Shown here: in pieces, positions 1-64,000 of the stretch
Numbering within the stretch: position 1 is the stretch's first letter
Layout of the letters: the number at the start of each line of letters is the position of its first letter
Source: an uncultured Actinomycetes bacterium
GTDB lineage: Bacteria > Actinomycetota > Actinomycetes > Nanopelagicales > Nanopelagicaceae
Direction: 5' to 3'
Assembly: GCA_903827945.1 (NCBI GenBank)
Contig: CAIKKN010000024.1
Location: forward strand, 1 to 64,000
Length of the DNA stretch: 64,000 nucleotides
Notes under the pieces: generated by a model
Database searches by the model: none
Told to the model about the DNA's origin: nothing
Seen by the model: the letters and a program-made list of their open reading frames with translations, nothing else
Program-made: the position numbers and the translations under genes

Positions 1-1
1 A

Positions 2-114
2 GGTCACGAGTTCCAGTGTTTAGCCCCGGCTTACTGGACGGCAACCCTCCACCACGGTGGGGTGCTCCGGGTGAAGACCAGGCCGACTGCAAAGTGCAGT
101 GGCAAGCGTGGGCC
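2..114 (+). promoter_or_regulatory. SAM-IV riboswitch
   Basis: This is an S-adenosylmethionine-binding leader RNA of the SAM-IV class, which is typical of actinobacteria. The SAM-I-like core is visible: GGTCACGAGT at the 5' side, a GGCAACCCTCC segment near 42-52, and GGGGTGCTCCGGGTGAAGACC closing the GGTC/GACC stem near 59-79. It is followed by the 3' extension with a TGCA-AAG-TGCA hairpin (88-98) and a GGCAAGCGTGGGCC tail. It lies just upstream of metY and metX and should repress them when SAM is plentiful. The window starts at its first base, so a few bases of the outer stem and the promoter may be cut off. Confidence 0.88.
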
Positions 115-177
115 ACTCGACTGATTTCAAGGATGATGTGGTTTGGCCCTCCTGTATTTCTAAAGGAGCTTGGAATA

Positions 178-1497
178 ATGTCATTTGAATTAGCAAAATC
201 ATCGTTTGAAACTCGTCAGATTCACGCGGGCCAAGTACCGGATCCAACAACGGGCGCCCGTGCACTTCCTATTTACCAGACAACTGCATATCAATTCCGC
301 GATACAACACATGCTGCGAATCTCTTTGGTCTTGCCGAACTTGGAAATATTTACACCCGCATCATGAATCCAACCCAGGATGCAGTCGAACAACGAATTG
401 CATCTCTTGAGGGAGGAGTTGCCGCGCTCTTGGTTTCTTCAGGATCAGCGGCAACAACATATGCGATTCAAAACGTGGCAGAGGCTGGGGACCATATTGT
501 TTCCTCGCCAAGTCTTTATGGTGGCACATACAATCTTTTTCATTACACCTTGAAGAAGTTTGGCATCGAAGTCACATTTGTTGAGAATCCTGGAGATCCA
601 GAATCTTGGCGCAAGGCAGTTCGTCCTAATACAAAGGCGTTCTTTGGCGAGACAATCGCAAATCCGAAGAATGACATTTTGGATATCGAGACAGTTGCAA
701 AAATTGCGCACGAGAACAACGTGCCGCTTATCGTTGATAACACTGTTGCTACGCCATTTCTGATTCGCCCGATTGAATACGGCGCTGACGTAGTTGTTCA
801 CTCAGCAACGAAGTTTCTTTCAGGTCACGGCACTGCTGTAGTCGGAGCAATCGTTGATGCAGGTAATTTTGATTATGCGCAACATAAGACAAAGTTCCCT
901 GGATTTAACGAGCCAGATCCTTCGTATCACGGCCTTGTGTACTCACAAGCTCTCGGAGTCGGTTCAGCATTTGGCGCTAATCTCTCATACATCTTCAAGA
1001 TTCGCCTTCAATTACTTCGCGATACTGGCGCTGCTGTCAGCCCATTTAACGCTTGGTTGTTGGCTCAAGGTCTTGAAACCTTGTCACTTCGTATCGAGCG
1101 TCACGTCAGTAATGCAACGGAGTTGGCGACATGGCTTGAAAAGCAACCTCAAGTCGAGAAGGTTAATTACGCAACCCTTCCTTCATCTCCTTGGCACGCA
1201 CTTGCGAAAAAGTATGCGCCTAAAGGCAGCGGCTCTGTTCTCTCATTCGAACTGAAGGGCGGAATTGAAGCGGGCAAGAAGTTCATTGAAGCGCTCGTCC
1301 TTCACTCACATGTCGCAAACATCGGCGATGTTCGTTCGCTGGCAATCCACCCAGCATCGACAACTCACTCCCAGCTCTCAGCTGAGGAACAAATAGCAGC
1401 TGGTGTAACGCCAGGGCTTGTTCGCCTCTCCGTTGGCATTGAGAACATAAACGACATCAAGGCAGATATCGAAGGCGGCTTCGCAGCAGCTAAGTAA
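178..1497 (+). CDS. metY: O-acetylhomoserine sulfhydrylase (MetY-type, PLP-dependent)
   Basis: This cytoplasmic PLP enzyme of the Cys/Met metabolism family makes homocysteine from O-acetylhomoserine and sulfide. The protein is 439 residues, the usual length. The PLP lysine lies in the motif HSATKFLSGHG at about residue 212, and the C-terminal SVGIENINDIKADIE is typical of the family. The reading frame is open back to base 16, but that stretch is the riboswitch. I chose ATG 178 because AAAGGAG lies just upstream and the family-like sequence starts there. metX follows after 17 bases, giving direct transsulfhydrylation to methionine under SAM-riboswitch control. Cystathionine gamma-synthase activity cannot be excluded, but length and the metX neighbour favour MetY. 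Confidence 0.9.
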   Translation: MSFELAKSSFETRQIHAGQVPDPTTGARALPIYQTTAYQFRDTTHAANLFGLAELGNIYTRIMNPTQDAVEQRIASLEGGVAALLVSSGSAATTYAIQNVAEAGDHIVSSPSLYGGTYNLFHYTLKKFGIEVTFVENPGDPESWRKAVRPNTKAFFGETIANPKNDILDIETVAKIAHENNVPLIVDNTVATPFLIRPIEYGADVVVHSATKFLSGHGTAVVGAIVDAGNFDYAQHKTKFPGFNEPDPSYHGLVYSQALGVGSAFGANLSYIFKIRLQLLRDTGAAVSPFNAWLLAQGLETLSLRIERHVSNATELATWLEKQPQVEKVNYATLPSSPWHALAKKYAPKGSGSVLSFELKGGIEAGKKFIEALVLHSHVANIGDVRSLAIHPASTTHSQLSAEEQIAAGVTPGLVRLSVGIENINDIKADIEGGFAAAK

Positions 1498-1514
1498 GTG
1501 CGCGATACTTCCTC

Positions 1515-2618
1515 ATGAGCAATTCACAGAAACACCTCGTCACCGGGGCTTGGCTTGAAGGCCAAGACCCCGGCGATCGAATGTTTCTGGAAATTGGCGA
1601 TCTCGAACTTGAATCAGGGCAAGTAATAAAGAACGCTCGGCTCGCTTATCAAACATGGGGAACTCTTAACGACGATAAGTCGAATGCAATTCTTGTAAAC
1701 CATGCAATGACTGGTTGGTCAGATGTTCCAGGTTGGTGGCCATCTATGGTCGGACCAGGTGCGCCTTTGGATTCTGATAAATACTTTGTGATCTGCCCAA
1801 ATGTTATCGGCGGATGTCAGGGGAGTACTGGACCATCGACTATCGCTAGCGATGGAAAACCATGGGGATCAAGATTTCCTTCCGTAACGATTCGTGATTT
1901 AGTTGAGGCTGAAGTTCGACTTGCCGATGCATTTGAAATTAAGCGATGGGTTCTTTCACTCGGGCCATCGCTTGGTGGCATGCGTTCTCTCGAATGGGCG
2001 ATTCAGTATCCAGAACGAGTCGGCGCAATCTGCACGATTGGCTCATCGGCCGTTGCGACAGGCGATCAAATTGGCGGATTCTCGATTCAAATACGTGCGA
2101 TCAAATCCGATTCGCACTATAACAACGGTGATTACTACGCCCAAGAAAAAGGTCCGATAGAAGGTATGGGGATTGCGCGGAGAATTGCGCATCTGACCTA
2201 CCGCACCGAAGGTGAGATGGATGTTCGCTTCGGCCGGGAACTTCAAGGAGATGAGACGGGCCGATATGCCGTGGAGTCATACTTGGATCACCAAGCTGCG
2301 AAATTGGCTCACCGATTCGATGCAAATACATATATCGCTCTTACCGAAGCGATGGCATCGCATGATGTTGGTCGCGATCGGGGTGGAGTTGCTGCTGCTC
2401 TTGGAACAGTGAAAGTTCCAACACTTGTGGTCTCCATCGACACAGATCGACTCTTCCCGCCCCGCCTGCAAGAGGAAATCGTTGAACTTGTGCCATCTGC
2501 GCAGCCTCTGGCCACCATTTCCTCGCCTTTTGGTCACGATGGATTTCTGATTGAGGTCGAAGAAGTTGGAAATCTAGTCCGCAAGGCGGTTGAATTAGGA
2601 GTCTCAAGTACTCATTGA
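1515..2618 (+). CDS. metX: Homoserine O-acetyltransferase
   Basis: This alpha/beta-hydrolase-fold acyltransferase activates homoserine with acetyl-CoA, the first committed step of methionine synthesis. At 367 residues it has the normal MetX length. The nucleophile elbow is LGPSLGGMRSLEW with Ser at about 152. The acid/base part is seen in SIDTDRLFPP near 309 and FGHDGF with His near 341. The oxyanion-side motif NAILVNHAMTG is near the N-terminus. It lies 17 bases after metY in the same direction and is probably co-transcribed from the riboswitch-controlled promoter. Acetyl rather than succinyl specificity is inferred from the family and the metY neighbour. Confidence 0.92.
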   Translation: MSNSQKHLVTGAWLEGQDPGDRMFLEIGDLELESGQVIKNARLAYQTWGTLNDDKSNAILVNHAMTGWSDVPGWWPSMVGPGAPLDSDKYFVICPNVIGGCQGSTGPSTIASDGKPWGSRFPSVTIRDLVEAEVRLADAFEIKRWVLSLGPSLGGMRSLEWAIQYPERVGAICTIGSSAVATGDQIGGFSIQIRAIKSDSHYNNGDYYAQEKGPIEGMGIARRIAHLTYRTEGEMDVRFGRELQGDETGRYAVESYLDHQAAKLAHRFDANTYIALTEAMASHDVGRDRGGVAAALGTVKVPTLVVSIDTDRLFPPRLQEEIVELVPSAQPLATISSPFGHDGFLIEVEEVGNLVRKAVELGVSSTH

Positions 2619-2683
2619 GAGTCGCCACGTCTTCTAAATGTGGATATCTGCTCTAATTGGTCAAAACGGGCCTGTGGATAATT

Positions 2684-2689
2684 TATAAT
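2684..2689 (+). promoter_or_regulatory. Candidate -10 box upstream of the sigma factor gene
   Basis: A perfect TATAAT lies 58 bases before the GTG start of the sigma factor gene. A TTGGTC at 2657 is too far upstream (21 bases) to be a good -35, so only the -10 is suggested. A separate promoter would let rpoD be expressed independently of the riboswitch-controlled met genes. Confidence 0.35.
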
Positions 2690-2746
2690 ATAGCCAGTAC
2701 CAAACCAGCACTTTGCTGATGTACCAAATAAACAAAAGGATGTTCT

Positions 2747-4228
2747 GTGCCTGTATCTCGTGCGCCAAAAAACGGCGCTGCAGTGAAGAAAGTTGCTCCT
2801 GCAAAGAAAGTTGCGGCGAAGAAAGTTGCTCCTGCAAAAAAGGTAGCGGCGCCCGCAAAGAAGACAGCGGCAAAGAAAGTCGCAGCTGTTAAGAAGGCGA
2901 ACCGTTTTCCTACAAAGGCAGAGCTAGAAGCGCTTCGTATCGCTCGTGAAGCGGAAGAACAAGCCAAACTTGAGAGAAAGAAAGCGCATCGCTTTCCAAC
3001 AAAAGCAGAATTAGAAGAACGTAAGAGAGCCGAGCAAGGGCTACCTCCACTTTCAGAAACGAAAGCTGAATCGGCAACTCCAGTAAAAGCAGGAAAGACT
3101 GTTGTCACAAAGATTGATGGGGAAGAAGTTGAACTAGAGGAAGTAGAGCTTGAAGATCTCGAAACTCTGGTTGAAGAAGTAACAGAAATCGTTGAGACTG
3201 AAAAAGAAGAAATTCGCGTTGTCAACGTCGCTGATGAATCTCAGAATGAAGCGAATGCTTTTACAATCAAGGATTCTGAAGAAGATGATGCACCAGCTCA
3301 AACAGTTCTGACTGCCGGAGCGACTGCTGACCCTGTTAAAGATTATTTGAAGTTGATCGGTCGTGTTCCACTTCTGAATGCAGAAATGGAAGTTGAACTT
3401 TCGCTGCAAGTCGAGGCGGGGCTCTTTGCTGAAGAGCTAATTCTTAAAGATAAGAAAATGGATAAGAAACTCAAGCGTGAGCTAGAAACTCTTGTTCTTC
3501 AAGGAAAGCGTGCGAAAAACCACCTTCTTGAAGCAAACCTTCGCCTTGTTGTGTCACTTGCTAAGCGCTACACCGGTCGCGGCATGTTGTTCCTTGATTT
3601 GATTCAAGAAGGAAATCTGGGCCTAATCCGTGCGGTTGAAAAGTTCGACTACACAAAGGGCTATAAGTTCTCGACATATGCGACGTGGTGGATTCGCCAG
3701 GCGATCACACGTGCGATGGCTGATCAGGCTCGAACAATTCGTATTCCAGTTCATATGGTTGAAGTTATTAACAAACTCGCCCGCGTTCAGCGACAGATGC
3801 TTCAAGATCTTGGCCGCGAACCGACACCAGAAGAATTGGCTAAAGAACTCGACATGACACCTGAAAAAGTTGTCGAAGTTCAAAAGTATGGCCGCGAACC
3901 AATTTCACTTCACACGCCACTTGGTGAAGAAGGAGATTCAGAATTCGGTGATTTGATTGAAGATTCAGAAGCAATCGTTCCCGCAGATGCTGTCTCCTTC
4001 ACACTTCTTCAAGAACAGTTGCACTCGGTCCTAGACACACTTTCAGAGCGTGAAGCAGGTGTTGTAGCGATGCGATTTGGTCTCACAGATGGCCAGCCAA
4101 AGACTCTCGATGAAATCGGTAAGGTTTACGGCGTAACTCGTGAACGTATTCGACAGATTGAATCAAAGACAATGTCAAAATTGCGCCACCCATCACGTAG
4201 CCAAGTGCTCCGCGATTATCTAGATTAA
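2747..4228 (+). CDS. rpoD: Primary RNA polymerase sigma factor (SigA/HrdB/RpoD family)
   Basis: This is the housekeeping sigma-70 factor that directs RNA polymerase to -10/-35 promoters. The 493 residues comprise a basic low-complexity N-terminus of repeated KKVAA/PAKK units (about 10-50), an acidic linker (about 120-180), region 1.2 ([16 protein letters not shown], about 198), region 2 with [16 protein letters not shown] and the [13 protein letters not shown] element, region 3 and region 4 ending in LRDYLD. The GTG at 2747 follows AAAAGGA and starts the family-typical N-terminus. The alanine-lysine tail resembles the extended N-termini of actinobacterial principal sigma factors. An alternative sigma factor is unlikely, because regions 1.2 to 4.2 are complete and rpoD-like. 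Confidence 0.95.
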
Positions 4229-4240
4229 TAAGTAATTAAT

Positions 4241-4417
4241 TTGAGCAACCCGAAGATATTCATCAACCCTCGTAGCGGATCTATTCGCATTACGGGGGAT
4301 GTTGATTTTGTGGATGCCGACGGAAATCTGATTGAGAGTAAGTCAGAAGTAAAACTTTGCGGCTGCGGTCACAGCGAAGATAAGCCCTACTGCGACGGCT
4401 CCCACAAAAAATATTGA
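4241..4417 (+). CDS. Small CDGSH-type iron-sulfur protein
   Basis: This 58-residue protein starts with TTG 12 bases after the sigma factor stop. Its C-terminal half matches the CDGSH iron-sulfur signature exactly: Cys40, Cys42, Ser45, Pro49, Cys51, Asp52, Gly53 and His55, which in the family bind a 2Fe-2S cluster with three Cys and one His. The N-terminal part is short beta-like sequence with no transmembrane segment, so it is probably a soluble redox or cluster-transfer protein. The start codon is uncertain because no strong ribosome-binding site precedes it, and it may be translated by coupling to rpoD. Partner and function are unknown. Confidence 0.85.
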   Translation: MSNPKIFINPRSGSIRITGDVDFVDADGNLIESKSEVKLCGCGHSEDKPYCDGSHKKY

Positions 4418-4556
4418 GATTCCGCTCCTAGAGCCAGCACTTTTACTCACAAGTCACACCTTGGAATCGCGAATATCTATGTACATCCAACGCCTTTAAG
4501 CGGAGAGTCATCTAGCAAAGCATCTTTGCGAAGTTTCTTAATGGAATGGACTCAGA

Positions 4557-5615
4557 ATGAAAGCTCTCGTTTACGGCGGACCTGGAATCAAAACTTGGAC
4601 GGATGTTCCAGATCCAGTAATTAAGCAACCAACTGATGTGATCGTTCGTATCGATACGACCACTATTTGCGGCACCGATTTGCACATCCTCAAGGGTGAT
4701 GTGCCTGCAGTTACTTCCGGTCGTATCTTGGGGCATGAAGGCGTGGGAAAGATTACTGAAGTAGGTTCCTCAGTTACCACCCTTAAGGTTGGAGATCGCG
4801 TTTTAATTTCATGCATCAAATCCTGCGGCGCATGCGCTAACTGCAAAGTTGGACTCTATTCACACTGCCTGGGCGGAGAAGGTGCGTCGGGTATGGGATG
4901 GGTATTTGGACATCTCATCGATGGAACTCAAGCTGAGTTAGTTCGCGTCCCATACGCAGAGAATTCTGTATACAAGTTACCCGAAAGCGTCACTGATGAA
5001 GAAGGTGTGATGCTCTCCGATATTTTCCCAACTGGCTTTGAAATTGGAGTTCAGTATGGTGGAGTAAAGCCAGGTGATGTTGTTGCAGTCATTGGTGCTG
5101 GGCCTGTTGGTCTTGCAGCAATTGCAACGGCAGGTTTATATGGCGCAGCAAAAATCATTGCGATTGATCTTGATCAAAATCGATTGGATAAGTCTCGCGA
5201 ATTTGGTGCGACAGATACTGTTCTATCCGATGAAGGAAGTTGGAAAGAAAAGGTAATGGCGATGACTGATGGAGCAGGCGTGGATGTTGCAATTGAGGCA
5301 GTTGGAGTTCCTTCCACTTTCACGATGGCGACACAAATCGTTCGCCCTGGTGGCCATGTTGCAAATGTTGGTGTTCATGGAAAAGAAGTCGCACTTCACC
5401 TGGAAAGCCTCTGGATTCATAACATCAACATAAGTATGGGTCTGGTAAATACAAATACCACACCAATGCTGTTGAAATTAATCGAAAGCAAGAAGTTGCC
5501 GGCTGACAAAATGGTCACGCATCGCTTCTCTTTTGATCAATTTATCGAGGCTTATGACACATTTGGAAGAGCGGCCGAAACAAAGGCTCTCAAGGTCGCA
5601 ATCGCAAGAAAGTAA
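4557..5615 (+). CDS. Zinc-dependent medium-chain alcohol dehydrogenase
   Basis: This is a 352-residue cytoplasmic MDR-family dehydrogenase. Catalytic zinc ligands are seen in TICGTDLH (Cys near 38) and GHEGVG (His and Glu near 61-62). The structural zinc loop is CGACANCKVGLYSHC near 91-105. The Rossmann motif VIGAGPVGLAAIA (near 175) is followed by IAIDLD, whose Asp suggests NAD over NADP. The substrate cannot be read from sequence; relatives act on secondary alcohols, 2,3-butanediol or aldehydes. It stands alone, 139 bases after the CDGSH gene, and is closed by a strong terminator. I see no regulatory site in 4418-4556. Confidence 0.88.
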   Translation: MKALVYGGPGIKTWTDVPDPVIKQPTDVIVRIDTTTICGTDLHILKGDVPAVTSGRILGHEGVGKITEVGSSVTTLKVGDRVLISCIKSCGACANCKVGLYSHCLGGEGASGMGWVFGHLIDGTQAELVRVPYAENSVYKLPESVTDEEGVMLSDIFPTGFEIGVQYGGVKPGDVVAVIGAGPVGLAAIATAGLYGAAKIIAIDLDQNRLDKSREFGATDTVLSDEGSWKEKVMAMTDGAGVDVAIEAVGVPSTFTMATQIVRPGGHVANVGVHGKEVALHLESLWIHNINISMGLVNTNTTPMLLKLIESKKLPADKMVTHRFSFDQFIEAYDTFGRAAETKALKVAIARK

Positions 5616-5628
5616 ATAAATCCAAAAG

Positions 5629-5674
5629 AAGAAAGCCCGAATGGTCTCAAAGGAGATTCTTCGGGCTTTCTTTA
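5629..5674. terminator. Bidirectional rho-independent terminator
   Basis: A GAAAGCCCGAA / TTCGGGCTTTC inverted repeat is flanked by an A-rich left side and a T-rich right side. It can stop both the alcohol dehydrogenase transcript and the oppositely oriented DUF7455 transcript. Confidence 0.88.
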
Positions 5675-5700
5675 AAAAGCGTTAAGAAATTTTTTAAAGG

Positions 5701-5925
5701 TTAACGAGCGGTGTCGTTGTTGGCATCTACGAGCTTTACAGTCTCGTCCTGGATGCGAGCGGTGACCTTTTTAAGGCCTTCGGCATACTCTTTGGCGTGG
5801 TGAGCACAGAAGAGAAGTTCTCCGCCATTGAGGAGCATTGCACGAACATAGGCCTGAGCACCGCAACGGTCACAACGATCGACTGCGCTCAAAGGCGTTG
5901 GTTCGAGAATCAACTGCTCTGTCAT
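5701..5925 (-). CDS. DUF7455-like small zinc-ribbon protein
   Basis: This 74-residue protein has two paired metal-ligand motifs: CDRCG near 18-22 and CAHH near 40-43. This is the layout of a single treble-clef or zinc-ribbon unit. Small proteins of this type (DUF7455) are common in actinobacteria and often sit beside the second GyrB/ParE gene, as here, where the topoisomerase gene starts divergently. No enzyme motif or transmembrane segment is present. The function is unknown; binding of nucleic acid or another protein is only a guess from the fold. Confidence 0.75.
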   Translation of the reverse strand: MTEQLILEPTPLSAVDRCDRCGAQAYVRAMLLNGGELLFCAHHAKEYAEGLKKVTARIQDETVKLVDANNDTAR

Positions 5926-6122
5926 GTGGATTACCTTTCTTTTAAACTTCTAAGTAGTTAGAGAACAGTAAAGCATCATCTCTTTATTCCCGGCACGATT
6001 AATCGGGGAATGAGATATTTTTCTCCATATTCGGGCGCAATTCTCAGCAATTGGACATATTTCTCACCCCCTTCGGCGCGTATTGCACCTGCAAGTACCT
6101 TGCGGAGATAACCTTCGTCCCC
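5926..6122. other. Divergent intergenic region between the DUF7455 and parE genes
   Basis: This 197-base stretch must hold the two divergent promoters. It is AT-rich near the DUF7455 side (5930-5990). An ATG at 6051 opens the frame of the topoisomerase gene, but the added residues do not look like family sequence. I found no clear operator or hairpin. Confidence 0.4.
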
Positions 6123-8192
6123 GTGGCTACCGAACAAGTAACAGAAGAGTTGAATTCCTACACCGCCAAAGATCTTGCGGTTTTGGAAGGCCTTGATGCT
6201 GTTCGCAAGCGCCCTGGTATGTATATCGGCACGACGGATTCTCGCGGATTGATGCATTGCCTCTGGGAAATTATCGATAACTCAGTAGACGAAGCGCTCG
6301 GCGGGCATTGTAAGAAAATTGAAATTAATCTTGAAGCTGATGGTTCTGTTGAAGTTCATGATGATGGCCGCGGAATTCCTGTTGATAAAGAACCTAAAAC
6401 CGGACTGACTGGCGTTGAAGTTGTTCTCACTAAATTGCACGCAGGTGGAAAGTTCGGCGGCGGATCATATGCAGCATCCGGCGGGCTTCACGGAGTTGGT
6501 GCATCAGTAGTAAATGCCCTTGCTTCGCGTCTGGATGCAGAAGTTGATCGCGGCGGCAAAATTCACTGGATGTCATTCCAACGTGGAAATGCTGGCATCT
6601 TCGATGGAGATGGTCCAAAGGCTCCATTCACCGAGAGCAGCGGACTCCGCGTTATAGGAAAGATTTCACCAAAAATTACAGGTACGCGTATTAAGTGGTG
6701 GTTTGATCGTCAGATTTTCTTGAAGGAAGCTGAGCTTTCGATTGAAGACATTTACGCTCGAGCGCGTCAAACCTCGTATTTGGTTCCAGGTTTAACTCTG
6801 ATTGTTAATGACAATAGAGCAAAAGCAAAGACGACTGAAACTTTCTTCCACAAAGGTGGAATTTCGGAATTCTGTACATTCCTACGCCCCGATGAACCAA
6901 TAGGTGAAGTTATTCGCCTGCAGGGCGAAGGCGACTACACCGAAACTGTCCCCGTTCTCGATGATAAAGGGCACATGATGCCTACCGAAGTAGCTCGTAA
7001 TATGGGAGTCGATATCGCTCTTCAGTGGGGCAACGGGTATGACACCACGTTGGCTTCCTTTGTAAATATTATTTCAACGCCTAAGGGCGGTACGCACACG
7101 GCTGGGTTTGAGCGCGCGATTACAAAAGCGTTTAATGACGCACTTCGCGCCAATAAAGTAATGAAGAACAACGAGGCTGACGTCATTAAAGATGACGTTT
7201 TAGAGGGTCTCACAGCGGTCGTAACCGTTCGTATGTCTGAGCCACAATTTGAAGGACAGACAAAGGAAGTTCTGGGCACGGCGGCTGCCACGAAGATTGT
7301 TGCAGCGGTAGTTGCCGAAGAGATGAAGAATTTCTTTAACACGACAAAGCGAGTCGACAAGGCCACCGGCAAAGCTGTCATGGAAAAGATTGCTGGTGCA
7401 TCTCGCACGCGTCTTTCTGCCCGCGCGCACAAGGATCTTCAGCGCAGAAAGAATGCTTTGGAATCTTCTTCACTTCCTACAAAGCTTTCAGATTGTCGCG
7501 CAGATGACACAAATCGCACCGAATTGTTTATCGTTGAGGGAGACTCGGCGCTTGGAACAACAAAGGCTGCACGAAATTCTGAATTCCAGGCAATTTTGCC
7601 GATTCGTGGAAAGATTTTGAATGTTCAAAAAGCCTCTCTTTCGCAGATGCTTGAGAACAGTGAATGTGCATCGATTATTCAAGTTATCGGAGCAGGCTCA
7701 GGCCAGTCCTTCAATTTAGATGATGCGCGCTACGGTCGCATTATCTTGATGTCTGATGCTGATGTGGACGGGGCTCACATCCGATGCCTTTTACTCACCC
7801 TCTTCCATCGCTATATGAAGCCTTTGATTGATGACGGTCGCGTTTTTGCTGCGATTCCACCACTTCATCGCATTGATGTAGTTGGCGGAAAGCGCGGAGA
7901 AGTTATCTACACATACTCTGATGATGAGATGAAAAAAATTACAGCTGGTCTTCTAAAGGAAGGAAAGCGTTGGAAGGAACCAATCCAGCGTTACAAAGGA
8001 CTTGGTGAAATGGACGCCGATCAACTTCGTGAAACAACAATGCTTCCTGAAGCTCGCACACTTCGCCGCATCACAATGAAAGATACGGCAGCGGCTGAAA
8101 AGATGTTCGAACTTTTGATGGGTAATGAAGTGGCACCGCGCAAAGAATTTATTTCTAACGCCGAGATTGATCGCGACAGAATCGACGCCTAA
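6123..8192 (+). CDS. parE: Type IIA topoisomerase subunit B (ParE/second GyrB)
   Basis: This is the ATPase subunit of a topoisomerase IV-like enzyme that relaxes or decatenates DNA. GHKL ATPase motifs are EIIDNSVDEAL, DDGRGIP and GGLHGVGASVVNAL. The TOPRIM domain shows FIVEGDSALG and the metal-binding DADVDG. The C-terminus has RYKGLGEMDADQL. I chose GTG 6123 (VATEQVTEELN), giving 689 residues, since the frame upstream is not family-like; ATG 6051 is the alternative. The partner ParC-like gene lies 560 bases downstream on the other strand, separated by an acetyltransferase gene. No other topoisomerase pair is in the window, so ParE versus GyrB naming rests on the neighbour and the actinobacterial context. 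Confidence 0.9.
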   Translation: MATEQVTEELNSYTAKDLAVLEGLDAVRKRPGMYIGTTDSRGLMHCLWEIIDNSVDEALGGHCKKIEINLEADGSVEVHDDGRGIPVDKEPKTGLTGVEVVLTKLHAGGKFGGGSYAASGGLHGVGASVVNALASRLDAEVDRGGKIHWMSFQRGNAGIFDGDGPKAPFTESSGLRVIGKISPKITGTRIKWWFDRQIFLKEAELSIEDIYARARQTSYLVPGLTLIVNDNRAKAKTTETFFHKGGISEFCTFLRPDEPIGEVIRLQGEGDYTETVPVLDDKGHMMPTEVARNMGVDIALQWGNGYDTTLASFVNIISTPKGGTHTAGFERAITKAFNDALRANKVMKNNEADVIKDDVLEGLTAVVTVRMSEPQFEGQTKEVLGTAAATKIVAAVVAEEMKNFFNTTKRVDKATGKAVMEKIAGASRTRLSARAHKDLQRRKNALESSSLPTKLSDCRADDTNRTELFIVEGDSALGTTKAARNSEFQAILPIRGKILNVQKASLSQMLENSECASIIQVIGAGSGQSFNLDDARYGRIILMSDADVDGAHIRCLLLTLFHRYMKPLIDDGRVFAAIPPLHRIDVVGGKRGEVIYTYSDDEMKKITAGLLKEGKRWKEPIQRYKGLGEMDADQLRETTMLPEARTLRRITMKDTAAAEKMFELLMGNEVAPRKEFISNAEIDRDRIDA

Positions 8193-8750
8193 GTGGCGGA
8201 TTTTTCCTTCATAGAGTCAGAACGTCTCTATATGCGTGCATTCAAGGACGAAGACGCGCAAGCTATGTTTGAATATCACAGCGATCCAGAGATTTGCAGG
8301 TACATCCCGTGGAACGTTCGAACCCTCGAAGAAGTTGCGAAATCGATTACAGATAATAAGAGTGCATTTTTCCTCAATACCGAAGGTGATTACCTAACAC
8401 TTGCCCTCTGCCGAAAATCCGATGACAAACTCATTGGACAGATGAATGCAATGTATCGAAGCGCCGAACATAAGAAAGGTGAATTCGGGTATGTAATTAA
8501 CCCAAAGTTTGGCGGCCAAGGTTATGCAAGCGAGGCGAGCGCCGCCCTTGTTACAGCGCTATTTGATTCTGGACTCTTTCACCGAGTCATTGCCAACATT
8601 GATGTGCGAAATACGCCTTCTTGGAAACTTGTTGAACGAATTGGCCTTCGCCGAGAAGCACATTACATTCAGGATTATTGGTTTAAGGGGGAGTGGACCG
8701 ACTCCTATATTTATGCCTCCCTTAAAGAGGAATGGCAGTCCTGCCACTAA
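8193..8750 (+). CDS. GNAT family N-acetyltransferase (RimJ/RimL-like)
   Basis: This 185-residue protein starts with GTG directly after the parE stop codon, so translation is probably coupled. The sequence has the RimJ/RimL pattern: ESERLYMRAFKDEDA at the N-terminus, the acetyl-CoA pyrophosphate loop in NPKFGGQGYASEASAAL near 108-125, and NIDVRNTPSWKLVERIGLR near 143-160. The substrate could be a protein N-terminus, an amino acid or a small amine; the sequence does not say. It ends 3 bases before the convergent parC-like stop. Confidence 0.85.
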   Translation: MADFSFIESERLYMRAFKDEDAQAMFEYHSDPEICRYIPWNVRTLEEVAKSITDNKSAFFLNTEGDYLTLALCRKSDDKLIGQMNAMYRSAEHKKGEFGYVINPKFGGQGYASEASAALVTALFDSGLFHRVIANIDVRNTPSWKLVERIGLRREAHYIQDYWFKGEWTDSYIYASLKEEWQSCH

Positions 8751-8753
8751 TAA

Positions 8754-10334
8754 TTAAGCCAGGCGCGTGCGGCGAGGAGTTGCGAAAGCCTTAGAAGTTT
8801 CAGTTAATTCATCAGAAACTTGTTGCTTGATCGCATCTTGCGATGAAAGCAGCTTCTTCAAGAAGGCGATTGTTTCCTTCAATTCTTTCTGTTCTGATTC
8901 AAGTTCTAGCTTGCTCATCTTGGTCAATCGACGAAGTGGCATATCCAAGATGTAAGTGGCTTGTTCCTCAGAAAGCTTGAACCCCTTAATGAGAGCATCT
9001 TTTGCTGCCGAAGCATCGTCACTGGCGCGGATAATCTTGATTACTTTGTCGATATCAATAATTGCTTTGAGAAGCCCATCAACCAGGTTCAAACGAGCCT
9101 CAGCCTTTGCCTTGCGGTATTCAGAGCGGCGGCGGACAACCTCGATGCGGTGGTCAATAAATACTTGGAGAAGATCTTTTAAGCCCAGCGTCAGAGGCTT
9201 TCCTTCTACGAGCGCCACTGCGTTAATGGAGAACGAATCTTCCATAGGAGTGAGTGCGTAGAGCTTTTCCAGAACATCTTCTGCTTCATAGGCCGGCTTA
9301 ATTTCGATGACAACCTTTGTGCCTTGTTGTCCATCAGTGAGGTCGATGATGTCTGAGATGCCTTGAATTTTCTTTGCTTTTACGAGAGCTGCGATCTTAT
9401 CGACAATCTTCTCGGGTCCGATGTTGTAAGGAAGCTCAGTGATGACGATGCCTTGCTTGCGGCTTGAAACTTTTTCAATTGAAACTGTAGCGCGAACTTT
9501 AAATGATCCGCGTCCAGTTGAGTATGCATCGGCAATTCCCTCAAGTCCAAGAATCTGACCGCCGGTTGGGAAATCTGGAGCAGGTACGTGTTTCATCAGT
9601 TGCTTCAAAGTCGCCTTTGGATTTTCAATCAAATACTTTGTTGCGGCGATTACTTCGCCCAAGTTATGTGGAGCCATATTCGTCGCCATGCCAACAGCAA
9701 TACCAGTCGCCCCGTTAACGAGAAGGTTTGGGAAGGCGGCAGGCAGAACGAGTGGCTCTAGAAGTTGGCCATCGTAGTTAGGTCCAAAATCAACAGTGTT
9801 TTCATCACTCTCATTCACCAGAGCGAGCGCAGCAGGAGCGAGCCTAGACTCGGTGTAACGCATTGCAGCAGGGCCAGCATCAAGTGATCCAAAGTTTCCG
9901 TGGCCATCGACAAGTGGCAGACGCTGGGAAAATGATTGAGCCATACGAACCATTGCGTCATAAATCGCGCCGTCTCCGTGTGGGTGCAATTTACCCATAA
10001 CTTCACCGGCTACACGAGCAGACTTAACATGGCCTTTATCTGGGCGAAGACCCATTTCAGACATTTGATGCAAGATGCGACGTTGTACTGGCTTCATTCC
10101 ATCGCGAGCATCAGGAAGAGCTCGAGAATAAATGACAGAGTAGGCATACTCTAAGAAAGATTCAGACATTTCTGTGGAGACATCGATATCAATGATGTTT
10201 CCAGGATGTTCCCCTGGCTTTGGAAGCGCGACTTTCACAGCTTTGCCTGGCTTAGCCGGAGCACTCTTCTTATCTGGGGTTTTCGCCACGCGCGTATCTT
10301 GCCAATACATCGGGTCTAAATAGGTGACCGACAC
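8754..10334 (-). CDS. parC: Type IIA topoisomerase subunit A (ParC/GyrA-like), no C-terminal domain
   Basis: This is the breakage-reunion subunit partnering the ParE-like protein. Visible motifs are the helix-turn-helix region [37 protein letters not shown], and AMRYTESRL with the catalytic Tyr. The tower and coiled-coil part follows to the end. The protein is only 526 residues, whereas GyrA/ParC subunits usually have over 700 because of a beta-pinwheel DNA-wrapping domain. Here it stops just after the coiled coil with a short basic tail (TPRRTRLA). The N-terminus has an extra lysine/proline-rich stretch. The start is uncertain: GTG 10334 or the internal ATG at 10310. Confidence 0.88.
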
Positions 10335-10355
10335 CTTTACACCTAAAGTTGAGCC

Positions 10356-11444
10356 GTGCCAGCAGGATTATCAGACCTATCTCAATCAATATTTGCCTCT
10401 TTGGGTGGCACAGGTCTCACAAATTCTCTAGAACTCCCGGATTCTGATCGCACCTGCCTGCTTCTCGTTGATGGCATGGGAAATGATGTGATCCAGAATT
10501 ACGGCTCACAATTTCGCGCACTTTCTGCAATGACTCACAAACAAATTTTGAATTCAACATTTCCTTCGACAACTGCAACTGCGCTCGCCTCACTTGCTAC
10601 AGGAGTATTGCCAGGCATCCACGGAATGTTGGGTTACACAATCCGAGTACCTCGAAGCGGTGAACCGGGCAGGCTGCTCAATGCGCTCAAATGGGATGAA
10701 CGCGTAGATCCAGCGGTGTGGCAATCCCAACCGACGCTGTATGAACGAGCAATTGCAAATGGAATCAAGAGTTCTTACATCGCCGCAAAGAGATACGAAG
10801 GAACTGGATTTTCCCGAGCAACCTTGCGCGGAGCCCAATACTTGGGCGCGAATCACGCAGACGACATGATTAAGTATGCAAAGCAGGCGCTAGCAACGCC
10901 TCACTCTTTTGCGTACGTCTATGTCAATAACCTCGACAACGCTGGACACAACGATGGAGTTGGTTCAGAGAAATGGCTTGATGCCCTCACTTTTGTTGAT
11001 GACTTAATTTCTCAATTAACGGCGGCGCTTCCTCAAGGAACAACGCTATTTGTGACCGCCGATCACGGCATGGTGAATGTTGAAGAAAAGTTGGTTTTAG
11101 GTAAAGAAAATAATTTGATGGAGGATGTCACTCTTCTCGGGGGCGAACCTCGAGCTCGACATATTTATGTGAAGGATGGTTCGATCCAAGATGTTATTGC
11201 TCGTTGGAAATCTCAGCTTGGAACGCAGGCAGATATTTATACGAAGGATTCGGTAGCTTCCCTTATCGGAGGGGAAGTTAGTAGAGATTCTCTGGATCGT
11301 CTTGGTGATTTAATCGTTGTTCCAAAAGGTGGGCTGATTTTGATAGACCCAACGCGGGAAGCCCAAGAAGGCAAAATGATTGGCCATCATGGCGGCACTA
11401 CAAGTATTGAAGTTGAGATTCCGCTTTTGAGCGTGAGGTTGTAA
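10356..11444 (+). CDS. Alkaline phosphatase superfamily phosphodiesterase/pyrophosphatase
   Basis: This 362-residue metal hydrolase resembles the type I phosphodiesterase/nucleotide pyrophosphatase family. Metal and nucleophile motifs are LLLVDGMG (Asp near 38), [11 protein letters not shown] (Thr nucleophile near 72), [10 protein letters not shown] near 190, TADHGM near 235 and GHHGG near 347. I see no signal peptide, so it is probably cytoplasmic. It begins with GTG 21 bases from the divergent parC start, so the two promoters overlap. The substrate is unknown; nucleotide, phosphonate and phosphodiester compounds are all used within the family. Confidence 0.85.
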
Positions 11445-11561
11445 TTTAATTACTTCGAAGTGGCAATTGCGCCCGGCAATAGCGTGATACTGTGCTTATT
11501 CAGTCATTTATGACTTTTAGGGAATTGCTCGTGCGACAGTGAGTCGTTTTGAGCAAGTTAG

Positions 11562-11589
11562 TTGACAAAAAGTCTCTCTTAACTTGAAT
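11562..11589 (+). promoter_or_regulatory. Possible promoter for the surface-protein gene pair
   Basis: A consensus -35 TTGACA at 11562-11567 is followed after 16 bases by the weak -10 TTGAAT at 11584-11589, close to the GTG start at 11600. The -10 is poor, so this is tentative. The rest of 11445-11561 shows nothing I can name. Confidence 0.3.
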
Positions 11590-11599
11590 TGGGACTCCC

Positions 11600-12121
11600 G
11601 TGATTAGTCGTACCAAAATTATTTCGATTTTTTTAACATCAACTTTGATATTGCCGCTTACTCTTAGCACTAGCTCTTTCGCGACTACTGGAGCGACAAG
11701 TATGACGCTTTCTGTTACGTCGGGAAGCCTGACAATTAACACGCCTTCAGCCATGGATTTTGGAACGGCTATCGGCGCAATGACGGTTACCGCTGAAATG
11801 GGGATCGTTACTGTCACCGACACACGAGGTGCGGGTAATGGTTGGACTGCAAGCGTTATTTCGACCGCGCTTACTCCTGCAACGGGACCCACGATCGCAG
11901 CTTCACTCATTGGCTATAAAGCCGGCTCCATAGTTCACACAAATATTTCTTCTTCAGTCGCACATGATCAAACCAACCTAGAAGGCGTAGTTGATGTGGT
12001 TACAGCAATCGCAAGCAGTTGGCCAAACACTGCAACCTGGACGCCATCAATTTCGATTTCTGTGCCGGTAGGACTCGCTTCTGGTACGTATGTTGGAACA
12101 ATTACTCACTCCGTGGCGTAG
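11600..12121 (+). CDS. Secreted WxL-like surface protein
   Basis: This 173-residue protein has an N-terminal signal peptide (hydrophobic about 7-28, likely cleaved after SSFA). The remainder is Thr/Ser/Ala-rich beta sequence including a TVTDTRGAGNGWTASV segment. It ends in VGLASGTYVGTITHSVA. This pattern is typical of WxL-like cell-surface proteins of actinobacteria, which are often encoded beside DUF916 proteins. The GTG start follows directly on a region with a TTGACA box. Its stop codon TAG shares its last base with the GTG of the next gene. No catalytic motif is visible; a cell-wall-binding or adhesive role is inferred from the family. Confidence 0.7.
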   Translation: MISRTKIISIFLTSTLILPLTLSTSSFATTGATSMTLSVTSGSLTINTPSAMDFGTAIGAMTVTAEMGIVTVTDTRGAGNGWTASVISTALTPATGPTIAASLIGYKAGSIVHTNISSSVAHDQTNLEGVVDVVTAIASSWPNTATWTPSISISVPVGLASGTYVGTITHSVA

Positions 12122-12768
12122 TGGAAAACCCGCAAAATTCTGGCGGTCTTGGAATAAGCATTGCTCAAATCCCGAGTGATGTTCAAAATAATCCAAATGC
12201 TGGAATATATATTGTCGAACACCTTTGGCCTTCACAGTCATATTCACAAAGGATTGAAGTTTCAAATTCCACAAATCAAGCCATGGATGTGCTTATTTAT
12301 CCTGGGGCGGCAACAAACAAAAAAGACAACTTTGTATTTTTAGCACCTACAGAAAGTAATGACCTTACCTCCTGGACAAGCGTTTCTCCCGCATCTGCAA
12401 CAATTCCAGCACATAGCTATATCACCGCAAATGTCATTATCGATGTCCCATCGTCCGCCACGTTCGGTGAAAAGTATGGAGTGATTTGGGCGTCCACCAA
12501 CCCAACGGTTGGGGCAAATGGAATCTTGAGTGTGAATCGCGTGGGAATTCGAATGTACAACCCTGTTGGAGCGATTACGACACCTTCGGTAACTGCAAAG
12601 TCAATAAAGTCGAATTGGATTTCGGATCACTCAAGTCAGCTTCAGCTGTCCACGATCGCAATATTGCTTCTCTTGATTTCAGTTTTAATGATTCAGAAAA
12701 TAAAAGTGTTTCGAAAGAAACGAAGAAAAAGACTTAATTCTTCAAAGAACGTTAAAAGTAAAAACTAG
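12121..12768 (+). CDS. DUF916/WxL-interacting-like membrane-anchored protein, no own signal peptide
   Basis: This 215-residue protein resembles the actinobacterial DUF916 (WxL-interacting, peptidoglycan-binding-domain) family: GIYIVEHLWPSQSYSQRIEV near 25-45, NDLTSWTSVSPASATIPAHS and FGEKYGVIWA. A single C-terminal transmembrane helix (STIAILLLLISVLMI) is followed by a very basic tail, which fits an outside-facing domain. However, the frame starting at the GTG that overlaps the previous stop (TAGTG) encodes no signal peptide, and extending the frame to 12019 adds none. Either a -1 frameshift joins it to the upstream signal-bearing protein, or the signal was lost, or the assembly carries an indel. 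Confidence 0.6.
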   Translation: MENPQNSGGLGISIAQIPSDVQNNPNAGIYIVEHLWPSQSYSQRIEVSNSTNQAMDVLIYPGAATNKKDNFVFLAPTESNDLTSWTSVSPASATIPAHSYITANVIIDVPSSATFGEKYGVIWASTNPTVGANGILSVNRVGIRMYNPVGAITTPSVTAKSIKSNWISDHSSQLQLSTIAILLLLISVLMIQKIKVFRKKRRKRLNSSKNVKSKN

Positions 12769-13625
12769 TTTTCGTCTGTAGTTTCGTCTTTCTTTCCACC
12801 GAACATGATGTCATCCCATGAAGGGATGCGAATTCGCTTTGTGACGCCATCTTTCTTTGCGTCATTTGGAATCTCGCGAGCAACTTCTTCTTTAATCTCT
12901 TCTTTTTTCTCTTGAACATCAGGCACGACAGAAAGCGGAACGCTTTCGATAATGGTGACTGATTCAGAAAATGCGGTTAATCGAGGGGCTGGAGTGCTTT
13001 GATCACTGCCAAAGACCATTCCATGGGATGGTGTTGCTGGTCGAGATGGTTTTTCATCCCCGCTAATCCAACGAGCGCCTTCATCATCAGCGACGAGTGT
13101 GCGATTATCTAAATCAAAGATCCAATTTGCTTCACCATAGCCACTCTTCTGACTATTTTGTGAATGAGGATATTGAAGAACAATTGTCCACGTTCCATCT
13201 TCGTTTCTAAATGTATTCCACTCAACTTCCGTCATATCTACGCCGCGAGGTTGGAGTTGGGCGATAGTTGCAGTTGCAAGGCTAGGAGAGGCGCTCTCGC
13301 GACGAAGTTGGGTCTCGATAGCAAGACCAATGACGTAGGCGCGTTCTTGCATGATTGGGCCAGAGAAGCGATCGATCTTGTCGAGTGACCAATCGGTTGT
13401 TGAAGAAATTGAGGCAGCGCTTTCACCAGCTCGCAAACGAGATTGGATTTCTTTTACGGTGAAAATTGTTCGGCCTTCACTTGGAGCAACAGCAACCAAG
13501 CGAGGTTGATTAACTAAGCCCTTTAAATTATCGGTGATGCGCAAAAAGTGAGTGGCGCCTTCGCCGTCGATAAGTTCGAGCTGAGTTCCATCCTCAGTGC
13601 GTCCAACAATTCGCATCTGGCTCAT
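12765..13625 (-). CDS. sepH: SepH-like septation protein (DUF3071)
   Basis: SepH is an actinobacterial cell-division protein that binds FtsZ and stimulates its assembly. The N-terminal domain here is typical: MRIVGRTEDGTQLELI, then a helix-turn-helix-like part with TVKEIQSRLRAGESAASIS. The middle region ends in ARWISGD. The C-terminus is a long charged, disordered linker with KRIRIPSWDDIMFG, a conserved terminal peptide of the family. ATG 13625 (MSQMRIVG) gives 286 residues and fits the family start; a TTG nine codons upstream is possible. It is divergent from the inositol monophosphatase gene, and its stop overlaps the end of the DUF916-like gene by 4 bases. Confidence 0.85.
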   Translation of the reverse strand: MSQMRIVGRTEDGTQLELIDGEGATHFLRITDNLKGLVNQPRLVAVAPSEGRTIFTVKEIQSRLRAGESAASISSTTDWSLDKIDRFSGPIMQERAYVIGLAIETQLRRESASPSLATATIAQLQPRGVDMTEVEWNTFRNEDGTWTIVLQYPHSQNSQKSGYGEANWIFDLDNRTLVADDEGARWISGDEKPSRPATPSHGMVFGSDQSTPAPRLTAFSESVTIIESVPLSVVPDVQEKKEEIKEEVAREIPNDAKKDGVTKRIRIPSWDDIMFGGKKDETTDEN

Positions 13626-13678
13626 GGTGGAAGAGTGCCACAACGAGCGCAAGATGTGCGGGAGGTAGGATTAATGTC

Positions 13679-14449
13679 ATGACTGAACTAGCTGCCGAAC
13701 TCCTGGAACTTGCCCTTTCCATATCCCGCAAAGCAGGCGAGCTGGTCTCGGCCCGTCCCGATACCTTTGACTTGAATCAGAAAAGCTCGATTGACGACTT
13801 TGCAACGCAGATGGATATTGCTAGTGAAAAATTAATTGTGGAATCTATTCTCGCCGCCAGGCCAGAGGATGGCTTGATTGGTGAAGAGGGAGCATCCCGT
13901 CCGTCGAAATCCGGCATCACATGGGTGATCGATCCGATTGATGGCACTGTGAATTATTACTACGGCCTTCCTGGTTGGAATATCAGCATCGCGGCCAAGG
14001 ATGACCAAGGAGTCCTCGTTGGAGTCGTTAATGCACCAACGCTGAATTCGCTCTGGCACGCAACTCGTGGAGGCGGAGCTTTTAGAAACGGGGCGCCAAT
14101 TAGGTGCAATAACCCCGAGGCTCTCAACATGTCTCTTGTAGCTACTGGGTTTTCCTATGACCGAGAGACTCGAATCAAGCAATCTAACTTCATCACCACC
14201 CTGGTCGCAGATGTTCGCGATATCCGCCGCACAGGGGCAGCGGCAACCGACCTTTGTTCGGTGGCAACTGGCTGGGTTGACGCATATTTCGAGTCCAACC
14301 TCAACGAGTGGGATATTGCCGCCGGAGGCTTGATTGCCCGGGAAGCAGGGGCACTTCTCACGGGAAAACAAGGATCAGAGGCCAATAAGGAGATGACTTT
14401 GTGCGCTGGGCCAGCTCTGCATGCCCTGCTCTCCGAGCGGATTGGCTAG
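13679..14449 (+). CDS. suhB: Inositol monophosphatase family protein
   Basis: This 256-residue Mg-dependent, Li-sensitive-type phosphatase hydrolyses inositol-1-phosphate or similar sugar phosphates. The metal-site motifs are GEEG near 69, DPIDGTVNYYYGLPGW near 88 and WDIAAGGLIAREAGA near 210. A strong GGAGGT lies upstream of ATG 13679. In actinobacteria related enzymes serve phosphatidylinositol, histidinol-phosphate or inositol metabolism; the sequence does not separate these. It is divergent from sepH. Confidence 0.87.
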   Translation: MTELAAELLELALSISRKAGELVSARPDTFDLNQKSSIDDFATQMDIASEKLIVESILAARPEDGLIGEEGASRPSKSGITWVIDPIDGTVNYYYGLPGWNISIAAKDDQGVLVGVVNAPTLNSLWHATRGGGAFRNGAPIRCNNPEALNMSLVATGFSYDRETRIKQSNFITTLVADVRDIRRTGAAATDLCSVATGWVDAYFESNLNEWDIAAGGLIAREAGALLTGKQGSEANKEMTLCAGPALHALLSERIG

Positions 14450-14558
14450 TCACGCCCGGCTGTGGCAAAATACCCCATCTGGTCAGGGATCTTCCTTTGG
14501 CCCTCACTAGCAATTTAGCCGAAGTTAGTCCGAAAATAGTTTTAAGTTAGGAATAGCC

Positions 14559-15026
14559 ATGAACGTTTTAGATGCAGTAGATGCTGCTTCACTCCGCTCC
14601 GATGTACCTTCTTTCCGTTCCGGAGATGAGCTTAAGATTCACGTTCGTGTTATCGAAGGCAGCAAGAGCCGTGTTCAGATTTTCCAAGGCGTAGTAATTC
14701 GTCGCCAAGGTTCAGGCGTTCGCGAAACTTTCACAATCCGCAAGATTGCTTACGGTGTTGGTGTTGAGCGTACATTCCCAATTCACACTCCAGTAATTGA
14801 ACTTTACGAAGTTGTACGTCGTGGCGATGTTCGTCGCGCAAAGCTTTACTACCTCCGCGATCTACGCGGTAAGGCTTCCAAGATTAAGGAACGTCGCAAT
14901 GCTGACGGTTCAAACATCATTGAGCCTACAGTGGCTAAGGTTGTAACTCCTGTAGTGGAAGCTGTCGTCGAAGCTCCTGCAGCAGTAGAGGCAGTTGCTG
15001 AAGAAGCAACAACAGAACAAGCTTAA
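14559..15026 (+). CDS. rplS: Ribosomal protein L19
   Basis: This is a 50S subunit protein at the 30S-50S interface. The conserved core spans about residues 1-115 ([64 protein letters not shown]). The 155-residue length includes an Ala/Val/Glu-rich acidic tail of about 35 residues, as in several actinobacteria. Its usual partners rpsP-rimM-trmD are not upstream; suhB is. lepB follows after 11 bases and rnhB after that, the common rplS-lepB-rnhB order. The 109-base upstream region is probably its leader and promoter, but I cannot place boxes with confidence. Confidence 0.96.
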
Positions 15027-15037
15027 AAACTTTCTGA

Positions 15038-15715
15038 ATGCGCCTTCCTAGAAAAGGTTCACTGCTTCGCGAGGTTCCAATCATCGTTGTATCGGCGTTG
15101 ATTGTCTCAATAATCATAAAGACCTTCTTTTTGCATTTCTTTTTCATTCCCTCTGGGTCGATGGAAAACACTCTTCAAGTTGGCGACCGCATTGCTGTTA
15201 ACAAACTCGCAAATTTTTTCAGCGACATTAAGCGCGGGGAAGTTGTCGTATTCCGCGATCCTGCAAAATGGTTAGGCGAACCTGCTCCATCAACCGCCTC
15301 GGCACCAATCCGTGCGCTACAAAGTGGTTTAGAAACCGTCGGAATTTTGCCCGATCCGGCAAAGCAGTATCTCATCAAGCGAGTTGTCGGCGTGGGCGGA
15401 GATAGCGTTATTTGTTGCGACGCAAAAGGGCATCTAACAATTAATGGAACTTCTGTAAATGAGCCATACATATTTGCAGGAAATACACCAAGTGATTCAA
15501 AATTCACTGTCACAGTTCCAAAGGGATATATCTGGGTAATGGGTGATCATCGAGGAGCAAGCGCAGATTCTCGCTTTCATACTGATGATATTCACAAAGG
15601 AATGGTTCCTCTGAAAGATGTTGTTGGCCGCGCCGAATTTGTGGTCTGGCCCTTTAATCACGCAAAGTTCTTGTCGGTTGGTCATGACCTCTCCAAGGTC
15701 ACAGTTAAGAATTGA
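15038..15715 (+). CDS. lepB: Signal peptidase I
   Basis: This membrane-anchored serine protease removes signal peptides from exported proteins. It has one N-terminal transmembrane helix (about 12-36, IIVVSALIVSIIIKTFFLHFF). The catalytic Ser lies in PSGSMENTL (about 41) and the catalytic Lys in YLIKRVVGVGGD (about 113). The C-terminal motif GDHRGASADSR is the family box. At 225 residues it is typical of actinobacterial enzymes. Its end overlaps the rnhB start by 32 bases. Confidence 0.95.
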   Translation: MRLPRKGSLLREVPIIVVSALIVSIIIKTFFLHFFFIPSGSMENTLQVGDRIAVNKLANFFSDIKRGEVVVFRDPAKWLGEPAPSTASAPIRALQSGLETVGILPDPAKQYLIKRVVGVGGDSVICCDAKGHLTINGTSVNEPYIFAGNTPSDSKFTVTVPKGYIWVMGDHRGASADSRFHTDDIHKGMVPLKDVVGRAEFVVWPFNHAKFLSVGHDLSKVTVKN

Positions 15716-16307
15716 GGAAGAGCTCCGCGAATCTGGTTTAACCATAATCGCTGGAGTTGATGAAGCAGGACGAGGACCTTGTGCTGGTCCACTTGTTGTT
15801 GCAGCAATCATTTTGAAAGATATTCATTCGCAATTGCTTTCACGAGTTCGAGATTCAAAGAAACTGAGTGAAAAGGTTCGTAATGAATTATTTCCAGTTC
15901 TAAAAGCTGAAGCTCTTGCATACTCGATTATTGAAATTTGGCCCGAAGAACTTGATTCCCTTGGTCTGCATAAATCCAACCTAGAGGGAATGCGTCGGGC
16001 AGTGTCGGGCTTAACTATTGCGCCAGAATACGTACTCACTGATGGCTATGCGATTGAAGGAATCGATGTACCTTCTTTAGCGGTCTGGAAAGGTGATCAA
16101 GTGGCGCTCTCTATTAGCGCCGCATCAATACTCGCCAAAGTTCACCGAGACAACATTATGGTTGAGTTAGACGCCAAATATCCCGGCTACGGTTTGGCAG
16201 GCCACAAGGGTTACATCACGACATCCCACACAGCAGCCTTAGAAAAATTAGGTGTGACGGAGATACACCGTAAATCCTTTGCAAATATTGTGCGACTTTT
16301 GAATTAA
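15684..16307 (+). CDS. rnhB: Ribonuclease HII
   Basis: This enzyme removes ribonucleotides and RNA primers from DNA-RNA hybrids. The catalytic motif GVDEAGRGPCAGPLVVAA (Asp-Glu) lies near residues 23-40, with DSKKLSE and a second Asp in VLTDGYAI. I chose ATG 15684 (MTSPRSQLRIEEEL, 207 residues) over an open frame from 15618, because the extra residues are non-conserved and overlap lepB more. The lepB-rnhB-yraN order is the usual actinobacterial arrangement. Confidence 0.93.
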   Translation: MTSPRSQLRIEEELRESGLTIIAGVDEAGRGPCAGPLVVAAIILKDIHSQLLSRVRDSKKLSEKVRNELFPVLKAEALAYSIIEIWPEELDSLGLHKSNLEGMRRAVSGLTIAPEYVLTDGYAIEGIDVPSLAVWKGDQVALSISAASILAKVHRDNIMVELDAKYPGYGLAGHKGYITTSHTAALEKLGVTEIHRKSFANIVRLLN

Positions 16308-16350
16308 CAGCGCTTACTTATTCACAGAAGCCAGCTTTATTAGAAATCGT

Positions 16351-16372
16351 TGAGGGTTAGCAATCTAACCTC
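16351..16372 (+). promoter_or_regulatory. Hairpin/inverted repeat just upstream of yraN
   Basis: TGAGGGTTAG and CTAACCTCA form an inverted repeat with one bulged G and a 4-base loop, ending 6 bases before the yraN ATG. No Shine-Dalgarno is visible there. It may be an operator or an RNA hairpin affecting translation; no T-run follows, so it is not a terminator. Confidence 0.4.
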
Positions 16373-16378
16373 ACCGCC

Positions 16379-16747
16379 ATGAAGCGAGCACATTATTCAC
16401 TGAAGGAACTTGGCGACGCGGGAGAAGAAGAAGTTTCTCGCTACTTACAAGGAGTAGGACTTCTCATAGTTGATCGAAACTGGAGAATTAAGGGTGGGGA
16501 AATTGATCTCATCTGTGAGGACCGGGGAGTAATTGTTTTCGTTGAAGTAAAGACTCGAAGAAGCAATTTGTTTGGTACGCCTTTTGATGCAATCACTCCA
16601 GATAAAGCCCTTCGATTGCAGCGACTAGCCTTGGCATGGATGACTTTGAGTCATCGATGGGGACAGGATTATCGAATAGATGCAGTTGGAGTCTGGATCA
16701 ATTCAACGGGATCATTTGAACTAGAACACCGAAAGGCTGTCTTGTAG
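16379..16747 (+). CDS. yraN: YraN-family (UPF0102) putative endonuclease
   Basis: This 122-residue protein has a Holliday-junction-resolvase-like fold by family. The PD-(D/E)xK-type core is visible as GGEIDLICEDRGVIVFVEVKTRRS near 38-62. The N-terminal GDAGEEEVSRYLQ helix is also typical. Its cellular role is not established. Its TAG stop shares a base with the GTG of yifB, so the two are translationally coupled; dprA follows, as is common. Confidence 0.9.
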   Translation: MKRAHYSLKELGDAGEEEVSRYLQGVGLLIVDRNWRIKGGEIDLICEDRGVIVFVEVKTRRSNLFGTPFDAITPDKALRLQRLALAWMTLSHRWGQDYRIDAVGVWINSTGSFELEHRKAVL

Positions 16748-18273
16748 TGGCGCTTTCCTCTGTTCGCACCATGGCACTGGTTGGATTAGACGGACATGTC
16801 ATAGATGTCGAAGTTGATATTTCCGAAGGTTTGCCTGGCTATACGCTTCTTGGCTTGCCCGACACTGCGTTGATGGAATCGCGCGATCGAGTTCGATCAG
16901 CGCTAGTGAACTCCGGATTCACATGGCCAAATCGACGCGTAACAGTTTCACTATCTCCCGCATGGTTACCGAAGAAGGGTTCAAACTTCGATTTACCCAT
17001 CGCGATTGCTCTATTAATTGCAACCGGCGAACTTTCCCAAGAGTCCTGTAGAGAAATCATTTTCTTAGGCGAACTCGGTTTGGATGGATCTTTGAGATTT
17101 GTCCGGGGAGTGTTGCCTACTCTGGTCTCATCACTAAAGAGCGGATTTACTCGGGCAATAACACCGATGGCCAACAATCGCGAAGCCTCACTTGTGCAAG
17201 GAATGCACTCCGTCTGCGTCTCCTCATTAGTTGCAGCGACGCATTTTCTTAAAACTGGGGAATTAGAAAAGTGGGAAACCTTTGAGGAGAAAGATTTAGA
17301 TCAGATCGCTCTTACTGATTTAGAGGATGTTGTGGGACAGAAGAGTGCACGCTTTGCTCTTGAAATCTCGGCAATAGGCGGCCACCACATACTCTTTCTG
17401 GGGCCGCCAGGAACTGGAAAGACAATGCTTGCCGAACGAATGCCGACAATTCTCCCGCCACTTTCACATGAGTTGGCTCTAGAGGTGAGCGCAATTCATT
17501 CGGTTGCAGGCACTTTGCATGAACGTGGAGCGATGTCATCGCTGCCACCCTTTGTCGCTCCACATCACACTACAACAGCTCCTGCGATGGTTGGCGGCGG
17601 CGTTCACGTAATCAGGCCGGGGGCCGTAAGCCTGGCTCACGAAGGAATCCTTTTTATAGATGAAGCACCTGAGTGTGGAAAGGGAGTTTTGGATTCTTTG
17701 AGACAGCCACTTGAATCTGGAGAAGTGACAATTTCGCGTTCCACAGGAACTACAACATATCCGGCAAACTTCTTACTGATCCTCGCGGCAAATCCGTGTC
17801 CGTGTGGTCGATTTAGTGGACGCGGAAAGTCTTGCACATGTTCCTCTGTTCAAATTAGAAGATACCTTCAAAAACTTTCTGGTCCACTTCTAGATCGAAT
17901 TGATATTCGAACTTTTGTTGAAGCTCCAACGAGAGTAGATATGGCGAGCCTTGATGTAGGGGAATCTAGTGAACGTGTTCGCGGTCGCGTAATTTCTGCG
18001 CGCCAATTGTCTGCAGAGAGATTCAAAGGCAGCGCGTGGACCCTTAATTCACGAATTCCACCTCGTGAATTACGAAAGAGATTTGCAGCTGAGAAATCGG
18101 CAATGTCTTTCTTGCACACGGAGTTGGATTCTGAAAGATTGAGTGCTCGCGGATTTCACAAAGTCTTGCGATTAGGATGGTCGGTCGCCGACCAAAAGGG
18201 ACACGCGATTCCCACGAGGGAAGATATTGAAGTTGCCCTTCAATTGCGTGAGGGAATGGATCTCCTTCTGTGA
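16747..18273 (+). CDS. yifB: YifB/ComM-family Mg-chelatase-like AAA+ ATPase
   Basis: This 508-residue protein has an N-terminal Lon-protease-like fold (about 1-180, VDISEGLPGYTLLGLPDTA) and a Mg-chelatase AAA+ domain. Walker A is GPPGTGKTMLAERMPTILPPL near 218, and Walker B is ILFIDEAPEC near 298. A cysteine cluster NPCPCGRFSGRGKSCTCS lies near 350. ComM in other bacteria is a helicase promoting branch migration during natural transformation, and its pairing with dprA here fits DNA uptake or recombination. The GTG start overlaps the yraN stop; its TGA overlaps the dprA GTG. Confidence 0.92.
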   Translation: MALSSVRTMALVGLDGHVIDVEVDISEGLPGYTLLGLPDTALMESRDRVRSALVNSGFTWPNRRVTVSLSPAWLPKKGSNFDLPIAIALLIATGELSQESCREIIFLGELGLDGSLRFVRGVLPTLVSSLKSGFTRAITPMANNREASLVQGMHSVCVSSLVAATHFLKTGELEKWETFEEKDLDQIALTDLEDVVGQKSARFALEISAIGGHHILFLGPPGTGKTMLAERMPTILPPLSHELALEVSAIHSVAGTLHERGAMSSLPPFVAPHHTTTAPAMVGGGVHVIRPGAVSLAHEGILFIDEAPECGKGVLDSLRQPLESGEVTISRSTGTTTYPANFLLILAANPCPCGRFSGRGKSCTCSSVQIRRYLQKLSGPLLDRIDIRTFVEAPTRVDMASLDVGESSERVRGRVISARQLSAERFKGSAWTLNSRIPPRELRKRFAAEKSAMSFLHTELDSERLSARGFHKVLRLGWSVADQKGHAIPTREDIEVALQLREGMDLLL

Positions 18274-19157
18274 CTCCAGAAGAAATTGCCAGGCTTTCTC
18301 TTATTGCTTCAATAGAAGGCGGCTCTGAGTTCTGGGCGCGGGAGGTAAAGGGAAGTAGCGCATATACGGTTGTTGAAAGCCTCAAAAGTGGCTTCTATCT
18401 TGGAGGAAAGCACTCGGCGGATAAAATTACAGAGCAAATCCGAAAGTTAAATCTAGATCAGATTCAACAAGAACTTTTGGCTTCTCATTGCACCTTTGTA
18501 ACGCCTGAAAGTGAAGATTGGCCATTGCAAATCAATGACTTGCTTGCACCGCCCTTCGGACTTATCTGCCGAGGGGAAACAACAATTTTGAAAAGTGAAT
18601 CTATCTCCGTCGTAGGAAGTAGAAATCCAACTTCTTATGGGGTGCGCATTGCAAATGAATTCGCATCAGGCTTTGCTGATCGCGATTGGACGGTTGTAAG
18701 CGGTGGTGCATACGGAATAGATACGGCAGCACATAAAGGAGCGCTTGCGGCCGAAGGAGGCACAATCGTTGTTTTAGGAAGCGGAGTAAATCAAATATAT
18801 CCGGCCGGGAATGAACGGCTTTTTCGAGAAATCGAAGAAACTGGCTTGCTGGTCTCTGAAGTTCTGCCATCGGTTCACGCTCTTCCGGTCAGATTCCTCA
18901 TTCGGAATCGAATCATTGCTGCGCTGAGTCGGGGAACGTTGGTAATAGAAGCTGCTTATAGAAGTGGTTCATTACGAACAGCACGAGAAGCAGCGCAGAT
19001 TTTGCGTATTGTTATGGCGACCCCAGGCTCAATTTCCTCTCCAGCAAGTGAAGGTTGTCATCGATTAATCGCAAATCGTGAAGCCGAGCTAGTTTCATCA
19101 GTATCCGATGTCATGGAATTGGTTCTACCGCTCGATGATGCGAGAATGCCTATATGA
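18270..19157 (+). CDS. dprA: DNA-processing protein DprA
   Basis: DprA binds incoming single-stranded DNA and loads RecA. The Rossmann-like core is plain: SVVGSRNPTSYGVRIANEF near 111, VVSGGAYGIDTAAHKGAL near 142 and VVLGSGVNQIYPAGNERLF near 168, with RNRIIAALSRGTLVIEA near 210. The 295-residue length lacks a long C-terminal winged-helix domain. The GTG start overlaps the yifB stop (GTGA), and its own stop overlaps the era ATG (ATGA). Confidence 0.93.
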   Translation: MTPEEIARLSLIASIEGGSEFWAREVKGSSAYTVVESLKSGFYLGGKHSADKITEQIRKLNLDQIQQELLASHCTFVTPESEDWPLQINDLLAPPFGLICRGETTILKSESISVVGSRNPTSYGVRIANEFASGFADRDWTVVSGGAYGIDTAAHKGALAAEGGTIVVLGSGVNQIYPAGNERLFREIEETGLLVSEVLPSVHALPVRFLIRNRIIAALSRGTLVIEAAYRSGSLRTAREAAQILRIVMATPGSISSPASEGCHRLIANREAELVSSVSDVMELVLPLDDARMPI

Positions 19158-20062
19158 GTTCACCTTTCCGTGCAGGGTTCGTCGCAATAGTTGGCCGCCC
19201 AAACACTGGAAAATCAACCCTCGTCAACGCCCTCATCGGTAAGAAAATCGTCATCACTTCCGCCCATCCAAATACAACTCGTAATCCGATTCGCGGAATT
19301 CTTACTCGACCTGACTTTCAAATGGTTGTGGTTGATACACCTGGAATTCACAAACCTAAAACGTTACTTGGATCCCGGCTCAATGACATGGTGAGTCAGA
19401 ATCTTCAATCAGTTGACGCAGCGATTCTATGTTTGCCAGCAGATGAAGCGATTGGCGCGGGCGATGAGTTCATAGCAAAGCAACTTGAACACATTCGAAG
19501 CGTTTATCTCGTCGTCACAAAAATTGACCGGGTTGGCAAGGATCAAATGATTGCCAAGCTAGGTGAAGTTGCCCAGTTCATCGCGAAGACAAAGCTCATG
19601 GTTCGTGAAGTGGTCCCAATTTCTGCAGCTGAATATACCCAGGTGGACCTACTCACCGATTTGCTCGTGAACGCTCTTCCCGAGTCCCATGCTTTGTATC
19701 CAGATGACATGACGAGTGATCAAGCCGCTGAAATGACTCTGGCTGAACTTATTCGCGAAGCAGCCATCCAAGATGTCTTCGAAGAAGTTCCCCACTCAAT
19801 TGTTGTAACAATCGATGAATTTGATAAACGTGAGAATAAAGAGTTCTACGATATCCATGCGACTGTGCACGTGGAGCGCGACAGCCAAAAGGGAATAATT
19901 TTAGGTGCCCGTGGCTCACGATTAAAAGAAATTGGAATGCAGTCTCGAAAGAGCATTGAGATTTTTCTTGGTTGCAAGGTCTTCCTAGGCCTTCACGTGA
20001 AGGTTTCTAAGGATTGGCAACGAGATCCCAAGTTGTTGAAACGATTCGGTTTTACCGAGTAG
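19154..20062 (+). CDS. era: GTPase Era
   Basis: Era is an essential GTPase that binds the 3' end of 16S rRNA in 30S maturation. The G domain shows GRPNTGKST (G1 near 14), DTPGIHKP (G3) and VTKIDR (G4). The C-terminal KH domain shows GSRLKEIGMQSRKSIEIFLG. At 302 residues it is full length. It ends in an 11-base tail-to-tail overlap with the EamA gene. Its usual neighbours ybeY and corC are not adjacent; it follows dprA. Confidence 0.95.
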   Translation: MSSPFRAGFVAIVGRPNTGKSTLVNALIGKKIVITSAHPNTTRNPIRGILTRPDFQMVVVDTPGIHKPKTLLGSRLNDMVSQNLQSVDAAILCLPADEAIGAGDEFIAKQLEHIRSVYLVVTKIDRVGKDQMIAKLGEVAQFIAKTKLMVREVVPISAAEYTQVDLLTDLLVNALPESHALYPDDMTSDQAAEMTLAELIREAAIQDVFEEVPHSIVVTIDEFDKRENKEFYDIHATVHVERDSQKGIILGARGSRLKEIGMQSRKSIEIFLGCKVFLGLHVKVSKDWQRDPKLLKRFGFTE

Positions 20063-20924
20063 TCGGCTTCTTTCCCGCTAAGTAAGAGCCAACAAGAATT
20101 AATGGAAGCCCAAGACCAATTCCTAAGGTCAGTGGTTCTCCAAGAACAACAATTCCCAACAAAACTGCAACTGCCGTATTGATGTAAGTAATCATTGAGG
20201 CTCGAGTAGGACCTATATCCACAATAACTTTAAAAAAGATTATGAATGCAATTGCTGTGGGGAAGATCGCCAAAATGATGAGCGCCCATATAGATTTTGC
20301 GTTAGGAATTTGGTGGGGCCACTGCACAATACCAACAGGGATGTAAATGATTGCCGTGAAGAGCATGGCCAAACTATTGATTGCCAGACCATTTAGCGTT
20401 GGTGCTTTATGGCGGATCATTATGGGCGCTATTGCGTAGCCGATTGCGGCCAGCAAAATGAGTGCGATTGCTGAGGAACTGTTGTGACCTCGAAAACTTT
20501 CCAACCCAACGACCAATATGACGCCAACAAATCCCACTACCATGCCGATAATTCGTTTGAATTGCCAGACGGTTTGATCGCCAATGATCGACGCCAATAT
20601 TGTTGACCAGAATGGAACCGTTGCAATTAAGAGTCCAGCAAGCCCAGAAGTTATATGCCGCTCACCGCTTGAGAGAAAATACCAAGGTCCGACTAATTCA
20701 ATAAATGAATAGAGCAAGATCCATTTGAAATACTTAAGAGCCTCACGAACAAGCCCTTGTCGAATTGCAAGTGGAACAAGAATGATTGCCCCCAGACTCA
20801 CTCTTGCAAAAACTAGAAAGCCTGGCTGAAAGCCACCGGGATCAACCGCAATTTTTATGAATAAGTAAGGAACGCCCCACAGAACGCCTGCCGCAAGGAA
20901 AAGTCCCCAACTTTTGCGCGTCAT
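20052..20924 (-). CDS. EamA/DMT-family transporter
   Basis: This 290-residue membrane protein is made of two EamA repeats and about ten transmembrane helices (for example FLVFARVSLGAIILVPLAI and IVVLGEPLTLGIGLGLPLILV). Members export amino acids, metabolites or nucleobases; the substrate cannot be inferred. Its ATG overlaps the stop of the glycogen synthase gene (ATGA), so the two are probably co-transcribed, but a functional link to glycogen is not evident. Confidence 0.85.
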   Translation of the reverse strand: MTRKSWGLFLAAGVLWGVPYLFIKIAVDPGGFQPGFLVFARVSLGAIILVPLAIRQGLVREALKYFKWILLYSFIELVGPWYFLSSGERHITSGLAGLLIATVPFWSTILASIIGDQTVWQFKRIIGMVVGFVGVILVVGLESFRGHNSSSAIALILLAAIGYAIAPIMIRHKAPTLNGLAINSLAMLFTAIIYIPVGIVQWPHQIPNAKSIWALIILAIFPTAIAFIIFFKVIVDIGPTRASMITYINTAVAVLLGIVVLGEPLTLGIGLGLPLILVGSYLAGKKPTTR

Positions 20925-22084
20925 TTACTAGAGATAACTGATCGATACAAAGCTTCTGTTTGATCAGCAATTGCTTCCCATCCAAAGTCTTCCACGGCGC
21001 GCTTTCGTCCCAAAGCTCCATAGTTCGCAAGCTTTTCGGGATTGCCCATTAGGGTTGAAATCTTTTGCGCTAACGCACTTTCAAGAGCGGTCCCATCGCC
21101 GTCGTAATTTACAAGTTCCCCGGTTACGCCATCCACGACAACTTCAGGAATTCCCCCAACCCTAGTTGCCAGAACTGCCGTTTGGCATGCCATCGCTTCA
21201 AGATTCACTATCCCAAGTGGTTCATACACACTTGGGCAAATAAAAAGTTCTGCGGATGAAAGCAGCGCGCGAAGTTCAGGTTGTGGCAACATCTTCTCCT
21301 GCCACCAAACATTCTTACGAGTTAGTTGAAGTTCGTGAATTAAATCAGCAATTTCTTTTCCGATTGCTGGTTCATCAGGGTTCCCCGCGGCAATGAGCAA
21401 ACCAATATCAGGGGAGACATTCGCCCACGCACGAAGTAAATGGGCAAGACCCTTTTGGCGCGTAATTCGTCCTACAAAAATTGCATATCTTCCTGTAATT
21501 CCAAGTCGTGCAAGAAGTTCTGGATCTTTTGTCGGAGAATACTTTTGCGTGTCAACGCCGTTGAGAATTGTGTGAATCTTTGATGGATCTAAATCCGGAT
21601 ACGCTTTTAGAATATCTTTTTTCATCCCGTTGCTTACAGCAATAATCGCATCTGCGGCCTGATACGCGGTCTTCTCTGCCCACGAGGAGAGGCGATAGCC
21701 ACCGCCTAGCTGCTCTGCTTTCCAAGGCCTATCCGGTTCAAGGGAGTGGGCTGTGATGACATGAGGAATCCCATGTAAGAGTGAGGCAAGATGACCAGCC
21801 ATATTCGCATACCAAGTATGTGAATGGACAAGGTCCACACTTCCCAGTGCCTGTGCGATCTCGATGTCAGTTGTAAAGGCTTGAAGAGCTGGATTGAGCG
21901 AGCCAAGGCTCTCTGGAAGTGGATAGGCGTGCGCATCTTGGCGCTTTTCCCCGAAGCAGTGAACATCAACAGTGATCTTTTTGCGAAGTGCTTGCGTTAA
22001 TTGAAGCGCGTGAACTCCAGCCCCACCATAGATATGTGGTGGCCATTCTTTAGTGACGAGACCAATCCGCAAATCTTGGGACAT
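20921..22084 (-). CDS. glgM: Actinobacterial glycogen synthase / maltose-1-phosphate synthase (GT4)
   Basis: This 387-residue GT-B glycosyltransferase belongs to the Corynebacterium-type glycogen synthase family, now known in mycobacteria to transfer glucose from ADP-glucose to glucose-1-phosphate to make maltose-1-phosphate. The N-terminal motif is TKEWPPHIYGGAGVHALQL. The donor-site part is YAIFVGRITRQKGLAHLLRA near 205, and the C-terminal EPLGIVNLEAMACQTAVLAT near 285 holds the catalytic Glu pair. glgC is divergent, 73 bases away, supplying ADP-glucose. glgE and glgB are not in the window. Confidence 0.85.
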   Translation of the reverse strand: MSQDLRIGLVTKEWPPHIYGGAGVHALQLTQALRKKITVDVHCFGEKRQDAHAYPLPESLGSLNPALQAFTTDIEIAQALGSVDLVHSHTWYANMAGHLASLLHGIPHVITAHSLEPDRPWKAEQLGGGYRLSSWAEKTAYQAADAIIAVSNGMKKDILKAYPDLDPSKIHTILNGVDTQKYSPTKDPELLARLGITGRYAIFVGRITRQKGLAHLLRAWANVSPDIGLLIAAGNPDEPAIGKEIADLIHELQLTRKNVWWQEKMLPQPELRALLSSAELFICPSVYEPLGIVNLEAMACQTAVLATRVGGIPEVVVDGVTGELVNYDGDGTALESALAQKISTLMGNPEKLANYGALGRKRAVEDFGWEAIADQTEALYRSVISSK

Positions 22085-22110
22085 TTGTTATAGCTCCGTT
22101 ACATAGTGTT

Positions 22111-22147
22111 TACCTTAATGGCTACCTTACAGGGGCAGGTAAGGGTA
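22111..22147. promoter_or_regulatory. Repeat-containing operator candidate between glgM and glgC
   Basis: TACCTTA occurs at 22111 and 22123, and an inverted, slightly longer copy GGTAAGGGTA lies at 22138-22147. The set forms an imperfect palindrome centred near 22135, between the two divergent starts. It could bind one regulator controlling both glycogen genes. Confidence 0.4.
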
Positions 22148-22157
22148 TCTTTTCAGC

Positions 22158-23384
22158 ATGATTCGCAGAGAGCAACCCCTAGGAATTGTCCTTGCCGGTG
22201 GTGAAGGAAAACGGCTTATGCCTTTGACGGCAGATAGAGCAAAGCCAGCAGTTCCATTTGGTGGTGCCTACAGATTAATTGACTTCGTCTTATCAAATTT
22301 GGTCAATGCAGACCTTCGAAAAATTGCGGTACTTACCCAATACAAATCTCATTCACTTGATAGACATATAACTACGACGTGGCGGATGTCTACTCTGCTT
22401 GGAAATTACATCACTCCAGTTCCAGCACAACAGCGCCTTGGACCTCGCTGGTACACCGGAAGTGCGGATGCGATTCTCCAGAATTTTAATTTAATTCACG
22501 ATGAGAACCCAAAGCACGTTTTAGTTTTCGGCGCAGATCACGTGTATCGCATGGATCCTGAGCAGATGTTTACATTCCATCGCGAAACCGGCGCAGGTGT
22601 AACGGTTGCTGCAATTCGAGTGAAGAAGAGTGAAGCTTCTGAATTTGGCGTAATTGAATTAGCCGAAGACGGAATAACCATAAAGGCGTTTCATGAGAAG
22701 CCAGCGAATCCGCCAACAATGCCAGGGCATCCTGATTTTTGTTTGGTTTCAATGGGTAACTACATATTTAAGCGTGATGAAATGGAAGACGCACTCATTC
22801 TGGATTCTGAGAATCTTGAAAGCAAGCACGACCTAGGAACAAATATCATCCCGATGATGACTTCAATGGGTAGGGCATTTGCATATGATTTCGCAAATAA
22901 CCAAGTCCCTGGAGAAACTGATCGCGACAAAGGATATTGGCGCGATGTGGGAAGTATTGATGCCTACTATGACGCCCATATGGATTTGGTTTCAATCCAT
23001 CCGATTTTCAATCTATACAATCGCGAATGGCCACTACTGACAAATCCACCGTCACTCCCACCTGCAAAGTTCTCTGAAAATGGAAGCGCTGTTGATTCAA
23101 TTGTGGGCGCGGGTTCGATTATCGCTGGAGCAAGAGTAGAGCGATCAGTTGTTTCCTTTGATGTGCAAGGGGCGACAAATGCGATTATTCAAGGATCTGT
23201 AATTATGCCCGGAGTAAGAGTGGGCACGAATGCAATAATTCGAAATGCCATTCTCGACAAAGGCGTGATAGTCGAACCTGGTGCACAAATTGGAGTTGAT
23301 TTGGAGCGCGATCGTCAACGTTTCACAGTCAGCGAAGGTGGAATTGTTGTTGTTGGGAAGAATTCAATCGTAACGGCGCACTAA
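22158..23384 (+). CDS. glgC: Glucose-1-phosphate adenylyltransferase
   Basis: This enzyme makes ADP-glucose from ATP and glucose-1-phosphate for glycogen synthesis. The N-terminal nucleotidyltransferase domain has [25 protein letters not shown] near 11-35, [11 protein letters not shown] near 95 and [10 protein letters not shown] near 126. The C-terminal left-handed beta-helix has hexapeptide repeats ([31 protein letters not shown]). At 408 residues it is full length. It is divergent from glgM. Confidence 0.95.
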
Positions 23385-23399
23385 TCACTCCAAAATGTT

Positions 23400-24785
23400 T
23401 TAAGCAGTTCGGTCCCGCAGGGCTCGATATCGAACCAAAACCTCTGGGGTTGGTTCTGCTTTTGCGCTTGTGACTTCTCCCAAATTCCATTCCGGTGGAT
23501 TTTCTTTTCCAGAAAGCGCCCAGGCAGCTTGTCTCGCCGCACCATTTGCAACATATTCGCCGGGTGGCGGAACGAGAACTTCTCTCGCGAACAGAGACGA
23601 TGCTATTTGGGATACTGCAGGATTCTTGGCTGCTCCGCCAACAAGGAATACTCGTCTGATATTTACTCCGGCTTTTTCGAGAGCATCAACTGCATCGGCC
23701 AAGCCGCAGAGCATTCCCTCGATGTACGCGCGCGCAATATTTTCTGGGGTTGAATTTGCAACTGTAATGCCAGCAAGTACTCCAGTTGCTTCGGGGCGAT
23801 TTGGTGTGCGCTCTCCTTCAAAGTAAGGGAGAAGAGTCAATCCATTTGCCCCGGCGGGCGCACTGAGCGCCAATTCACCAAGACGTTCGTGCGTTACGCC
23901 AAGAATCTTTGAAGCAGCATCAAGAATTCGCGCAGCATTGAGGGTGCAAACAAGCGGCAGAAATTCACCAGATGCGGATGCAAATCCAGCAATAGTGCCA
24001 GACGAATCATGTGTAGATGTAGAAGAAATTGCGAAGGCGGTACCGCTCGTTCCAAGAGATACGACTACATCTCCTTCTTGTGCTTGAATGCCAAAACCAG
24101 CTCCAGCATTATCTCCGGCTCCAGCACCAATCCTTAATCCTGCCTTTGTTGTGGCCCCAAATTCACGATTCGAAATAATTCGTGGAAGCTCAACGGCTTG
24201 ATCACTTCGCAGAACCTTCTTGAAAACATCTGGAAGATAAGCAGAAGTGACTGGATTAAAATAACCTGTTCCGGATGCATCGCTACGGTCGGTAAATATT
24301 TCCTTGATTGATGTGCTGCCCGAAAGCTTCCATGAAAGCCAGTCGTGGGGAAGGCAAATTGCCGCCACTTTCTTTGCATTTTCACCTTCATGATCTACCA
24401 ACCAGCGAACTTTGCTCGCTGTAAATGAAGCAACTAAAGAAGAACCGGTTAGCTCGGCAATATTAGGAATTTCATTGTTTATATCGCTGGCTTCTTTTGC
24501 AGAACGAGTGTCGTTCCACAGGAGCGCTGGGCGAATTACACTGCCTTCGGCATCGAGTGCAACCATCCCGTGTTGCTGCCCACCAATCGATAGCGCCGCA
24601 ACATCTTCAAGACCGCCAGCTTCTGCGATGGCTTTCTGTAGGGCGCTCCACCAGTGAGCAGGATCAACCTCTGTGCCATCAGGATGTGAAGCTCTACCCT
24701 CACGGACTAGAAGGCCAGTCTCTGCCTCGCGAATCACGATTTTCACTGATTGGGTTGAAGAATCCACCCCTGCGACTAGCGTCAT
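23400..24785 (-). CDS. xylB: Xylulokinase (FGGY family)
   Basis: This 461-residue sugar kinase phosphorylates D-xylulose. FGGY-family signs are GVDSSTQSVKIVI at the N-terminus, the xylulokinase-type SIGGQQHGMVALD near 66, LWNDTR near 89, and the C-terminal nucleotide-binding VFLVGGAAKNPAVSQI near 385. GGGAG lies just upstream of ATG 24785. No xylose isomerase or transporter gene is next to it; xylulose may come from uptake elsewhere. A related pentulose or hexulose kinase is possible, but the QQHG motif favours xylulose. Confidence 0.88.
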   Translation of the reverse strand: MTLVAGVDSSTQSVKIVIREAETGLLVREGRASHPDGTEVDPAHWWSALQKAIAEAGGLEDVAALSIGGQQHGMVALDAEGSVIRPALLWNDTRSAKEASDINNEIPNIAELTGSSLVASFTASKVRWLVDHEGENAKKVAAICLPHDWLSWKLSGSTSIKEIFTDRSDASGTGYFNPVTSAYLPDVFKKVLRSDQAVELPRIISNREFGATTKAGLRIGAGAGDNAGAGFGIQAQEGDVVVSLGTSGTAFAISSTSTHDSSGTIAGFASASGEFLPLVCTLNAARILDAASKILGVTHERLGELALSAPAGANGLTLLPYFEGERTPNRPEATGVLAGITVANSTPENIARAYIEGMLCGLADAVDALEKAGVNIRRVFLVGGAAKNPAVSQIASSLFAREVLVPPPGEYVANGAARQAAWALSGKENPPEWNLGEVTSAKAEPTPEVLVRYRALRDRTA

Positions 24786-24895
24786 AATGCTCCCTTTTTA
24801 GCCCAATGCTACTGAAAGGGTAGACTTCCACAGTCATCGTTGACTAGCCACATTATTCATGAGTTCGATTCAATTCGATTTTGGAGTTCTTAAAG

Positions 24896-25921
24896 ATGCG
24901 TATTGGTGTACTAACAGGCGGCGGGGATTGCCCAGGCCTTAATGCAGTTATTCGTGCAGTCGTCCGTAAAGGAATCAAAGAGTACGGATATGAATTTGTA
25001 GGATTTCGCGATGGCTGGAAGGGACCTCTTGAGGGTCTGACCATGCCTTTGGATCTAAGTACGACTCGCGGTATTTTGCCGCGCGGTGGAACCATCCTTG
25101 GTTCTTCACGTACTAACCCGTTCAAGATTGATGGCGGCGTCGAAAAGATTAAGGAAAATCTAGCGTCAATGGGCATCGATGCACTTGTTGCTATTGGTGG
25201 CGAAGACACACTTGGTGTGGCTACAAAGTTGGATTCACTTGGTGTGAAGGTCGTAGGAGTCCCTAAGACAATTGATAACGATCTCAACAATACTGACTAC
25301 ACATTCGGTTTTGACACATCGGTCAACATTGCAGTCGACGCAATCGATCGCCTCCACACAACTGCAGAGTCTCATCACCGCGCTTTGATCGTAGAAGTAA
25401 TGGGTCGCCACGCTGGTTGGATTGCACTCCACGCAGGAATTGCTGGCGGAGCTGCTTGTATTTTGATTCCTGAAGTTAAGTTTTCCGTGGACAAGGTTTG
25501 CGACTGGGTTAATTCACGTTTTGAATCTTCCTACGCTCCAATCATTGTTATTGCTGAAGGTGCGATTCCTCAAGATGGTGACCTTGTAACAAAGGACCAG
25601 ACCCTTGATTCATTTGGCCATGTAAAGCTTTCGGGTATCGGAGAATGGCTTGCGGGCGAAATTGAAAAGCGCACGGGTAAAGAGGCGCGTACTTCAGTAC
25701 TCGGCCACATTCAACGTGGAGGGTCGCCGACCGCTTTTGACCGCGTTCTGGCCACTCGTTTTGGCCTTCACGCCATCACGGCAATTCATGATGGTGATTT
25801 TGGCAAGATGGTGGCATTGCACGGCACAAAGATTGATCGAGTTCCACTCGCTTCAGCAACAACAGAATTGAAGCTAGTAACGCCAGATCTTTATGCTGAA
25901 GCGGAGGTCTTCTTCGGTTAA
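24896..25921 (+). CDS. pfkA: 6-phosphofructokinase, predicted PPi-dependent
   Basis: This glycolytic kinase phosphorylates fructose-6-phosphate. N-terminal GVLTGGGDCPGLNAVIRAV and the substrate site PKTIDNDL are plain. Two residues tell the phosphoryl donor in this family. ATP enzymes carry Gly in GGxG and in PGTIDND, whereas here the sequences are GGEDTLG (Asp) and PKTIDND (Lys), the pyrophosphate-type pair. The ATG at 24896 with GGAG upstream is preferred over TTG 24881, giving 341 residues. A PPi enzyme would make the step reversible and save ATP. Confidence 0.88.
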   Translation: MRIGVLTGGGDCPGLNAVIRAVVRKGIKEYGYEFVGFRDGWKGPLEGLTMPLDLSTTRGILPRGGTILGSSRTNPFKIDGGVEKIKENLASMGIDALVAIGGEDTLGVATKLDSLGVKVVGVPKTIDNDLNNTDYTFGFDTSVNIAVDAIDRLHTTAESHHRALIVEVMGRHAGWIALHAGIAGGAACILIPEVKFSVDKVCDWVNSRFESSYAPIIVIAEGAIPQDGDLVTKDQTLDSFGHVKLSGIGEWLAGEIEKRTGKEARTSVLGHIQRGGSPTAFDRVLATRFGLHAITAIHDGDFGKMVALHGTKIDRVPLASATTELKLVTPDLYAEAEVFFG

Positions 25922-25961
25922 TTGGTCGCGGCGCGAACTTTTTAAACCCTAGAATTCTCTA

Positions 25962-27311
25962 ATGACTTCCTCACCTATCGAATCAATCTTCACGCCTGGT
26001 CTTGTGGCTGCCCAACAGCCACAATGGCCTGGCGGCGCCGATGGCGAACAAATCCGTAGCGCAGTAGCTCAACTCAAGAAACTTCCGCCTCTTGTTTTTG
26101 CAGGCGAATGCGACAACCTCAAGGCTCGCATTGCAGAAGCTGCTGAGGGCAGAGCTTTTTGGCTTCAAGGTGGAGATTGCACAGAAACTTTTGCAGCAGC
26201 AACTGCTGATTCGATCAGAAACAGAATCAAGACAATTTTGCAGATGGCTGCAGTTCTTCAATATTTCGCAAGTATGCCGGTTATCAAAGTTGGGCGCATG
26301 GCTGGCCAATTTGCCAAACCACGCAGCAATAACGATGAAACTCGTGACGGGGTAACACTCCCTGCATATCGCGGCGATGCAGTGAATGACTTGGCTTTTA
26401 CATTGGAGTCACGCACGCCAGATCCGCAACGCTTGGTCCAGGTTTACAACACATCTGCTGCCACTCTTAATTTAGTCCGTGCATTTACAACTGGTGGATT
26501 TGCCGATCTTCGCCAAGTTCACGAATGGAACAAGGGCTTCGCGAGTGATCCACGTTTTGGTGCGAGATATGAACAACTAGCAAATGAAATTGGCCGTGCT
26601 CTTGAATTTATGGTTTCTGCGGGAGTAGATCCGGAAGCATTTAAAACTGTTGATTTTTACTCAAGCCACGAGGCACTTATTCTTGAATACGAGAAAGCGC
26701 TCACGCGTATCGATTCGCGAACTGGACTTGCCTACGATGTATCTGGCCACTTTGTCTGGGTTGGAGAGCGCACACGCCAACTAGATGGCGCGCATATGGA
26801 TTTTGCGTCCAAGATTCAAAATCCGATTGGAATCAAACTCGGACCTAAGACAACCCCTGAAGATGCATTAGCCATGATTCAGAAATTGAATCCATCCAAT
26901 GAACCAGGACGACTCACTTTTATCACCCGTATGGGAGCAGGCCAAATTCGCGAGAAACTTCCTGCACTCGTTGATGCAGTAACAAAGTCAGGTGCGGTTG
27001 TACTCTGGGTTTGCGACCCAATGCATGGCAATACATACGAAACGTCTACCGGCTATAAGACTCGAAAATTTGATGATGTCATGGATGAAGTACGTGGCTT
27101 CTTTGAGGTCCACAAGAAGCTAGGAACACATCCAGGCGGAGTCCATATTGAACTTACGGGTGATGACGTCACTGAGTGCGTTGGCGGCGGCGAACAGATT
27201 TCTGAAGCCGATCTTGCGGGACGTTATGAGACCGCTTGCGATCCAAGACTCAACCACACCCAGTCACTGGAGCTAGCATTCCTAGTGGCAGAGATGCTGC
27301 GCGACCGCTAA
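25962..27311 (+). CDS. aroG: Class II 3-deoxy-D-arabino-heptulosonate-7-phosphate synthase
   Basis: This enzyme condenses phosphoenolpyruvate and erythrose-4-phosphate, the first step of the shikimate pathway. Class II (plant/mycobacterial) features are seen: FWLQGGDCTETFAA with the metal-binding Cys near 70, RMAGQFAKPRS near 110, WVGERTRQLDGAHM near 262, and WVCDPMHGNTYE near 348. At 449 residues it is typical. It follows pfkA in the same direction after 40 bases. Confidence 0.94.
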   Translation: MTSSPIESIFTPGLVAAQQPQWPGGADGEQIRSAVAQLKKLPPLVFAGECDNLKARIAEAAEGRAFWLQGGDCTETFAAATADSIRNRIKTILQMAAVLQYFASMPVIKVGRMAGQFAKPRSNNDETRDGVTLPAYRGDAVNDLAFTLESRTPDPQRLVQVYNTSAATLNLVRAFTTGGFADLRQVHEWNKGFASDPRFGARYEQLANEIGRALEFMVSAGVDPEAFKTVDFYSSHEALILEYEKALTRIDSRTGLAYDVSGHFVWVGERTRQLDGAHMDFASKIQNPIGIKLGPKTTPEDALAMIQKLNPSNEPGRLTFITRMGAGQIREKLPALVDAVTKSGAVVLWVCDPMHGNTYETSTGYKTRKFDDVMDEVRGFFEVHKKLGTHPGGVHIELTGDDVTECVGGGEQISEADLAGRYETACDPRLNHTQSLELAFLVAEMLRDR

Positions 27312-27331
27312 TTCAGGTCTAGGCTCTGGGA

Positions 27332-27826
27332 ATGCTTTCGCAGACCTCTCATAAGACACCTGTCGGAACTCTCTACCTGATCAGTGATGAACATATCCTT
27401 TTAGCCGCGGGCTTTAGGAGTTTTGAGGATCTCATTGAACGAATGGATCCGCAAGATTCCATGAGAGATATCAAGTCGGTAAGAAATATTCCTGTTATTA
27501 GCGATTTGGTAAAGGATTATTTTGAAGGTGATTTGAGCGCGATTAATGGAATTCAAGTACGCCAACCGGGCGGTGACTTCTTTCAATCTGTATGGAAAGT
27601 TATGCGAAAGATTCCAGCCGGAAAAACAATGTCATATGCCGATTTAGCGAAACGAGCCGGGTCGGAAAACGCTGTTCGCGCAGCCGGAAGTGCATGTGCC
27701 CGAAATTTAGTTGCACCAATTATTCCCTGCCACAGAGTTGTAAAAAGTGGGGGAGCGCTAGGAAATTACGGTTTTGGCCTTGAAACAAAAGATTGGCTTT
27801 TAAGATTTGAAGGCGCGCTCAAGTAA
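27332..27826 (+). CDS. ogt: Methylated-DNA--protein-cysteine methyltransferase
   Basis: This suicidal repair protein removes O6-alkyl groups from guanine onto its own cysteine. The active-site motif IIPCHRVV is present (Cys near 132), followed by GALGNYGFGLETKDWLLRFE. The helix-turn-helix part VWKVMRKIPAGKTMSYADLAKRAGS lies near 88-112. At 164 residues it is the Ogt form without an Ada domain. Its 3' end overlaps the convergent threonine aldolase by 27 bases. Confidence 0.93.
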   Translation: MLSQTSHKTPVGTLYLISDEHILLAAGFRSFEDLIERMDPQDSMRDIKSVRNIPVISDLVKDYFEGDLSAINGIQVRQPGGDFFQSVWKVMRKIPAGKTMSYADLAKRAGSENAVRAAGSACARNLVAPIIPCHRVVKSGGALGNYGFGLETKDWLLRFEGALK

Positions 27827-28843
27827 ATCAGGCAATACTGAATTTGTTTTTGAGATATCAGCATCTGCTAAATCTCTGTGAGTCACCAGGCGAAGAGTGG
27901 TGGGCCCTAGCGCACTTGAAAGAATTCCCGCATCTTTAAGTGAAGCAGCAATTTGCTGGGCGCTTTCTGATGATCCCACAAGATTCAACACAACTATATT
28001 TGTGTGGACATAATCAAGGTCGACTGAAGTAGGCGCTGCAAGGGAACAAGCAATCGCTATTTCTCGTGCACGTCGATGATCCTGCGCTAATGCGGGAAGA
28101 TTGTTATCGAGCGCAAAGTTTGCGCCAGCAGCGAGTAAACCAACTTGGCGCATTCCAGCACCATAACGTTTTCTCCAAACGCGTGCTTCCGATGCTCGCT
28201 CCTTCGTCGAGAGCAACATGGAGCCAATTGGCGCGCCAAGCCCTTTAGAGAAACAGACGCTTACCGTGTCGAAGTTATCACCATAATCTTTGAAGGAAAT
28301 TCCTGTCGCAATGTGAGCATTCCAAATTCGAGCGCCATCCAAATGCATTGCAATTCCTACGCTCGAGGTTAATTTACGAAGCGCTCGAATTTCATCGATT
28401 GGCTGGACAGTGCCACCACCAAAATTGTGTGTGTTTTCTACAGCTATTGCTTTTGTTGAAACTAGATAAGGGCCTGAATCAGGGCGAGCAATTGCCATAG
28501 CCTCTTGCGCGACGAGCAGTCCGTGATCACCCTCCCAGGTTCTTGTTGTGATTCCACTAAATGCTGCTCCTGCACCAAGTTCAGCACGAACGATATGTGA
28601 AAATGTCTCGGTGAGAAGTTCTTCTCCTGGCCTGACAAGAGTTCTGATACCAAGCTGATTGGAAAGTGAGCCGGTAGGTGTAAAAACGCCTGCTTCCTTT
28701 CCGAACATATCCGCAACGCGCTCTTCAAGAGCGTTCACCGTGGGATCATCGGCATAGACATCGTCACCAACTTGCGCACTTGCTATAGCTGCGCGCATCT
28801 CTTCACTTGGCCGAGTAACTGTGTCGGAGCGTAGGTCAATCAT
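27800..28843 (-). CDS. Low-specificity L-threonine aldolase
   Basis: This PLP enzyme cleaves threonine or allo-threonine to glycine and acetaldehyde. The N-terminus MIDLRSDTVTRPSEEMRAAI and DDVYADDPTVNALE are family marks. The PLP lysine is in SVCFSKGLGAPIGS near 198, and the PLP-binding Asp is in AMHLDGARIWNAH near 168. At 347 residues it is full length. Its ATG overlaps the stop of the upstream EamA gene (ATGA), and that transporter may move a related amino acid. Confidence 0.9.
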   Translation of the reverse strand: MIDLRSDTVTRPSEEMRAAIASAQVGDDVYADDPTVNALEERVADMFGKEAGVFTPTGSLSNQLGIRTLVRPGEELLTETFSHIVRAELGAGAAFSGITTRTWEGDHGLLVAQEAMAIARPDSGPYLVSTKAIAVENTHNFGGGTVQPIDEIRALRKLTSSVGIAMHLDGARIWNAHIATGISFKDYGDNFDTVSVCFSKGLGAPIGSMLLSTKERASEARVWRKRYGAGMRQVGLLAAGANFALDNNLPALAQDHRRAREIAIACSLAAPTSVDLDYVHTNIVVLNLVGSSESAQQIAASLKDAGILSSALGPTTLRLVTHRDLADADISKTNSVLPDLLERAFKS

Positions 28844-29703
28844 GCAGGAATTCTCTCACGGCCTTCATCGGAAATGATTATGTACATTGCCGAAATAACA
28901 AGACTCCCACCAATCACTACTCTCAAGGTGAGGGATTCATGGCCAAACCAGACTCCAAATAGCGCTGCAAAGATGTACTCCATCGTCAAAATGATTCCAA
29001 CGCTTGTTGCCGACATAAAGGATTGCACCCAAGTTTGCACGATGAAGGCAAAAGCACTTGCGAAAACGGCGGTATAAACGATTGCCTTCCAAACTCCCGC
29101 ATCTGGCGGCATGTGGAAGCCACTCTTGAGTGAGGCAATGAAGCAAATAACTCCGACTGTTCCGAGTTGGAGAACGGTGAGAGCGTACGTATCGGCCCCA
29201 GCGCTCCACTCGCTCAGCCCAACAATGTGAGCTGCGTAGAAAGCGGCGCTGATAACAACCAAGAACTCTCCAAGTCCGATGGAGAAACCATTGAGCGAAA
29301 GAAAAGCAAGTCCGATAGCTGCAAGTAATACTGAAAACCATTGAACTTTAGAAATATGTTTTCTAAGAATTCCCGCAGCGATCAAGGGAGTGAATACCGC
29401 ATAGAGCCCGGTAATGAAGCCTGTCTTTGCCACTGTTGTGAGAGTTAATCCGAAGGTCTGGAATATGTAACCACAACCCAGAAGGGTTCCAAGAATAATC
29501 CCGCGAAATAGAAATCTCTTATCAAAATGTTTAACCGTTTGTGGGCGCAGAATTATCATCACAAGAGCGGCAAGAATGAAACGACAAGCCAAGAAAGAGT
29601 TCACATCCTGGCGATGAAGTGTGTCCTTCATGATGACAAAGGCGCTTCCCCAAATCACGGAAACCGAAAGCAGAATGCCAGTCAGCGCATATTTATTTCG
29701 CAT
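28840..29703 (-). CDS. EamA/DMT-family transporter
   Basis: This 287-residue protein has about ten transmembrane helices in two EamA halves, starting with LTGILLSVSVIWGSAFVIMK. It lies between nfo and the threonine aldolase gene, adjacent to one and overlapping the other. Export of threonine-like amino acids is a context-based guess. It is distinct in sequence from the EamA protein at 20052. Confidence 0.85.
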   Translation of the reverse strand: MRNKYALTGILLSVSVIWGSAFVIMKDTLHRQDVNSFLACRFILAALVMIILRPQTVKHFDKRFLFRGIILGTLLGCGYIFQTFGLTLTTVAKTGFITGLYAVFTPLIAAGILRKHISKVQWFSVLLAAIGLAFLSLNGFSIGLGEFLVVISAAFYAAHIVGLSEWSAGADTYALTVLQLGTVGVICFIASLKSGFHMPPDAGVWKAIVYTAVFASAFAFIVQTWVQSFMSATSVGIILTMEYIFAALFGVWFGHESLTLRVVIGGSLVISAMYIIISDEGRERIPA

Positions 29704-30594
29704 TTATTTCTTAGCCTTATTCACTTTTGCGCGCATCTTTTTAAGCATTTCTACTTCTGGGCCATGTTCTGGTTCCTGCCCCGGGGTTTCTAGAATTAGT
29801 GGTGCGTTTTGCACAGCAGGGTGCGCCAAGAGTTCTTCAAAAGGCTTTGAGCCAATTTCACCCTTGCCAATATTTTGGTGTCTATCTTTAAGGGCGCCGC
29901 AGACATCCATCGAGTCGTTTGCGTGTATCAATTGAATGCGTTCGATTCCAACGATGGAAACTAGTAGATCTAGGGTTTCCTTCATCCCGCCGACCTTTTT
30001 AATGTCGTGGCCAGCCGCGAAAACGTGGCACGTATCCAAGCAAACACCAACTTTGGGATGCCACTCGAGAGCTTCAAAATACTTAGTGAGATCATCCAAT
30101 TTCTTTACAAGCGATTGCCCTTGACCGGCAGTGGGTTCTAGAAGTAGCCAAGGATCTTCATCGGTTAATTTCTTTAGGATTGGCATCATGCCTTTGTTGA
30201 TCTGCTTCCACGCTTTATCGACATGGCTTTCATCTACAGCTGATCCGGTGTGCACAACAACGCCATGTGCCCCAATTTCTCGACCGCGCTTTAAAGAGTA
30301 CGCAGTTGAGGCGAGTGAATTTTCATATGTTGCAGGAGTCGGGGAACCTAGATTAATTAAAAAGGGAGCGTGGACGTAGGCTTCAATGTCATGCTCTTGC
30401 GTCTTAGCGCGAAATGCAGCGTCAGCTTCGGGGTTTGCATCTGGCATTGCCCAGCCGCGGGGATTGCTTGCGAAAACCTGAATCGCTTCAGATCCAGTCG
30501 CCAGTGCATATTCAATAGACCGTTTTGCCATGCCGCCCGAAGTTGGAGTATGCGCACCGATTCGTGGAAAAAGCTGATTCCCCTTATTTGTCAT
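29704..30594 (-). CDS. nfo: Endonuclease IV (AP endonuclease)
   Basis: This TIM-barrel enzyme cuts DNA at abasic sites, using three metal ions. Recognisable parts are RIGAHTPTSGGM near 11, VHTGSAVD near 112 (the AP-endonuclease-2 family), LLEPTAGQGQSL near 150, VGVCLDTCHVFAAGHD near 180 and a C-terminal ILETPGQ. At 296 residues it is full length. It starts the minus-strand group nfo, EamA, threonine aldolase. Confidence 0.92.
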   Translation of the reverse strand: MTNKGNQLFPRIGAHTPTSGGMAKRSIEYALATGSEAIQVFASNPRGWAMPDANPEADAAFRAKTQEHDIEAYVHAPFLINLGSPTPATYENSLASTAYSLKRGREIGAHGVVVHTGSAVDESHVDKAWKQINKGMMPILKKLTDEDPWLLLEPTAGQGQSLVKKLDDLTKYFEALEWHPKVGVCLDTCHVFAAGHDIKKVGGMKETLDLLVSIVGIERIQLIHANDSMDVCGALKDRHQNIGKGEIGSKPFEELLAHPAVQNAPLILETPGQEPEHGPEVEMLKKMRAKVNKAKK

Positions 30595-30614
30595 TCGGGG
30601 AGCCTATCAACTCT

Positions 30615-32534
30615 TTAACTCAGGGTTATGACCACCACGGTGCCACGTTTAACCTGGGTTCCCACTTTGGGAGAGATGCCAGTTACTTTCTTGACTTTCT
30701 TGCTCCCCAATTTCTTGACGCTTACCTTGAGTTGCAAGCTTTCCAGAGATGTCTTGGCGCTTGCTTCGGTAAGTGAAAATAGGTTAGGAATGAAGACGAA
30801 CTCAGTTCCTTGCGAGATGACCAACATAACTGTTGATCCTTTATTTGCAGTCGGCAGAGTATCTGGCGTCTGGGCTATGACTGCGCCTGCAGGAATTGAT
30901 TCGCTGTAAGCATAAGAACTCTTCACTGAAAAACCTGCATCAGTTAATTCATTTGTAGCTTGGTCTGAACTCTTACCTACATATGAAACAAGTGCAATCT
31001 GTTCTACGCCTTTGCTGGTGATTAGATCAACAATCGAATTACGCCGCACCTTCGTGCCAGCCGATGGATTTCCATCGACAATCATCCCGAGTGCAACTTT
31101 GGAATCAAAAGCTTCACTGATATTTCCAACTTTTAGCCCTGCATTAATTATTGCTGCCGTTGCGGCATCCTGGGTCAGGCCAGAGATCGACGGAATTGAA
31201 ATTCTTTCTTTGCCTTTGGAGAGAATAAGGTGGACGGTTCCAGCCTTTGGTAAGTGCCCGCCGCCACCGGGGATTGATGTCATAACAAGACCGGAATCGA
31301 CATCTTCGCTGAAGTCTTGCGAGGCTATATCCGCATTCAAACCAAGAGCGCTAATTTGAGATTTTGCATCTTTAACAGTGAGGCCGACAAGTGAAGGAAT
31401 CGCGATTTGTGATCCAGGGCCTAAGAATTGATACCAGCCACCTGTTCCAAGAGCCAATACGAGAATAACTGCGATAATTCGGTTTCTTTTCACGCGCTTA
31501 GAGACCCGCCTTCTAATTTCAGCCGTTTGAGATATTTCCGGAGTTTTTATTGGTTGAGTCAAGCTCTTTACTCGCTCAATCACTTGTGTGCCAATTCGAA
31601 TTTCACCACGCGGAACTTTGCTTTTTTTCACTGCTCGCGTTGGAGGAACTGGAAGGTCTAATTCAAGACTTAGTTGTTTCTTCTGAGGATCTATTTCTTC
31701 CTGAATTGTTCTGAGTGCATTAAGAAGTTCACGCGCATCTCGATACCTATGATCTGGATTGGAAGACGTGGCTTTTGTAATAACGGCATCGATATTTTCG
31801 GGGATTTCAGGTTTTAAAGAGCGGGCACTGGGGACTCGATCATTCACGTGCATGTAAGCGATCTGAATAGGACTTTCACCCTCAAAAGGCTTTCGGCCGG
31901 TGAGCAATTCAAAGAGAACAATTCCAAGAGCATAAACATCGCTTCGAGCGTCGCAGATTCCTCGTTGCACTTGTTCTGGGGATAAATATGAAACGCTTCC
32001 AAGTACGACACTGGATTCTGCCGTTTGGGTGGCCCCCAATTGCGCGCCGCGAGCCAAGCCAAAATCAGCAATCTTTACTCTGCCGTCTTTAGAAATCAGG
32101 ATATTTTCTGGCTTGATATCTCTATGAATTATTCCAAGAGAATGTGCCTCTGCCAGCGCACTCACAACTGGGATTATGTAGCGGAGAACTTCCTCGACGG
32201 AGAGCGAGCCTCTTTCAAATAAATAATCCCGAAGCGTATTTCCGTCGATATATTCCATGACGATAAAAACTGCAGGGGACCCTCCTTCATTCCAACCTTG
32301 ATCTTGAATTGCGACAACGTTTGGATGGCTTAGGGCAGCTGTGGCCTTCGCTTCTTTAATAAAACGACTAACAAATTCTTCATCGTTTGCTAAATGCGGA
32401 TGCATAATCTTCACGGCGACTAAGCGATCAAGGCGCTGATCCATCGCCACGTAGATGGAGGCCATGCCTCCAGCTGCTATGAGTTTCTCAAGCTGATAGC
32501 GACCGTCGATTAATTCTCCAGTTAGGTCAGACAC
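30615..32534 (-). CDS. pknB: PASTA-domain Ser/Thr protein kinase (PknB-like)
   Basis: This membrane receptor kinase links cell-wall state to growth and division. The cytoplasmic kinase domain (about 10-275) has GGMASIYVAMD, VAVKIMH, IIHRDIKPENILI and IADFGLARG. A juxtamembrane basic region is followed by one transmembrane helix (RIIAVILVLALGTGGWYQF near 352). Four extracellular PASTA repeats follow, beginning with IPSLVGLTVKDAKSQISALG, and these usually bind muropeptides. At 639 residues it is full length. The usual pknA, rodA, pbpA and phosphatase neighbours are absent; nfo follows. Confidence 0.93.
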   Translation of the reverse strand: MSDLTGELIDGRYQLEKLIAAGGMASIYVAMDQRLDRLVAVKIMHPHLANDEEFVSRFIKEAKATAALSHPNVVAIQDQGWNEGGSPAVFIVMEYIDGNTLRDYLFERGSLSVEEVLRYIIPVVSALAEAHSLGIIHRDIKPENILISKDGRVKIADFGLARGAQLGATQTAESSVVLGSVSYLSPEQVQRGICDARSDVYALGIVLFELLTGRKPFEGESPIQIAYMHVNDRVPSARSLKPEIPENIDAVITKATSSNPDHRYRDARELLNALRTIQEEIDPQKKQLSLELDLPVPPTRAVKKSKVPRGEIRIGTQVIERVKSLTQPIKTPEISQTAEIRRRVSKRVKRNRIIAVILVLALGTGGWYQFLGPGSQIAIPSLVGLTVKDAKSQISALGLNADIASQDFSEDVDSGLVMTSIPGGGGHLPKAGTVHLILSKGKERISIPSISGLTQDAATAAIINAGLKVGNISEAFDSKVALGMIVDGNPSAGTKVRRNSIVDLITSKGVEQIALVSYVGKSSDQATNELTDAGFSVKSSYAYSESIPAGAVIAQTPDTLPTANKGSTVMLVISQGTEFVFIPNLFSLTEASAKTSLESLQLKVSVKKLGSKKVKKVTGISPKVGTQVKRGTVVVITLS

Positions 32535-32563
32535 CTTTCAATTTTAGAGTTCAATGCTGAAAG

Positions 32564-33112
32564 TCACGCGCTTGGCGCGCCATCAAGGCAGTAATCCGCA
32601 GCACCCATACTGCCTTCCAAGAGAAAATGCTTGGCTTGTTCTGTCTGCCATCTCTTCATGAAAGGTTGAACTTGCTCGCCATCACGCGCAATTACTCGCT
32701 CAAGTCCACGTTCTTCTTCAACGTCAATCCATATGCTCAATGAAATCTCGCCTCGTATGGCTCTTTGTCCGCTTCCGACGCCTTCGAGGATGAGAACCTC
32801 CGGCGTTGAAATAATTCGTGAGCTGCCATATGAATTGGAATTCCAATCAAAGACAGGGTGTTCAATCGTCGGCAAACTTGTCTGTCGAATGATTTTCCCA
32901 AGGTTTTCGGTCAGCGTTTCGGTGAGCGCATCACCCCATCCGTTATAGAGGTCATCCATATGAATAATCTCAACAGAGGTGGAGGAGCGCTCCACCTCTT
33001 CTCGAAGGGTCTGTGCCAAAGTGGTTTTGCCCGAGCCAGCAGGACCATCGATGGTCAAAATCTTTGGAGATGCTTGTACGCCGGCAATCGCTTTAAGAAG
33101 AGTGGAGATCAA
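32564..33112 (-). CDS. P-loop small-molecule kinase (uridine-kinase-like)
   Basis: This 182-residue cytoplasmic protein has a Walker A motif TIDGPAGSGKTTLAQTL, a second-strand IIHMDDLYNGWG, and VLILEGVGSGQRA near the Walker B position. These are marks of the uridine kinase-like P-loop family, which phosphorylates nucleosides, pantothenate or other small alcohols. TTG 33112 with AAGGAAG upstream is the best start; it overlaps the end of the PnuT-like gene by 20 bases. Co-transcription behind a TPP riboswitch suggests it may act on the imported thiamine or an analogue, but no residue proves this. Confidence 0.75.
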   Translation of the reverse strand: MISTLLKAIAGVQASPKILTIDGPAGSGKTTLAQTLREEVERSSTSVEIIHMDDLYNGWGDALTETLTENLGKIIRQTSLPTIEHPVFDWNSNSYGSSRIISTPEVLILEGVGSGQRAIRGEISLSIWIDVEEERGLERVIARDGEQVQPFMKRWQTEQAKHFLLEGSMGAADYCLDGAPSA

Positions 33113-33707
33113 GTTTCTTTGCTTCCTTAAGCCAGCGCACCCAGCCGCCAACTGCCAACCCTACAAAGATTAGATAGAGGATTCCTGTTAAGTAGAGCTT
33201 TCCATGGAAAAATTGATATGTGTAAACACCATCAACGACAAACCACAAGGGCCAAGCTTCATACTTCTCTCTCACCATCAATACTTGAGCTACGCAACTT
33301 CCTGCAAAACCAAATGCATCAGTGAGTGATGCAGCTGCGCCGATATGGACAAGCGCTGGATAAAGAGCGAACCACAAGGCAAGAAATCCAAGGCCCCACT
33401 GCAACTTAGCTTTTTTGGATAATCGCGCAGGTTTCGCCCCACTCTTTCCCCATCCAAACCAACCCCAGAAACCTCCTGCAATGAATACAAATTGAAGTGC
33501 GCCACTCGCGTAATATTTTTGTTCGAAGAATAGAATCGCGTACAACAAGCTTGAGATATTCCACCACGGCCACGTTGAACGTGGTCCAAAAATTCCAAGC
33601 ACTACGCCGACCACAGAGGTTGCAAAAGCGACTAACTCCAAGATCGAAAGATCGTATTTCCAAGCGGTAAATACCGTTGTCATGAGAAGAGAATTAAGTG
33701 TGTGCAT
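33093..33707 (-). CDS. pnuT: PnuC-family transporter, predicted thiamine transporter PnuT
   Basis: This membrane protein of about 204 residues has seven or eight transmembrane helices of the PnuC family, with motifs WWNISSLLYAILFFEQKYYASGALQ and the C-terminal FFHGKLYLTGILYLIFV. Family members carry nicotinamide riboside, riboflavin or thiamine. A TPP riboswitch directly upstream assigns this one to thiamine (PnuT), an assignment based on regulation. ATG 33707 (MHTLNSLL) lies 6 bases after the riboswitch-embedded AAAGGGG ribosome-binding site; the longer frame would start inside the riboswitch. Confidence 0.83.
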   Translation of the reverse strand: MHTLNSLLMTTVFTAWKYDLSILELVAFATSVVGVVLGIFGPRSTWPWWNISSLLYAILFFEQKYYASGALQFVFIAGGFWGWFGWGKSGAKPARLSKKAKLQWGLGFLALWFALYPALVHIGAAASLTDAFGFAGSCVAQVLMVREKYEAWPLWFVVDGVYTYQFFHGKLYLTGILYLIFVGLAVGGWVRWLKEAKKLDLHSS

Positions 33708-33710
33708 GTG

Positions 33711-33797
33711 TAACCCCTTTCCAATTCGCATTACCGAACTGGTCCTACGGTCGACCTGAACGTCAGGTCCTCTCAGCCAACAAAACGGCTCCCGTTA
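33711..33797 (-). promoter_or_regulatory. TPP riboswitch (THI element)
   Basis: Read on the minus strand, the element has a TAAC/GTTA outer stem, ACGGGAGCC, the conserved GGCTGAGAGG, a GACCTGA/TCAGGTC hairpin, and the second arm CCAGTTCG-GTAATG-CGAATTGG. It ends with AAAGGGG, which is also the ribosome-binding site of pnuT. Binding of thiamine pyrophosphate would close the outer stem and hide this site, so control is probably at translation. The crtYc gene lies divergently on the other side. Confidence 0.85.
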
Positions 33798-33845
33798 TTG
33801 CCAACCTTACCATCGTGTCAGCACATCAGATGAGAGTATTGGCTT

Positions 33846-34178
33846 GTGCACAAACTTGGATATTCAGCGATGTTGCTATTCACCGTAGTTGGATCATTCT
33901 GGCTTGAAATTTTCCTCCATGTGAGAGTATTGAAGCGCGTAAAAAGAGTTCTGCTTACAATTCTTCCAGTTGCCCTTCTCTTTATTGCGTGGGATTTATA
34001 TGCCGTGCACGCCGGTCATTGGTTTTTTGACCCAAATCAAATTCTTGGAATCTACATCCCAGGTCACATCCCGATAGAGGAGCTTTTGTTTTTTCTCATT
34101 GTGCCCCTTGCCGCAATCATGACCATTGAGGCAGTTCGTCGAGTTAAACCTCACTGGCATGTAGGTGATGAAAAATGA
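33846..34178 (+). CDS. crtYc: Lycopene cyclase subunit CrtYc-like
   Basis: This 110-residue membrane protein carries one lycopene cyclase domain with three transmembrane helices. It has the characteristic HWFFDPNQILGIYIPGHIP and the IEELLFFLIVPL motif, whose Glu pair is conserved in the family. Such half-sized proteins act as heterodimers (CrtYc/CrtYd) and convert the end groups of lycopene to beta or epsilon rings. It starts with GTG 33846; the internal ATG at 33870 would be shorter. Its stop overlaps the ATG of crtYd (ATGA). Confidence 0.85.
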   Translation: MHKLGYSAMLLFTVVGSFWLEIFLHVRVLKRVKRVLLTILPVALLFIAWDLYAVHAGHWFFDPNQILGIYIPGHIPIEELLFFLIVPLAAIMTIEAVRRVKPHWHVGDEK

Positions 34179-34468
34179 CGTATACGCAAATAGCTTTCTT
34201 GGCACTCGCTCTGTCAGTAATCTCCGATGGTTTTCTTACTAAAAGCAGGATGCTCACTCGAAGAAGTTTTTGGACTTCTTACGCCATTATTTTGCCCTTT
34301 CAATTACTGACGAATTGGTGGCTTACTTCTCGCGACATCGTCACGTATAACCCGGATGTCATTATCGGATGGAGAATTGCAAGTGCGCCCGTGGAAGACT
34401 TGGTCTTTGGTTTTGCGCTAATTTTAGGAATTCTGCAATTGTGGAGTTATTGGGGCAAAAAACTTTAA
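34175..34468 (+). CDS. crtYd: Lycopene cyclase subunit CrtYd-like
   Basis: This 97-residue partner of CrtYc has the same domain type, with the PVEDLVFGFALILGILQLW motif near 73-92 and about three transmembrane helices. The pair probably cyclises one or both ends of lycopene. Its last 4 bases overlap the 3' end of the convergent phytoene synthase gene. The ring type (beta versus epsilon) and whether one or two ends are cyclised cannot be told from sequence. Confidence 0.83.
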   Translation: MTYTQIAFLALALSVISDGFLTKSRMLTRRSFWTSYAIILPFQLLTNWWLTSRDIVTYNPDVIIGWRIASAPVEDLVFGFALILGILQLWSYWGKKL

Positions 34469-35364
34469 CGCGCCTTGATCGCCCGAATATAAGCCGGTAG
34501 CGCAACCTTCAATCTTCTCCATGTTGATGTCTTAGCTCTAAAATTAAAGACGTCGTAGCCAATTGCTTCTACTTCATCAACAATCCCGCAATAGAGTTCG
34601 CTAGCAGCTTCAATGCAAGGACGACTTGAGGGTTCAAGGGCTTGGATTCCAACTGCCGCCTCTTGTTGCAGTCGCCTTACTCGGGCAATTTGAAATTTCA
34701 TTACTTCGATAATCGCCGGAGTGAGAATTCGGTTGTTAAGATCTTCGCGAGTGACGCCAAACCTATCAAGTTCGTCGATCGGGATATAGATTCGCCCACG
34801 TTCCAGATCTTCTCCGATATCGCGAATGAAATTAGCTAACTGGAAGGCGACTCCTAACGTTTCGGCTGCTTTGTACGCATCAGGTGAAAGAGCGCCTAGC
34901 ACCGGGACCATTTGCAATCCAATAACCGCAGCACTTCCGTAGACATATTCCATTAAGTCTTCATACGTTGCATACTCATTGATGGTTAAGTCCATCTCCA
35001 TTGAATGGAGGAAGGATTCAAAATATGCGACGGGAATAGAAAAGCGCCTTGCGGTATCTACTAATGCCCGACCGATGGGATCAGAACTTTCCCCAGTGCT
35101 GATGTCCTTGATCGCCTGGGAGCCCCAGCCTTTGAGAGCCGCCGCCTTTTCGCTATCCGTGAGAGTTGACGATAAATCATCAACAATCTCGTCTGCGTAT
35201 CTGGCGAAACCATAAAGAGCATGGACAAAGGGTCTCTTTGCGGCAGGAAGAAGAAGGGTTGCAAGATAGTAAGTCTTACCGTGCTGAGAATTGAGTTTCT
35301 TGCACTGAGCGTAGGAGGCTGCCAAAACTGGTTCAGTAATACCCGCGGCCTTCAATTCACTCAT
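34465..35364 (-). CDS. crtB: Phytoene synthase
   Basis: This prenyl synthase joins two geranylgeranyl diphosphates into phytoene, the first C40 step. The two Asp-rich Mg sites are YADEIVDDL near 57-65 and NFIRDIGEDLERGRIYIP near 178-195. At 299 residues it is normal. It is oriented toward crtYcYd and separated from crtE-crtI by the NCS2 permease gene. The squalene-synthase family is related, but the flanking crt genes decide the call. Confidence 0.92.
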   Translation of the reverse strand: MSELKAAGITEPVLAASYAQCKKLNSQHGKTYYLATLLLPAAKRPFVHALYGFARYADEIVDDLSSTLTDSEKAAALKGWGSQAIKDISTGESSDPIGRALVDTARRFSIPVAYFESFLHSMEMDLTINEYATYEDLMEYVYGSAAVIGLQMVPVLGALSPDAYKAAETLGVAFQLANFIRDIGEDLERGRIYIPIDELDRFGVTREDLNNRILTPAIIEVMKFQIARVRRLQQEAAVGIQALEPSSRPCIEAASELYCGIVDEVEAIGYDVFNFRAKTSTWRRLKVALPAYIRAIKAR

Positions 35365-35557
35365 GTAGGGAGTCTACTTACACGCCCACGCTCAAATCTC
35401 ACTGATGATTGAGAGATTTATCGAGACTTTCCTGTGGGAAGGGCTTCAATTCAAGGTGCCAGCCACTAAATTTCTGTTATTCCCTCCTGGCTTGCATCCA
35501 GATTCAAACTGCACGGGGTCGCAAACACCCCCGATACCAAAATCAGAGAGGTACGAC

Positions 35558-36997
35558 ATGCTTGATAGTTTCTTTAAAATCAGCGAACGTGGCTCAACTG
35601 TAAGCCGCGAAGTTCGAGGTGGTTTAGTCACCTTCTTCACAATGGCATACATAGTTGCGCTCAATCCGCTTATTCTCGGTGGCGCAGTTGATGGAAACCA
35701 CAAGTTCCTAGGCGGATTCTCAAGCTTTGGAGCTAACTTGCCACTCATTGCTGCAGCTACGGCCCTCGTTGCCGGCGTGCTGACAATTTTGATGGGTGTA
35801 GTTGCAAATTTCCCATTGGCACTTGCAACAGGTCTTGGACTCAATACTTTCGTTGCTTATGGAATTGCATCGCGCATGACATGGGCAGATGCGATGGGTC
35901 TAGTTGTTCTTGAAGGCCTCATCATCACTGTTCTTGTTTTGACAGGTTTCCGTACTGCAGTATTTAAGGCAGTTCCACAACAGTTGAAGTACGCAATTTC
36001 AGTTGGTATTGGTCTATTCATTGCCTTGATCGGCCTTGTGGACTCAGGCTTCGTTCGTCGCACAGGTACCGGACCAGTTCCAGTACAACTTGGCGATAAC
36101 GGAAACCTCGTTGGCTGGCCAATCGTGGTCTTTCTTGTTGGCTTGATCATCATTATCACTTTGATGGTTCGCAAAACAAAGGGTGCAATCCTTATTGGAA
36201 TTGTTTCAGCCACTGTTCTTGCTGTGATTCTTGAGAAGGCATTCAAGATTGGCCCAAGTTTCATTTCTCCAACAAAGAGCAATCCAAAGGGTTGGGGTCT
36301 AAACATCCCTTCACTTCCACATCACATTACAGCGACACCTCACTTTGATCTTCTAGGGCACTTCTCCCTACTTGGATCTTTCAAGCATGTTTCAGTTATT
36401 GCTGGAATCTTGCTTATCTTCACACTCTTGCTCTCTGACTTCTTCGACACTGTCGGAACTGTCACAGCGATTGGACATGAAGCAGGTTTGATTGGCGCTG
36501 ACGGCACTGTACCTAACAACGAGCGAGTTCTCTTTGTTGACTCAGTGGCTGCTGCTGCTGGTGGAGCTGCAGGCATATCTTCAAATACCTCGTACATTGA
36601 ATCTGCATCAGGTGTGGGCGAAGGCGCGCGCACTGGTCTTGCATCAGTTGTAACCGGTATTTGCTTCTTGCTTGCAACATTCTTGGCACCACTTGTTGCA
36701 GTGATCCCTTACGAGGCTGCAACTCCAGCCCTTGTGATTGTTGGATTCTTGATGATGACGCAAGTTAAGGACATTGATTGGGCGGATCTTGGAATTGCAA
36801 TTCCAGCGTTCCTCACAATTATCTTGATGCCATTTACCTACAGCATTTCAGTTGGTATCGGAGCTGGTTTCGTTTCACACGTAATCATTCGCTTCGTACA
36901 AGGCCGCCGCAAAGAAGTACACCCACTTCTCTTGTTGGTTTCTGGATTGTTTGTCATCTACTTCTTGTCATCACCACTCAATTCCTGGATTGGTTGA
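35558..36997 (+). CDS. NCS2-family purine permease (AzgA/PbuG-like)
   Basis: This is a 479-residue membrane transporter with about 12-14 helices. The family start FFKISERGSTVSREVRGGLVTFFTMAYIVALNPLIL is plain, and the NxS-T region is FVDSVAAAAGGAAGISSNTSYIESASG. Members import guanine, hypoxanthine or adenine with protons. ATG 35558 (MLDSFFK) preceded by GAGAGG is preferred over the frame opening at 35405. The 193-base leader carries no purine-riboswitch core that I can see. It is followed by a strong terminator. Confidence 0.9.
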   Translation: MLDSFFKISERGSTVSREVRGGLVTFFTMAYIVALNPLILGGAVDGNHKFLGGFSSFGANLPLIAAATALVAGVLTILMGVVANFPLALATGLGLNTFVAYGIASRMTWADAMGLVVLEGLIITVLVLTGFRTAVFKAVPQQLKYAISVGIGLFIALIGLVDSGFVRRTGTGPVPVQLGDNGNLVGWPIVVFLVGLIIIITLMVRKTKGAILIGIVSATVLAVILEKAFKIGPSFISPTKSNPKGWGLNIPSLPHHITATPHFDLLGHFSLLGSFKHVSVIAGILLIFTLLLSDFFDTVGTVTAIGHEAGLIGADGTVPNNERVLFVDSVAAAAGGAAGISSNTSYIESASGVGEGARTGLASVVTGICFLLATFLAPLVAVIPYEAATPALVIVGFLMMTQVKDIDWADLGIAIPAFLTIILMPFTYSISVGIGAGFVSHVIIRFVQGRRKEVHPLLLLVSGLFVIYFLSSPLNSWIG

Positions 36998-37012
36998 TTA
37001 GAAGAAATCGTA

Positions 37013-37044
37013 GAAAAGGCGCCGAGAAATCGGCGCCTTTTTTT
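37013..37044. terminator. Rho-independent terminator after the NCS2 permease
   Basis: A perfect 11-bp stem AAAGGCGCCGA / TCGGCGCCTTT with a GAAA loop is followed by a T-run to 37044. The A-run on the left allows it also to stop the convergent crtI transcript. Confidence 0.93.
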
Positions 37045-37053
37045 AACTCCAAA

Positions 37054-38538
37054 TTATTTAACTGGGCCAACGATTCTCTCAGCAGCCAATCGCCCTGAAA
37101 TCAATACCATCGGGACACCAACACCTGGTTGAGTTCCTGATCCTGCAAAAACCACATTTTCGAAACCTTGCGCCATATTTGCCGGGCGAAAAGGTCCTGT
37201 TTGAAAGAATGTATGCGCACTTGCAAATGGTGCCCCGGCTTCCAGTCCCATCTCTTTCCATTCGAGGGGAGTGGTTATGTGTTCAACTTCAATCGAATCA
37301 CCAAAGCCTGTGTATCCACGAGATTCAAGAGTTTTCACCATTTCCTCTCGGTAACGGCTCTTCTCTTTCTTCCAATCGATATTTGCAGTCAAATTCGGCG
37401 TAGGGAAGAGAATGTAATACGAACTCTTTCCAGCGGGAGCGAGGGAGGGATCGTCATGTGTCGGAACTGTGACGAGCACGCTTGGATCTGACATAAGGAC
37501 TTTTTTATTAATCAGTTCATCGAATACGCCATCCCATGATTTTCCAAAGTGGATATTGTGGTGAGCGATGTGGTCATAACTCTTGTTAGAACCGACAAGC
37601 ATCGTGACGCACGATGGTGAATAATTAAGATTCTTTACTTTGCGAGGAACGGTTCCCAGCAGTTCTTTCCAAGCAACTGGAAGATCAGGATTAAGAATGA
37701 GGGCATCGCAGGTTATGCGTTCACCAGTTGATGTGATGACTGCATTAGCTCTTCCGCCTGAGTGCTCGACACTCGTTACAGTCGAGTTATATTTGAATTC
37801 AACGCCATGTTTTTGGGCGGCCGCTGCCATTGCACGCGGAACTGCGTGCATTCCACCCTTTGGGAAAAAGACGCCGTTTACCGAGTCCATATAGGCAATG
37901 ACTGCATAGATGGCAAGTGCTTGTTGAGGACTTACACCGGCATACATTGCTTGGAATGAGTAAATCTTTTGAGTGCGCGGATCTTTCATATATTGATTCA
38001 CTTTTGGAGCCAGTTTACGAAAGCCCCCTATGGCAACGAGCTTTGCAAGATTTGGTGTCAAAAGATTAAGCGGTGAATCAATATTACGATCTATAAAATC
38101 CTTCATCTCATATTTGTAAAGCTTTGTAACAAAGTCAACATACTTTGCGTATCCGGCGGCTTCTTTATCTCCAATAACTGTGCGAATCTCTTCCTGCATT
38201 CGATTTGTGTCGGCATGGACATCCATCTGCGATCCATCATCGAAAAAGCCTCGATAGAGAGGAGATACTGGGATGAGATCGAGCCAATCCTTCAAATCTT
38301 CCCCTACACATGCGAATGCGTCGGCAATTAAATCTGGCATTGTGAGGACAGTTGGTCCTGTGTCAAAAGCGTAGCCATCTTTATTTAGCAAGCCATTGCG
38401 CCCTCCCGGTACTGACTCGCGCTCAACGACGGTGACTTTTCGTCCTGCTCCAGCCAACCGAAGGGCCGCACTCAAGCCGGCTAAGCCTGCTCCAACAATT
38501 ACGACATGGTTAGTGGGACCGGTTACGCGTTTTGCCAT
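37054..38538 (-). CDS. crtI: Phytoene desaturase CrtI
   Basis: This FAD enzyme converts phytoene to lycopene or neurosporene in several steps. The N-terminal dinucleotide motif is VVIVGAGLAGLSAALRLAGAG with VERESVPGGR. The C-terminal carotenoid-desaturase signature is QPGVGVPMVLISGRLAAERI. At 494 residues it is typical. Its ATG overlaps the crtE stop (TAATG), so the two are coupled. It differs clearly from the CrtD-like protein at 41076, which has its own signature variations. Confidence 0.92.
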   Translation of the reverse strand: MAKRVTGPTNHVVIVGAGLAGLSAALRLAGAGRKVTVVERESVPGGRNGLLNKDGYAFDTGPTVLTMPDLIADAFACVGEDLKDWLDLIPVSPLYRGFFDDGSQMDVHADTNRMQEEIRTVIGDKEAAGYAKYVDFVTKLYKYEMKDFIDRNIDSPLNLLTPNLAKLVAIGGFRKLAPKVNQYMKDPRTQKIYSFQAMYAGVSPQQALAIYAVIAYMDSVNGVFFPKGGMHAVPRAMAAAAQKHGVEFKYNSTVTSVEHSGGRANAVITSTGERITCDALILNPDLPVAWKELLGTVPRKVKNLNYSPSCVTMLVGSNKSYDHIAHHNIHFGKSWDGVFDELINKKVLMSDPSVLVTVPTHDDPSLAPAGKSSYYILFPTPNLTANIDWKKEKSRYREEMVKTLESRGYTGFGDSIEVEHITTPLEWKEMGLEAGAPFASAHTFFQTGPFRPANMAQGFENVVFAGSGTQPGVGVPMVLISGRLAAERIVGPVK

Positions 38539-39605
38539 TAGTAACTCCGTTTTGTCGCGACAGCTGCCATGTGGATAAGAAAAGATTTTGCATCAGAAGT
38601 AATTGTTCCTGTTTCAAGTGCCGCCAGTGATTCCTGGGTGAGATCGGTAATCATTTTTTCCACGAAATCCAAGGCGCCACTTGAAGTGATTATTGCTCGT
38701 AATTCTTCAACTTCTGAAATCCCTAAATCCTGCTTGCCAAGAAGTGAATTTATGCGAGCCTTTTGATCCGGAGTGGAACGTTGCAATGTGGCTGCGATTA
38801 AAACTGTGCGCTTTCCTTCACGTAAATCATCACCTGCTGGTTTTCCCGTTTGTGCAGGATCTCCAAAGACGCCGAGTAAATCATCTCGTAGTTGAAAGGC
38901 TTCACCGAGTGGGATGCCGTAGCCAGAATATGCCAAAAGATTCTGCCCTGTAGAAAGAGATGCGCCAAAATGGAGTGGCCGCTCGATGCTGTACTTGCCT
39001 GATTTAAATCGTGCCACTTTCAACGAGCGCTCGATGCTTTCACTTGCAAGTGCTTGTTCATACACATCCAAATATTGACCCGCCATAAGTTCCACACGCA
39101 TTTCGTCATAAAGAGGAAGAGCGCGAAGCAATGATTGAGATGGCATACCAGATTCGTGAAGAGCTTTGCTGGCCCAAACTAAGGCGAGGTCTCCAAGCAG
39201 AATTGCACTTGCAACTCCAAATTGTTCTGGCGAACCTTTGAGTGAGTCATTTCGATGCAGTTTTTCAAAGAGTCGATGAATTGAAGGAGCTCCGCGGCGT
39301 GTATCTGATCCATCCATGACGTCATCGTGAATGAGCGCGCAAACATGTACTAGTTCAATTGAGGCGATTGCATTTATTGAAGCAGTATCTAGAACTCCGC
39401 CACTGCCTACATACCCTGCTGCGGCAAAGAGTGGACGAAAACGCTTTCCGGAATCAAGGAGGAAATTCTTTAAAGCATCTGCAACCGGGTAGAGCTCACT
39501 CGCAATTTCACGAAGGTATTCATTTTCGCGGTCGACGAATTGGGCTAGGGAGTTATTTATTGCCTCACGGAGCGGGTCAACACCAGATTCGAGCGTGTAA
39601 TCCAT
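38538..39605 (-). CDS. crtE: Geranylgeranyl diphosphate synthase
   Basis: This trans-prenyltransferase makes the C20 precursor for carotenoids. The first Asp-rich motif is LIHDDVMDGSDTRRG near 90, and the second is FQLRDDLLGVFGDPAQTGKP near 222. ATG 39605 (MDYTLESG, 355 residues) fits the family start; the longer frame to 39716 runs into the divergent metF gene. It is 25 bases from the metF start and coupled to crtI downstream. Other C15-C20 chain lengths are possible, but the crt context supports GGPP. Confidence 0.9.
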   Translation of the reverse strand: MDYTLESGVDPLREAINNSLAQFVDRENEYLREIASELYPVADALKNFLLDSGKRFRPLFAAAGYVGSGGVLDTASINAIASIELVHVCALIHDDVMDGSDTRRGAPSIHRLFEKLHRNDSLKGSPEQFGVASAILLGDLALVWASKALHESGMPSQSLLRALPLYDEMRVELMAGQYLDVYEQALASESIERSLKVARFKSGKYSIERPLHFGASLSTGQNLLAYSGYGIPLGEAFQLRDDLLGVFGDPAQTGKPAGDDLREGKRTVLIAATLQRSTPDQKARINSLLGKQDLGISEVEELRAIITSSGALDFVEKMITDLTQESLAALETGTITSDAKSFLIHMAAVATKRSY

Positions 39606-39630
39606 TCGGTAAAGGTACCCTGAACCCCCT

Positions 39631-40497
39631 ATGGATAATTCACAGGCACCGACACTCTCCATTGAGCTCTTCCCTCCCAAGGATGAAGCCGGGGAAGAGA
39701 AGCTATGGGCTGCCATCGAGCGGCTTCGTGAAATTCATCCTGACTTCGTCTCTGTGACCTACGGCGCAGGTGGCAGTACTCGCGACAGAACTATTCGCAT
39801 CGCCGAGGAGTTCACTTCAAGGACTGGCATCTCTACGGTTGCCCACCTCACGTGTGTTGGCTCGACCGAGGCTGAGTTGAGTTCAATCTTGGATCATTAC
39901 CAGAGCGCCGGAATCACAAGCATCCTTGCCCTTCGGGGAGATCCTGTCGGTGGACCACGTGCACCATGGACAAGTCATGCTGGAGGATTTGATCACGCCG
40001 ATCAATTGGTTGAACTTGCTGCAAAACGTGGGGGATTCACAATTGGAGTAGCAGCATTTCCAAACGGTCATCCTGCGTCAAAAGGAAACCTTGCTCAAGA
40101 TATTGATGTTTTGATCCGCAAGGAAGAGCTTGGAGCAACATTCGCGACAACGCAGTTCTTCTTTGAGATTGATAAATACATATCGCTAGTTGAAGGACTT
40201 CGAAGTAAAGGTTCAAAGCTTCCCGTCATTGCTGGGATCCTTCCCATAACAAATCTCAAGCAACTTTCTCGAATGGCAGAACTTGATGGCACTCCGGTTC
40301 CTGAAAGCCTAACTTCTCAATTTGCTGGTCATGAAGAGAATCCCGAAGCAGTTCGTGAGATTGGGATTGAAATTGCAACCCAACTTTGCCGCGATCTCAT
40401 TGAGGCAAATGTTCCAGGGCTACATTTCTACACAATGAATACATCGACAGCGACGCTTCAAATTGTTAAGAATCTCGGGATTATTCGTGGAGCGTGA
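39631..40497 (+). CDS. metF: Methylenetetrahydrofolate reductase
   Basis: This flavoenzyme makes 5-methyl-tetrahydrofolate for methionine synthesis. The TIM-barrel motifs are SIELFPPKDEAGEEKL at the N-terminus, FVSVTYGAGGSTRDRT near 38 and a central LALRGDPVGG near 98. The C-terminal LHFYTMNTSTATLQI is typical. The 288-residue length fits. It sits divergent to crtE and overlaps the next gene's GTG, and it is distant from the SAM-IV-controlled met genes at the start of the window. Confidence 0.93.
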   Translation: MDNSQAPTLSIELFPPKDEAGEEKLWAAIERLREIHPDFVSVTYGAGGSTRDRTIRIAEEFTSRTGISTVAHLTCVGSTEAELSSILDHYQSAGITSILALRGDPVGGPRAPWTSHAGGFDHADQLVELAAKRGGFTIGVAAFPNGHPASKGNLAQDIDVLIRKEELGATFATTQFFFEIDKYISLVEGLRSKGSKLPVIAGILPITNLKQLSRMAELDGTPVPESLTSQFAGHEENPEAVREIGIEIATQLCRDLIEANVPGLHFYTMNTSTATLQIVKNLGIIRGA

Positions 40498-41125
40498 GAA
40501 GTTTTTTCGAAAATGGTCCTCTCTTCATGGAGATACCCAAGTCAAAGGAATTGTCAGGGCCTGGCTTAATATTTCCTTTATTCTCGTAAGGCCTCTTGCC
40601 GCACTCAAAGTATCACCGCATGTGTTAACACTCGCTGGAACCTTTGCCGCCTTTTGTACGTGGAGATATGTTCATTCTCTCCTTGGAATTTCTTTGCTCG
40701 TTCTTTCACTCCTGTGCGATGGAATAGATGGCTCACTCGCAATGGTTCGTGGAATTGATAGCAAATGGGGGGCAGTTACTGATTCTGTCGCAGACCGCGT
40801 CTCTGAATTCTTCTGGGCACTCGCCTTCTTCGCACTTGGTGCCCCAATAGTCGTTATCACCATTGCTTGGGTTGCAGCAGGAACGCAAGAATATGTACGG
40901 GCGCGTATGGGCGGTCTAGGCGCTAGCGAAATCCAACAAGTGACAATTGCCGAGCGTCCTGTTCGAGCATCTCTACTTTTTATTGCCATGATTTCTATGC
41001 AGACAAACTTTCATTTGGTTAACAGAGTTGCCTGGATGTGGATGATTATGCAGCTCGTAAGTTTCGCATTGGTCTTTAATGATGGTTATGTCCGCCTGAA
41101 GAAGAGCCATCCGCAGGCCCGATAG
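40487..41125 (+). CDS. CDP-alcohol phosphatidyltransferase-family protein
   Basis: This membrane protein of about 212 residues has several transmembrane helices. It contains the family motif DGxxA-x9-GxxxDxxxD: DGSLAMVRGIDSKWGAVTDSVAD near 84-107. The Arg that normally follows the Ala is Met here. Members join a CDP-alcohol to an acceptor to make phospholipids or similar compounds. GTG 40487 overlaps the end of metF by 11 bases. The 3' end overlaps the convergent crtD-like gene by 50 bases. The substrate is unknown; inositol-, glycerol- or polyol-phosphate acceptors are all possible. Confidence 0.75.
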   Translation: MEREKFFRKWSSLHGDTQVKGIVRAWLNISFILVRPLAALKVSPHVLTLAGTFAAFCTWRYVHSLLGISLLVLSLLCDGIDGSLAMVRGIDSKWGAVTDSVADRVSEFFWALAFFALGAPIVVITIAWVAAGTQEYVRARMGGLGASEIQQVTIAERPVRASLLFIAMISMQTNFHLVNRVAWMWMIMQLVSFALVFNDGYVRLKKSHPQAR

Positions 41126-42608
41126 CTTCGGCAACAAGTTCAGCGCTCATTCCAACAAGTGGCAATCCACCACCAGGATGAGCTGAACCTCCGACACAAT
41201 ATAGATTCTTCACCGGCGATCGATTTCTTGCTCTTTTGAATGCAGCTTGTGCGCCGTTGCTGGATGTACCGTAAATTGATCCGCCGGGAGCACCTACGGA
41301 ATTTTCCAGATCTGCGGGGGTTCTAAATTCCATCACTTCCAATCTTTCCGATACGCGCAATCCAAGTGCGTCGAGTTTAGAAAGAATTTGTTTTGCGTAA
41401 GCCTCAGGGTTCTTTTTCCAATCCCAGCCATTGGCAGGGTCATGTCTTGGAGCATTTACAAGGACAAACCATGCTTCCTTCTCTTTGCCTTTTACCATTT
41501 CTGGATCGGCTGGGGCGCAAATATAAATTGTAGGATCTTCAACCGGTTTTTGATCTTTAAAGACAGATTCAAACTCTTGATCGTAATCTTCGGGAAAATA
41601 AACATTATGATGTCGCAATTTCGGAATGGTGCCTTCAATTTTTGAGTTATCTAAGCCAAGAAGCAATGAAAATCCAGCAAGTGATTTCTCCGAACGCTTT
41701 AGCTTGCGCCGCTCACTTTTAGCAGACTTAACACTTCTGTCCAGAAGTTGATTGTAAACAATTTCTGAATCAGCGTTAGCGACAACTGAATCAGCCAGAA
41801 TCTCTTGCCCCGATTGCAATTTGATTCCAATCACTTCTTCGTTAACGACTAGAATTTGTGACACAGGTGAGTTGAGAAGAATCTCAACGCCAAGAGTCTT
41901 GCATCGTCTCTCCAGCGCAGTTGAGAGTGTCCCCAGTCCACCTTTAAGATGCCATGCACCAAAAGTGGATTCAACGAAGGCAATAGTCAGAAGAACTGCT
42001 GGAACCTTCCGGGGATCAGAACCGGAATATGTCGCATATCTGTCCACAATCTTTTGAAGATAGGGGTTAGAAGTAGTCGACGCTGTATAGGAACGAAGAG
42101 ATTTCCATGGAGCAATAGTCCAGAGATCCTTAAGGAAGCCTTTGTTTTTGATCAAAGTGAGTATTGAAGGCAACTCAGATTCGATGAATGGTCCTCTGGA
42201 TGCATCCCACATTCGTTCAGCTTTTTGCATCAATAAGTGCCATTCATCGGCAGCTTCTTTGCCCAGTGCTCGTTCAATTGAGTTGCATATCTCTGGGAGA
42301 GAAAGGTTTGGGAACTCAAAATTCACGCCATCGGCAAAGTGATAGGCAAAAGCAGGATCAACTCCCTGAAGGCCAACTTCTAGTTCAAAGCGTTTTCCGG
42401 TTCGAATAAAGAGATCACGAAATACCGCTGGCAGAGTAAGAAGTGAGGGCCCCGTATCAAAAGCGTAATCACCTATCCACTCAGTCCTGCATTTACCTCC
42501 GACGCGATCGGATGCTTCATAAATCGAAACCTCATGTCCATTTTTTGCAAGTCTGGCGGCCGTGGCTAGTCCGCCGATTCCAGCACCAATAACAATAACT
42601 TTGCCCAT
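41076..42608 (-). CDS. crtD: CrtI-family carotenoid desaturase, probably CrtD-like 3,4-desaturase
   Basis: This 510-residue FAD-dependent amine-oxidase-family enzyme starts VIVIGAGIGGLATAARLAKNGHEV. It has DTGPSLLTLPAVF near 50 and ends with GGSAHPGGGLPLVGMSAELVAEAI, the desaturase signature. The sequence is not CrtI-identical and resembles the CrtD / hydroxycarotenoid desaturase branch. It is the last gene of the operon that also carries crtA-, cruF- and glycosyltransferase-like genes, which fits 3,4-desaturation of a hydrated psi end. A CrtN-like oxidase role cannot be excluded. Confidence 0.75.
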   Translation of the reverse strand: MGKVIVIGAGIGGLATAARLAKNGHEVSIYEASDRVGGKCRTEWIGDYAFDTGPSLLTLPAVFRDLFIRTGKRFELEVGLQGVDPAFAYHFADGVNFEFPNLSLPEICNSIERALGKEAADEWHLLMQKAERMWDASRGPFIESELPSILTLIKNKGFLKDLWTIAPWKSLRSYTASTTSNPYLQKIVDRYATYSGSDPRKVPAVLLTIAFVESTFGAWHLKGGLGTLSTALERRCKTLGVEILLNSPVSQILVVNEEVIGIKLQSGQEILADSVVANADSEIVYNQLLDRSVKSAKSERRKLKRSEKSLAGFSLLLGLDNSKIEGTIPKLRHHNVYFPEDYDQEFESVFKDQKPVEDPTIYICAPADPEMVKGKEKEAWFVLVNAPRHDPANGWDWKKNPEAYAKQILSKLDALGLRVSERLEVMEFRTPADLENSVGAPGGSIYGTSSNGAQAAFKRARNRSPVKNLYCVGGSAHPGGGLPLVGMSAELVAEAIGPADGSSSGGHNHH

Positions 42609-43676
42609 TTAAGGAAGGTACCTCTCACGCCAAATGAGTGTGCCAAATTTCTTTCTTCGCATCGATTCAATAATTAAAGCGATAAGAAAAATGGCGGCTA
42701 GGGGATGTAGGAAAATATTGGCGGGTGCGCTTCTTGTTCGAAGTGCCGCGATCGCGTGAGAGAGTGACACTATAAAGAAGGCAATCCACCCGTAGATGTT
42801 TCCGGCAATTCCAAGCAAAATTGGCGCCACTTGTGTCGTTAATAGAATCCCAATTGTAAGAATTGTTCCGAAAATTCCACCGAAAGCGTTCCACAGTGAT
42901 TTTGTGTATCCATCAACGAGGTCAGTTGCGTTCTCGTACATGCGACACTCAGCAACGCTACTTCCTTCAGCTACACCTCCGCGGAATCCAGCCTCGATGA
43001 GCGCTCGAGCCAGACGAAGATCATCCAAGACTTCGGTTTTGATTGCTTCATGACCGCCTATTGCCATATAGGCAGAACGTTTAACAATAAAGAATTGCCC
43101 ATTGGCAATTGTCATTGATGAAATACCAAGTCGCTGCGCTAATCGAAGAGGCACAGATGCTAGCCAGGACCATTGCAAGAGTGGCTGGATGATTCTCTCT
43201 AGAAAGGTTTTTGCAATTTGCCTTGGATATGGGGAGATGAAATCCCAATTTAATGTATTCATTAAAGTGATACTTGAGCTAATTGCCTCAGAAGTTATAC
43301 GGACATCGGCGTCGAGAAAGACTAAGAAATCACCTTGCGCTCCCTCGGCTAATTGCCAGCACGCCCAATTCTTCCCAAGCCATCCATCTGGAAGTTCTGC
43401 GCCATTGATCGTCGAAATTGCATACTCTTCAAGCTTTGATAGCGTTTTATCGGAGCTAGAGTCATTTAGCACGGTCACATCCCATTGATCGATCCCCGTG
43501 GATGATTGAACTGACGAAATTATTCCGGCGACATTTCTCTCTTCATTCCGCATTGGTATCAGAACCGAGACAGAGCTTGAGATGTTGCAAACTGTATTTC
43601 GAGCAACCCGCATCGTCATTGCATTGAGAGTTGTAAGAAAAGTGCCCAAGGCGCAGAGCACGAGCAAAAAGGTCAT
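42609..43676 (-). CDS. Carotenoid glycosyltransferase (CruG/CrtQ-like GT2)
   Basis: This 355-residue family-2 glycosyltransferase has an N-terminal membrane segment, VLIPMRNEERNVAGIISS near 38, LNDSSSDKT near 71, and LPDGWLGKNWACWQLAEGAQGDFLVFLDADVRI (DxD near 123). It has several C-terminal transmembrane helices. The GWLGKNWACW motif is typical of carotenoid and diapocarotenoid glycosyltransferases. It sits between crtD-like and cruF-like genes with almost no spacing, so it probably glycosylates the tertiary hydroxyl introduced by CruF. Confidence 0.8.
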   Translation of the reverse strand: MTFLLVLCALGTFLTTLNAMTMRVARNTVCNISSSVSVLIPMRNEERNVAGIISSVQSSTGIDQWDVTVLNDSSSDKTLSKLEEYAISTINGAELPDGWLGKNWACWQLAEGAQGDFLVFLDADVRITSEAISSSITLMNTLNWDFISPYPRQIAKTFLERIIQPLLQWSWLASVPLRLAQRLGISSMTIANGQFFIVKRSAYMAIGGHEAIKTEVLDDLRLARALIEAGFRGGVAEGSSVAECRMYENATDLVDGYTKSLWNAFGGIFGTILTIGILLTTQVAPILLGIAGNIYGWIAFFIVSLSHAIAALRTRSAPANIFLHPLAAIFLIALIIESMRRKKFGTLIWRERYLP

Positions 43677-43678
43677 AA

Positions 43679-44491
43679 TTAGAATTGGTCTGGTCGCCCG
43701 AGGCGAGAATTAAAGAAGTACACAAACATGAGAATTCCAAATGGAATTCCACCGACGAGAGCAACGCCAGGGGAGTGGAAGAAGAAAATATTTCCAACAA
43801 CTCCAGAGAAAATGGTCCACACCAGGAAGAAATCGACAGCTCCTGTAGAAGCTCCTACCTTTCGTCGCTCTTTTGGAAGAATTTTATGAAGGATTGCAAT
43901 CAGCGCCATACCGCTTAGAAGCCAACCTGCACTATTTGAGAGCGGGATGGAGGGTTCAAGTGGAACGCTGGGACCAACTAATTTCCAGCTCCATCTACCA
44001 CTTGAAACCATCAGTGGATCCACAAATAGATCCCAAACAGCAAGGCCAAATCCGCCAATTAAGAAAATCCAATGATGAGTAATTTTGCGAGAAATAATAA
44101 GTATGGGATGCGCCATCATCAACCATGCAAAGGGAACTACTAGTGGAACTCCATAAATTTGAAGCCCAAGGGATGTTGAATAATGGTATGTGCCAAACGG
44201 CCAGCCAGAACGACTTCCCACCTGTTCAATTCCCAGAGCGAAAAGGAAAGTAGTAAAAAGATAAATTGTGAAATATTTAGGGCCATACGAGAAAAGCGCA
44301 TGTATGAGCATCGCAAAGGCGCCCGTGTAAATAAATGCGATAGTCGTGAATCGTAGAAGTCCACCGTGCGCAAGTGGGTAGAGAATTTGCAAGAAAATCG
44401 ATAATCCGATTACCGAATACAGAATCCAACTTTGTTTTGACGTCATTCCACGACGGCTTCGCTCACGAGGCCTGAATTGGCGAATGGACAT
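43679..44491 (-). CDS. cruF: CruF-like carotenoid 1,2-hydratase
   Basis: This 270-residue integral membrane protein has about seven helices of the CruF/CrtC-unrelated carotenoid biosynthesis (DUF422) family. Marks are EQVGSRSGWPFGTYHYS near 90 and the VPLVVPFAWLMMAHP region, followed by LAVWDLFVDPLM with its conserved Asp pair. CruF in cyanobacteria and actinobacteria adds water to the psi end of gamma-carotene or lycopene. ATG 44491 is used; the internal ATG 44446 (MTSKQSW) is a likely alternative because the first 15 residues are basic and non-conserved. Confidence 0.82.
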   Translation of the reverse strand: MSIRQFRPRERSRRGMTSKQSWILYSVIGLSIFLQILYPLAHGGLLRFTTIAFIYTGAFAMLIHALFSYGPKYFTIYLFTTFLFALGIEQVGSRSGWPFGTYHYSTSLGLQIYGVPLVVPFAWLMMAHPILIISRKITHHWIFLIGGFGLAVWDLFVDPLMVSSGRWSWKLVGPSVPLEPSIPLSNSAGWLLSGMALIAILHKILPKERRKVGASTGAVDFFLVWTIFSGVVGNIFFFHSPGVALVGGIPFGILMFVYFFNSRLGRPDQF

Positions 44492-44516
44492 GCCGCTATT
44501 CTGCCTTATGGCTTCG

Positions 44517-45176
44517 TTAAATGCTTCCCTGTTCGCTCACGAGCGCAAAACGCGCGAATAGTTCTTCGGAATACCAACGATGCTTCTCGGTCGCTGCAAT
44601 TGCCGCAGTATGGGCTTCGCCCTTGTATGCAAAGGCTCGAAGCGCTTGCTCATCGCTCCAGATTGAGAGTGTTCCTTGAAGTCCTATAGGCGCTTCACCA
44701 ATTCCGATCGCGCGGATTAAGCCGGGTTGGTTGTGAAGTGAATCTGTTACAGCAGGCACCGATCTCCAGAATAAAAGATTCATCTTCCACTTGATTCGAG
44801 CGCGAGTAATGGCAACCACTTGTTTTCCTTGAATTTTTTCAACGACCTTGAAAGGATCTTTTCCAGCCCATTTTCCATGGCTGCTTATGGGGGAGAGAAC
44901 GAGCTTTAATTCTGAAATCGAATTCCTTCTCCATGATCGGATGGGAAATGATTTCTCTAATGATGCAATGTCTTCAGCATCATCTGTGACGACTATCAAC
45001 CCCCATACATGAGGGTTTGCATCCGAAGGGGTGAATTTCTCCCCAGTGCCTGTACCGATGGATTTAAAGAAGGTAACACCTGGAATACGTGACAGCAGAA
45101 AACGATCGATGGCCATATGCAAAAGTGCTAGTGGGATATTTCGACTTCTAATTTTCCAAAGATAAACAAAGGTCAT
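44517..45176 (-). CDS. crtA: CrtA-like spheroidene monooxygenase
   Basis: This 219-residue protein resembles CrtA, which inserts a 2-keto group next to a hydrated psi end in purple bacteria. Motifs in common are GKWAGKDPFKVVEKIQGKQVVAITRARIKW near 104, FWRSVPAVTDSLHNQPGL near 136, IGIGEAPIGLQGTLSIWSDEQALRAFAY near 160, and the C-terminal WYSEELFARF. The start ATG 45176 (MTFVYLWKI) overlaps the hydrolase stop (ATGA). No clear heme-binding or signal sequence is visible. The exact product is inferred. Confidence 0.78.
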   Translation of the reverse strand: MTFVYLWKIRSRNIPLALLHMAIDRFLLSRIPGVTFFKSIGTGTGEKFTPSDANPHVWGLIVVTDDAEDIASLEKSFPIRSWRRNSISELKLVLSPISSHGKWAGKDPFKVVEKIQGKQVVAITRARIKWKMNLLFWRSVPAVTDSLHNQPGLIRAIGIGEAPIGLQGTLSIWSDEQALRAFAYKGEAHTAAIAATEKHRWYSEELFARFALVSEQGSI

Positions 45177-45967
45177 CGTGAAGCCCGCGAAGTTGTTTCG
45201 AGAATCTCTGCAATAACTTCCTCGGGGTGATCCCACATCGGAGCGTGACCAGACTCTGAAAAGCGAACCCATCTTGCATGTGTTGGAGCCAGTGAACGTT
45301 CCTGACTTGTTTTGGCAGGCAATGTGTTGTCACTGTCCCCAAAAATGACTGTTACTGGAATTTTTTCTGAAATAGCTTTATCAAATCGAAGCGAAAGAAG
45401 AGAGTCCCATGCAGGGTAATATCCAGAGGAAGTACCCATCGCCTTTACAGCATCAAGAATTACATGTGTCGGCAACTCTTTCCACTTCGGGCTAACTTTC
45501 GCAAAGCCAACCTTTCGAGCCCATTTGTATTGCATAAAGTACGGCGCAAGTGGGTAAGTCGCGCCTGCCAAAGTACGGGCAAAATCTCCGATAGGAAGTC
45601 TGCGATTCACCGGCGCGAGCCACAAGCCTGCAGGAGCGACGGCGGTAACGGAGAGAAGTCGGTCTTGATGTTCAGCAGCGAGATCAAGTGCGACCCAACC
45701 TCCCAATGAATTTCCAACCACATGAAATTTTTCAACGTCCTGATTGTCTAATTCACGAATGACAGTCTCGGCAAGTGAATGAGGATCCATCTCATTTTTA
45801 CTGTGCAATGGACTAGATCCGTGTCCAGGTAAATCAACGAGAACGACTCGATATTTTTTTGCAAGCTCGGGCACAATCAGGCTCCACGCACTTGAAGCAG
45901 ACCCCATACCGTGAATCAATACCAGAGGCTCTCCGCTGCCGTAACTTCTACTCCACAAAGCAGTCAT
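45173..45967 (-). CDS. Alpha/beta-hydrolase family protein
   Basis: This 264-residue protein has the hydrolase fold signs LVLIHGMGSASSAWSLI near 15, the nucleophile elbow VVGNSLGGWVALDLA (Ser near 98), an Asp in VIFGDSDNTLP near 213 and SGHAPMWDHPEEV with His near 242. ATG 45967 shares a base with the ybaK stop (TAATG). The open frame to 46063 overlaps ybaK and is not hydrolase-like. Its position before crtA suggests a role with the pigment, such as acyl-ester cleavage or transfer, but this is a guess. Confidence 0.85.
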   Translation of the reverse strand: MTALWSRSYGSGEPLVLIHGMGSASSAWSLIVPELAKKYRVVLVDLPGHGSSPLHSKNEMDPHSLAETVIRELDNQDVEKFHVVGNSLGGWVALDLAAEHQDRLLSVTAVAPAGLWLAPVNRRLPIGDFARTLAGATYPLAPYFMQYKWARKVGFAKVSPKWKELPTHVILDAVKAMGTSSGYYPAWDSLLSLRFDKAISEKIPVTVIFGDSDNTLPAKTSQERSLAPTHARWVRFSESGHAPMWDHPEEVIAEILETTSRASR

Positions 45968-46446
45968 TACTCTCCAACGACCAAAGGTCTGGCATTGGTT
46001 GCTGTTAATAATTCGCCATACGTTGTAGGAAAAACAGTGTGCGGATGTCCGGCAGCAGCCCACACAACGTCGTAATCGTTGAGTGCAAGGTCGATAACTA
46101 TTGTTGCTTCATTTACCCACCCCACGGGGGAGACGCCACCGATGCTGAAACCGGATGCTTCCTTTACATAATCAGCGTCTGCTCGATTCAACTTCTCAAC
46201 ACCAAGTTCCTTAGCAACCAATTCGGTGTCTACTCGGTGACGTCCACTTGTAATGACAAGAAGCGGGGAACCGTCTGGGAGTTTAAAAACAATCGAGGAA
46301 GCAACTTGCCCGACAAGTATTCCGAGAGCGTCGGCTGCTTCTTGTGCGCTTCGTGCCGAGTCTGCAAGATGCGTAACCTCGCCACCAATGTTAAGTTCCT
46401 TAAGTTTGGCCACAACTCGTAGGACGTTTGGATTCTCCTGGGACAT
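45967..46446 (-). CDS. YbaK/EbsC-family aminoacyl-tRNA deacylase
   Basis: This 159-residue protein belongs to the YbaK/ProX family that hydrolyses mischarged tRNAs such as Cys-tRNA-Pro. The conserved parts are ILVGQVASSIVFKL near 43, LVITSGRHRVDTELVAKELG near 60 and SIGGVSPVGW near 100 (the GxxxPxG loop). It is the first gene of the minus-strand operon that continues into the hydrolase and carotenoid genes, though this may be a chance fusion of units. A terminator lies upstream (46478-46511), marking a transcription boundary. Confidence 0.88.
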   Translation of the reverse strand: MSQENPNVLRVVAKLKELNIGGEVTHLADSARSAQEAADALGILVGQVASSIVFKLPDGSPLLVITSGRHRVDTELVAKELGVEKLNRADADYVKEASGFSIGGVSPVGWVNEATIVIDLALNDYDVVWAAAGHPHTVFPTTYGELLTATNARPLVVGE

Positions 46447-46477
46447 GTGTGAAATTTAGCGTATTTGTATTGTGAAA

Positions 46478-46511
46478 TTAAAAGGCCCCCGATAAATCGG
46501 GGGCCTTTCCC
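46478..46511. terminator. Bidirectional terminator between ybaK and the 46529 gene
   Basis: AAAGGCCCCCGAT and ATCGGGGGCCTTT form a long GC-rich stem flanked by A/T-runs. On the minus strand it terminates the 46529-47110 gene before the ybaK operon. Confidence 0.9.
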
Positions 46512-46528
46512 TCACGGAGAGATGAGGC

Positions 46529-47110
46529 TTAAATCGCCTCCTCTGCGCCAACTTTACGCAAATGGGCGAATCCCATGAGTGCAAGTACTAGGAAGAGCAA
46601 TCCACCTGCGAATGCTGCAACAGCTGAGTACATTGCAATCTGACCTAATTGCCAGAAGGCATAGGCGTTAAGAAGCATTCCACGAAGGGAAGTTCCTTTG
46701 AATACGGTGTCCAATGTCTTTGCAGACGATGTTGCTGCGGCTTGAGCCATTGCATCATTTGGTGCTGCTCGGAGAGCTGCTTGAGCAGCCATATCTTTTG
46801 CAGAAGCAACTGCGTACGTTGGCATCAAGGAAAGGTGATACCCGAGGTAATGATCGGCGTACATCTGTGCTTCCTTACCAGTGGTAAGAACTTTGCCACC
46901 ATGTTGTGCGAAGAATGTGGTTACATCAGCTGACTCTTTTGCGTTATGAGTAACGGTTGGGAAATCAATTTTCTGTGCTGAAAGTTGTGCTGACACTGAT
47001 TGGTTTGCAAAGGAGTAACCCCATTGAACAAGGCCACCAGCTACAAATAGGAATACTGCAAGCATCAAACCTAAAATGCTTGTGATTTTGTCAAATGTTT
47101 TTCTGCTCAT
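46529..47110 (-). CDS. Membrane protein of unknown function
   Basis: I do not recognise this 193-residue protein. It has an N-terminal helix (ILGLMLAVFLFVAGGLVQWGY, about 12-33), an extracytoplasmic loop of about 120 residues that is Ala- and Met-rich (DMAAQAALRAAPNDAMAQAAATSSAKTL), and a C-terminal helix (AAFAGGLLFLVLALMGF, about 164-182). GGAGAG precedes the ATG. The layout is of a two-pass protein with a large periplasmic-like or cell-wall-facing loop. A terminator isolates it from ybaK. Confidence 0.75.
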   Translation of the reverse strand: MSRKTFDKITSILGLMLAVFLFVAGGLVQWGYSFANQSVSAQLSAQKIDFPTVTHNAKESADVTTFFAQHGGKVLTTGKEAQMYADHYLGYHLSLMPTYAVASAKDMAAQAALRAAPNDAMAQAAATSSAKTLDTVFKGTSLRGMLLNAYAFWQLGQIAMYSAVAAFAGGLLFLVLALMGFAHLRKVGAEEAI

Positions 47111-47305
47111 GGTTTTACATCTCTATTCTCTCCGAAATAAGTAGAAGCAAAATTTGGAGATATTTCGCTTCACACGTAGTTAACTGCACGCGAGAAGTGC
47201 AGGTCGTGTTTTCGTTGAGTGCTAGCCCCAAGCAAAATGGTGGGGGTGCTAGCCCTTAGAGCCAGGTCACAGGGTTGGAATTGCTAATTTAGCCTTGCAA
47301 TTAAT
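47111..47305. other. Intergenic region with two hairpins and a direct repeat
   Basis: This 195-base stretch between the solo LuxR-like gene and the unknown membrane-protein gene holds a CTGCAC/GTGCAG hairpin at 47184-47202. It also holds a direct repeat GTGCTAGCCC at 47219 and 47246; within it, GCTAGCCCC and GGGGGTGCTAGC can pair as a second hairpin. No T-run follows either, so they are not clear terminators. They may be regulator sites or part of a leader RNA. Confidence 0.5.
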
Positions 47306-47620
47306 TTAATCGACGTGGCGGTTGCAGTAACTCTTGCCGTCAGGCCCAATTTCCATATGGCTACAAGCCAGGCCCAACTTATCGAAAGATTTATCGCCAA
47401 ATTGCGCGCGATATGCCAAGGCAAGTAAGACGCGGAAATTCGTATCGCCATCTGCTTTAATTCCAAACGCTCTTGCCATACGCGAAATTGTATTTTCAAT
47501 AACTTTTTCTGTGTGCGCCGTCTCGCGAGCAATTGCTGCATTTGAAAGACCGTCGCACATGTGTTCAGCGACAAGGTGCTCAAAAGGCGTTAGGTCACGA
47601 GTAAGAATTCGTATGTCCAT
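47306..47620 (-). CDS. Solo LuxR/GerE-type HTH regulator
   Basis: This 104-residue protein is only a LuxR-type helix-turn-helix domain plus a short tail: LTPFEHLVAEHMCDGLSNAAIARETAHTEKVIENTISRMARAFGI spans about 9-54, with the DNA-contacting helix at 37-50. The C-terminal part (CSHMEIGPDGKSYCNRHVD) has two Cys and two His that could bind metal. There is no receiver or ligand-binding domain and no sensor kinase nearby. GGAGAG lies just upstream of its ATG. The target is unknown; the neighbouring aquaporin and TauE genes are candidates. Confidence 0.8.
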   Translation of the reverse strand: MDIRILTRDLTPFEHLVAEHMCDGLSNAAIARETAHTEKVIENTISRMARAFGIKADGDTNFRVLLALAYRAQFGDKSFDKLGLACSHMEIGPDGKSYCNRHVD

Positions 47621-47739
47621 CAGACTCTCCGATCATCAGGTTAAGGCACTCATTGTCTCTTAAGAATCTTACATTTGTCTTACGTTTGGGAGAAGAGTCA
47701 GAGGGGAAGCGAATTCCTTCCCCTCTCAGATAAGATTTC

Positions 47740-48441
47740 TTAAATTGCAGCGTCGGTAGAACTCACTTCAGCAGCGTCATCGGTGATTTCTAGGGCTTTC
47801 TCTTCTGTGAGAAGGCTATGAAGAGCCCAGCCCACGGCTGCGCCTATAAATTGAGCTGAGATGAATCGAAGAATTGAAGCCGGTGCAATACCCGCTGGTG
47901 ACTGGGTGAAAACTCGCCCAATGGTTGCCGCAGGGTTGGCAAAGGAAGTGGATGAAGTGAAAAAGTAAGCGCTGAATATCCAGAGTGGGACGAAGAGAGC
48001 AACTTTGTTGGCGTTCTTGGCATTTCGCAAAATAACCCAGACCAAGCCAGCCGTCGCCACGATTTCGCTGATGATCAAAACACTGTTGGTGCGAGTAGAA
48101 GTCGAGATGGCGTAGATATGGGCGCCATACATTGCATTTGCAAGAAAGGCACCTGAAATTGCTCCAGCAATCTGCGCAACAATATAGGTGATCGAGGTGA
48201 GAGCATCAACTTTCTTAGAGAGCAAAAGTGCAAAAGTAACTGCAGGGTTGTAGTGGGCGCCGCTGATTTTTGCGCCAAGGCGAATAATGATTGCGAGCAT
48301 TGCAGTTGCTGAAAAAGCATTCATAATCAGCCCTACTGCTGCATCCTGAGTTGAACCAGATGCCATATATCCGGCTCCAAGAATTGCGGCGACGAGTAGC
48401 GCAGTCCCGACAAATTCCATCGCTAGTGCTTTTGCTTTCAT
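47740..48441 (-). CDS. Aquaporin / MIP-family channel
   Basis: This 233-residue protein is a six-helix membrane channel. Both NPA boxes are visible: SGAHYNPAVTFALLL near 59-75 and SFANPAATIGRVF near 168-182. These mark the MIP family, and the protein may pass water, glycerol or another small neutral solute. The selectivity filter cannot be told without a model. It lies 27 bases downstream of the TauE/SafE gene, suggesting one transcript. Confidence 0.88.
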   Translation of the reverse strand: MKAKALAMEFVGTALLVAAILGAGYMASGSTQDAAVGLIMNAFSATAMLAIIIRLGAKISGAHYNPAVTFALLLSKKVDALTSITYIVAQIAGAISGAFLANAMYGAHIYAISTSTRTNSVLIISEIVATAGLVWVILRNAKNANKVALFVPLWIFSAYFFTSSTSFANPAATIGRVFTQSPAGIAPASILRFISAQFIGAAVGWALHSLLTEEKALEITDDAAEVSSTDAAI

Positions 48442-48468
48442 ATTTTCTCTCCTATGTGCGTTTTGGGC

Positions 48469-49212
48469 TTATGTGAAAAACCAAGTTCGTACAAGTGTAA
48501 ATGCTGCGATAGTAAATAGAAGGTAGGCGAAGGCGATACGAAGGACTTTTGCGTTCAGACGCGAGCTGTGATGCGAGGCAAAAGCTGAAACGATGATTGC
48601 GGCGACGCCCATGAGAATCGGAGTATGCCAAGTGATTTTGGACCATTCGCTATGGTGGGCAATAAATGAGGTTAAACAGTTGAGAGTGATGATGAGCAGT
48701 GAGGTTCCTGCTGCCTTCTTCTGCGGTGTGTGGTAGAAAAGAACCAGAACGGGAATTGCAAGAAAGCCGCCGCCGATTCCAAAAATTCCAGTCATCGCTC
48801 CGATTATCAATGAAATAGAGATAAGGGCGATTGGTTTCATTCGCTTTTCTGGTCGATCTTTTACTGGTCCGCGGAGCATCGACAAACCCGCAACAACCAT
48901 CACTGCCGCGAAACCTGTGAGAATTACTGTGTCTGATAGGTGTTTTGCTAAGGCCGCGCCACCAACATTTGAAATGAATCCAATTGCCCAGACGGAAAAT
49001 CCTTCGCGGAGAAGAACATCTCCTGATCTAAATTTGGGAATCACTCCGGCCAGTGCTGCAAGGAAGACGACTGCCAGCGCCGCGGTTGTGGCTTGGGAGG
49101 CGCTGAAATGAAAAAAGTACAAGAGAATTGGAACTGAGAGCATCGCGCCACCAGCGCCGACAAATCCAAGGACTGCTCCGATAAATGCACCACAGATTAG
49201 AGCTAGAACCAT
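48469..49212 (-). CDS. TauE/SafE-family permease
   Basis: This 247-residue membrane protein with about eight helices belongs to the sulfite exporter TauE/SafE family. Family parts are the N-terminal GAFIGAVLGFVGAGGAMLSVPIL and the internal repeat IGAMTGIFGIGGGFLAIPVLV. Substrates in characterised members are sulfite, sulfoacetate and related anions; here it is unknown. It is the first gene of a minus-strand pair with the aquaporin and lies divergent, about 108 bases from the SOS operon. Confidence 0.85.
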   Translation of the reverse strand: MVLALICGAFIGAVLGFVGAGGAMLSVPILLYFFHFSASQATTAALAVVFLAALAGVIPKFRSGDVLLREGFSVWAIGFISNVGGAALAKHLSDTVILTGFAAVMVVAGLSMLRGPVKDRPEKRMKPIALISISLIIGAMTGIFGIGGGFLAIPVLVLFYHTPQKKAAGTSLLIITLNCLTSFIAHHSEWSKITWHTPILMGVAAIIVSAFASHHSSRLNAKVLRIAFAYLLFTIAAFTLVRTWFFT

Positions 49213-49283
49213 GCGGCTATCTTCCCATCCAGAGGCGCAAAGTGCCCCTGAGCGTCCCCGAGCGGAGGGGAGTCGCTGCTGGC

Positions 49284-49312
49284 TTGTGCTTGTCGGTGGA
49301 GGCGGTTATCTT
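49284..49312 (+). promoter_or_regulatory. Predicted promoter of the dnaE2 operon
   Basis: TTGTGC (49284-49289) and TATCTT (49307-49312) are separated by exactly 17 bases, a good sigma-70-type pair. The transcription start is expected near 49319-49321, which coincides with the ATG of the first gene; this would make the transcript leaderless or almost so. Confidence 0.6.
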
Positions 49313-49328
49313 TCGAACATATGTTCGA
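49313..49328. promoter_or_regulatory. LexA-binding SOS box
   Basis: TCGAACATATGTTCGA is a perfect 16-base palindrome matching the actinobacterial LexA consensus (TCGAAC-N4-GTTCGA). It begins directly after the -10 box and contains the ATG at 49321. LexA here would block both polymerase binding and the start of transcription until DNA damage removes it. Confidence 0.9.
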
Positions 49329-49677
49329 ACAATCTTCTAACCCAGCAGCAGCCTCGGGATCCGTCCCCGAGGCCAGGCCTGCGTTGCCACAAGTTCTAGC
49401 ACCCGAGGGGGAGCCGGTTGAGTTCATTTACAAAGGCCACCGCTTCCACATTCACAACATCCTTTCTCGTTGGCAGGAGTCAGGTGGATGGTGGAATCGA
49501 ATTAGCGATGGCAATCTTCATGACTCCAAACATTTAGAGCAGTCAATCTTCAATGATGGTGGGAGAGCTATCTGGAGAGTCGAAGCTGCCCCCGTCGGTG
49601 CGCTCGCTACCTTTGAGATTGAACTTGATGAACTAACCGGCAAATGGATTATCCGACCCACTTCACGCCCAGCTTGA
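49321..49677 (+). CDS. DUF6504-type protein, first gene of the SOS mutagenesis operon
   Basis: This 118-residue protein has a disordered N-terminus of about 33 residues (Ala/Pro/Ser-rich) and a compact C-terminal domain beginning EPVEFIYKGHRFHIHNILSRW and ending with LTGKWIIRPTSRPA. The core is that of DUF6504, which I recall near error-prone polymerase genes in actinobacteria. The ATG lies inside the LexA box with no ribosome-binding site, suggesting leaderless translation. dnaE2 starts 4 bases after its stop. A structural or recruiting role in the mutasome is inferred from position only. Confidence 0.75.
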   Translation: MFEQSSNPAAASGSVPEARPALPQVLAPEGEPVEFIYKGHRFHIHNILSRWQESGGWWNRISDGNLHDSKHLEQSIFNDGGRAIWRVEAAPVGALATFEIELDELTGKWIIRPTSRPA

Positions 49678-49680
49678 GAA

Positions 49681-52600
49681 ATGTTTACACACCTTCATGT
49701 GGCAAGTGGCTACTCTTTTAAATACGGCACTGCTTCTGCCGGCCAACTAGTCGAACGTTCCGCCCAATTTGGAATGAAAGCACTTGGGCTTACTGATCGA
49801 GATGGAATGGCTGGAACGATTCGATTTGTTCAAGAATGTGAATCTCATGGGATTGCCCCCATTGTCGGCGTCAATCTCAGCTTTCTTCAGAAGAAATATC
49901 GCATCACACTTTTGGCTCAGGCCGGATCTTTATCTGCGCTCTACCGACTAGTCAGCGCGGTAAATCGCGATAGTGCAAATGAAAAAATTCTCACTTATGA
50001 AACGCTCGAAAAATTCTCTGAGTACTCTTCTCAGTTGCTCGCTCTTCACGGAGCTGATTCATACCTTGCGGCAACAATTGCTTCCCGTCGAAATGACTCT
50101 GCCCTCTCAATCTTTAATTCAGCCCGTGACCTTTTCGCATCGCAATCTCTTGAAGTTATTTCCCACCGCTCAAAAGGTGATGGCCCTTTTTCAACGACAC
50201 ATGCAGCAAAGCTTTTAGGGTTTGCTCGGGAGAATGAGATTCCTGCAGTACTTACGAATGCTGTTCGAATGTTAGATCGCGCAGATGGCCCCGTCGCTGA
50301 TGTTCTTGATTCAGCACGGTTGCTTGTTCCTCTTCATCAGCGCCATGTTGAACGCAGCAATTCTGAGGCATACCTCAAAAGTGAAGCAGAGATGGTTTTT
50401 ATGGCTGATGAGATTGCCAGGGCTGCAGGGGAGTCAAATGGCAAAACTCTTTTGCGGACAACTGCTGAATGGGCAGAGAGAGCTAGGCTCTCACCTCGTC
50501 GCGATGTAGGCATCGGCTCCATCCACTTACCTGAGCCACAAGTTCTTGGGGCGCAACGTCATGAAGAACTAGCCGATCAATTGCGCCGCCGTAGTGAATC
50601 TGGGCTTCGCCGATATACGGGCGCTACCTCTGTTCAGGCTTCACAGAGATTAGAAGAAGAGCTCTCGGTAGTACGCAAACTTGGCTACGAAGCATATTTC
50701 TTAGCAGTTGCCGATATTGCTGATATCGCTCGAGCAAAAGGAATCAGAGTCGCGGCGCGGGGAAGTGGAGCGGGATCCCTAATTTGCTATCTCTTGGGTA
50801 TCTCTGGAGTCGAGCCTTTAAGTCAAGGACTTTTAATGGAGCGCTTCTGCTCTCCGCTTCGAAATGAACTTCCTGATATCGATATCGATGTGGAATCAGC
50901 ACGCCGTCTGGAAATTTATGATGCAATTTTTCAGCGCTTTGGCCCAGAAAGAACTGCCACTGTTGCGATGGTGGAGACATATCGCGCACGACATGCCATC
51001 CGTGATGTTGGGGCAGCTTTGGGTATTTCGCCAATGGAGATAGATCTCATTGCTAAGTCACTGCCACATATTCGAGCACGCAATATCGGAAAAGCGTTAG
51101 AGAACTTACCTGAATTGAAAAACTTGAAACTTGATACACCGCTCATGAAAGCAGCGATCCACCTAGCTGGTCGACTGGACGGCCTACCACGCCATTTGTC
51201 GATGCACCCTTGCGCAGTTTTGCTTTCAGATGATCGCCTTATGGATATCGCCCCTACTGAAGTGAACGCTAGCGGTTATGCAATGGTGCAGTTTGATAAG
51301 GACGATGTTGAAGCAATTGGCTTACTCAAACTTGATGTTCTCGGAGTGCGGATGCAATCGGCAATTTCATATTCATTGCAGGAGATAGAGCGTTTAGAAG
51401 GTGAGAAAATCGATATCGATGCAATTCCTCTTGATGATTTAAAAACATTCGATCTTATTAAATCCACAAGAACTCTAGGTCTCTTCCAAATCGAAAGTCC
51501 GGGCCAGCGCGAACTAGTGGGTAAATTTTCTCCCCAAACCTTCACAGATTTAATTATTGATATCTCACTCTTTCGGCCAGGGCCTGTAAAGAGCGACATG
51601 ATTACCCCTTTTATTAATACCCGTCACGGCTTTCGTGAAAAGCCAGTGTTACATCCAGATTTAGATGAGATTCTTCGAGAGACAGAAGGGGTTGTTGTTT
51701 TTCACGAGCAGGTGATTCGAATTATCGCTGCTATGACGGGCATTTCCTTGGCCGAGGCTGATGAGAAGCGCCGAGCGCTTGGAACATTTGAAAGCCAACA
51801 AGAAGTCTGCGATTGGTTCTATCCAACCGCAATTTCCCAGGGGTATGAACTCTCCTTAGTGACACGGGTCTGGGAGATACTTCGAGCCTTCGCATCCTTT
51901 GGGTTTTGCAAAGCCCACGCTGCTGCTTTTGCACTTCCTACATATCAATCAGCATGGCTTAAGAGCCACCACACCGCTGCCTTTCTTGCTGGGGTTTTAA
52001 CGCATGATCCAGGAATGTATCCGAGGCGAGTGATTCTCGATGAGGCGCGTCAATGGGGAATTCAAATTAGTCCTATTGATATCAACGCTTCTGATAAAAG
52101 TTATCGGGTAGAAAAAGTGGAAACGGGAACTCGCTTACCGTATCAAGCCCCAAACACCGCAAGTACAGGTCTGAAACTTAACCTTCCCGATGCCCGCGGA
52201 TATTCAATTCGTATTGGATTTTCAGATATTCAAGGAATCAACGAGAAAGAGATTGAGTCAATTCTCGAAAATAGCCCCTATGTTGACCTTGTAGATTTTG
52301 TTCACAGAACTACAGTTTCTAAACCTACGACGGAGGCCCTTCTACTTGTTGGGGCATTTGATTCACTCTATAAGAATCAGAAAATTAACCGTCGAGATTT
52401 ACTTTTGCATCTTCATGACATAGATAAATTCTCCCGAGGTAAATCCAAGAACAGCAATGGGCAAATGGCGTTACAGCTTCTCCCATCAGCACTGGAGGCA
52501 AGCGGTTTACCAGAACTAACTGCTTCCGAGCGGATACGTCATGAAGTTAAATTAACTGGAATGGATATCTCTCACCACATGATGGAGTTCTACGGCGACT

Positions 52601-52947
52601 TTCTCAACAGTATTGGTGCTGTTCGTTCCTCTGACCTTATTCATCAACGTTCTGGCGCAACCGTTCTTGTTGCAGGAGTCAAAGTAGCCTTACAAACCCC
52701 TCCAGTTCGCTCAGGAAGGCGAGTTATGTTCCTGACGATTGATGATGGATATGGCTGTAATGATGTGACTTTTTTTGAGGATGCTCAGGGAGATCATGCC
52801 AATTTGCTCTATCACTCATGGCTTTTTCTTGTTCGGGGAGTTGTGCGCAAGACAGGCGCTCGGGGAATTTCTTTAAGGGCGGTGTCAGCGTGGGAATTGG
52901 GAGAGTCGTATTCTAAGTGGCGCGGTGGCGTAGCCTTTCAGGAATGA
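49681..52947 (+). CDS. dnaE2: Error-prone DNA polymerase III alpha subunit DnaE2
   Basis: This is a C-family polymerase used in damage tolerance. The N-terminal PHP domain begins THLHVASGYSFKYGTASAGQL. The palm carries the catalytic aspartates in ELPDIDIDVESARR near 398-410, with the third Asp in the region of IAPTEVN/QFDKDDVE. Finger, thumb and tudor-like parts follow, and an OB-type domain lies near the end (VLVAGVKVALQTPPVRSGRRV). The length of 1088 residues fits DnaE2, which is shorter than DnaE1. LexA-box control and the DUF6504/dinB neighbours support the assignment. No imuA or imuB homologue is in the operon. Confidence 0.93.
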   Translation: MFTHLHVASGYSFKYGTASAGQLVERSAQFGMKALGLTDRDGMAGTIRFVQECESHGIAPIVGVNLSFLQKKYRITLLAQAGSLSALYRLVSAVNRDSANEKILTYETLEKFSEYSSQLLALHGADSYLAATIASRRNDSALSIFNSARDLFASQSLEVISHRSKGDGPFSTTHAAKLLGFARENEIPAVLTNAVRMLDRADGPVADVLDSARLLVPLHQRHVERSNSEAYLKSEAEMVFMADEIARAAGESNGKTLLRTTAEWAERARLSPRRDVGIGSIHLPEPQVLGAQRHEELADQLRRRSESGLRRYTGATSVQASQRLEEELSVVRKLGYEAYFLAVADIADIARAKGIRVAARGSGAGSLICYLLGISGVEPLSQGLLMERFCSPLRNELPDIDIDVESARRLEIYDAIFQRFGPERTATVAMVETYRARHAIRDVGAALGISPMEIDLIAKSLPHIRARNIGKALENLPELKNLKLDTPLMKAAIHLAGRLDGLPRHLSMHPCAVLLSDDRLMDIAPTEVNASGYAMVQFDKDDVEAIGLLKLDVLGVRMQSAISYSLQEIERLEGEKIDIDAIPLDDLKTFDLIKSTRTLGLFQIESPGQRELVGKFSPQTFTDLIIDISLFRPGPVKSDMITPFINTRHGFREKPVLHPDLDEILRETEGVVVFHEQVIRIIAAMTGISLAEADEKRRALGTFESQQEVCDWFYPTAISQGYELSLVTRVWEILRAFASFGFCKAHAAAFALPTYQSAWLKSHHTAAFLAGVLTHDPGMYPRRVILDEARQWGIQISPIDINASDKSYRVEKVETGTRLPYQAPNTASTGLKLNLPDARGYSIRIGFSDIQGINEKEIESILENSPYVDLVDFVHRTTVSKPTTEALLLVGAFDSLYKNQKINRRDLLLHLHDIDKFSRGKSKNSNGQMALQLLPSALEASGLPELTASERIRHEVKLTGMDISHHMMEFYGDFLNSIGAVRSSDLIHQRSGATVLVAGVKVALQTPPVRSGRRVMFLTIDDGYGCNDVTFFEDAQGDHANLLYHSWLFLVRGVVRKTGARGISLRAVSAWELGESYSKWRGGVAFQE

Positions 52948-52962
52948 AAGCGGGAATAAGTC

Positions 52963-54168
52963 ATGAGCGTTGAAATACCCACTTCAGAAATATTTTCCAC
53001 AATTCTTCATATCGACATGGATGCTTTTTACGCTTCAGTGGCCGAAAAAGATGACCCTACTTTGCGTGGAAAAGAAGTCGTCGTAGGAGCAGGCGCTAGA
53101 GGTGTGGTTCTATCGGCAAATTACGCTGCTCGTAAATTAGGAATTCGTGCAGCGATGCCGGTAAGTCGGGCCCAACGGATGGCTCCTCGCGCAATCTTTG
53201 TCCAACCCGACCACGCCAGATACAGCGAAGTTTCTTCGCATGTGATGGAAATTTTTCATTCATATACGCCGCTAGTCGAACCGCTCTCACTCGATGAAGC
53301 ATTTCTTGATGTGACGGGTTCAAAGCGACTTAAGGGAAGCGGAAGAGAGATTGGCGCAAAAATCCGCGAAGAGATTTGGAAGAGCCAAGGCATAACTTGC
53401 TCTGCTGGAATAGCCTCAACAAAATTTATCGCAAAACTGGCATCGCAACATTGTAAGCCAAATGGTTTATTAGAGATTGCGCCAGATCGAGTTCTTGAAT
53501 TTCTTCATCCACTTCCAGTGAATGCAATCTGGGGAGTTGGCCCGAAGACAAATGAAGAATTGCAGCGGCTTGGACTTCGCACTGTTGCCGATATTGCGAA
53601 TACACCGAGGTCAACGCTCATTCGCGCACTCGGAGAAGGAACCGGGGCTTCACTTTATGAACTTGCATGGGGTCGTGATTATCGAGAAGTAACACCCGAA
53701 GAGCCAGATAAAAGTATTAGTGCTGCTGAGACCTTTGCTGAAGATTTGGAAGACCCAGATGAAATTTTGCGTGAGTTTCTTCGGCTCGTTGAAAAGGCAA
53801 CAGGGAGAATGCGAAAGAGAAATCTTGCAGCGCAAACAATCTCCATCAAAGTCAGGTTTTCAGATTTCAAAACCATCACTCGCTCCAAAACTCTGGAGTT
53901 GCCAGTTCTTGGAGTCCAGGAAAGTTATGAAGTGGTCAAGAAGTTGTACTTGGGACTAAAACTCGATCGTGCCAGATTGAGATTGGTAGGGGTTGCCCTT
54001 GAAAACCTCATGGATCAATCAGGCGCCCCTCAGCAATTGCTCCTAGGTGAGCGTGAAAAGGGGTGGCGTGAGGCCACAGAAGCTATAGATCGGGCAACTG
54101 CCCGTTTTGGCACCGGAAGCGTGAGGCCGGCTCGCTTGGTAGACCCCGAAGACCTGTCCTATTCTTAG
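52963..54168 (+). CDS. dinB: Y-family DNA polymerase IV (DinB)
   Basis: This is a translesion polymerase of 401 residues. The catalytic signs are HIDMDAFYASVAEKDDPTLRG with Asp near 18-20 and EPLSLDEAFLDVTG near 104-117. The helix-hairpin-helix GVGPKTNEELQRLGLRTVADIA lies near 192-212 and the little-finger domain after 250. A beta-clamp motif QQLLLG is visible near 367. All catalytic acids are kept, which distinguishes it from inactive ImuB proteins. It follows dnaE2 after 15 bases and would be part of the same SOS transcript. Confidence 0.93.
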   Translation: MSVEIPTSEIFSTILHIDMDAFYASVAEKDDPTLRGKEVVVGAGARGVVLSANYAARKLGIRAAMPVSRAQRMAPRAIFVQPDHARYSEVSSHVMEIFHSYTPLVEPLSLDEAFLDVTGSKRLKGSGREIGAKIREEIWKSQGITCSAGIASTKFIAKLASQHCKPNGLLEIAPDRVLEFLHPLPVNAIWGVGPKTNEELQRLGLRTVADIANTPRSTLIRALGEGTGASLYELAWGRDYREVTPEEPDKSISAAETFAEDLEDPDEILREFLRLVEKATGRMRKRNLAAQTISIKVRFSDFKTITRSKTLELPVLGVQESYEVVKKLYLGLKLDRARLRLVGVALENLMDQSGAPQQLLLGEREKGWREATEAIDRATARFGTGSVRPARLVDPEDLSYS

Positions 54169-54171
54169 TCT

Positions 54172-54531
54172 GTGCCACTTTCTGAACATGAACGTAAGCT
54201 CCTCGCGGAGATGGAAGCTGCCCTTGTGCAGGACGACCCACGTCTCGTATCTACTCTGAGTGGAAAAATTCGCACTCCACAAGGCGGTCGAGTCGTTGGC
54301 GGATTGATTTCACTCTTTGGTGGAATGGCAATCATCCTTGCCGGACTAGTTGCAAAGTTGCCCGTTGTTGGAATCGTGGGATTCATCATCTCCCTCGTTG
54401 GTTCATTCCTCATTATTTCAAACTTCTCAACTGGAAAATTAAAGAGCGTACCGACTCGTGGAGCTAATAATAAAAAAGGATGGGGCGATCGCTTAGAAGA
54501 TCGTTGGGATCGTCGTAATTTCGATAAGTAA
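54172..54531 (+). CDS. DUF3040 membrane protein
   Basis: This 119-residue protein has the family start PLSEHERKLLAEMEAALVQDDPRLVSTL, then two adjacent transmembrane helices (GGLISLFGGMAIILAGLVA and VVGIVGFIISLVGSFLIIS, about 45-85). A charged C-tail with GWGDRLEDRWDRRN follows. DUF3040 proteins are actinobacterial and often lie near dinB or mraZ. It starts with GTG three bases after the dinB stop, so it may be coupled. The function is unknown. Confidence 0.85.
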   Translation: MPLSEHERKLLAEMEAALVQDDPRLVSTLSGKIRTPQGGRVVGGLISLFGGMAIILAGLVAKLPVVGIVGFIISLVGSFLIISNFSTGKLKSVPTRGANNKKGWGDRLEDRWDRRNFDK

Positions 54532-54539
54532 GAATTGCC

Positions 54540-55370
54540 TTAACGCATAAATAATTGCGTAAGCCTTCTTGTTGTAAAAAACAAACCAACTGCAATCATC
54601 ACAAGAAAATAGATGACGTGCGGTATTAGCGACGCGCTTATCATCCCGAGGGAAAGGGATCGAATGAGAGCGACACCATGCCATAGCGGAAGCGCTTTTA
54701 TGAAAGCTTGTAGCCAGCCGGGATAAATGCTCAATGGATAAAACGATCCAGAAAACAAAAACATTGGAAGCATCACAATATTGATCACATTCATTTGTTC
54801 AAAAGATTTCATGTATGTAGTAACAGCCATTCCCACTGCTGCAAACCCAAAGGAAATTAACACTGCTGCAGGAATTGCCATGAGCGCCCAGGGTGTTGTT
54901 ATGAGACCTAATCCGGCGATGATAGACATAAATGCGATTGCATAAACTAGCCCACGCAAGAGCGCCCAGCCAATTTCGCCCAGTGCAACATCCATCGGTC
55001 CGAGGGAAGTCGCGAGCATTCCCTGATAAACACGGTCAAAGCGAATCTTGAAAAAAACGTTCCACGTAGCATCATAAATTGCCCCGTTCATGGCACTTGT
55101 TGCTAGGAGAGCGGGTGCTATAAACGCTGCGTAGGAAATGTAGTGCCCTGGTAGAACTTCAATTTTCCCGATGAGTTTTCCGACGCCATATCCAAATGAG
55201 AATAAATACATGACTGGCTCCAAGAAACCTGTTGCCACAACTATCCATACTGAAGATCGAAAAGCCAAATATGCGCGTTCGATGATTGCGCGAGACCTTC
55301 CAGAATAAACAGAATTACCAGGACGACCAATTCTGGCTTCTGCGATAGCAACCGCAGCGCTCGTAATCAT
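54540..55370 (-). CDS. ABC-2 type transporter permease
   Basis: This 276-residue membrane protein with six helices belongs to the ABC-2 permease family (DrrB/NodJ-like). It starts with a short cytoplasmic segment and VWIVVATGFLEPVMYLFSFGYGVGKLIG. Its ATG overlaps the stop of the paired permease gene (ATGA). Together with the second permease and the ATPase it forms one exporter. Substrate (lipid, polysaccharide or drug) is not visible. Confidence 0.85.
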   Translation of the reverse strand: MITSAAVAIAEARIGRPGNSVYSGRSRAIIERAYLAFRSSVWIVVATGFLEPVMYLFSFGYGVGKLIGKIEVLPGHYISYAAFIAPALLATSAMNGAIYDATWNVFFKIRFDRVYQGMLATSLGPMDVALGEIGWALLRGLVYAIAFMSIIAGLGLITTPWALMAIPAAVLISFGFAAVGMAVTTYMKSFEQMNVINIVMLPMFLFSGSFYPLSIYPGWLQAFIKALPLWHGVALIRSLSLGMISASLIPHVIYFLVMIAVGLFFTTRRLTQLFMR

Positions 55371-56203
55371 TTGCTTAACCGGTATTCAAATCGATTAAAA
55401 GCCCAGGAAAGACCGACAACGAGCAAAAGAAGAAGATAAATGAAATGCACAATGATCATCGTGGGCGAAATGTGATGGCCGTAGCTCACCCATCGGCCGA
55501 GCTCTGTCGAATGCCAAAGCGGGGAGACCCAACCAATTAATCGAAGTGGCGCCGGCATGGAATTCAACGGATAAAAAGTTCCTGAAAAAAGGAAGAGCGG
55601 CATTATCAATAAGCGGCCCATGAGATTGAGGAAGAGATCGTCATTTTCGGCAGCGGCAGCGGCAGCCAACATGATCGCGCCAAAGCAAGCGGCAGCGTAA
55701 AGTGAAGTAAGCGCCATCGGCCATGCATCTTTAGCGTTCACAGCACCGAATCCAACTAGCACCATAAAATAAATTACGATGGAACCGATTGTTCGTATCA
55801 TGGAAGAAAAGTAGGTTCCTAAGGCAATTTGTCGGCCCGTCAGCGGTGTCGCATTCATCGCGAAATAGAGTTTTTCCCACTTAAATCCTTGCAATACAGG
55901 AAACGTCACTTCACTCATGAAGTCTTGTATGGCAACGGCTGCCAGAAGAGCGGGTGCAAGAAATACTATGTATTTAACCCCGTCAATTCCTGCGCTGCCA
56001 GCCTTGCTATTTACGAATGTTCCGACACCAATTCCAAGGGACACAAGATAGAAAAATGGATTTAAAACGGAGCTCGAAATAAGGCTGAATATAAACCGCC
56101 CCATTGTGCGTAAACGAGATTCCATCACATACAAAGTACCTCGGCGGGCAGCCTTCTCAATATCGATGAGTTTGAGAGAACCTTGACGAGTAAAACTACT
56201 CAT
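55367..56203 (-). CDS. ABC-2 type transporter permease
   Basis: This 278-residue six-helix membrane protein is homologous to its neighbour at 54540 (shared MESRLRTMGRF-like start, LAPALLAA and SGTFYPLNSMPAPLRL/SGSFYPLSIYPGWLQA regions), so the two probably form a heterodimeric pore. It follows the ATPase gene after 8 bases, giving a three-gene operon. Confidence 0.85.
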   Translation of the reverse strand: MSSFTRQGSLKLIDIEKAARRGTLYVMESRLRTMGRFIFSLISSSVLNPFFYLVSLGIGVGTFVNSKAGSAGIDGVKYIVFLAPALLAAVAIQDFMSEVTFPVLQGFKWEKLYFAMNATPLTGRQIALGTYFSSMIRTIGSIVIYFMVLVGFGAVNAKDAWPMALTSLYAAACFGAIMLAAAAAAENDDLFLNLMGRLLIMPLFLFSGTFYPLNSMPAPLRLIGWVSPLWHSTELGRWVSYGHHISPTMIIVHFIYLLLLLVVGLSWAFNRFEYRLSK

Positions 56204-56211
56204 AATTTAAC

Positions 56212-57141
56212 TTATTCAACAAGAGTTCTACCTGTAAGTCTCAAGAAGACATCTTCAAGAGAACTTCTTCGCACAAGTGAGGTAACTGGGTGAAGTCCAA
56301 TTTTGTGAATCTCATCTAATACTTTTTCTGCATCATCGGCGTAGAGAAGAATTCGATCTGGAAGTAGTTCCATTCGCTCACAAAGCGTCTTCAATTTTTC
56401 TGCGACCTGAGCGTTTCGATCAGATCCAAAGCGAACCTCTAACACTTCTTTTGTTGAAAACTTCTTGATTAAGCCCGAAGGAGAATCTTCAGCCATAATG
56501 GAACCTTTATCCATCACCATTAATCGATCACAGAGTTGTTCAGCTTCATCCATGTAGTGAGTGGTGATCAATAAAGTAACGCCTTGTTCCTTCAAGCGAA
56601 AAAGGCGATCCCAAAGAATATGTCGGGCTTGAGGATCCAGCCCTGTTGTAGGTTCATCGAGCATTAAAATTTTAGGTTCACTGATAAGCGCTCGAGCGAT
56701 TGTCAGTCGTCGCTTCATGCCGCCACTGAGCGCTTCAACTTTGGAATCTCTTTTATCTGTGAGTGCAGCAAAATCAAGAAGTTCATCTATCTTTGATCGA
56801 ATGAACTTGCGGGGCAATCCAAAATATCTCCCATAAATGTAGAGATTGTCTGAGACGCTCAAAGCTTGATCCAGATTATCTTGCTGGGGGACCACGCCTA
56901 AATGAGCTCGAATTTCGGGACCACTCACTTCGGGATCTTTGCCAAGAACCGTGATATCCCCTGAGGTGCGGGTGAGCGTCGAGGCAATGATTCGCATCGT
57001 TGTGGACTTTCCAGCTCCATTTGGACCGAGAAACCCAAAAGATTCCCCTTTTTGAACTGAAAAATCGATGCCATTGAGCGCAATGAACTCCCCGTACTTC
57101 TTCGTTAGGCCTTTGGCCACGATGAGTTCCTTGTTTTGCAC
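56212..57141 (-). CDS. ABC transporter ATP-binding protein (DrrA-like)
   Basis: This 309-residue ATPase has Walker A FLGPNGAGKSTTMRI near 36, a Q-loop (VPQQDNLD), the signature LSGGMKRRLTIARAL near 139, Walker B ILMLDEPTTGLDPQ near 160 and a His-loop TTHYMDEAEQL. The C-terminal extension is like DrrA/NodI. It powers export by the two downstream permeases. It lies divergent to mraZ, with the MraZ box region between them. Confidence 0.92.
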   Translation of the reverse strand: MQNKELIVAKGLTKKYGEFIALNGIDFSVQKGESFGFLGPNGAGKSTTMRIIASTLTRTSGDITVLGKDPEVSGPEIRAHLGVVPQQDNLDQALSVSDNLYIYGRYFGLPRKFIRSKIDELLDFAALTDKRDSKVEALSGGMKRRLTIARALISEPKILMLDEPTTGLDPQARHILWDRLFRLKEQGVTLLITTHYMDEAEQLCDRLMVMDKGSIMAEDSPSGLIKKFSTKEVLEVRFGSDRNAQVAEKLKTLCERMELLPDRILLYADDAEKVLDEIHKIGLHPVTSLVRRSSLEDVFLRLTGRTLVE

Positions 57142-57195
57142 AGGCTCACCTTAGCCGGCAGGGAAATAAGTTGAAATTTTCGGCTAGTACCTCAG

Positions 57196-57270
57196 GTGGG
57201 GCCAAGCCGCCAGAAAGGGGTGAAATGTGGTTGCAGGTGGTTGATTTTGGGGGAAAGTGGAGTAAAGTGG
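57196..57270 (+). promoter_or_regulatory. MraZ-box region upstream of mraZ
   Basis: The motif GTGG (or TTGG) occurs at 57227, 57237, 57247, 57257 and 57267, that is, with exact 10-bp spacing. A GGGG at 57217 extends the series, and an isolated GTGG lies at 57196. MraZ, an AbrB-type DNA-binding protein, binds such phased GTGG/TGGG repeats in its own promoter. Autoregulation of the dcw cluster is therefore likely. Confidence 0.75.
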
Positions 57271-57334
57271 TGCATGAAGCAAGAATCGGGGGATTTGAGC
57301 TTACTTTTTGGAACGAAAAGGGGAGGTGGCTTAG

Positions 57335-57766
57335 ATGTTTCTTGGAACCCATGAACCAAAACTCGATGAAAAAGGCCGCATCATCCTTCCGGCCCGTTTC
57401 CGAGATGAACTTTCAAATGGCTTGGTAGTTACAAAAGGCCAAGAGCGTTGCCTCTATGTATTCCCTTCTAAAGAGTTCACATCAATCACTGAGCGCCTGC
57501 GACAAGCTCCCGTCACCGAGAAAGCAGCACGCGATTACATGCGCGTGATGTTTGCAGGCGCCCATGATGAAGTCCCAGATAAGCAAGGGCGCATCACAAT
57601 CCCTTCAGGCCTACGTACCTATGCAGCTTTAGAAAAAGAGTGCGTGGTTATCGGTGCGAATACACGTTTGGAAATTTGGGATGCAGCTTCTTGGAATACC
57701 TATCTTGCAGATCGCGAGAAGGGTTTCGCTGATGTCTCTACGGAGGTGCTGCCCGGTCTCTTCTAG
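57335..57766 (+). CDS. mraZ: Transcriptional regulator MraZ
   Basis: This 143-residue protein has two SpoVT/AbrB-type domains: [26 protein letters not shown] (about 1-26) and [20 protein letters not shown] (about 69-88). The family autoregulates and controls the division and cell wall cluster through phased repeats upstream. GGGGAGG precedes ATG 57335 at about 9 bases. rsmH follows after 199 bases. Confidence 0.95.
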
Positions 57767-57798
57767 TTCGTTTATTGGCTAAATCGAATTCTTTATTT

Positions 57799-57907
57799 AG
57801 GCCATCGTCGACTAAAACGCAGAGCGACGCCCCTTCCCCGGCGCCGCTTCCCCCAATCGCACTACAGCAGATCAGTAGTTGCGAAATCCGTCAGTCGACG
57901 ATGACCT
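57799..57907 (+). ncRNA. Structured leader before rsmH (mraW RNA motif candidate)
   Basis: AGGCCATCGTCGACT (57799-57813) pairs with AGTCGACGATGACCT (57893-57907), a 15-bp stem with one C/A mismatch enclosing about 79 bases. The enclosed part has two CTTCCCC elements (57833 and 57847) in GC-rich sequence. A conserved mraW RNA motif is known upstream of mraW/rsmH in actinobacteria, and this fits position and layout. I could not align it to a model. The remaining part to 57965 is an AT-rich leader with GGGGGAGGAG as ribosome-binding site. Confidence 0.65.
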
Positions 57908-57965
57908 AAGTGAAGAAGAGTGAATTTAAAATTTTATGTAAATAAGGATAGGGGGAGGAGTAGAA

Positions 57966-58928
57966 ATGCAAGAACTGCGTCACATACCAGTTGCACTAAA
58001 TCGTTGCATCGATTTACTTTCTCCTTCGATAGAGAAAGCAATCATTGAACGCGGAGTTGCAATTGTTGTTGATGCAACTTTGGGCTTAGGTGGACATACT
58101 CATGCACTCTTGGCTAAATACCCAAGTGTTCGAGTTATTGGTTTTGATAGAGATTTAGATGCAATAGAAATTGCGCGCAAGACAGTCGTACCCTTTATTG
58201 ATCGATTGACAATTGTTCATAGTGTTTATGATCAAATTCCCGATGTCCTCGAAAATCTAGGAATTGAAAGCGTTGATGGAGTCCTTTTTGATCTTGGTGT
58301 CTCCTCGATGCAATTGGATGAAGCGGGCCGCGGGTTTGCCTATTCGCAAGATGCTCCACTTGATATGCGAATGGACCAAAGCCAAGGGCTCACAGCAAAG
58401 GAAATTCTCTACACCTACGATCGCGGGGCACTTATTCGCATATTGCGTGCCTATGGCGACGAAAAATTTGCGCCTCGGATTGTTGACAATATTATTGAAG
58501 CTCGCGAAGCAAATAACTTGGAAAGCACAAAGCAGTTAGCAGAGCTCATAAAAGAGAGTATTCCGGCCCCTGCACGTCGCACCGGTGGAAATCCTGCCAA
58601 ACGGACATTCCAAGCCCTGCGAATCGAAGTTAACCAAGAATTAGCGGTGTTGGAGCGTGCGATTCCTGCGGCGATGAGCGTCTTGGCGCCGTCTGGACGA
58701 ATTGTTGTTATGGCCTATCAAAGTCTTGAGGACAAGATTGTGAAAAGTTATTTCACAAAAGCGTGCACGTCAACGACCCCGCGGGGACTTCCAGTGGATT
58801 TACCCAATAGCGCGGCGAAATTTGAATTTGTTATAACCGGAAGTGAATCGGCAACCGAGGAAGAGATCCTTGAAAATCCACGTGCCCAGAGTATGCGCTT
58901 GCGTGCAATCGAAAGGGTGGCGGCATAA
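57966..58928 (+). CDS. rsmH: 16S rRNA m4C1402 methyltransferase RsmH (MraW)
   Basis: This SAM-dependent methyltransferase modifies C1402 of 16S rRNA. Motifs are VDATLGLGGHTHALL near 36, GFDRDLDAIEIA near 58, VDGVLFDLGVSSMQLDEAGRGFAYSQDAPLDMRM near 100, and RTFQALRIEVNQEL near 216. At 320 residues it is full length. The GGAGGAG ribosome-binding site is strong. Its stop TAA shares a base with the ATG of ftsL. Confidence 0.95.
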   Translation: MQELRHIPVALNRCIDLLSPSIEKAIIERGVAIVVDATLGLGGHTHALLAKYPSVRVIGFDRDLDAIEIARKTVVPFIDRLTIVHSVYDQIPDVLENLGIESVDGVLFDLGVSSMQLDEAGRGFAYSQDAPLDMRMDQSQGLTAKEILYTYDRGALIRILRAYGDEKFAPRIVDNIIEAREANNLESTKQLAELIKESIPAPARRTGGNPAKRTFQALRIEVNQELAVLERAIPAAMSVLAPSGRIVVMAYQSLEDKIVKSYFTKACTSTTPRGLPVDLPNSAAKFEFVITGSESATEEEILENPRAQSMRLRAIERVAA

Positions 58929-59317
58929 TGGCTACATCCTTCTTTGCTCCAGCAATAGCTCGCTCGCGTGAAGCTGTCATCACTCGCTCGACTCAAGCTG
59001 TTTTACAACTTGTTCCAGAATTGAAAAAAGAAGAAGGCGAAGAGATCCAGACAAGAGCTTTTCTCTTTATTTTGAGTGGTGTTTTTGGAATTGGATTGCT
59101 CTCACTTCTACTGATTAATACTTTGTTGACTCAAGATGCCTTTGTTCTCCAGCGACTAAAGCACAACGTAAATATCACAAATGATCAAAGAGATGCAATT
59201 CTTCGAGAAGTCGCACAGAAATCTTCGCCAACATATTTATCTTCCCAAGCAATCAAACTTGGTATGGCGCCAGCACAGAATCCTCAGTTCATTGATATAT
59301 CGGAGAAGAGCAAGTGA
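58928..59317 (+). CDS. ftsL: FtsL-like cell division protein
   Basis: This 129-residue bitopic membrane protein has a cytoplasmic N-terminus of about 45 residues, a transmembrane helix (AFLFILSGVFGIGLLSLLLINTLL, about 45-68) and a short extracytoplasmic coiled-coil tail. Sequence identity across FtsL is low, so the call is from size, topology and the position between rsmH and ftsI. It overlaps ftsI by 4 bases (GTGA). Confidence 0.8.
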   Translation: MATSFFAPAIARSREAVITRSTQAVLQLVPELKKEEGEEIQTRAFLFILSGVFGIGLLSLLLINTLLTQDAFVLQRLKHNVNITNDQRDAILREVAQKSSPTYLSSQAIKLGMAPAQNPQFIDISEKSK

Positions 59318-61101
59318 CAAGCAAAGCGACCTTTCAAAGACGCATTTACTCTTTGCTCGCTTTAGCGACAGTTATCTTTCTTATATTTGGATTGCGTTTA
59401 GTTGATGTGCAAGCCGTTCAGGCCAGCGGTTTCGCCCATCGCGCAACAAATGAAATGTGGAATTCTTCAATTCTCTTGGCACCACGAGGAACAATTTCTG
59501 ATGTAAATGGCGTGGAACTTGCTCGAAGTGTTGCCGCGATCAATATTGTTGTTGATCAGACGATGATCACCGATCCTCAAGGAACCGCTTCCCTCCTTTC
59601 TCCAGTTCTTAAGATGCCGACGACTACCCTGAGCACACTTCTTACTGGAAAAAAGCGATATCAAGTTATTGTGAAACAAGCCACGCCAGCTACTTGGACA
59701 AATCTAAATTCTAGCCTTGATGCCTACAACCAAAATGTCATGAAGCAGCGCGGGGGAGTTTCAAAACGAATTGTCGGCTTCTTCTCCGAGCGATCCTATG
59801 TTCGTGATTATCCGACGGGAAGGCTCGCAGCTTCGTTAGTGGGAATCATAAATGACGCCGGCGTTGGAGCATCAGGACTTGAAGCCAGCATGGAGAGCAC
59901 CCTTGCGGGAAAGAATGGTCGCTATGACTATGCAAACGGTGCAGGAACAATAATCCCTGGTTCCCAACAGATTGTTACCGATGCAAAAGCGGGTGGCGGT
60001 ATTCAATTAACCATTGATCGAGATATCCAGTGGGTAGCTCAAAACGCGATTTCAAAGGCAGTAAAGTCAGCAAACGCTGCATCCGGAACTGTAATTGTGA
60101 TGAATCCGAAAACAGGGGAAATTCTTGCTCAGGCAAGTGCGCCTAATTTTGATCCTGCAAATCGGAAATCAATCAGTGTTGAAAGTCTTCGAAACCCAGC
60201 AGTTCAAGATGTTTACGAGCCAGGTTCAACTGGAAAAATCATCACCTTGGCATCTGCGATAGAAGAGGGAAAGACAACTCCTGAATCGGTCTGGACAATT
60301 CCGTACAGCTACAAAGTGGGCGCAGCACATTTCCACGATGCAGAAAAACATAAAACAGAGCGATTAACTACCGCCGGAATACTTGCGCTATCAAGTAACG
60401 TGGGGGCAGTTCAAGTTGGTCAGAAACTCAGTAATGCAACCCTCTACGGTTACTTGACTAAATTTGGAATTGGGCAGTCAACAGGTTCGCATTTGCCTGG
60501 AGAATCAGCTGGCCTTCTTCCTCGTGTGGATTCGTGGTCTGATACAACAGCGCCGACTATTGCTTTTGGACAGGGATATTCTGTAACTGCCTTGCAAGCA
60601 ACAAGTGTTTTTGCCACAATTGCAAACGATGGAATCAGAGTCACTCCAAATGTTATTGCTGGATTTATTGATACAAATGGTGGCTTTACGCCATCTAAAC
60701 CACAGACGACAACTACGGTCGTGAGCCCTGCAACAGCTCAACAAATGAGATTGATTATGGAGAGCGTTGTCTCGGAGCAAGGAACTGCGCCTGCTGCAGC
60801 CATCCCAGGTTATCGAATTGCCGGAAAGACAGGCACTGCCCAGCGAGCAGATGCAGCGTGCCACTGCTATCGCGGCTACACATCAAGCTTTATTGGATTT
60901 GCTCCAGCGGATCAGCCAAAATATGTAGTCTCGGTTGTGATTCAAAATCCAAGGGGACAACATTTTGGCGGCGTGATTGCGGCGCCTGTATTTAAGGATG
61001 TCATGAGTTTTGTTCTTCAAAGCAAACACATCCCGCCAACGAATACTAAAAAGATACCCTATGCCCTTAACGAAGCAACGCTTCAGAAGCAAAAGGCATG
61101 A
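59314..61101 (+). CDS. ftsI: Peptidoglycan transpeptidase FtsI (PBP3-like)
   Basis: This is the division-specific transpeptidase. An N-terminal transmembrane helix (about 8-28) is followed by a dimerisation domain with PRGTISDVNGVELARS near 53 and a transpeptidase domain with the catalytic motif YEPGSTGKIITL (Ser near 308), SSNVG near 362 and GKTGTAQRAD near 505. No C-terminal PASTA domain is present, as the protein ends at 595 residues. GTG 59314 overlaps ftsL. Its stop overlaps the murE ATG (ATGA). Confidence 0.94.
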   Translation: MTSKATFQRRIYSLLALATVIFLIFGLRLVDVQAVQASGFAHRATNEMWNSSILLAPRGTISDVNGVELARSVAAINIVVDQTMITDPQGTASLLSPVLKMPTTTLSTLLTGKKRYQVIVKQATPATWTNLNSSLDAYNQNVMKQRGGVSKRIVGFFSERSYVRDYPTGRLAASLVGIINDAGVGASGLEASMESTLAGKNGRYDYANGAGTIIPGSQQIVTDAKAGGGIQLTIDRDIQWVAQNAISKAVKSANAASGTVIVMNPKTGEILAQASAPNFDPANRKSISVESLRNPAVQDVYEPGSTGKIITLASAIEEGKTTPESVWTIPYSYKVGAAHFHDAEKHKTERLTTAGILALSSNVGAVQVGQKLSNATLYGYLTKFGIGQSTGSHLPGESAGLLPRVDSWSDTTAPTIAFGQGYSVTALQATSVFATIANDGIRVTPNVIAGFIDTNGGFTPSKPQTTTTVVSPATAQQMRLIMESVVSEQGTAPAAAIPGYRIAGKTGTAQRADAACHCYRGYTSSFIGFAPADQPKYVVSVVIQNPRGQHFGGVIAAPVFKDVMSFVLQSKHIPPTNTKKIPYALNEATLQKQKA

Positions 61102-62588
61102 TGAGCATGCGACCATTTGATATCAAAGAGCGCTCGTTATCTGATCTTGCACGATTCCTGGGTCTCAACAAAGATGGGCAGGAAGCAAATTTTTCAGGGC
61201 TTAGTAGCTCCACATCCCACCTGCACAGCGGAGATCTGTTCGTTGCCTTGCCAGGAGCTAGAACTCATGGAGCAACCTTTATTGCTGAAGCAATTTCAGC
61301 AGGGGCAGTAGCGGTTCTTACCGACCACCACGGTTCATTGATAATTGGCGATTTACTACCAACAATTGTTGTGGAAAATCCTAGAGATGTGATGGGCGAT
61401 ATCTCTTCCTGGTTTTATGGCGCGCCATTTCGTTCTCTCTATGCAGTTGGAATTACGGGAACAAATGGAAAGACGACCACTGCATTTCTCCTGAATCAAC
61501 TCTGGCAGATGAGCCACCGTGAATCAGGATTTATAGGTACAACTGGAATTTCAATCGGTCGAGATTCTTTCCCAGCGCAATTCACTACTCCCGAAAGCTC
61601 TGAGCTACAGGCAGCCGTAGCTTCAATGGTCGAACGCTCTTGCAAGTGCTTTGTGATGGAAGTAAGTAGTCATGCAGTGGTTCAAAGTCGAATATCGGGT
61701 GCGCACTTTAGCGCTGTTGCCTTTACAAACTTAACTCAAGATCATTTGGATTTTCACGGGAGTATGGAAAATTATTTTGAAGCGAAGTCGAAGCTATTTA
61801 ATTCACAGACAGCAGAACTCGGTTACATCAATATCGATGATAAGTATGGAGCTCGCCTGGCAGAGAGTTCTCAAATTGCCATTCGCACAGTTTCAAGGAA
61901 CTCTCGTAAAGCAACTTGGCATTATGATCGCTTTGAATTATCACGAAGTGGGTATGACATCTCTATACGAGGAGAAGGCGGGATTTTAATTGAAGGCCAT
62001 GTTGGATTGGTCGGCGCACACAATCTAGACAATGTGCTGATGGCGGTTGCTTTGGCGGTTGAGAGCGGTGTTGATCCACTTGAAATTTCCGCTAATTTGC
62101 ACCTTCTGCAAGGGCCAGCTGGGCGTTTGGAGAAGGTAGATATTGGTCAGCAGTTCTTGGCTCTCGTTGATTATGCACATACACCGGATGCAGTTGAACG
62201 CGCTCTCGCAGCTGTACGGGAAATAACACCCGGGAAAGTTATAGGTATTTTGGGCTGCGGCGGGGATCGAGATGCATCAAAGCGACCAATCATGGGAGCA
62301 GCCTTGGTGGCTGGAACTGATTTAGCAGTACTTACTTCTGATAATCCTCGCAGCGAAAGCCCTGAGTCAATTCTTGATCAAATGAGTTCCGGAATCGAAC
62401 TTGGAGAAAAGGCTGTCATTGAAATGGATCGAAGGGGTGCAATAGCGATTGGTGTCGCGGAAGCGCAACCCGGTGACACTGTAATTCTTTTGGGTAAGGG
62501 ACATGAGGTTGGCCAAGAAATAAACCAAGTTAAATATCCATTTGACGATCGAGTTGAGCTGGCCAGAGCGATTGAGCGCCTCACATGA
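61098..62588 (+). CDS. murE: UDP-MurNAc-tripeptide synthetase MurE
   Basis: This ligase adds the third amino acid to UDP-MurNAc-Ala-Glu. ATP site GITGTNGKTTTAFLL near 115 and the second-domain SSHAVVQSRISG near 192 are typical. The motif LTSDNPRSESPESIL near 412 with Asp-Asn-Pro-Arg marks meso-diaminopimelate specificity. At 496 residues it is full length. An in-frame ATG three bases downstream is possible. The 3' end overlaps the murF ATG. Confidence 0.94.
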   Translation: MMSMRPFDIKERSLSDLARFLGLNKDGQEANFSGLSSSTSHLHSGDLFVALPGARTHGATFIAEAISAGAVAVLTDHHGSLIIGDLLPTIVVENPRDVMGDISSWFYGAPFRSLYAVGITGTNGKTTTAFLLNQLWQMSHRESGFIGTTGISIGRDSFPAQFTTPESSELQAAVASMVERSCKCFVMEVSSHAVVQSRISGAHFSAVAFTNLTQDHLDFHGSMENYFEAKSKLFNSQTAELGYINIDDKYGARLAESSQIAIRTVSRNSRKATWHYDRFELSRSGYDISIRGEGGILIEGHVGLVGAHNLDNVLMAVALAVESGVDPLEISANLHLLQGPAGRLEKVDIGQQFLALVDYAHTPDAVERALAAVREITPGKVIGILGCGGDRDASKRPIMGAALVAGTDLAVLTSDNPRSESPESILDQMSSGIELGEKAVIEMDRRGAIAIGVAEAQPGDTVILLGKGHEVGQEINQVKYPFDDRVELARAIERLT

Positions 62589-63994
62589 TTCCATTGACAT
62601 TTGAAGAAATTGCAAAAGCTTTAAACGCAACTCTGCGAAATCTCGAGAAGGACAAGTTCACCTCGGCTCTTCCAGTAATCGATTCAAGGCTTGCGCGCCC
62701 GGGAAGCTTTTTTCTCGCACTTCCAGGTGAAAGAGTGGATGGCAATACATATTGCGCAGAAGCGATTATGGCTGGCGCGGAATTTGTCATCACAACTGAG
62801 GTATTGGATTTGCCTTCGATACAAGTTGAGGATGTGGGCAAAGCTCTCACAAAACTAGCAACGTACATGCGAAGTAAAGTTAAAGAAACAATTTTTATCG
62901 GATTGACTGGATCTCAAGGAAAGACCACCACGAAAGATTTATTGCGACATATTCTCTCGACCGGCGGAGAGACAGTTGCGCCCGTCGGCTCATTTAATAA
63001 TGAGATTGGCGTACCGCTCACTATTCTGACGTGCACTGAACAAACAAAGTATTGCATTGTGGAAATGGGCGCGCGCCATGAGGGCGATATTGAGTTCCTA
63101 TGTTCGATAGCTAAGCCCACAATTGGCTTGGTTCTTACGGTCGGTAGTGCTCACGTTGGCGAATTTGGATCTCAAGAAAAGATCGCTGCAGCAAAAGGTG
63201 AACTCATCAAAGCATTACCTGATTCTGGCACCGCAGTCCTCGGTACCTACGATGTATTCACACCACACATGGCTGATGGTCGAACCATCAATTCAATAAC
63301 ATTTGGTGAGAACGCGGCAAGCACTGTTCGCGCGGCGGATATTGAGGCTCGTGAAGGTCGCGCGCATTTTGATTTGGTGACACCTGAGGGGCGCGCGCCC
63401 GTGAGTTTGAGACTATTGGGCCTTCACCAGATATCCAACGCGCTTGGAGCTGCTGCGGTTGCGACTTCTTTAGGAGTCTCAATTGAATCAATTGCAGCTT
63501 CGCTTTCTACCGCTGATATTTCTAGCAAATGGCGTATGGAACTCCACGATGAAGGTGGAATTTTGATCATTAATGACAGCTATAACGCTAATCCCGAGAG
63601 CGCTGCAGCGGCCCTTCGAACCCTCGCGTTGTTGGCACAAGAGCGGGGCGGTGTCTCGTGGGCTTTTCTCGGCAAGATGCATGAACTCGGCGAGTCAGAA
63701 GCCGAAGATCATCTACGTATTGGCAGACTCGCCTCTGACTTGGGAATAGATCAACTTATTTCTATCGGAAGTGATCTATACCTAAAAGGGTTGGAGTTGG
63801 ATTTTGCCGCAGGGGATGAGATGACAACGCACTATTTCTTAACACAAGAAGAAGCTTTAGAGCTCAGTAAATATTTTTCTCACGGAGATGTTGTGTTGGT
63901 AAAAGCATCAAGAGCTGAACACTTGGATGAATTAGCTGAAAAACTTCTTGTAGCGGTATCGCAAGGGGTTGCAAATGAAGGGGGAGAGAAGTGA
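62585..63994 (+). CDS. murF: UDP-MurNAc-pentapeptide synthetase MurF
   Basis: This enzyme adds D-Ala-D-Ala to the UDP-MurNAc-tripeptide. ATP-binding GLTGSQGKTTTKDLL lies near 107, VPLTIL near 145, and INDSYNANPESAAAALRTL near 330 is the MurF-type central motif. At 469 residues it is full length. It overlaps murE by 4 bases, and its stop overlaps the GTG of the next gene. Confidence 0.94.
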   Translation: MIPLTFEEIAKALNATLRNLEKDKFTSALPVIDSRLARPGSFFLALPGERVDGNTYCAEAIMAGAEFVITTEVLDLPSIQVEDVGKALTKLATYMRSKVKETIFIGLTGSQGKTTTKDLLRHILSTGGETVAPVGSFNNEIGVPLTILTCTEQTKYCIVEMGARHEGDIEFLCSIAKPTIGLVLTVGSAHVGEFGSQEKIAAAKGELIKALPDSGTAVLGTYDVFTPHMADGRTINSITFGENAASTVRAADIEAREGRAHFDLVTPEGRAPVSLRLLGLHQISNALGAAAVATSLGVSIESIAASLSTADISSKWRMELHDEGGILIINDSYNANPESAAAALRTLALLAQERGGVSWAFLGKMHELGESEAEDHLRIGRLASDLGIDQLISIGSDLYLKGLELDFAAGDEMTTHYFLTQEEALELSKYFSHGDVVLVKASRAEHLDELAEKLLVAVSQGVANEGGEK

Positions 63995-64000
63995 AAGGCA
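63991..64000 (+). CDS. mraY: Start of mraY (partial, cut by window end)
   Basis: GTG AAA GGC begins at 63991, overlapping the murF stop (GTGA) after a GGAGAG ribosome-binding site. mraY follows murF in the usual dcw order. Only three codons are visible, so this rests on position, not sequence. Confidence 0.5.

Follow-up and report, generated by a model that had tools for sequence, protein, structure and literature searches.

The minus strand of the window, the stretch of 64,000 nucleotides analyzed here, carries a unit made up of a riboswitch, a gene for a PnuC/PnuT-family transporter and an overlapping gene for a P-loop kinase. We consider it likely that this unit is a thiamine salvage operon under feedback by thiamine pyrophosphate (TPP), in which the kinase makes thiamine monophosphate (TMP) from thiamine and ThiL completes TPP. 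When TPP is scarce, the riboswitch would permit expression of pnuT and, by way of the overlapping start, of the kinase; thiamine would diffuse into the cell through PnuT; the P-loop kinase would convert it to TMP and so trap it; and ThiL, encoded elsewhere, would convert TMP to TPP, which would shut the riboswitch. The kinase would then represent a non-orthologous type of thiamine kinase, with a fold unrelated to those of ThiK and thiamine pyrophosphokinase (TPK). The function predicted for it is that of EC 2.7.1.89, and genomic context supports the prediction.

The TPP riboswitch aptamer (THI element) occupies positions 33702-33805 (minus strand). It precedes pnuT (33093-33707, minus strand), which encodes a facilitator predicted to take up thiamine, and the kinase gene (32564-33112, minus strand), which encodes the predicted thiamine kinase. 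The open reading frame of pnuT is open to 33731 and looks longer than the gene because of an ATG inside the aptamer; translation probably begins at the ATG at 33707, preceded by GGAAAGGGG (33714-33722, minus strand), which we read directly from the sequence as the probable pnuT ribosome-binding site on the aptamer's 3' edge. Most of the aligned leaders carry a purine run at their 3' end, and GGAAAGGGG at the aptamer edge is likely to be the control point for translation. The open reading frame of the kinase opens at a TTG at 33151, and its likely start is the TTG at 33112, behind AAGGAAG, from which the gene overlaps the 3' end of pnuT by 20 bases. A gene for a PknB-like Ser/Thr kinase with PASTA repeats (30615-32534, minus strand; assigned from its open reading frame and from Pfam matches of the orthologue in genus g8) follows on the same strand after 29 bases. 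This gene is a constant neighbor that marks the locus in relatives, and it probably has no share in the thiamine function.

A sequence-only reading of the window had proposed a TPP riboswitch, a PnuC-family gene and an overlapping uridine-kinase-like gene, and all three were confirmed, by RF00059 and covariation, by PF04973 and by P-loop profiles, respectively. It had named an Rfam search as a check on the riboswitch; run over the whole genome, this search matched RF00059 along its full length (positions 1-105 of 105) with 34.2 bits and an E-value of 3.6e-5. Because this score lies below the Rfam gathering score of 54.3, a default Rfam scan of the window misses the aptamer, and detection needed a low-threshold search together with covariation tests. 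In an alignment of 37 leaders from orthologous loci, pairing holds in 97.7% of helix cells, 10 of the 21 pairs carry compensatory changes on both sides, and none of 500 shuffles reached the pairing or covariation score; the GCTGAGAGG and CGGTAATGCG cores are invariant in this alignment. Our own model built from these leaders scores the window aptamer at 98.2 bits, with the window sequence itself included in the model. The same model also detects TPP elements before thiO in genus g8, before thiC in two genomes of genus g3 and before pnuT in family f34, none of which was used in building it. Comparison of the leaders thus confirms that the aptamer match is not due to chance. No other credible TPP element occurs in the whole genome, and the leader is predicted to bind TPP and to control expression. 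A strong SAM-IV riboswitch match (107.5 bits) lies at the start of the window (2-114, plus strand).

The transporter is a clear member of PF04973 (Pfam, E 4e-36) and scores 62.4 bits against TIGR01528, for which the cut-off is 42.45. With a TPP aptamer upstream, and in the genome of a thiamine auxotroph, it is predicted to transport thiamine. A second PnuC paralogue is encoded in the same genome on contig C6 (L319, 1920-2603, minus strand), behind an FMN riboswitch (L319, 2690-2828, minus strand; 96.1 bits), and is a candidate PnuX-like riboflavin transporter. One PnuC gene stands under a TPP aptamer and the other under an FMN riboswitch, and each paralogue therefore bears its own vitamin signal. 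A PnuX-like riboflavin transporter is reported for acI-A4 by Kang et al. (2017; PMC5301498).

Pfam matches of the PRK/AAA P-loop type place the kinase in the uridine kinase/PRK group of P-loop kinases, and among NCBIfam models it lies far from every named one. The best of these is PRK06547 (NF005115; E 2.5e-28), against which the kinase scores 98.6 bits versus a curated cut-off of 173, and it is therefore a distant relative of PRK06547. An AlphaFold (AF2) model with a mean pLDDT of 92.2 shows the fold of uridine-cytidine kinases (UCKs), and a Foldseek search with this model returned 1RZ3 (E 4.3e-11) and human UCK2 (E 1.2e-10). In 28 relatives, the P-loop, HxDxxYxGW, the tryptophan of a DW motif, EGVG and RxxxRD vary little or not at all; the tryptophans conserved in the family are W72, W103 and W141. 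The kinase thus shares fold and motifs with Udk, UCK2 and 1RZ3 of Bacillus, but it scores only 42.1 bits against the uridine kinase model TIGR00235 (cut-off 220.3), which places it outside Udk, and the site corresponding to the His/Tyr that reads the base in UCKs varies among the 28 family members (N, G, M, E, S). The fold of ThiK is that of choline kinase/aminoglycoside phosphotransferase (APH), unlike the P-loop UCK fold seen here, and no APH match occurs among the 25 Pfam families listed for the kinase. The TPK catalytic domain PF04263, by which a TPK/ThiN enzyme would be recognized, is likewise absent from its listed Pfam matches. No relatives of the kinase were found on viral contigs.

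The source assembly is 95% complete and encodes ThiL (197.9 bits, over the curated cut-off); profile searches found no TPK, no ThiE-family match over the cut-off and no ThiC in it. The same pattern extends across the order, for which we surveyed 121 genomes of acI/Nanopelagicales; 100 of these reach a completeness of 90% or more with contamination of 5% or less. The kinase and ThiL, which converts TMP to TPP, were each found in 118 of the 121; TPK is found in none, the TMP synthase ThiE exceeds its cut-off in five, and ThiC occurs in two. Since ThiE is found in only five genomes and TPK in none, ThiL mostly stands without a known TMP source, in a survey that covered TPK, ThiE and ThiC. The kinase, encoded in a TPP-controlled unit, is a natural candidate to fill this gap. 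It is present in all 116 genomes that lack ThiE, and the three genomes without it all belong to genus g8 and all have ThiE, a complementarity that counts as about one evolutionary event rather than three because g8 is a single genus.

This pattern narrows the role of the kinase, which the sequence-only reading had tentatively assigned to thiamine or a precursor such as HMP, as a replacement for known thiamine kinases or pyrophosphokinases. Thiamine is the most likely substrate. A role as HMP kinase is unlikely, because ThiE, which would use HMP phosphates and is needed to couple HMP pyrophosphate to thiazole phosphate, is missing from this genome and from 116 of the 121. Replacement of a pyrophosphokinase is also unlikely given the presence of ThiL; what is missing is therefore a plain thiamine kinase, for the step from thiamine to TMP. 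The predicted sequence from thiamine to TMP to TPP is then the same as in salvage by ThiK and ThiL in E. coli. A complete known pyrophosphorylation route elsewhere in the genome had been named as evidence that would count against a new kinase; searches for TPK and ThiE found no such route, and its last enzyme, ThiL, is present.

The kinase is closely linked to the transporter. By coordinates, pnuT lies directly upstream of the kinase gene on the same strand in 110 of the 118 kinase genomes of the order; a PnuT orthologue was found in 110 genomes and never without the kinase. The gaps between the matches of these pairs range from -56 to +100 bases, and in 46 of the 110 the matches overlap. In named public genomes, the pair is found at 67 of 80 loci, including that of acI strain IMCC26103 (L213). 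The pnuT-kinase loci in several public records titled as Bifidobacterium breve or as a Streptomyces griseus MAG (L184, L211, L220, L222, L228) are typical of acI, and the titles of these records look wrong. Together, the riboswitch, the linkage and the pathway pattern give good support to the earlier proposal of thiamine uptake with metabolic trapping by the kinase.

In the genomes that we read, the unit sits between lycopene cyclase/phytoene synthase genes and the pknB-like gene, which follows either the kinase gene or, in g8, thiG. In g8, the stretch from the carotenoid genes to pknB instead holds thiE, a TPP aptamer, thiO, thiS and thiG (L173, L174, L175), with a thiS product of 66 amino acids that ends in GG and with thiG directly before pknB. 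Thiazole synthesis and thiamine salvage therefore share one chromosomal place in different genera. ThiC was not found in g8, so HMP import may be needed there. The unit also persists away from this place: in the four genomes of family f34 (L133-L136; one is JAOATY010000035.1), the TPP aptamer, pnuT and kinase are kept together and have as neighbors a tRNA, an SDR-like gene and a long kgd-like gene, the SDR-like gene separating the unit from the kgd-like one (both SDR and Kgd were assigned by eye). Kgd is a TPP-dependent 2-oxoglutarate decarboxylase. Because the unit is kept amid different neighbors, the pairing does not merely reflect shared surroundings.

Eight of the 118 genomes hold the kinase in its place before pknB without PnuT. 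The Rfam model detected no TPP element at the kinase locus in seven of these eight, and our own model detected none in any of the eight. Two of them (G007 and G043, genus g3) carry a TPP-controlled thiC-thiM-thiE-thiD operon (L176, 4371-9700; L177), followed by a gene for an MFS transporter that may carry a thiamine-related compound. The other six (G058, G075, G080, G113, G088 and G108; loci L078, L079, L082, L083, L084 and L085) have the kinase and ThiL but neither PnuT nor ThiE, and no thiamine importer was found in them. The sequence-only reading had held that a kinase found unlinked to pnuT in relatives would, together with a complete known route, tell against a thiamine role; the outcome is mixed, since such unlinked kinases do exist, but the six genomes without ThiE would still need a thiamine kinase, together with another importer.

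These eight genomes are also a ground for supposing that the kinase acts on an unrelated substrate, such as a nucleoside, a sugar or another small molecule, and is simply a fixed neighbor before which pnuT was inserted, the translational overlap being incidental. The wider family, whose homologues occur in 275 of the 395 genomes surveyed from the class, is consistent with this, as it lies mostly without thiamine neighbors. We nevertheless regard an unrelated substrate as improbable: the riboswitch, pnuT and kinase persist together in f34 among different neighbors, in the sole genus lacking the kinase, thiE and thiazole genes stand in its place, and ThiL would otherwise lack a known TMP source in 116 genomes.

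Classical PnuC members carry nicotinamide riboside (NR), and the transporter exceeds the TIGR01528 cut-off; further, human Nrk1, of the same superfamily, matches the kinase profile weakly (E 3.4e-5). The unit could on these grounds be read as an NR system in which PnuC imports NR and an NRK-type kinase makes NMN. This is very improbable, however, because a TPP aptamer forms the leader, thiO-thiS-thiG and thiE take the place of the unit in g8, and the PnuC paralogue behind the FMN riboswitch shows that PnuC relatives serve other vitamins in these lineages. Slightly less probable still is a kinase acting on a thiamine precursor (HMP or the thiazole alcohol) or a thiamine breakdown product, to which retention of the kinase in the two genomes with thiC-thiM-thiE-thiD and the position of two homologues beside an NMT1/THI5-like protein, from a family that includes pyrimidine-binding proteins, might point, but 116 of the 121 genomes lack the ThiE needed to join phosphorylated HMP or thiazole, and these compounds are usually phosphorylated by ThiD and ThiM.

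Beyond acI and f34, the context of the kinase changes. At about 95 homologue loci outside this group, thiamine genes are almost never neighbors, and the wider family may therefore have another substrate or be an unlinked salvage kinase. In two other actinobacterial families, a related kinase lies beside genes for an NMT1/THI5-like binding protein and an ABC transporter (L163, 3883-7342; L169, 3914-7152; both minus strand, from reading of the neighborhoods), and no TPP element was detected at either locus. This arrangement suggests another pairing of kinase and transporter, perhaps for thiamine or its pyrimidine. With the exception of these two loci, neighborhood does not link the kinase family to thiamine in the class generally: an SsuC-like permease near the kinase at L168 resembles part of a sulfonate cluster, and an ABC cluster at L139 matched families of the aminophosphonate type rather than thiamine families. 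In a tree of the family, the kinases of acI and f34, with a few from f25 and f33, fall on one side of a branch with 99% SH-aLRT support, and function may therefore differ between the two sides. We hold it possible, if doubtful, that the kinase founds a non-orthologous thiamine kinase family within the uridine kinase/PRK superfamily whose actinobacterial relatives are unlinked salvage kinases that give TMP to ThiL. If this is true, these relatives would, as TMP suppliers, fill a gap in actinobacterial vitamin B1 salvage.

PnuT operons of the Bacteroides type join a PnuC-family thiamine facilitator to a thiamine pyrophosphokinase (TPK/ThiN, Tnr3) under thiamine control. The unit described here resembles them in tying a facilitator to a phosphorylating trap enzyme under thiamine control, but the partner is a uridine-kinase-like P-loop kinase, TPK is absent from all 121 genomes surveyed in the order, and ThiL must finish TPP. 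In acI, Kang et al. (2017; PMC5301498) reported a THI element with a proposed PnuT in four strains and described nearly all enzymes of thiamine de novo synthesis and salvage as missing. That locus has the same riboswitch and transporter, and strain IMCC26103 of that study has the pnuT-kinase pair; the available portions of the paper make no mention of the adjoining kinase assigned here. A survey of vitamin pathways in the gut microbiome takes ThiK, ThiM and ThiN as the signature enzymes of B1 salvage (PMC6593275). Our literature search, in which subscription journals lay mostly outside coverage, found no paper that gives the kinase a role in thiamine metabolism. The riboswitch and PnuT of acI are thus already published; what is new here is the assignment of the kinase, the pattern of ThiL, ThiE and TPK behind it, and the swap at the locus.

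Members of acI are among the most abundant bacteria of lakes and are thiamine auxotrophs, in which the route from thiamine to TPP is an annotation gap, with ThiL lacking a TMP source. If true, the assignment of the kinase would close this gap, give a testable new family of thiamine kinases and correct metabolic models that list thiamine salvage as absent. Trapping by the kinase would further explain how these streamlined cells accumulate scarce vitamin B1 through a facilitator.
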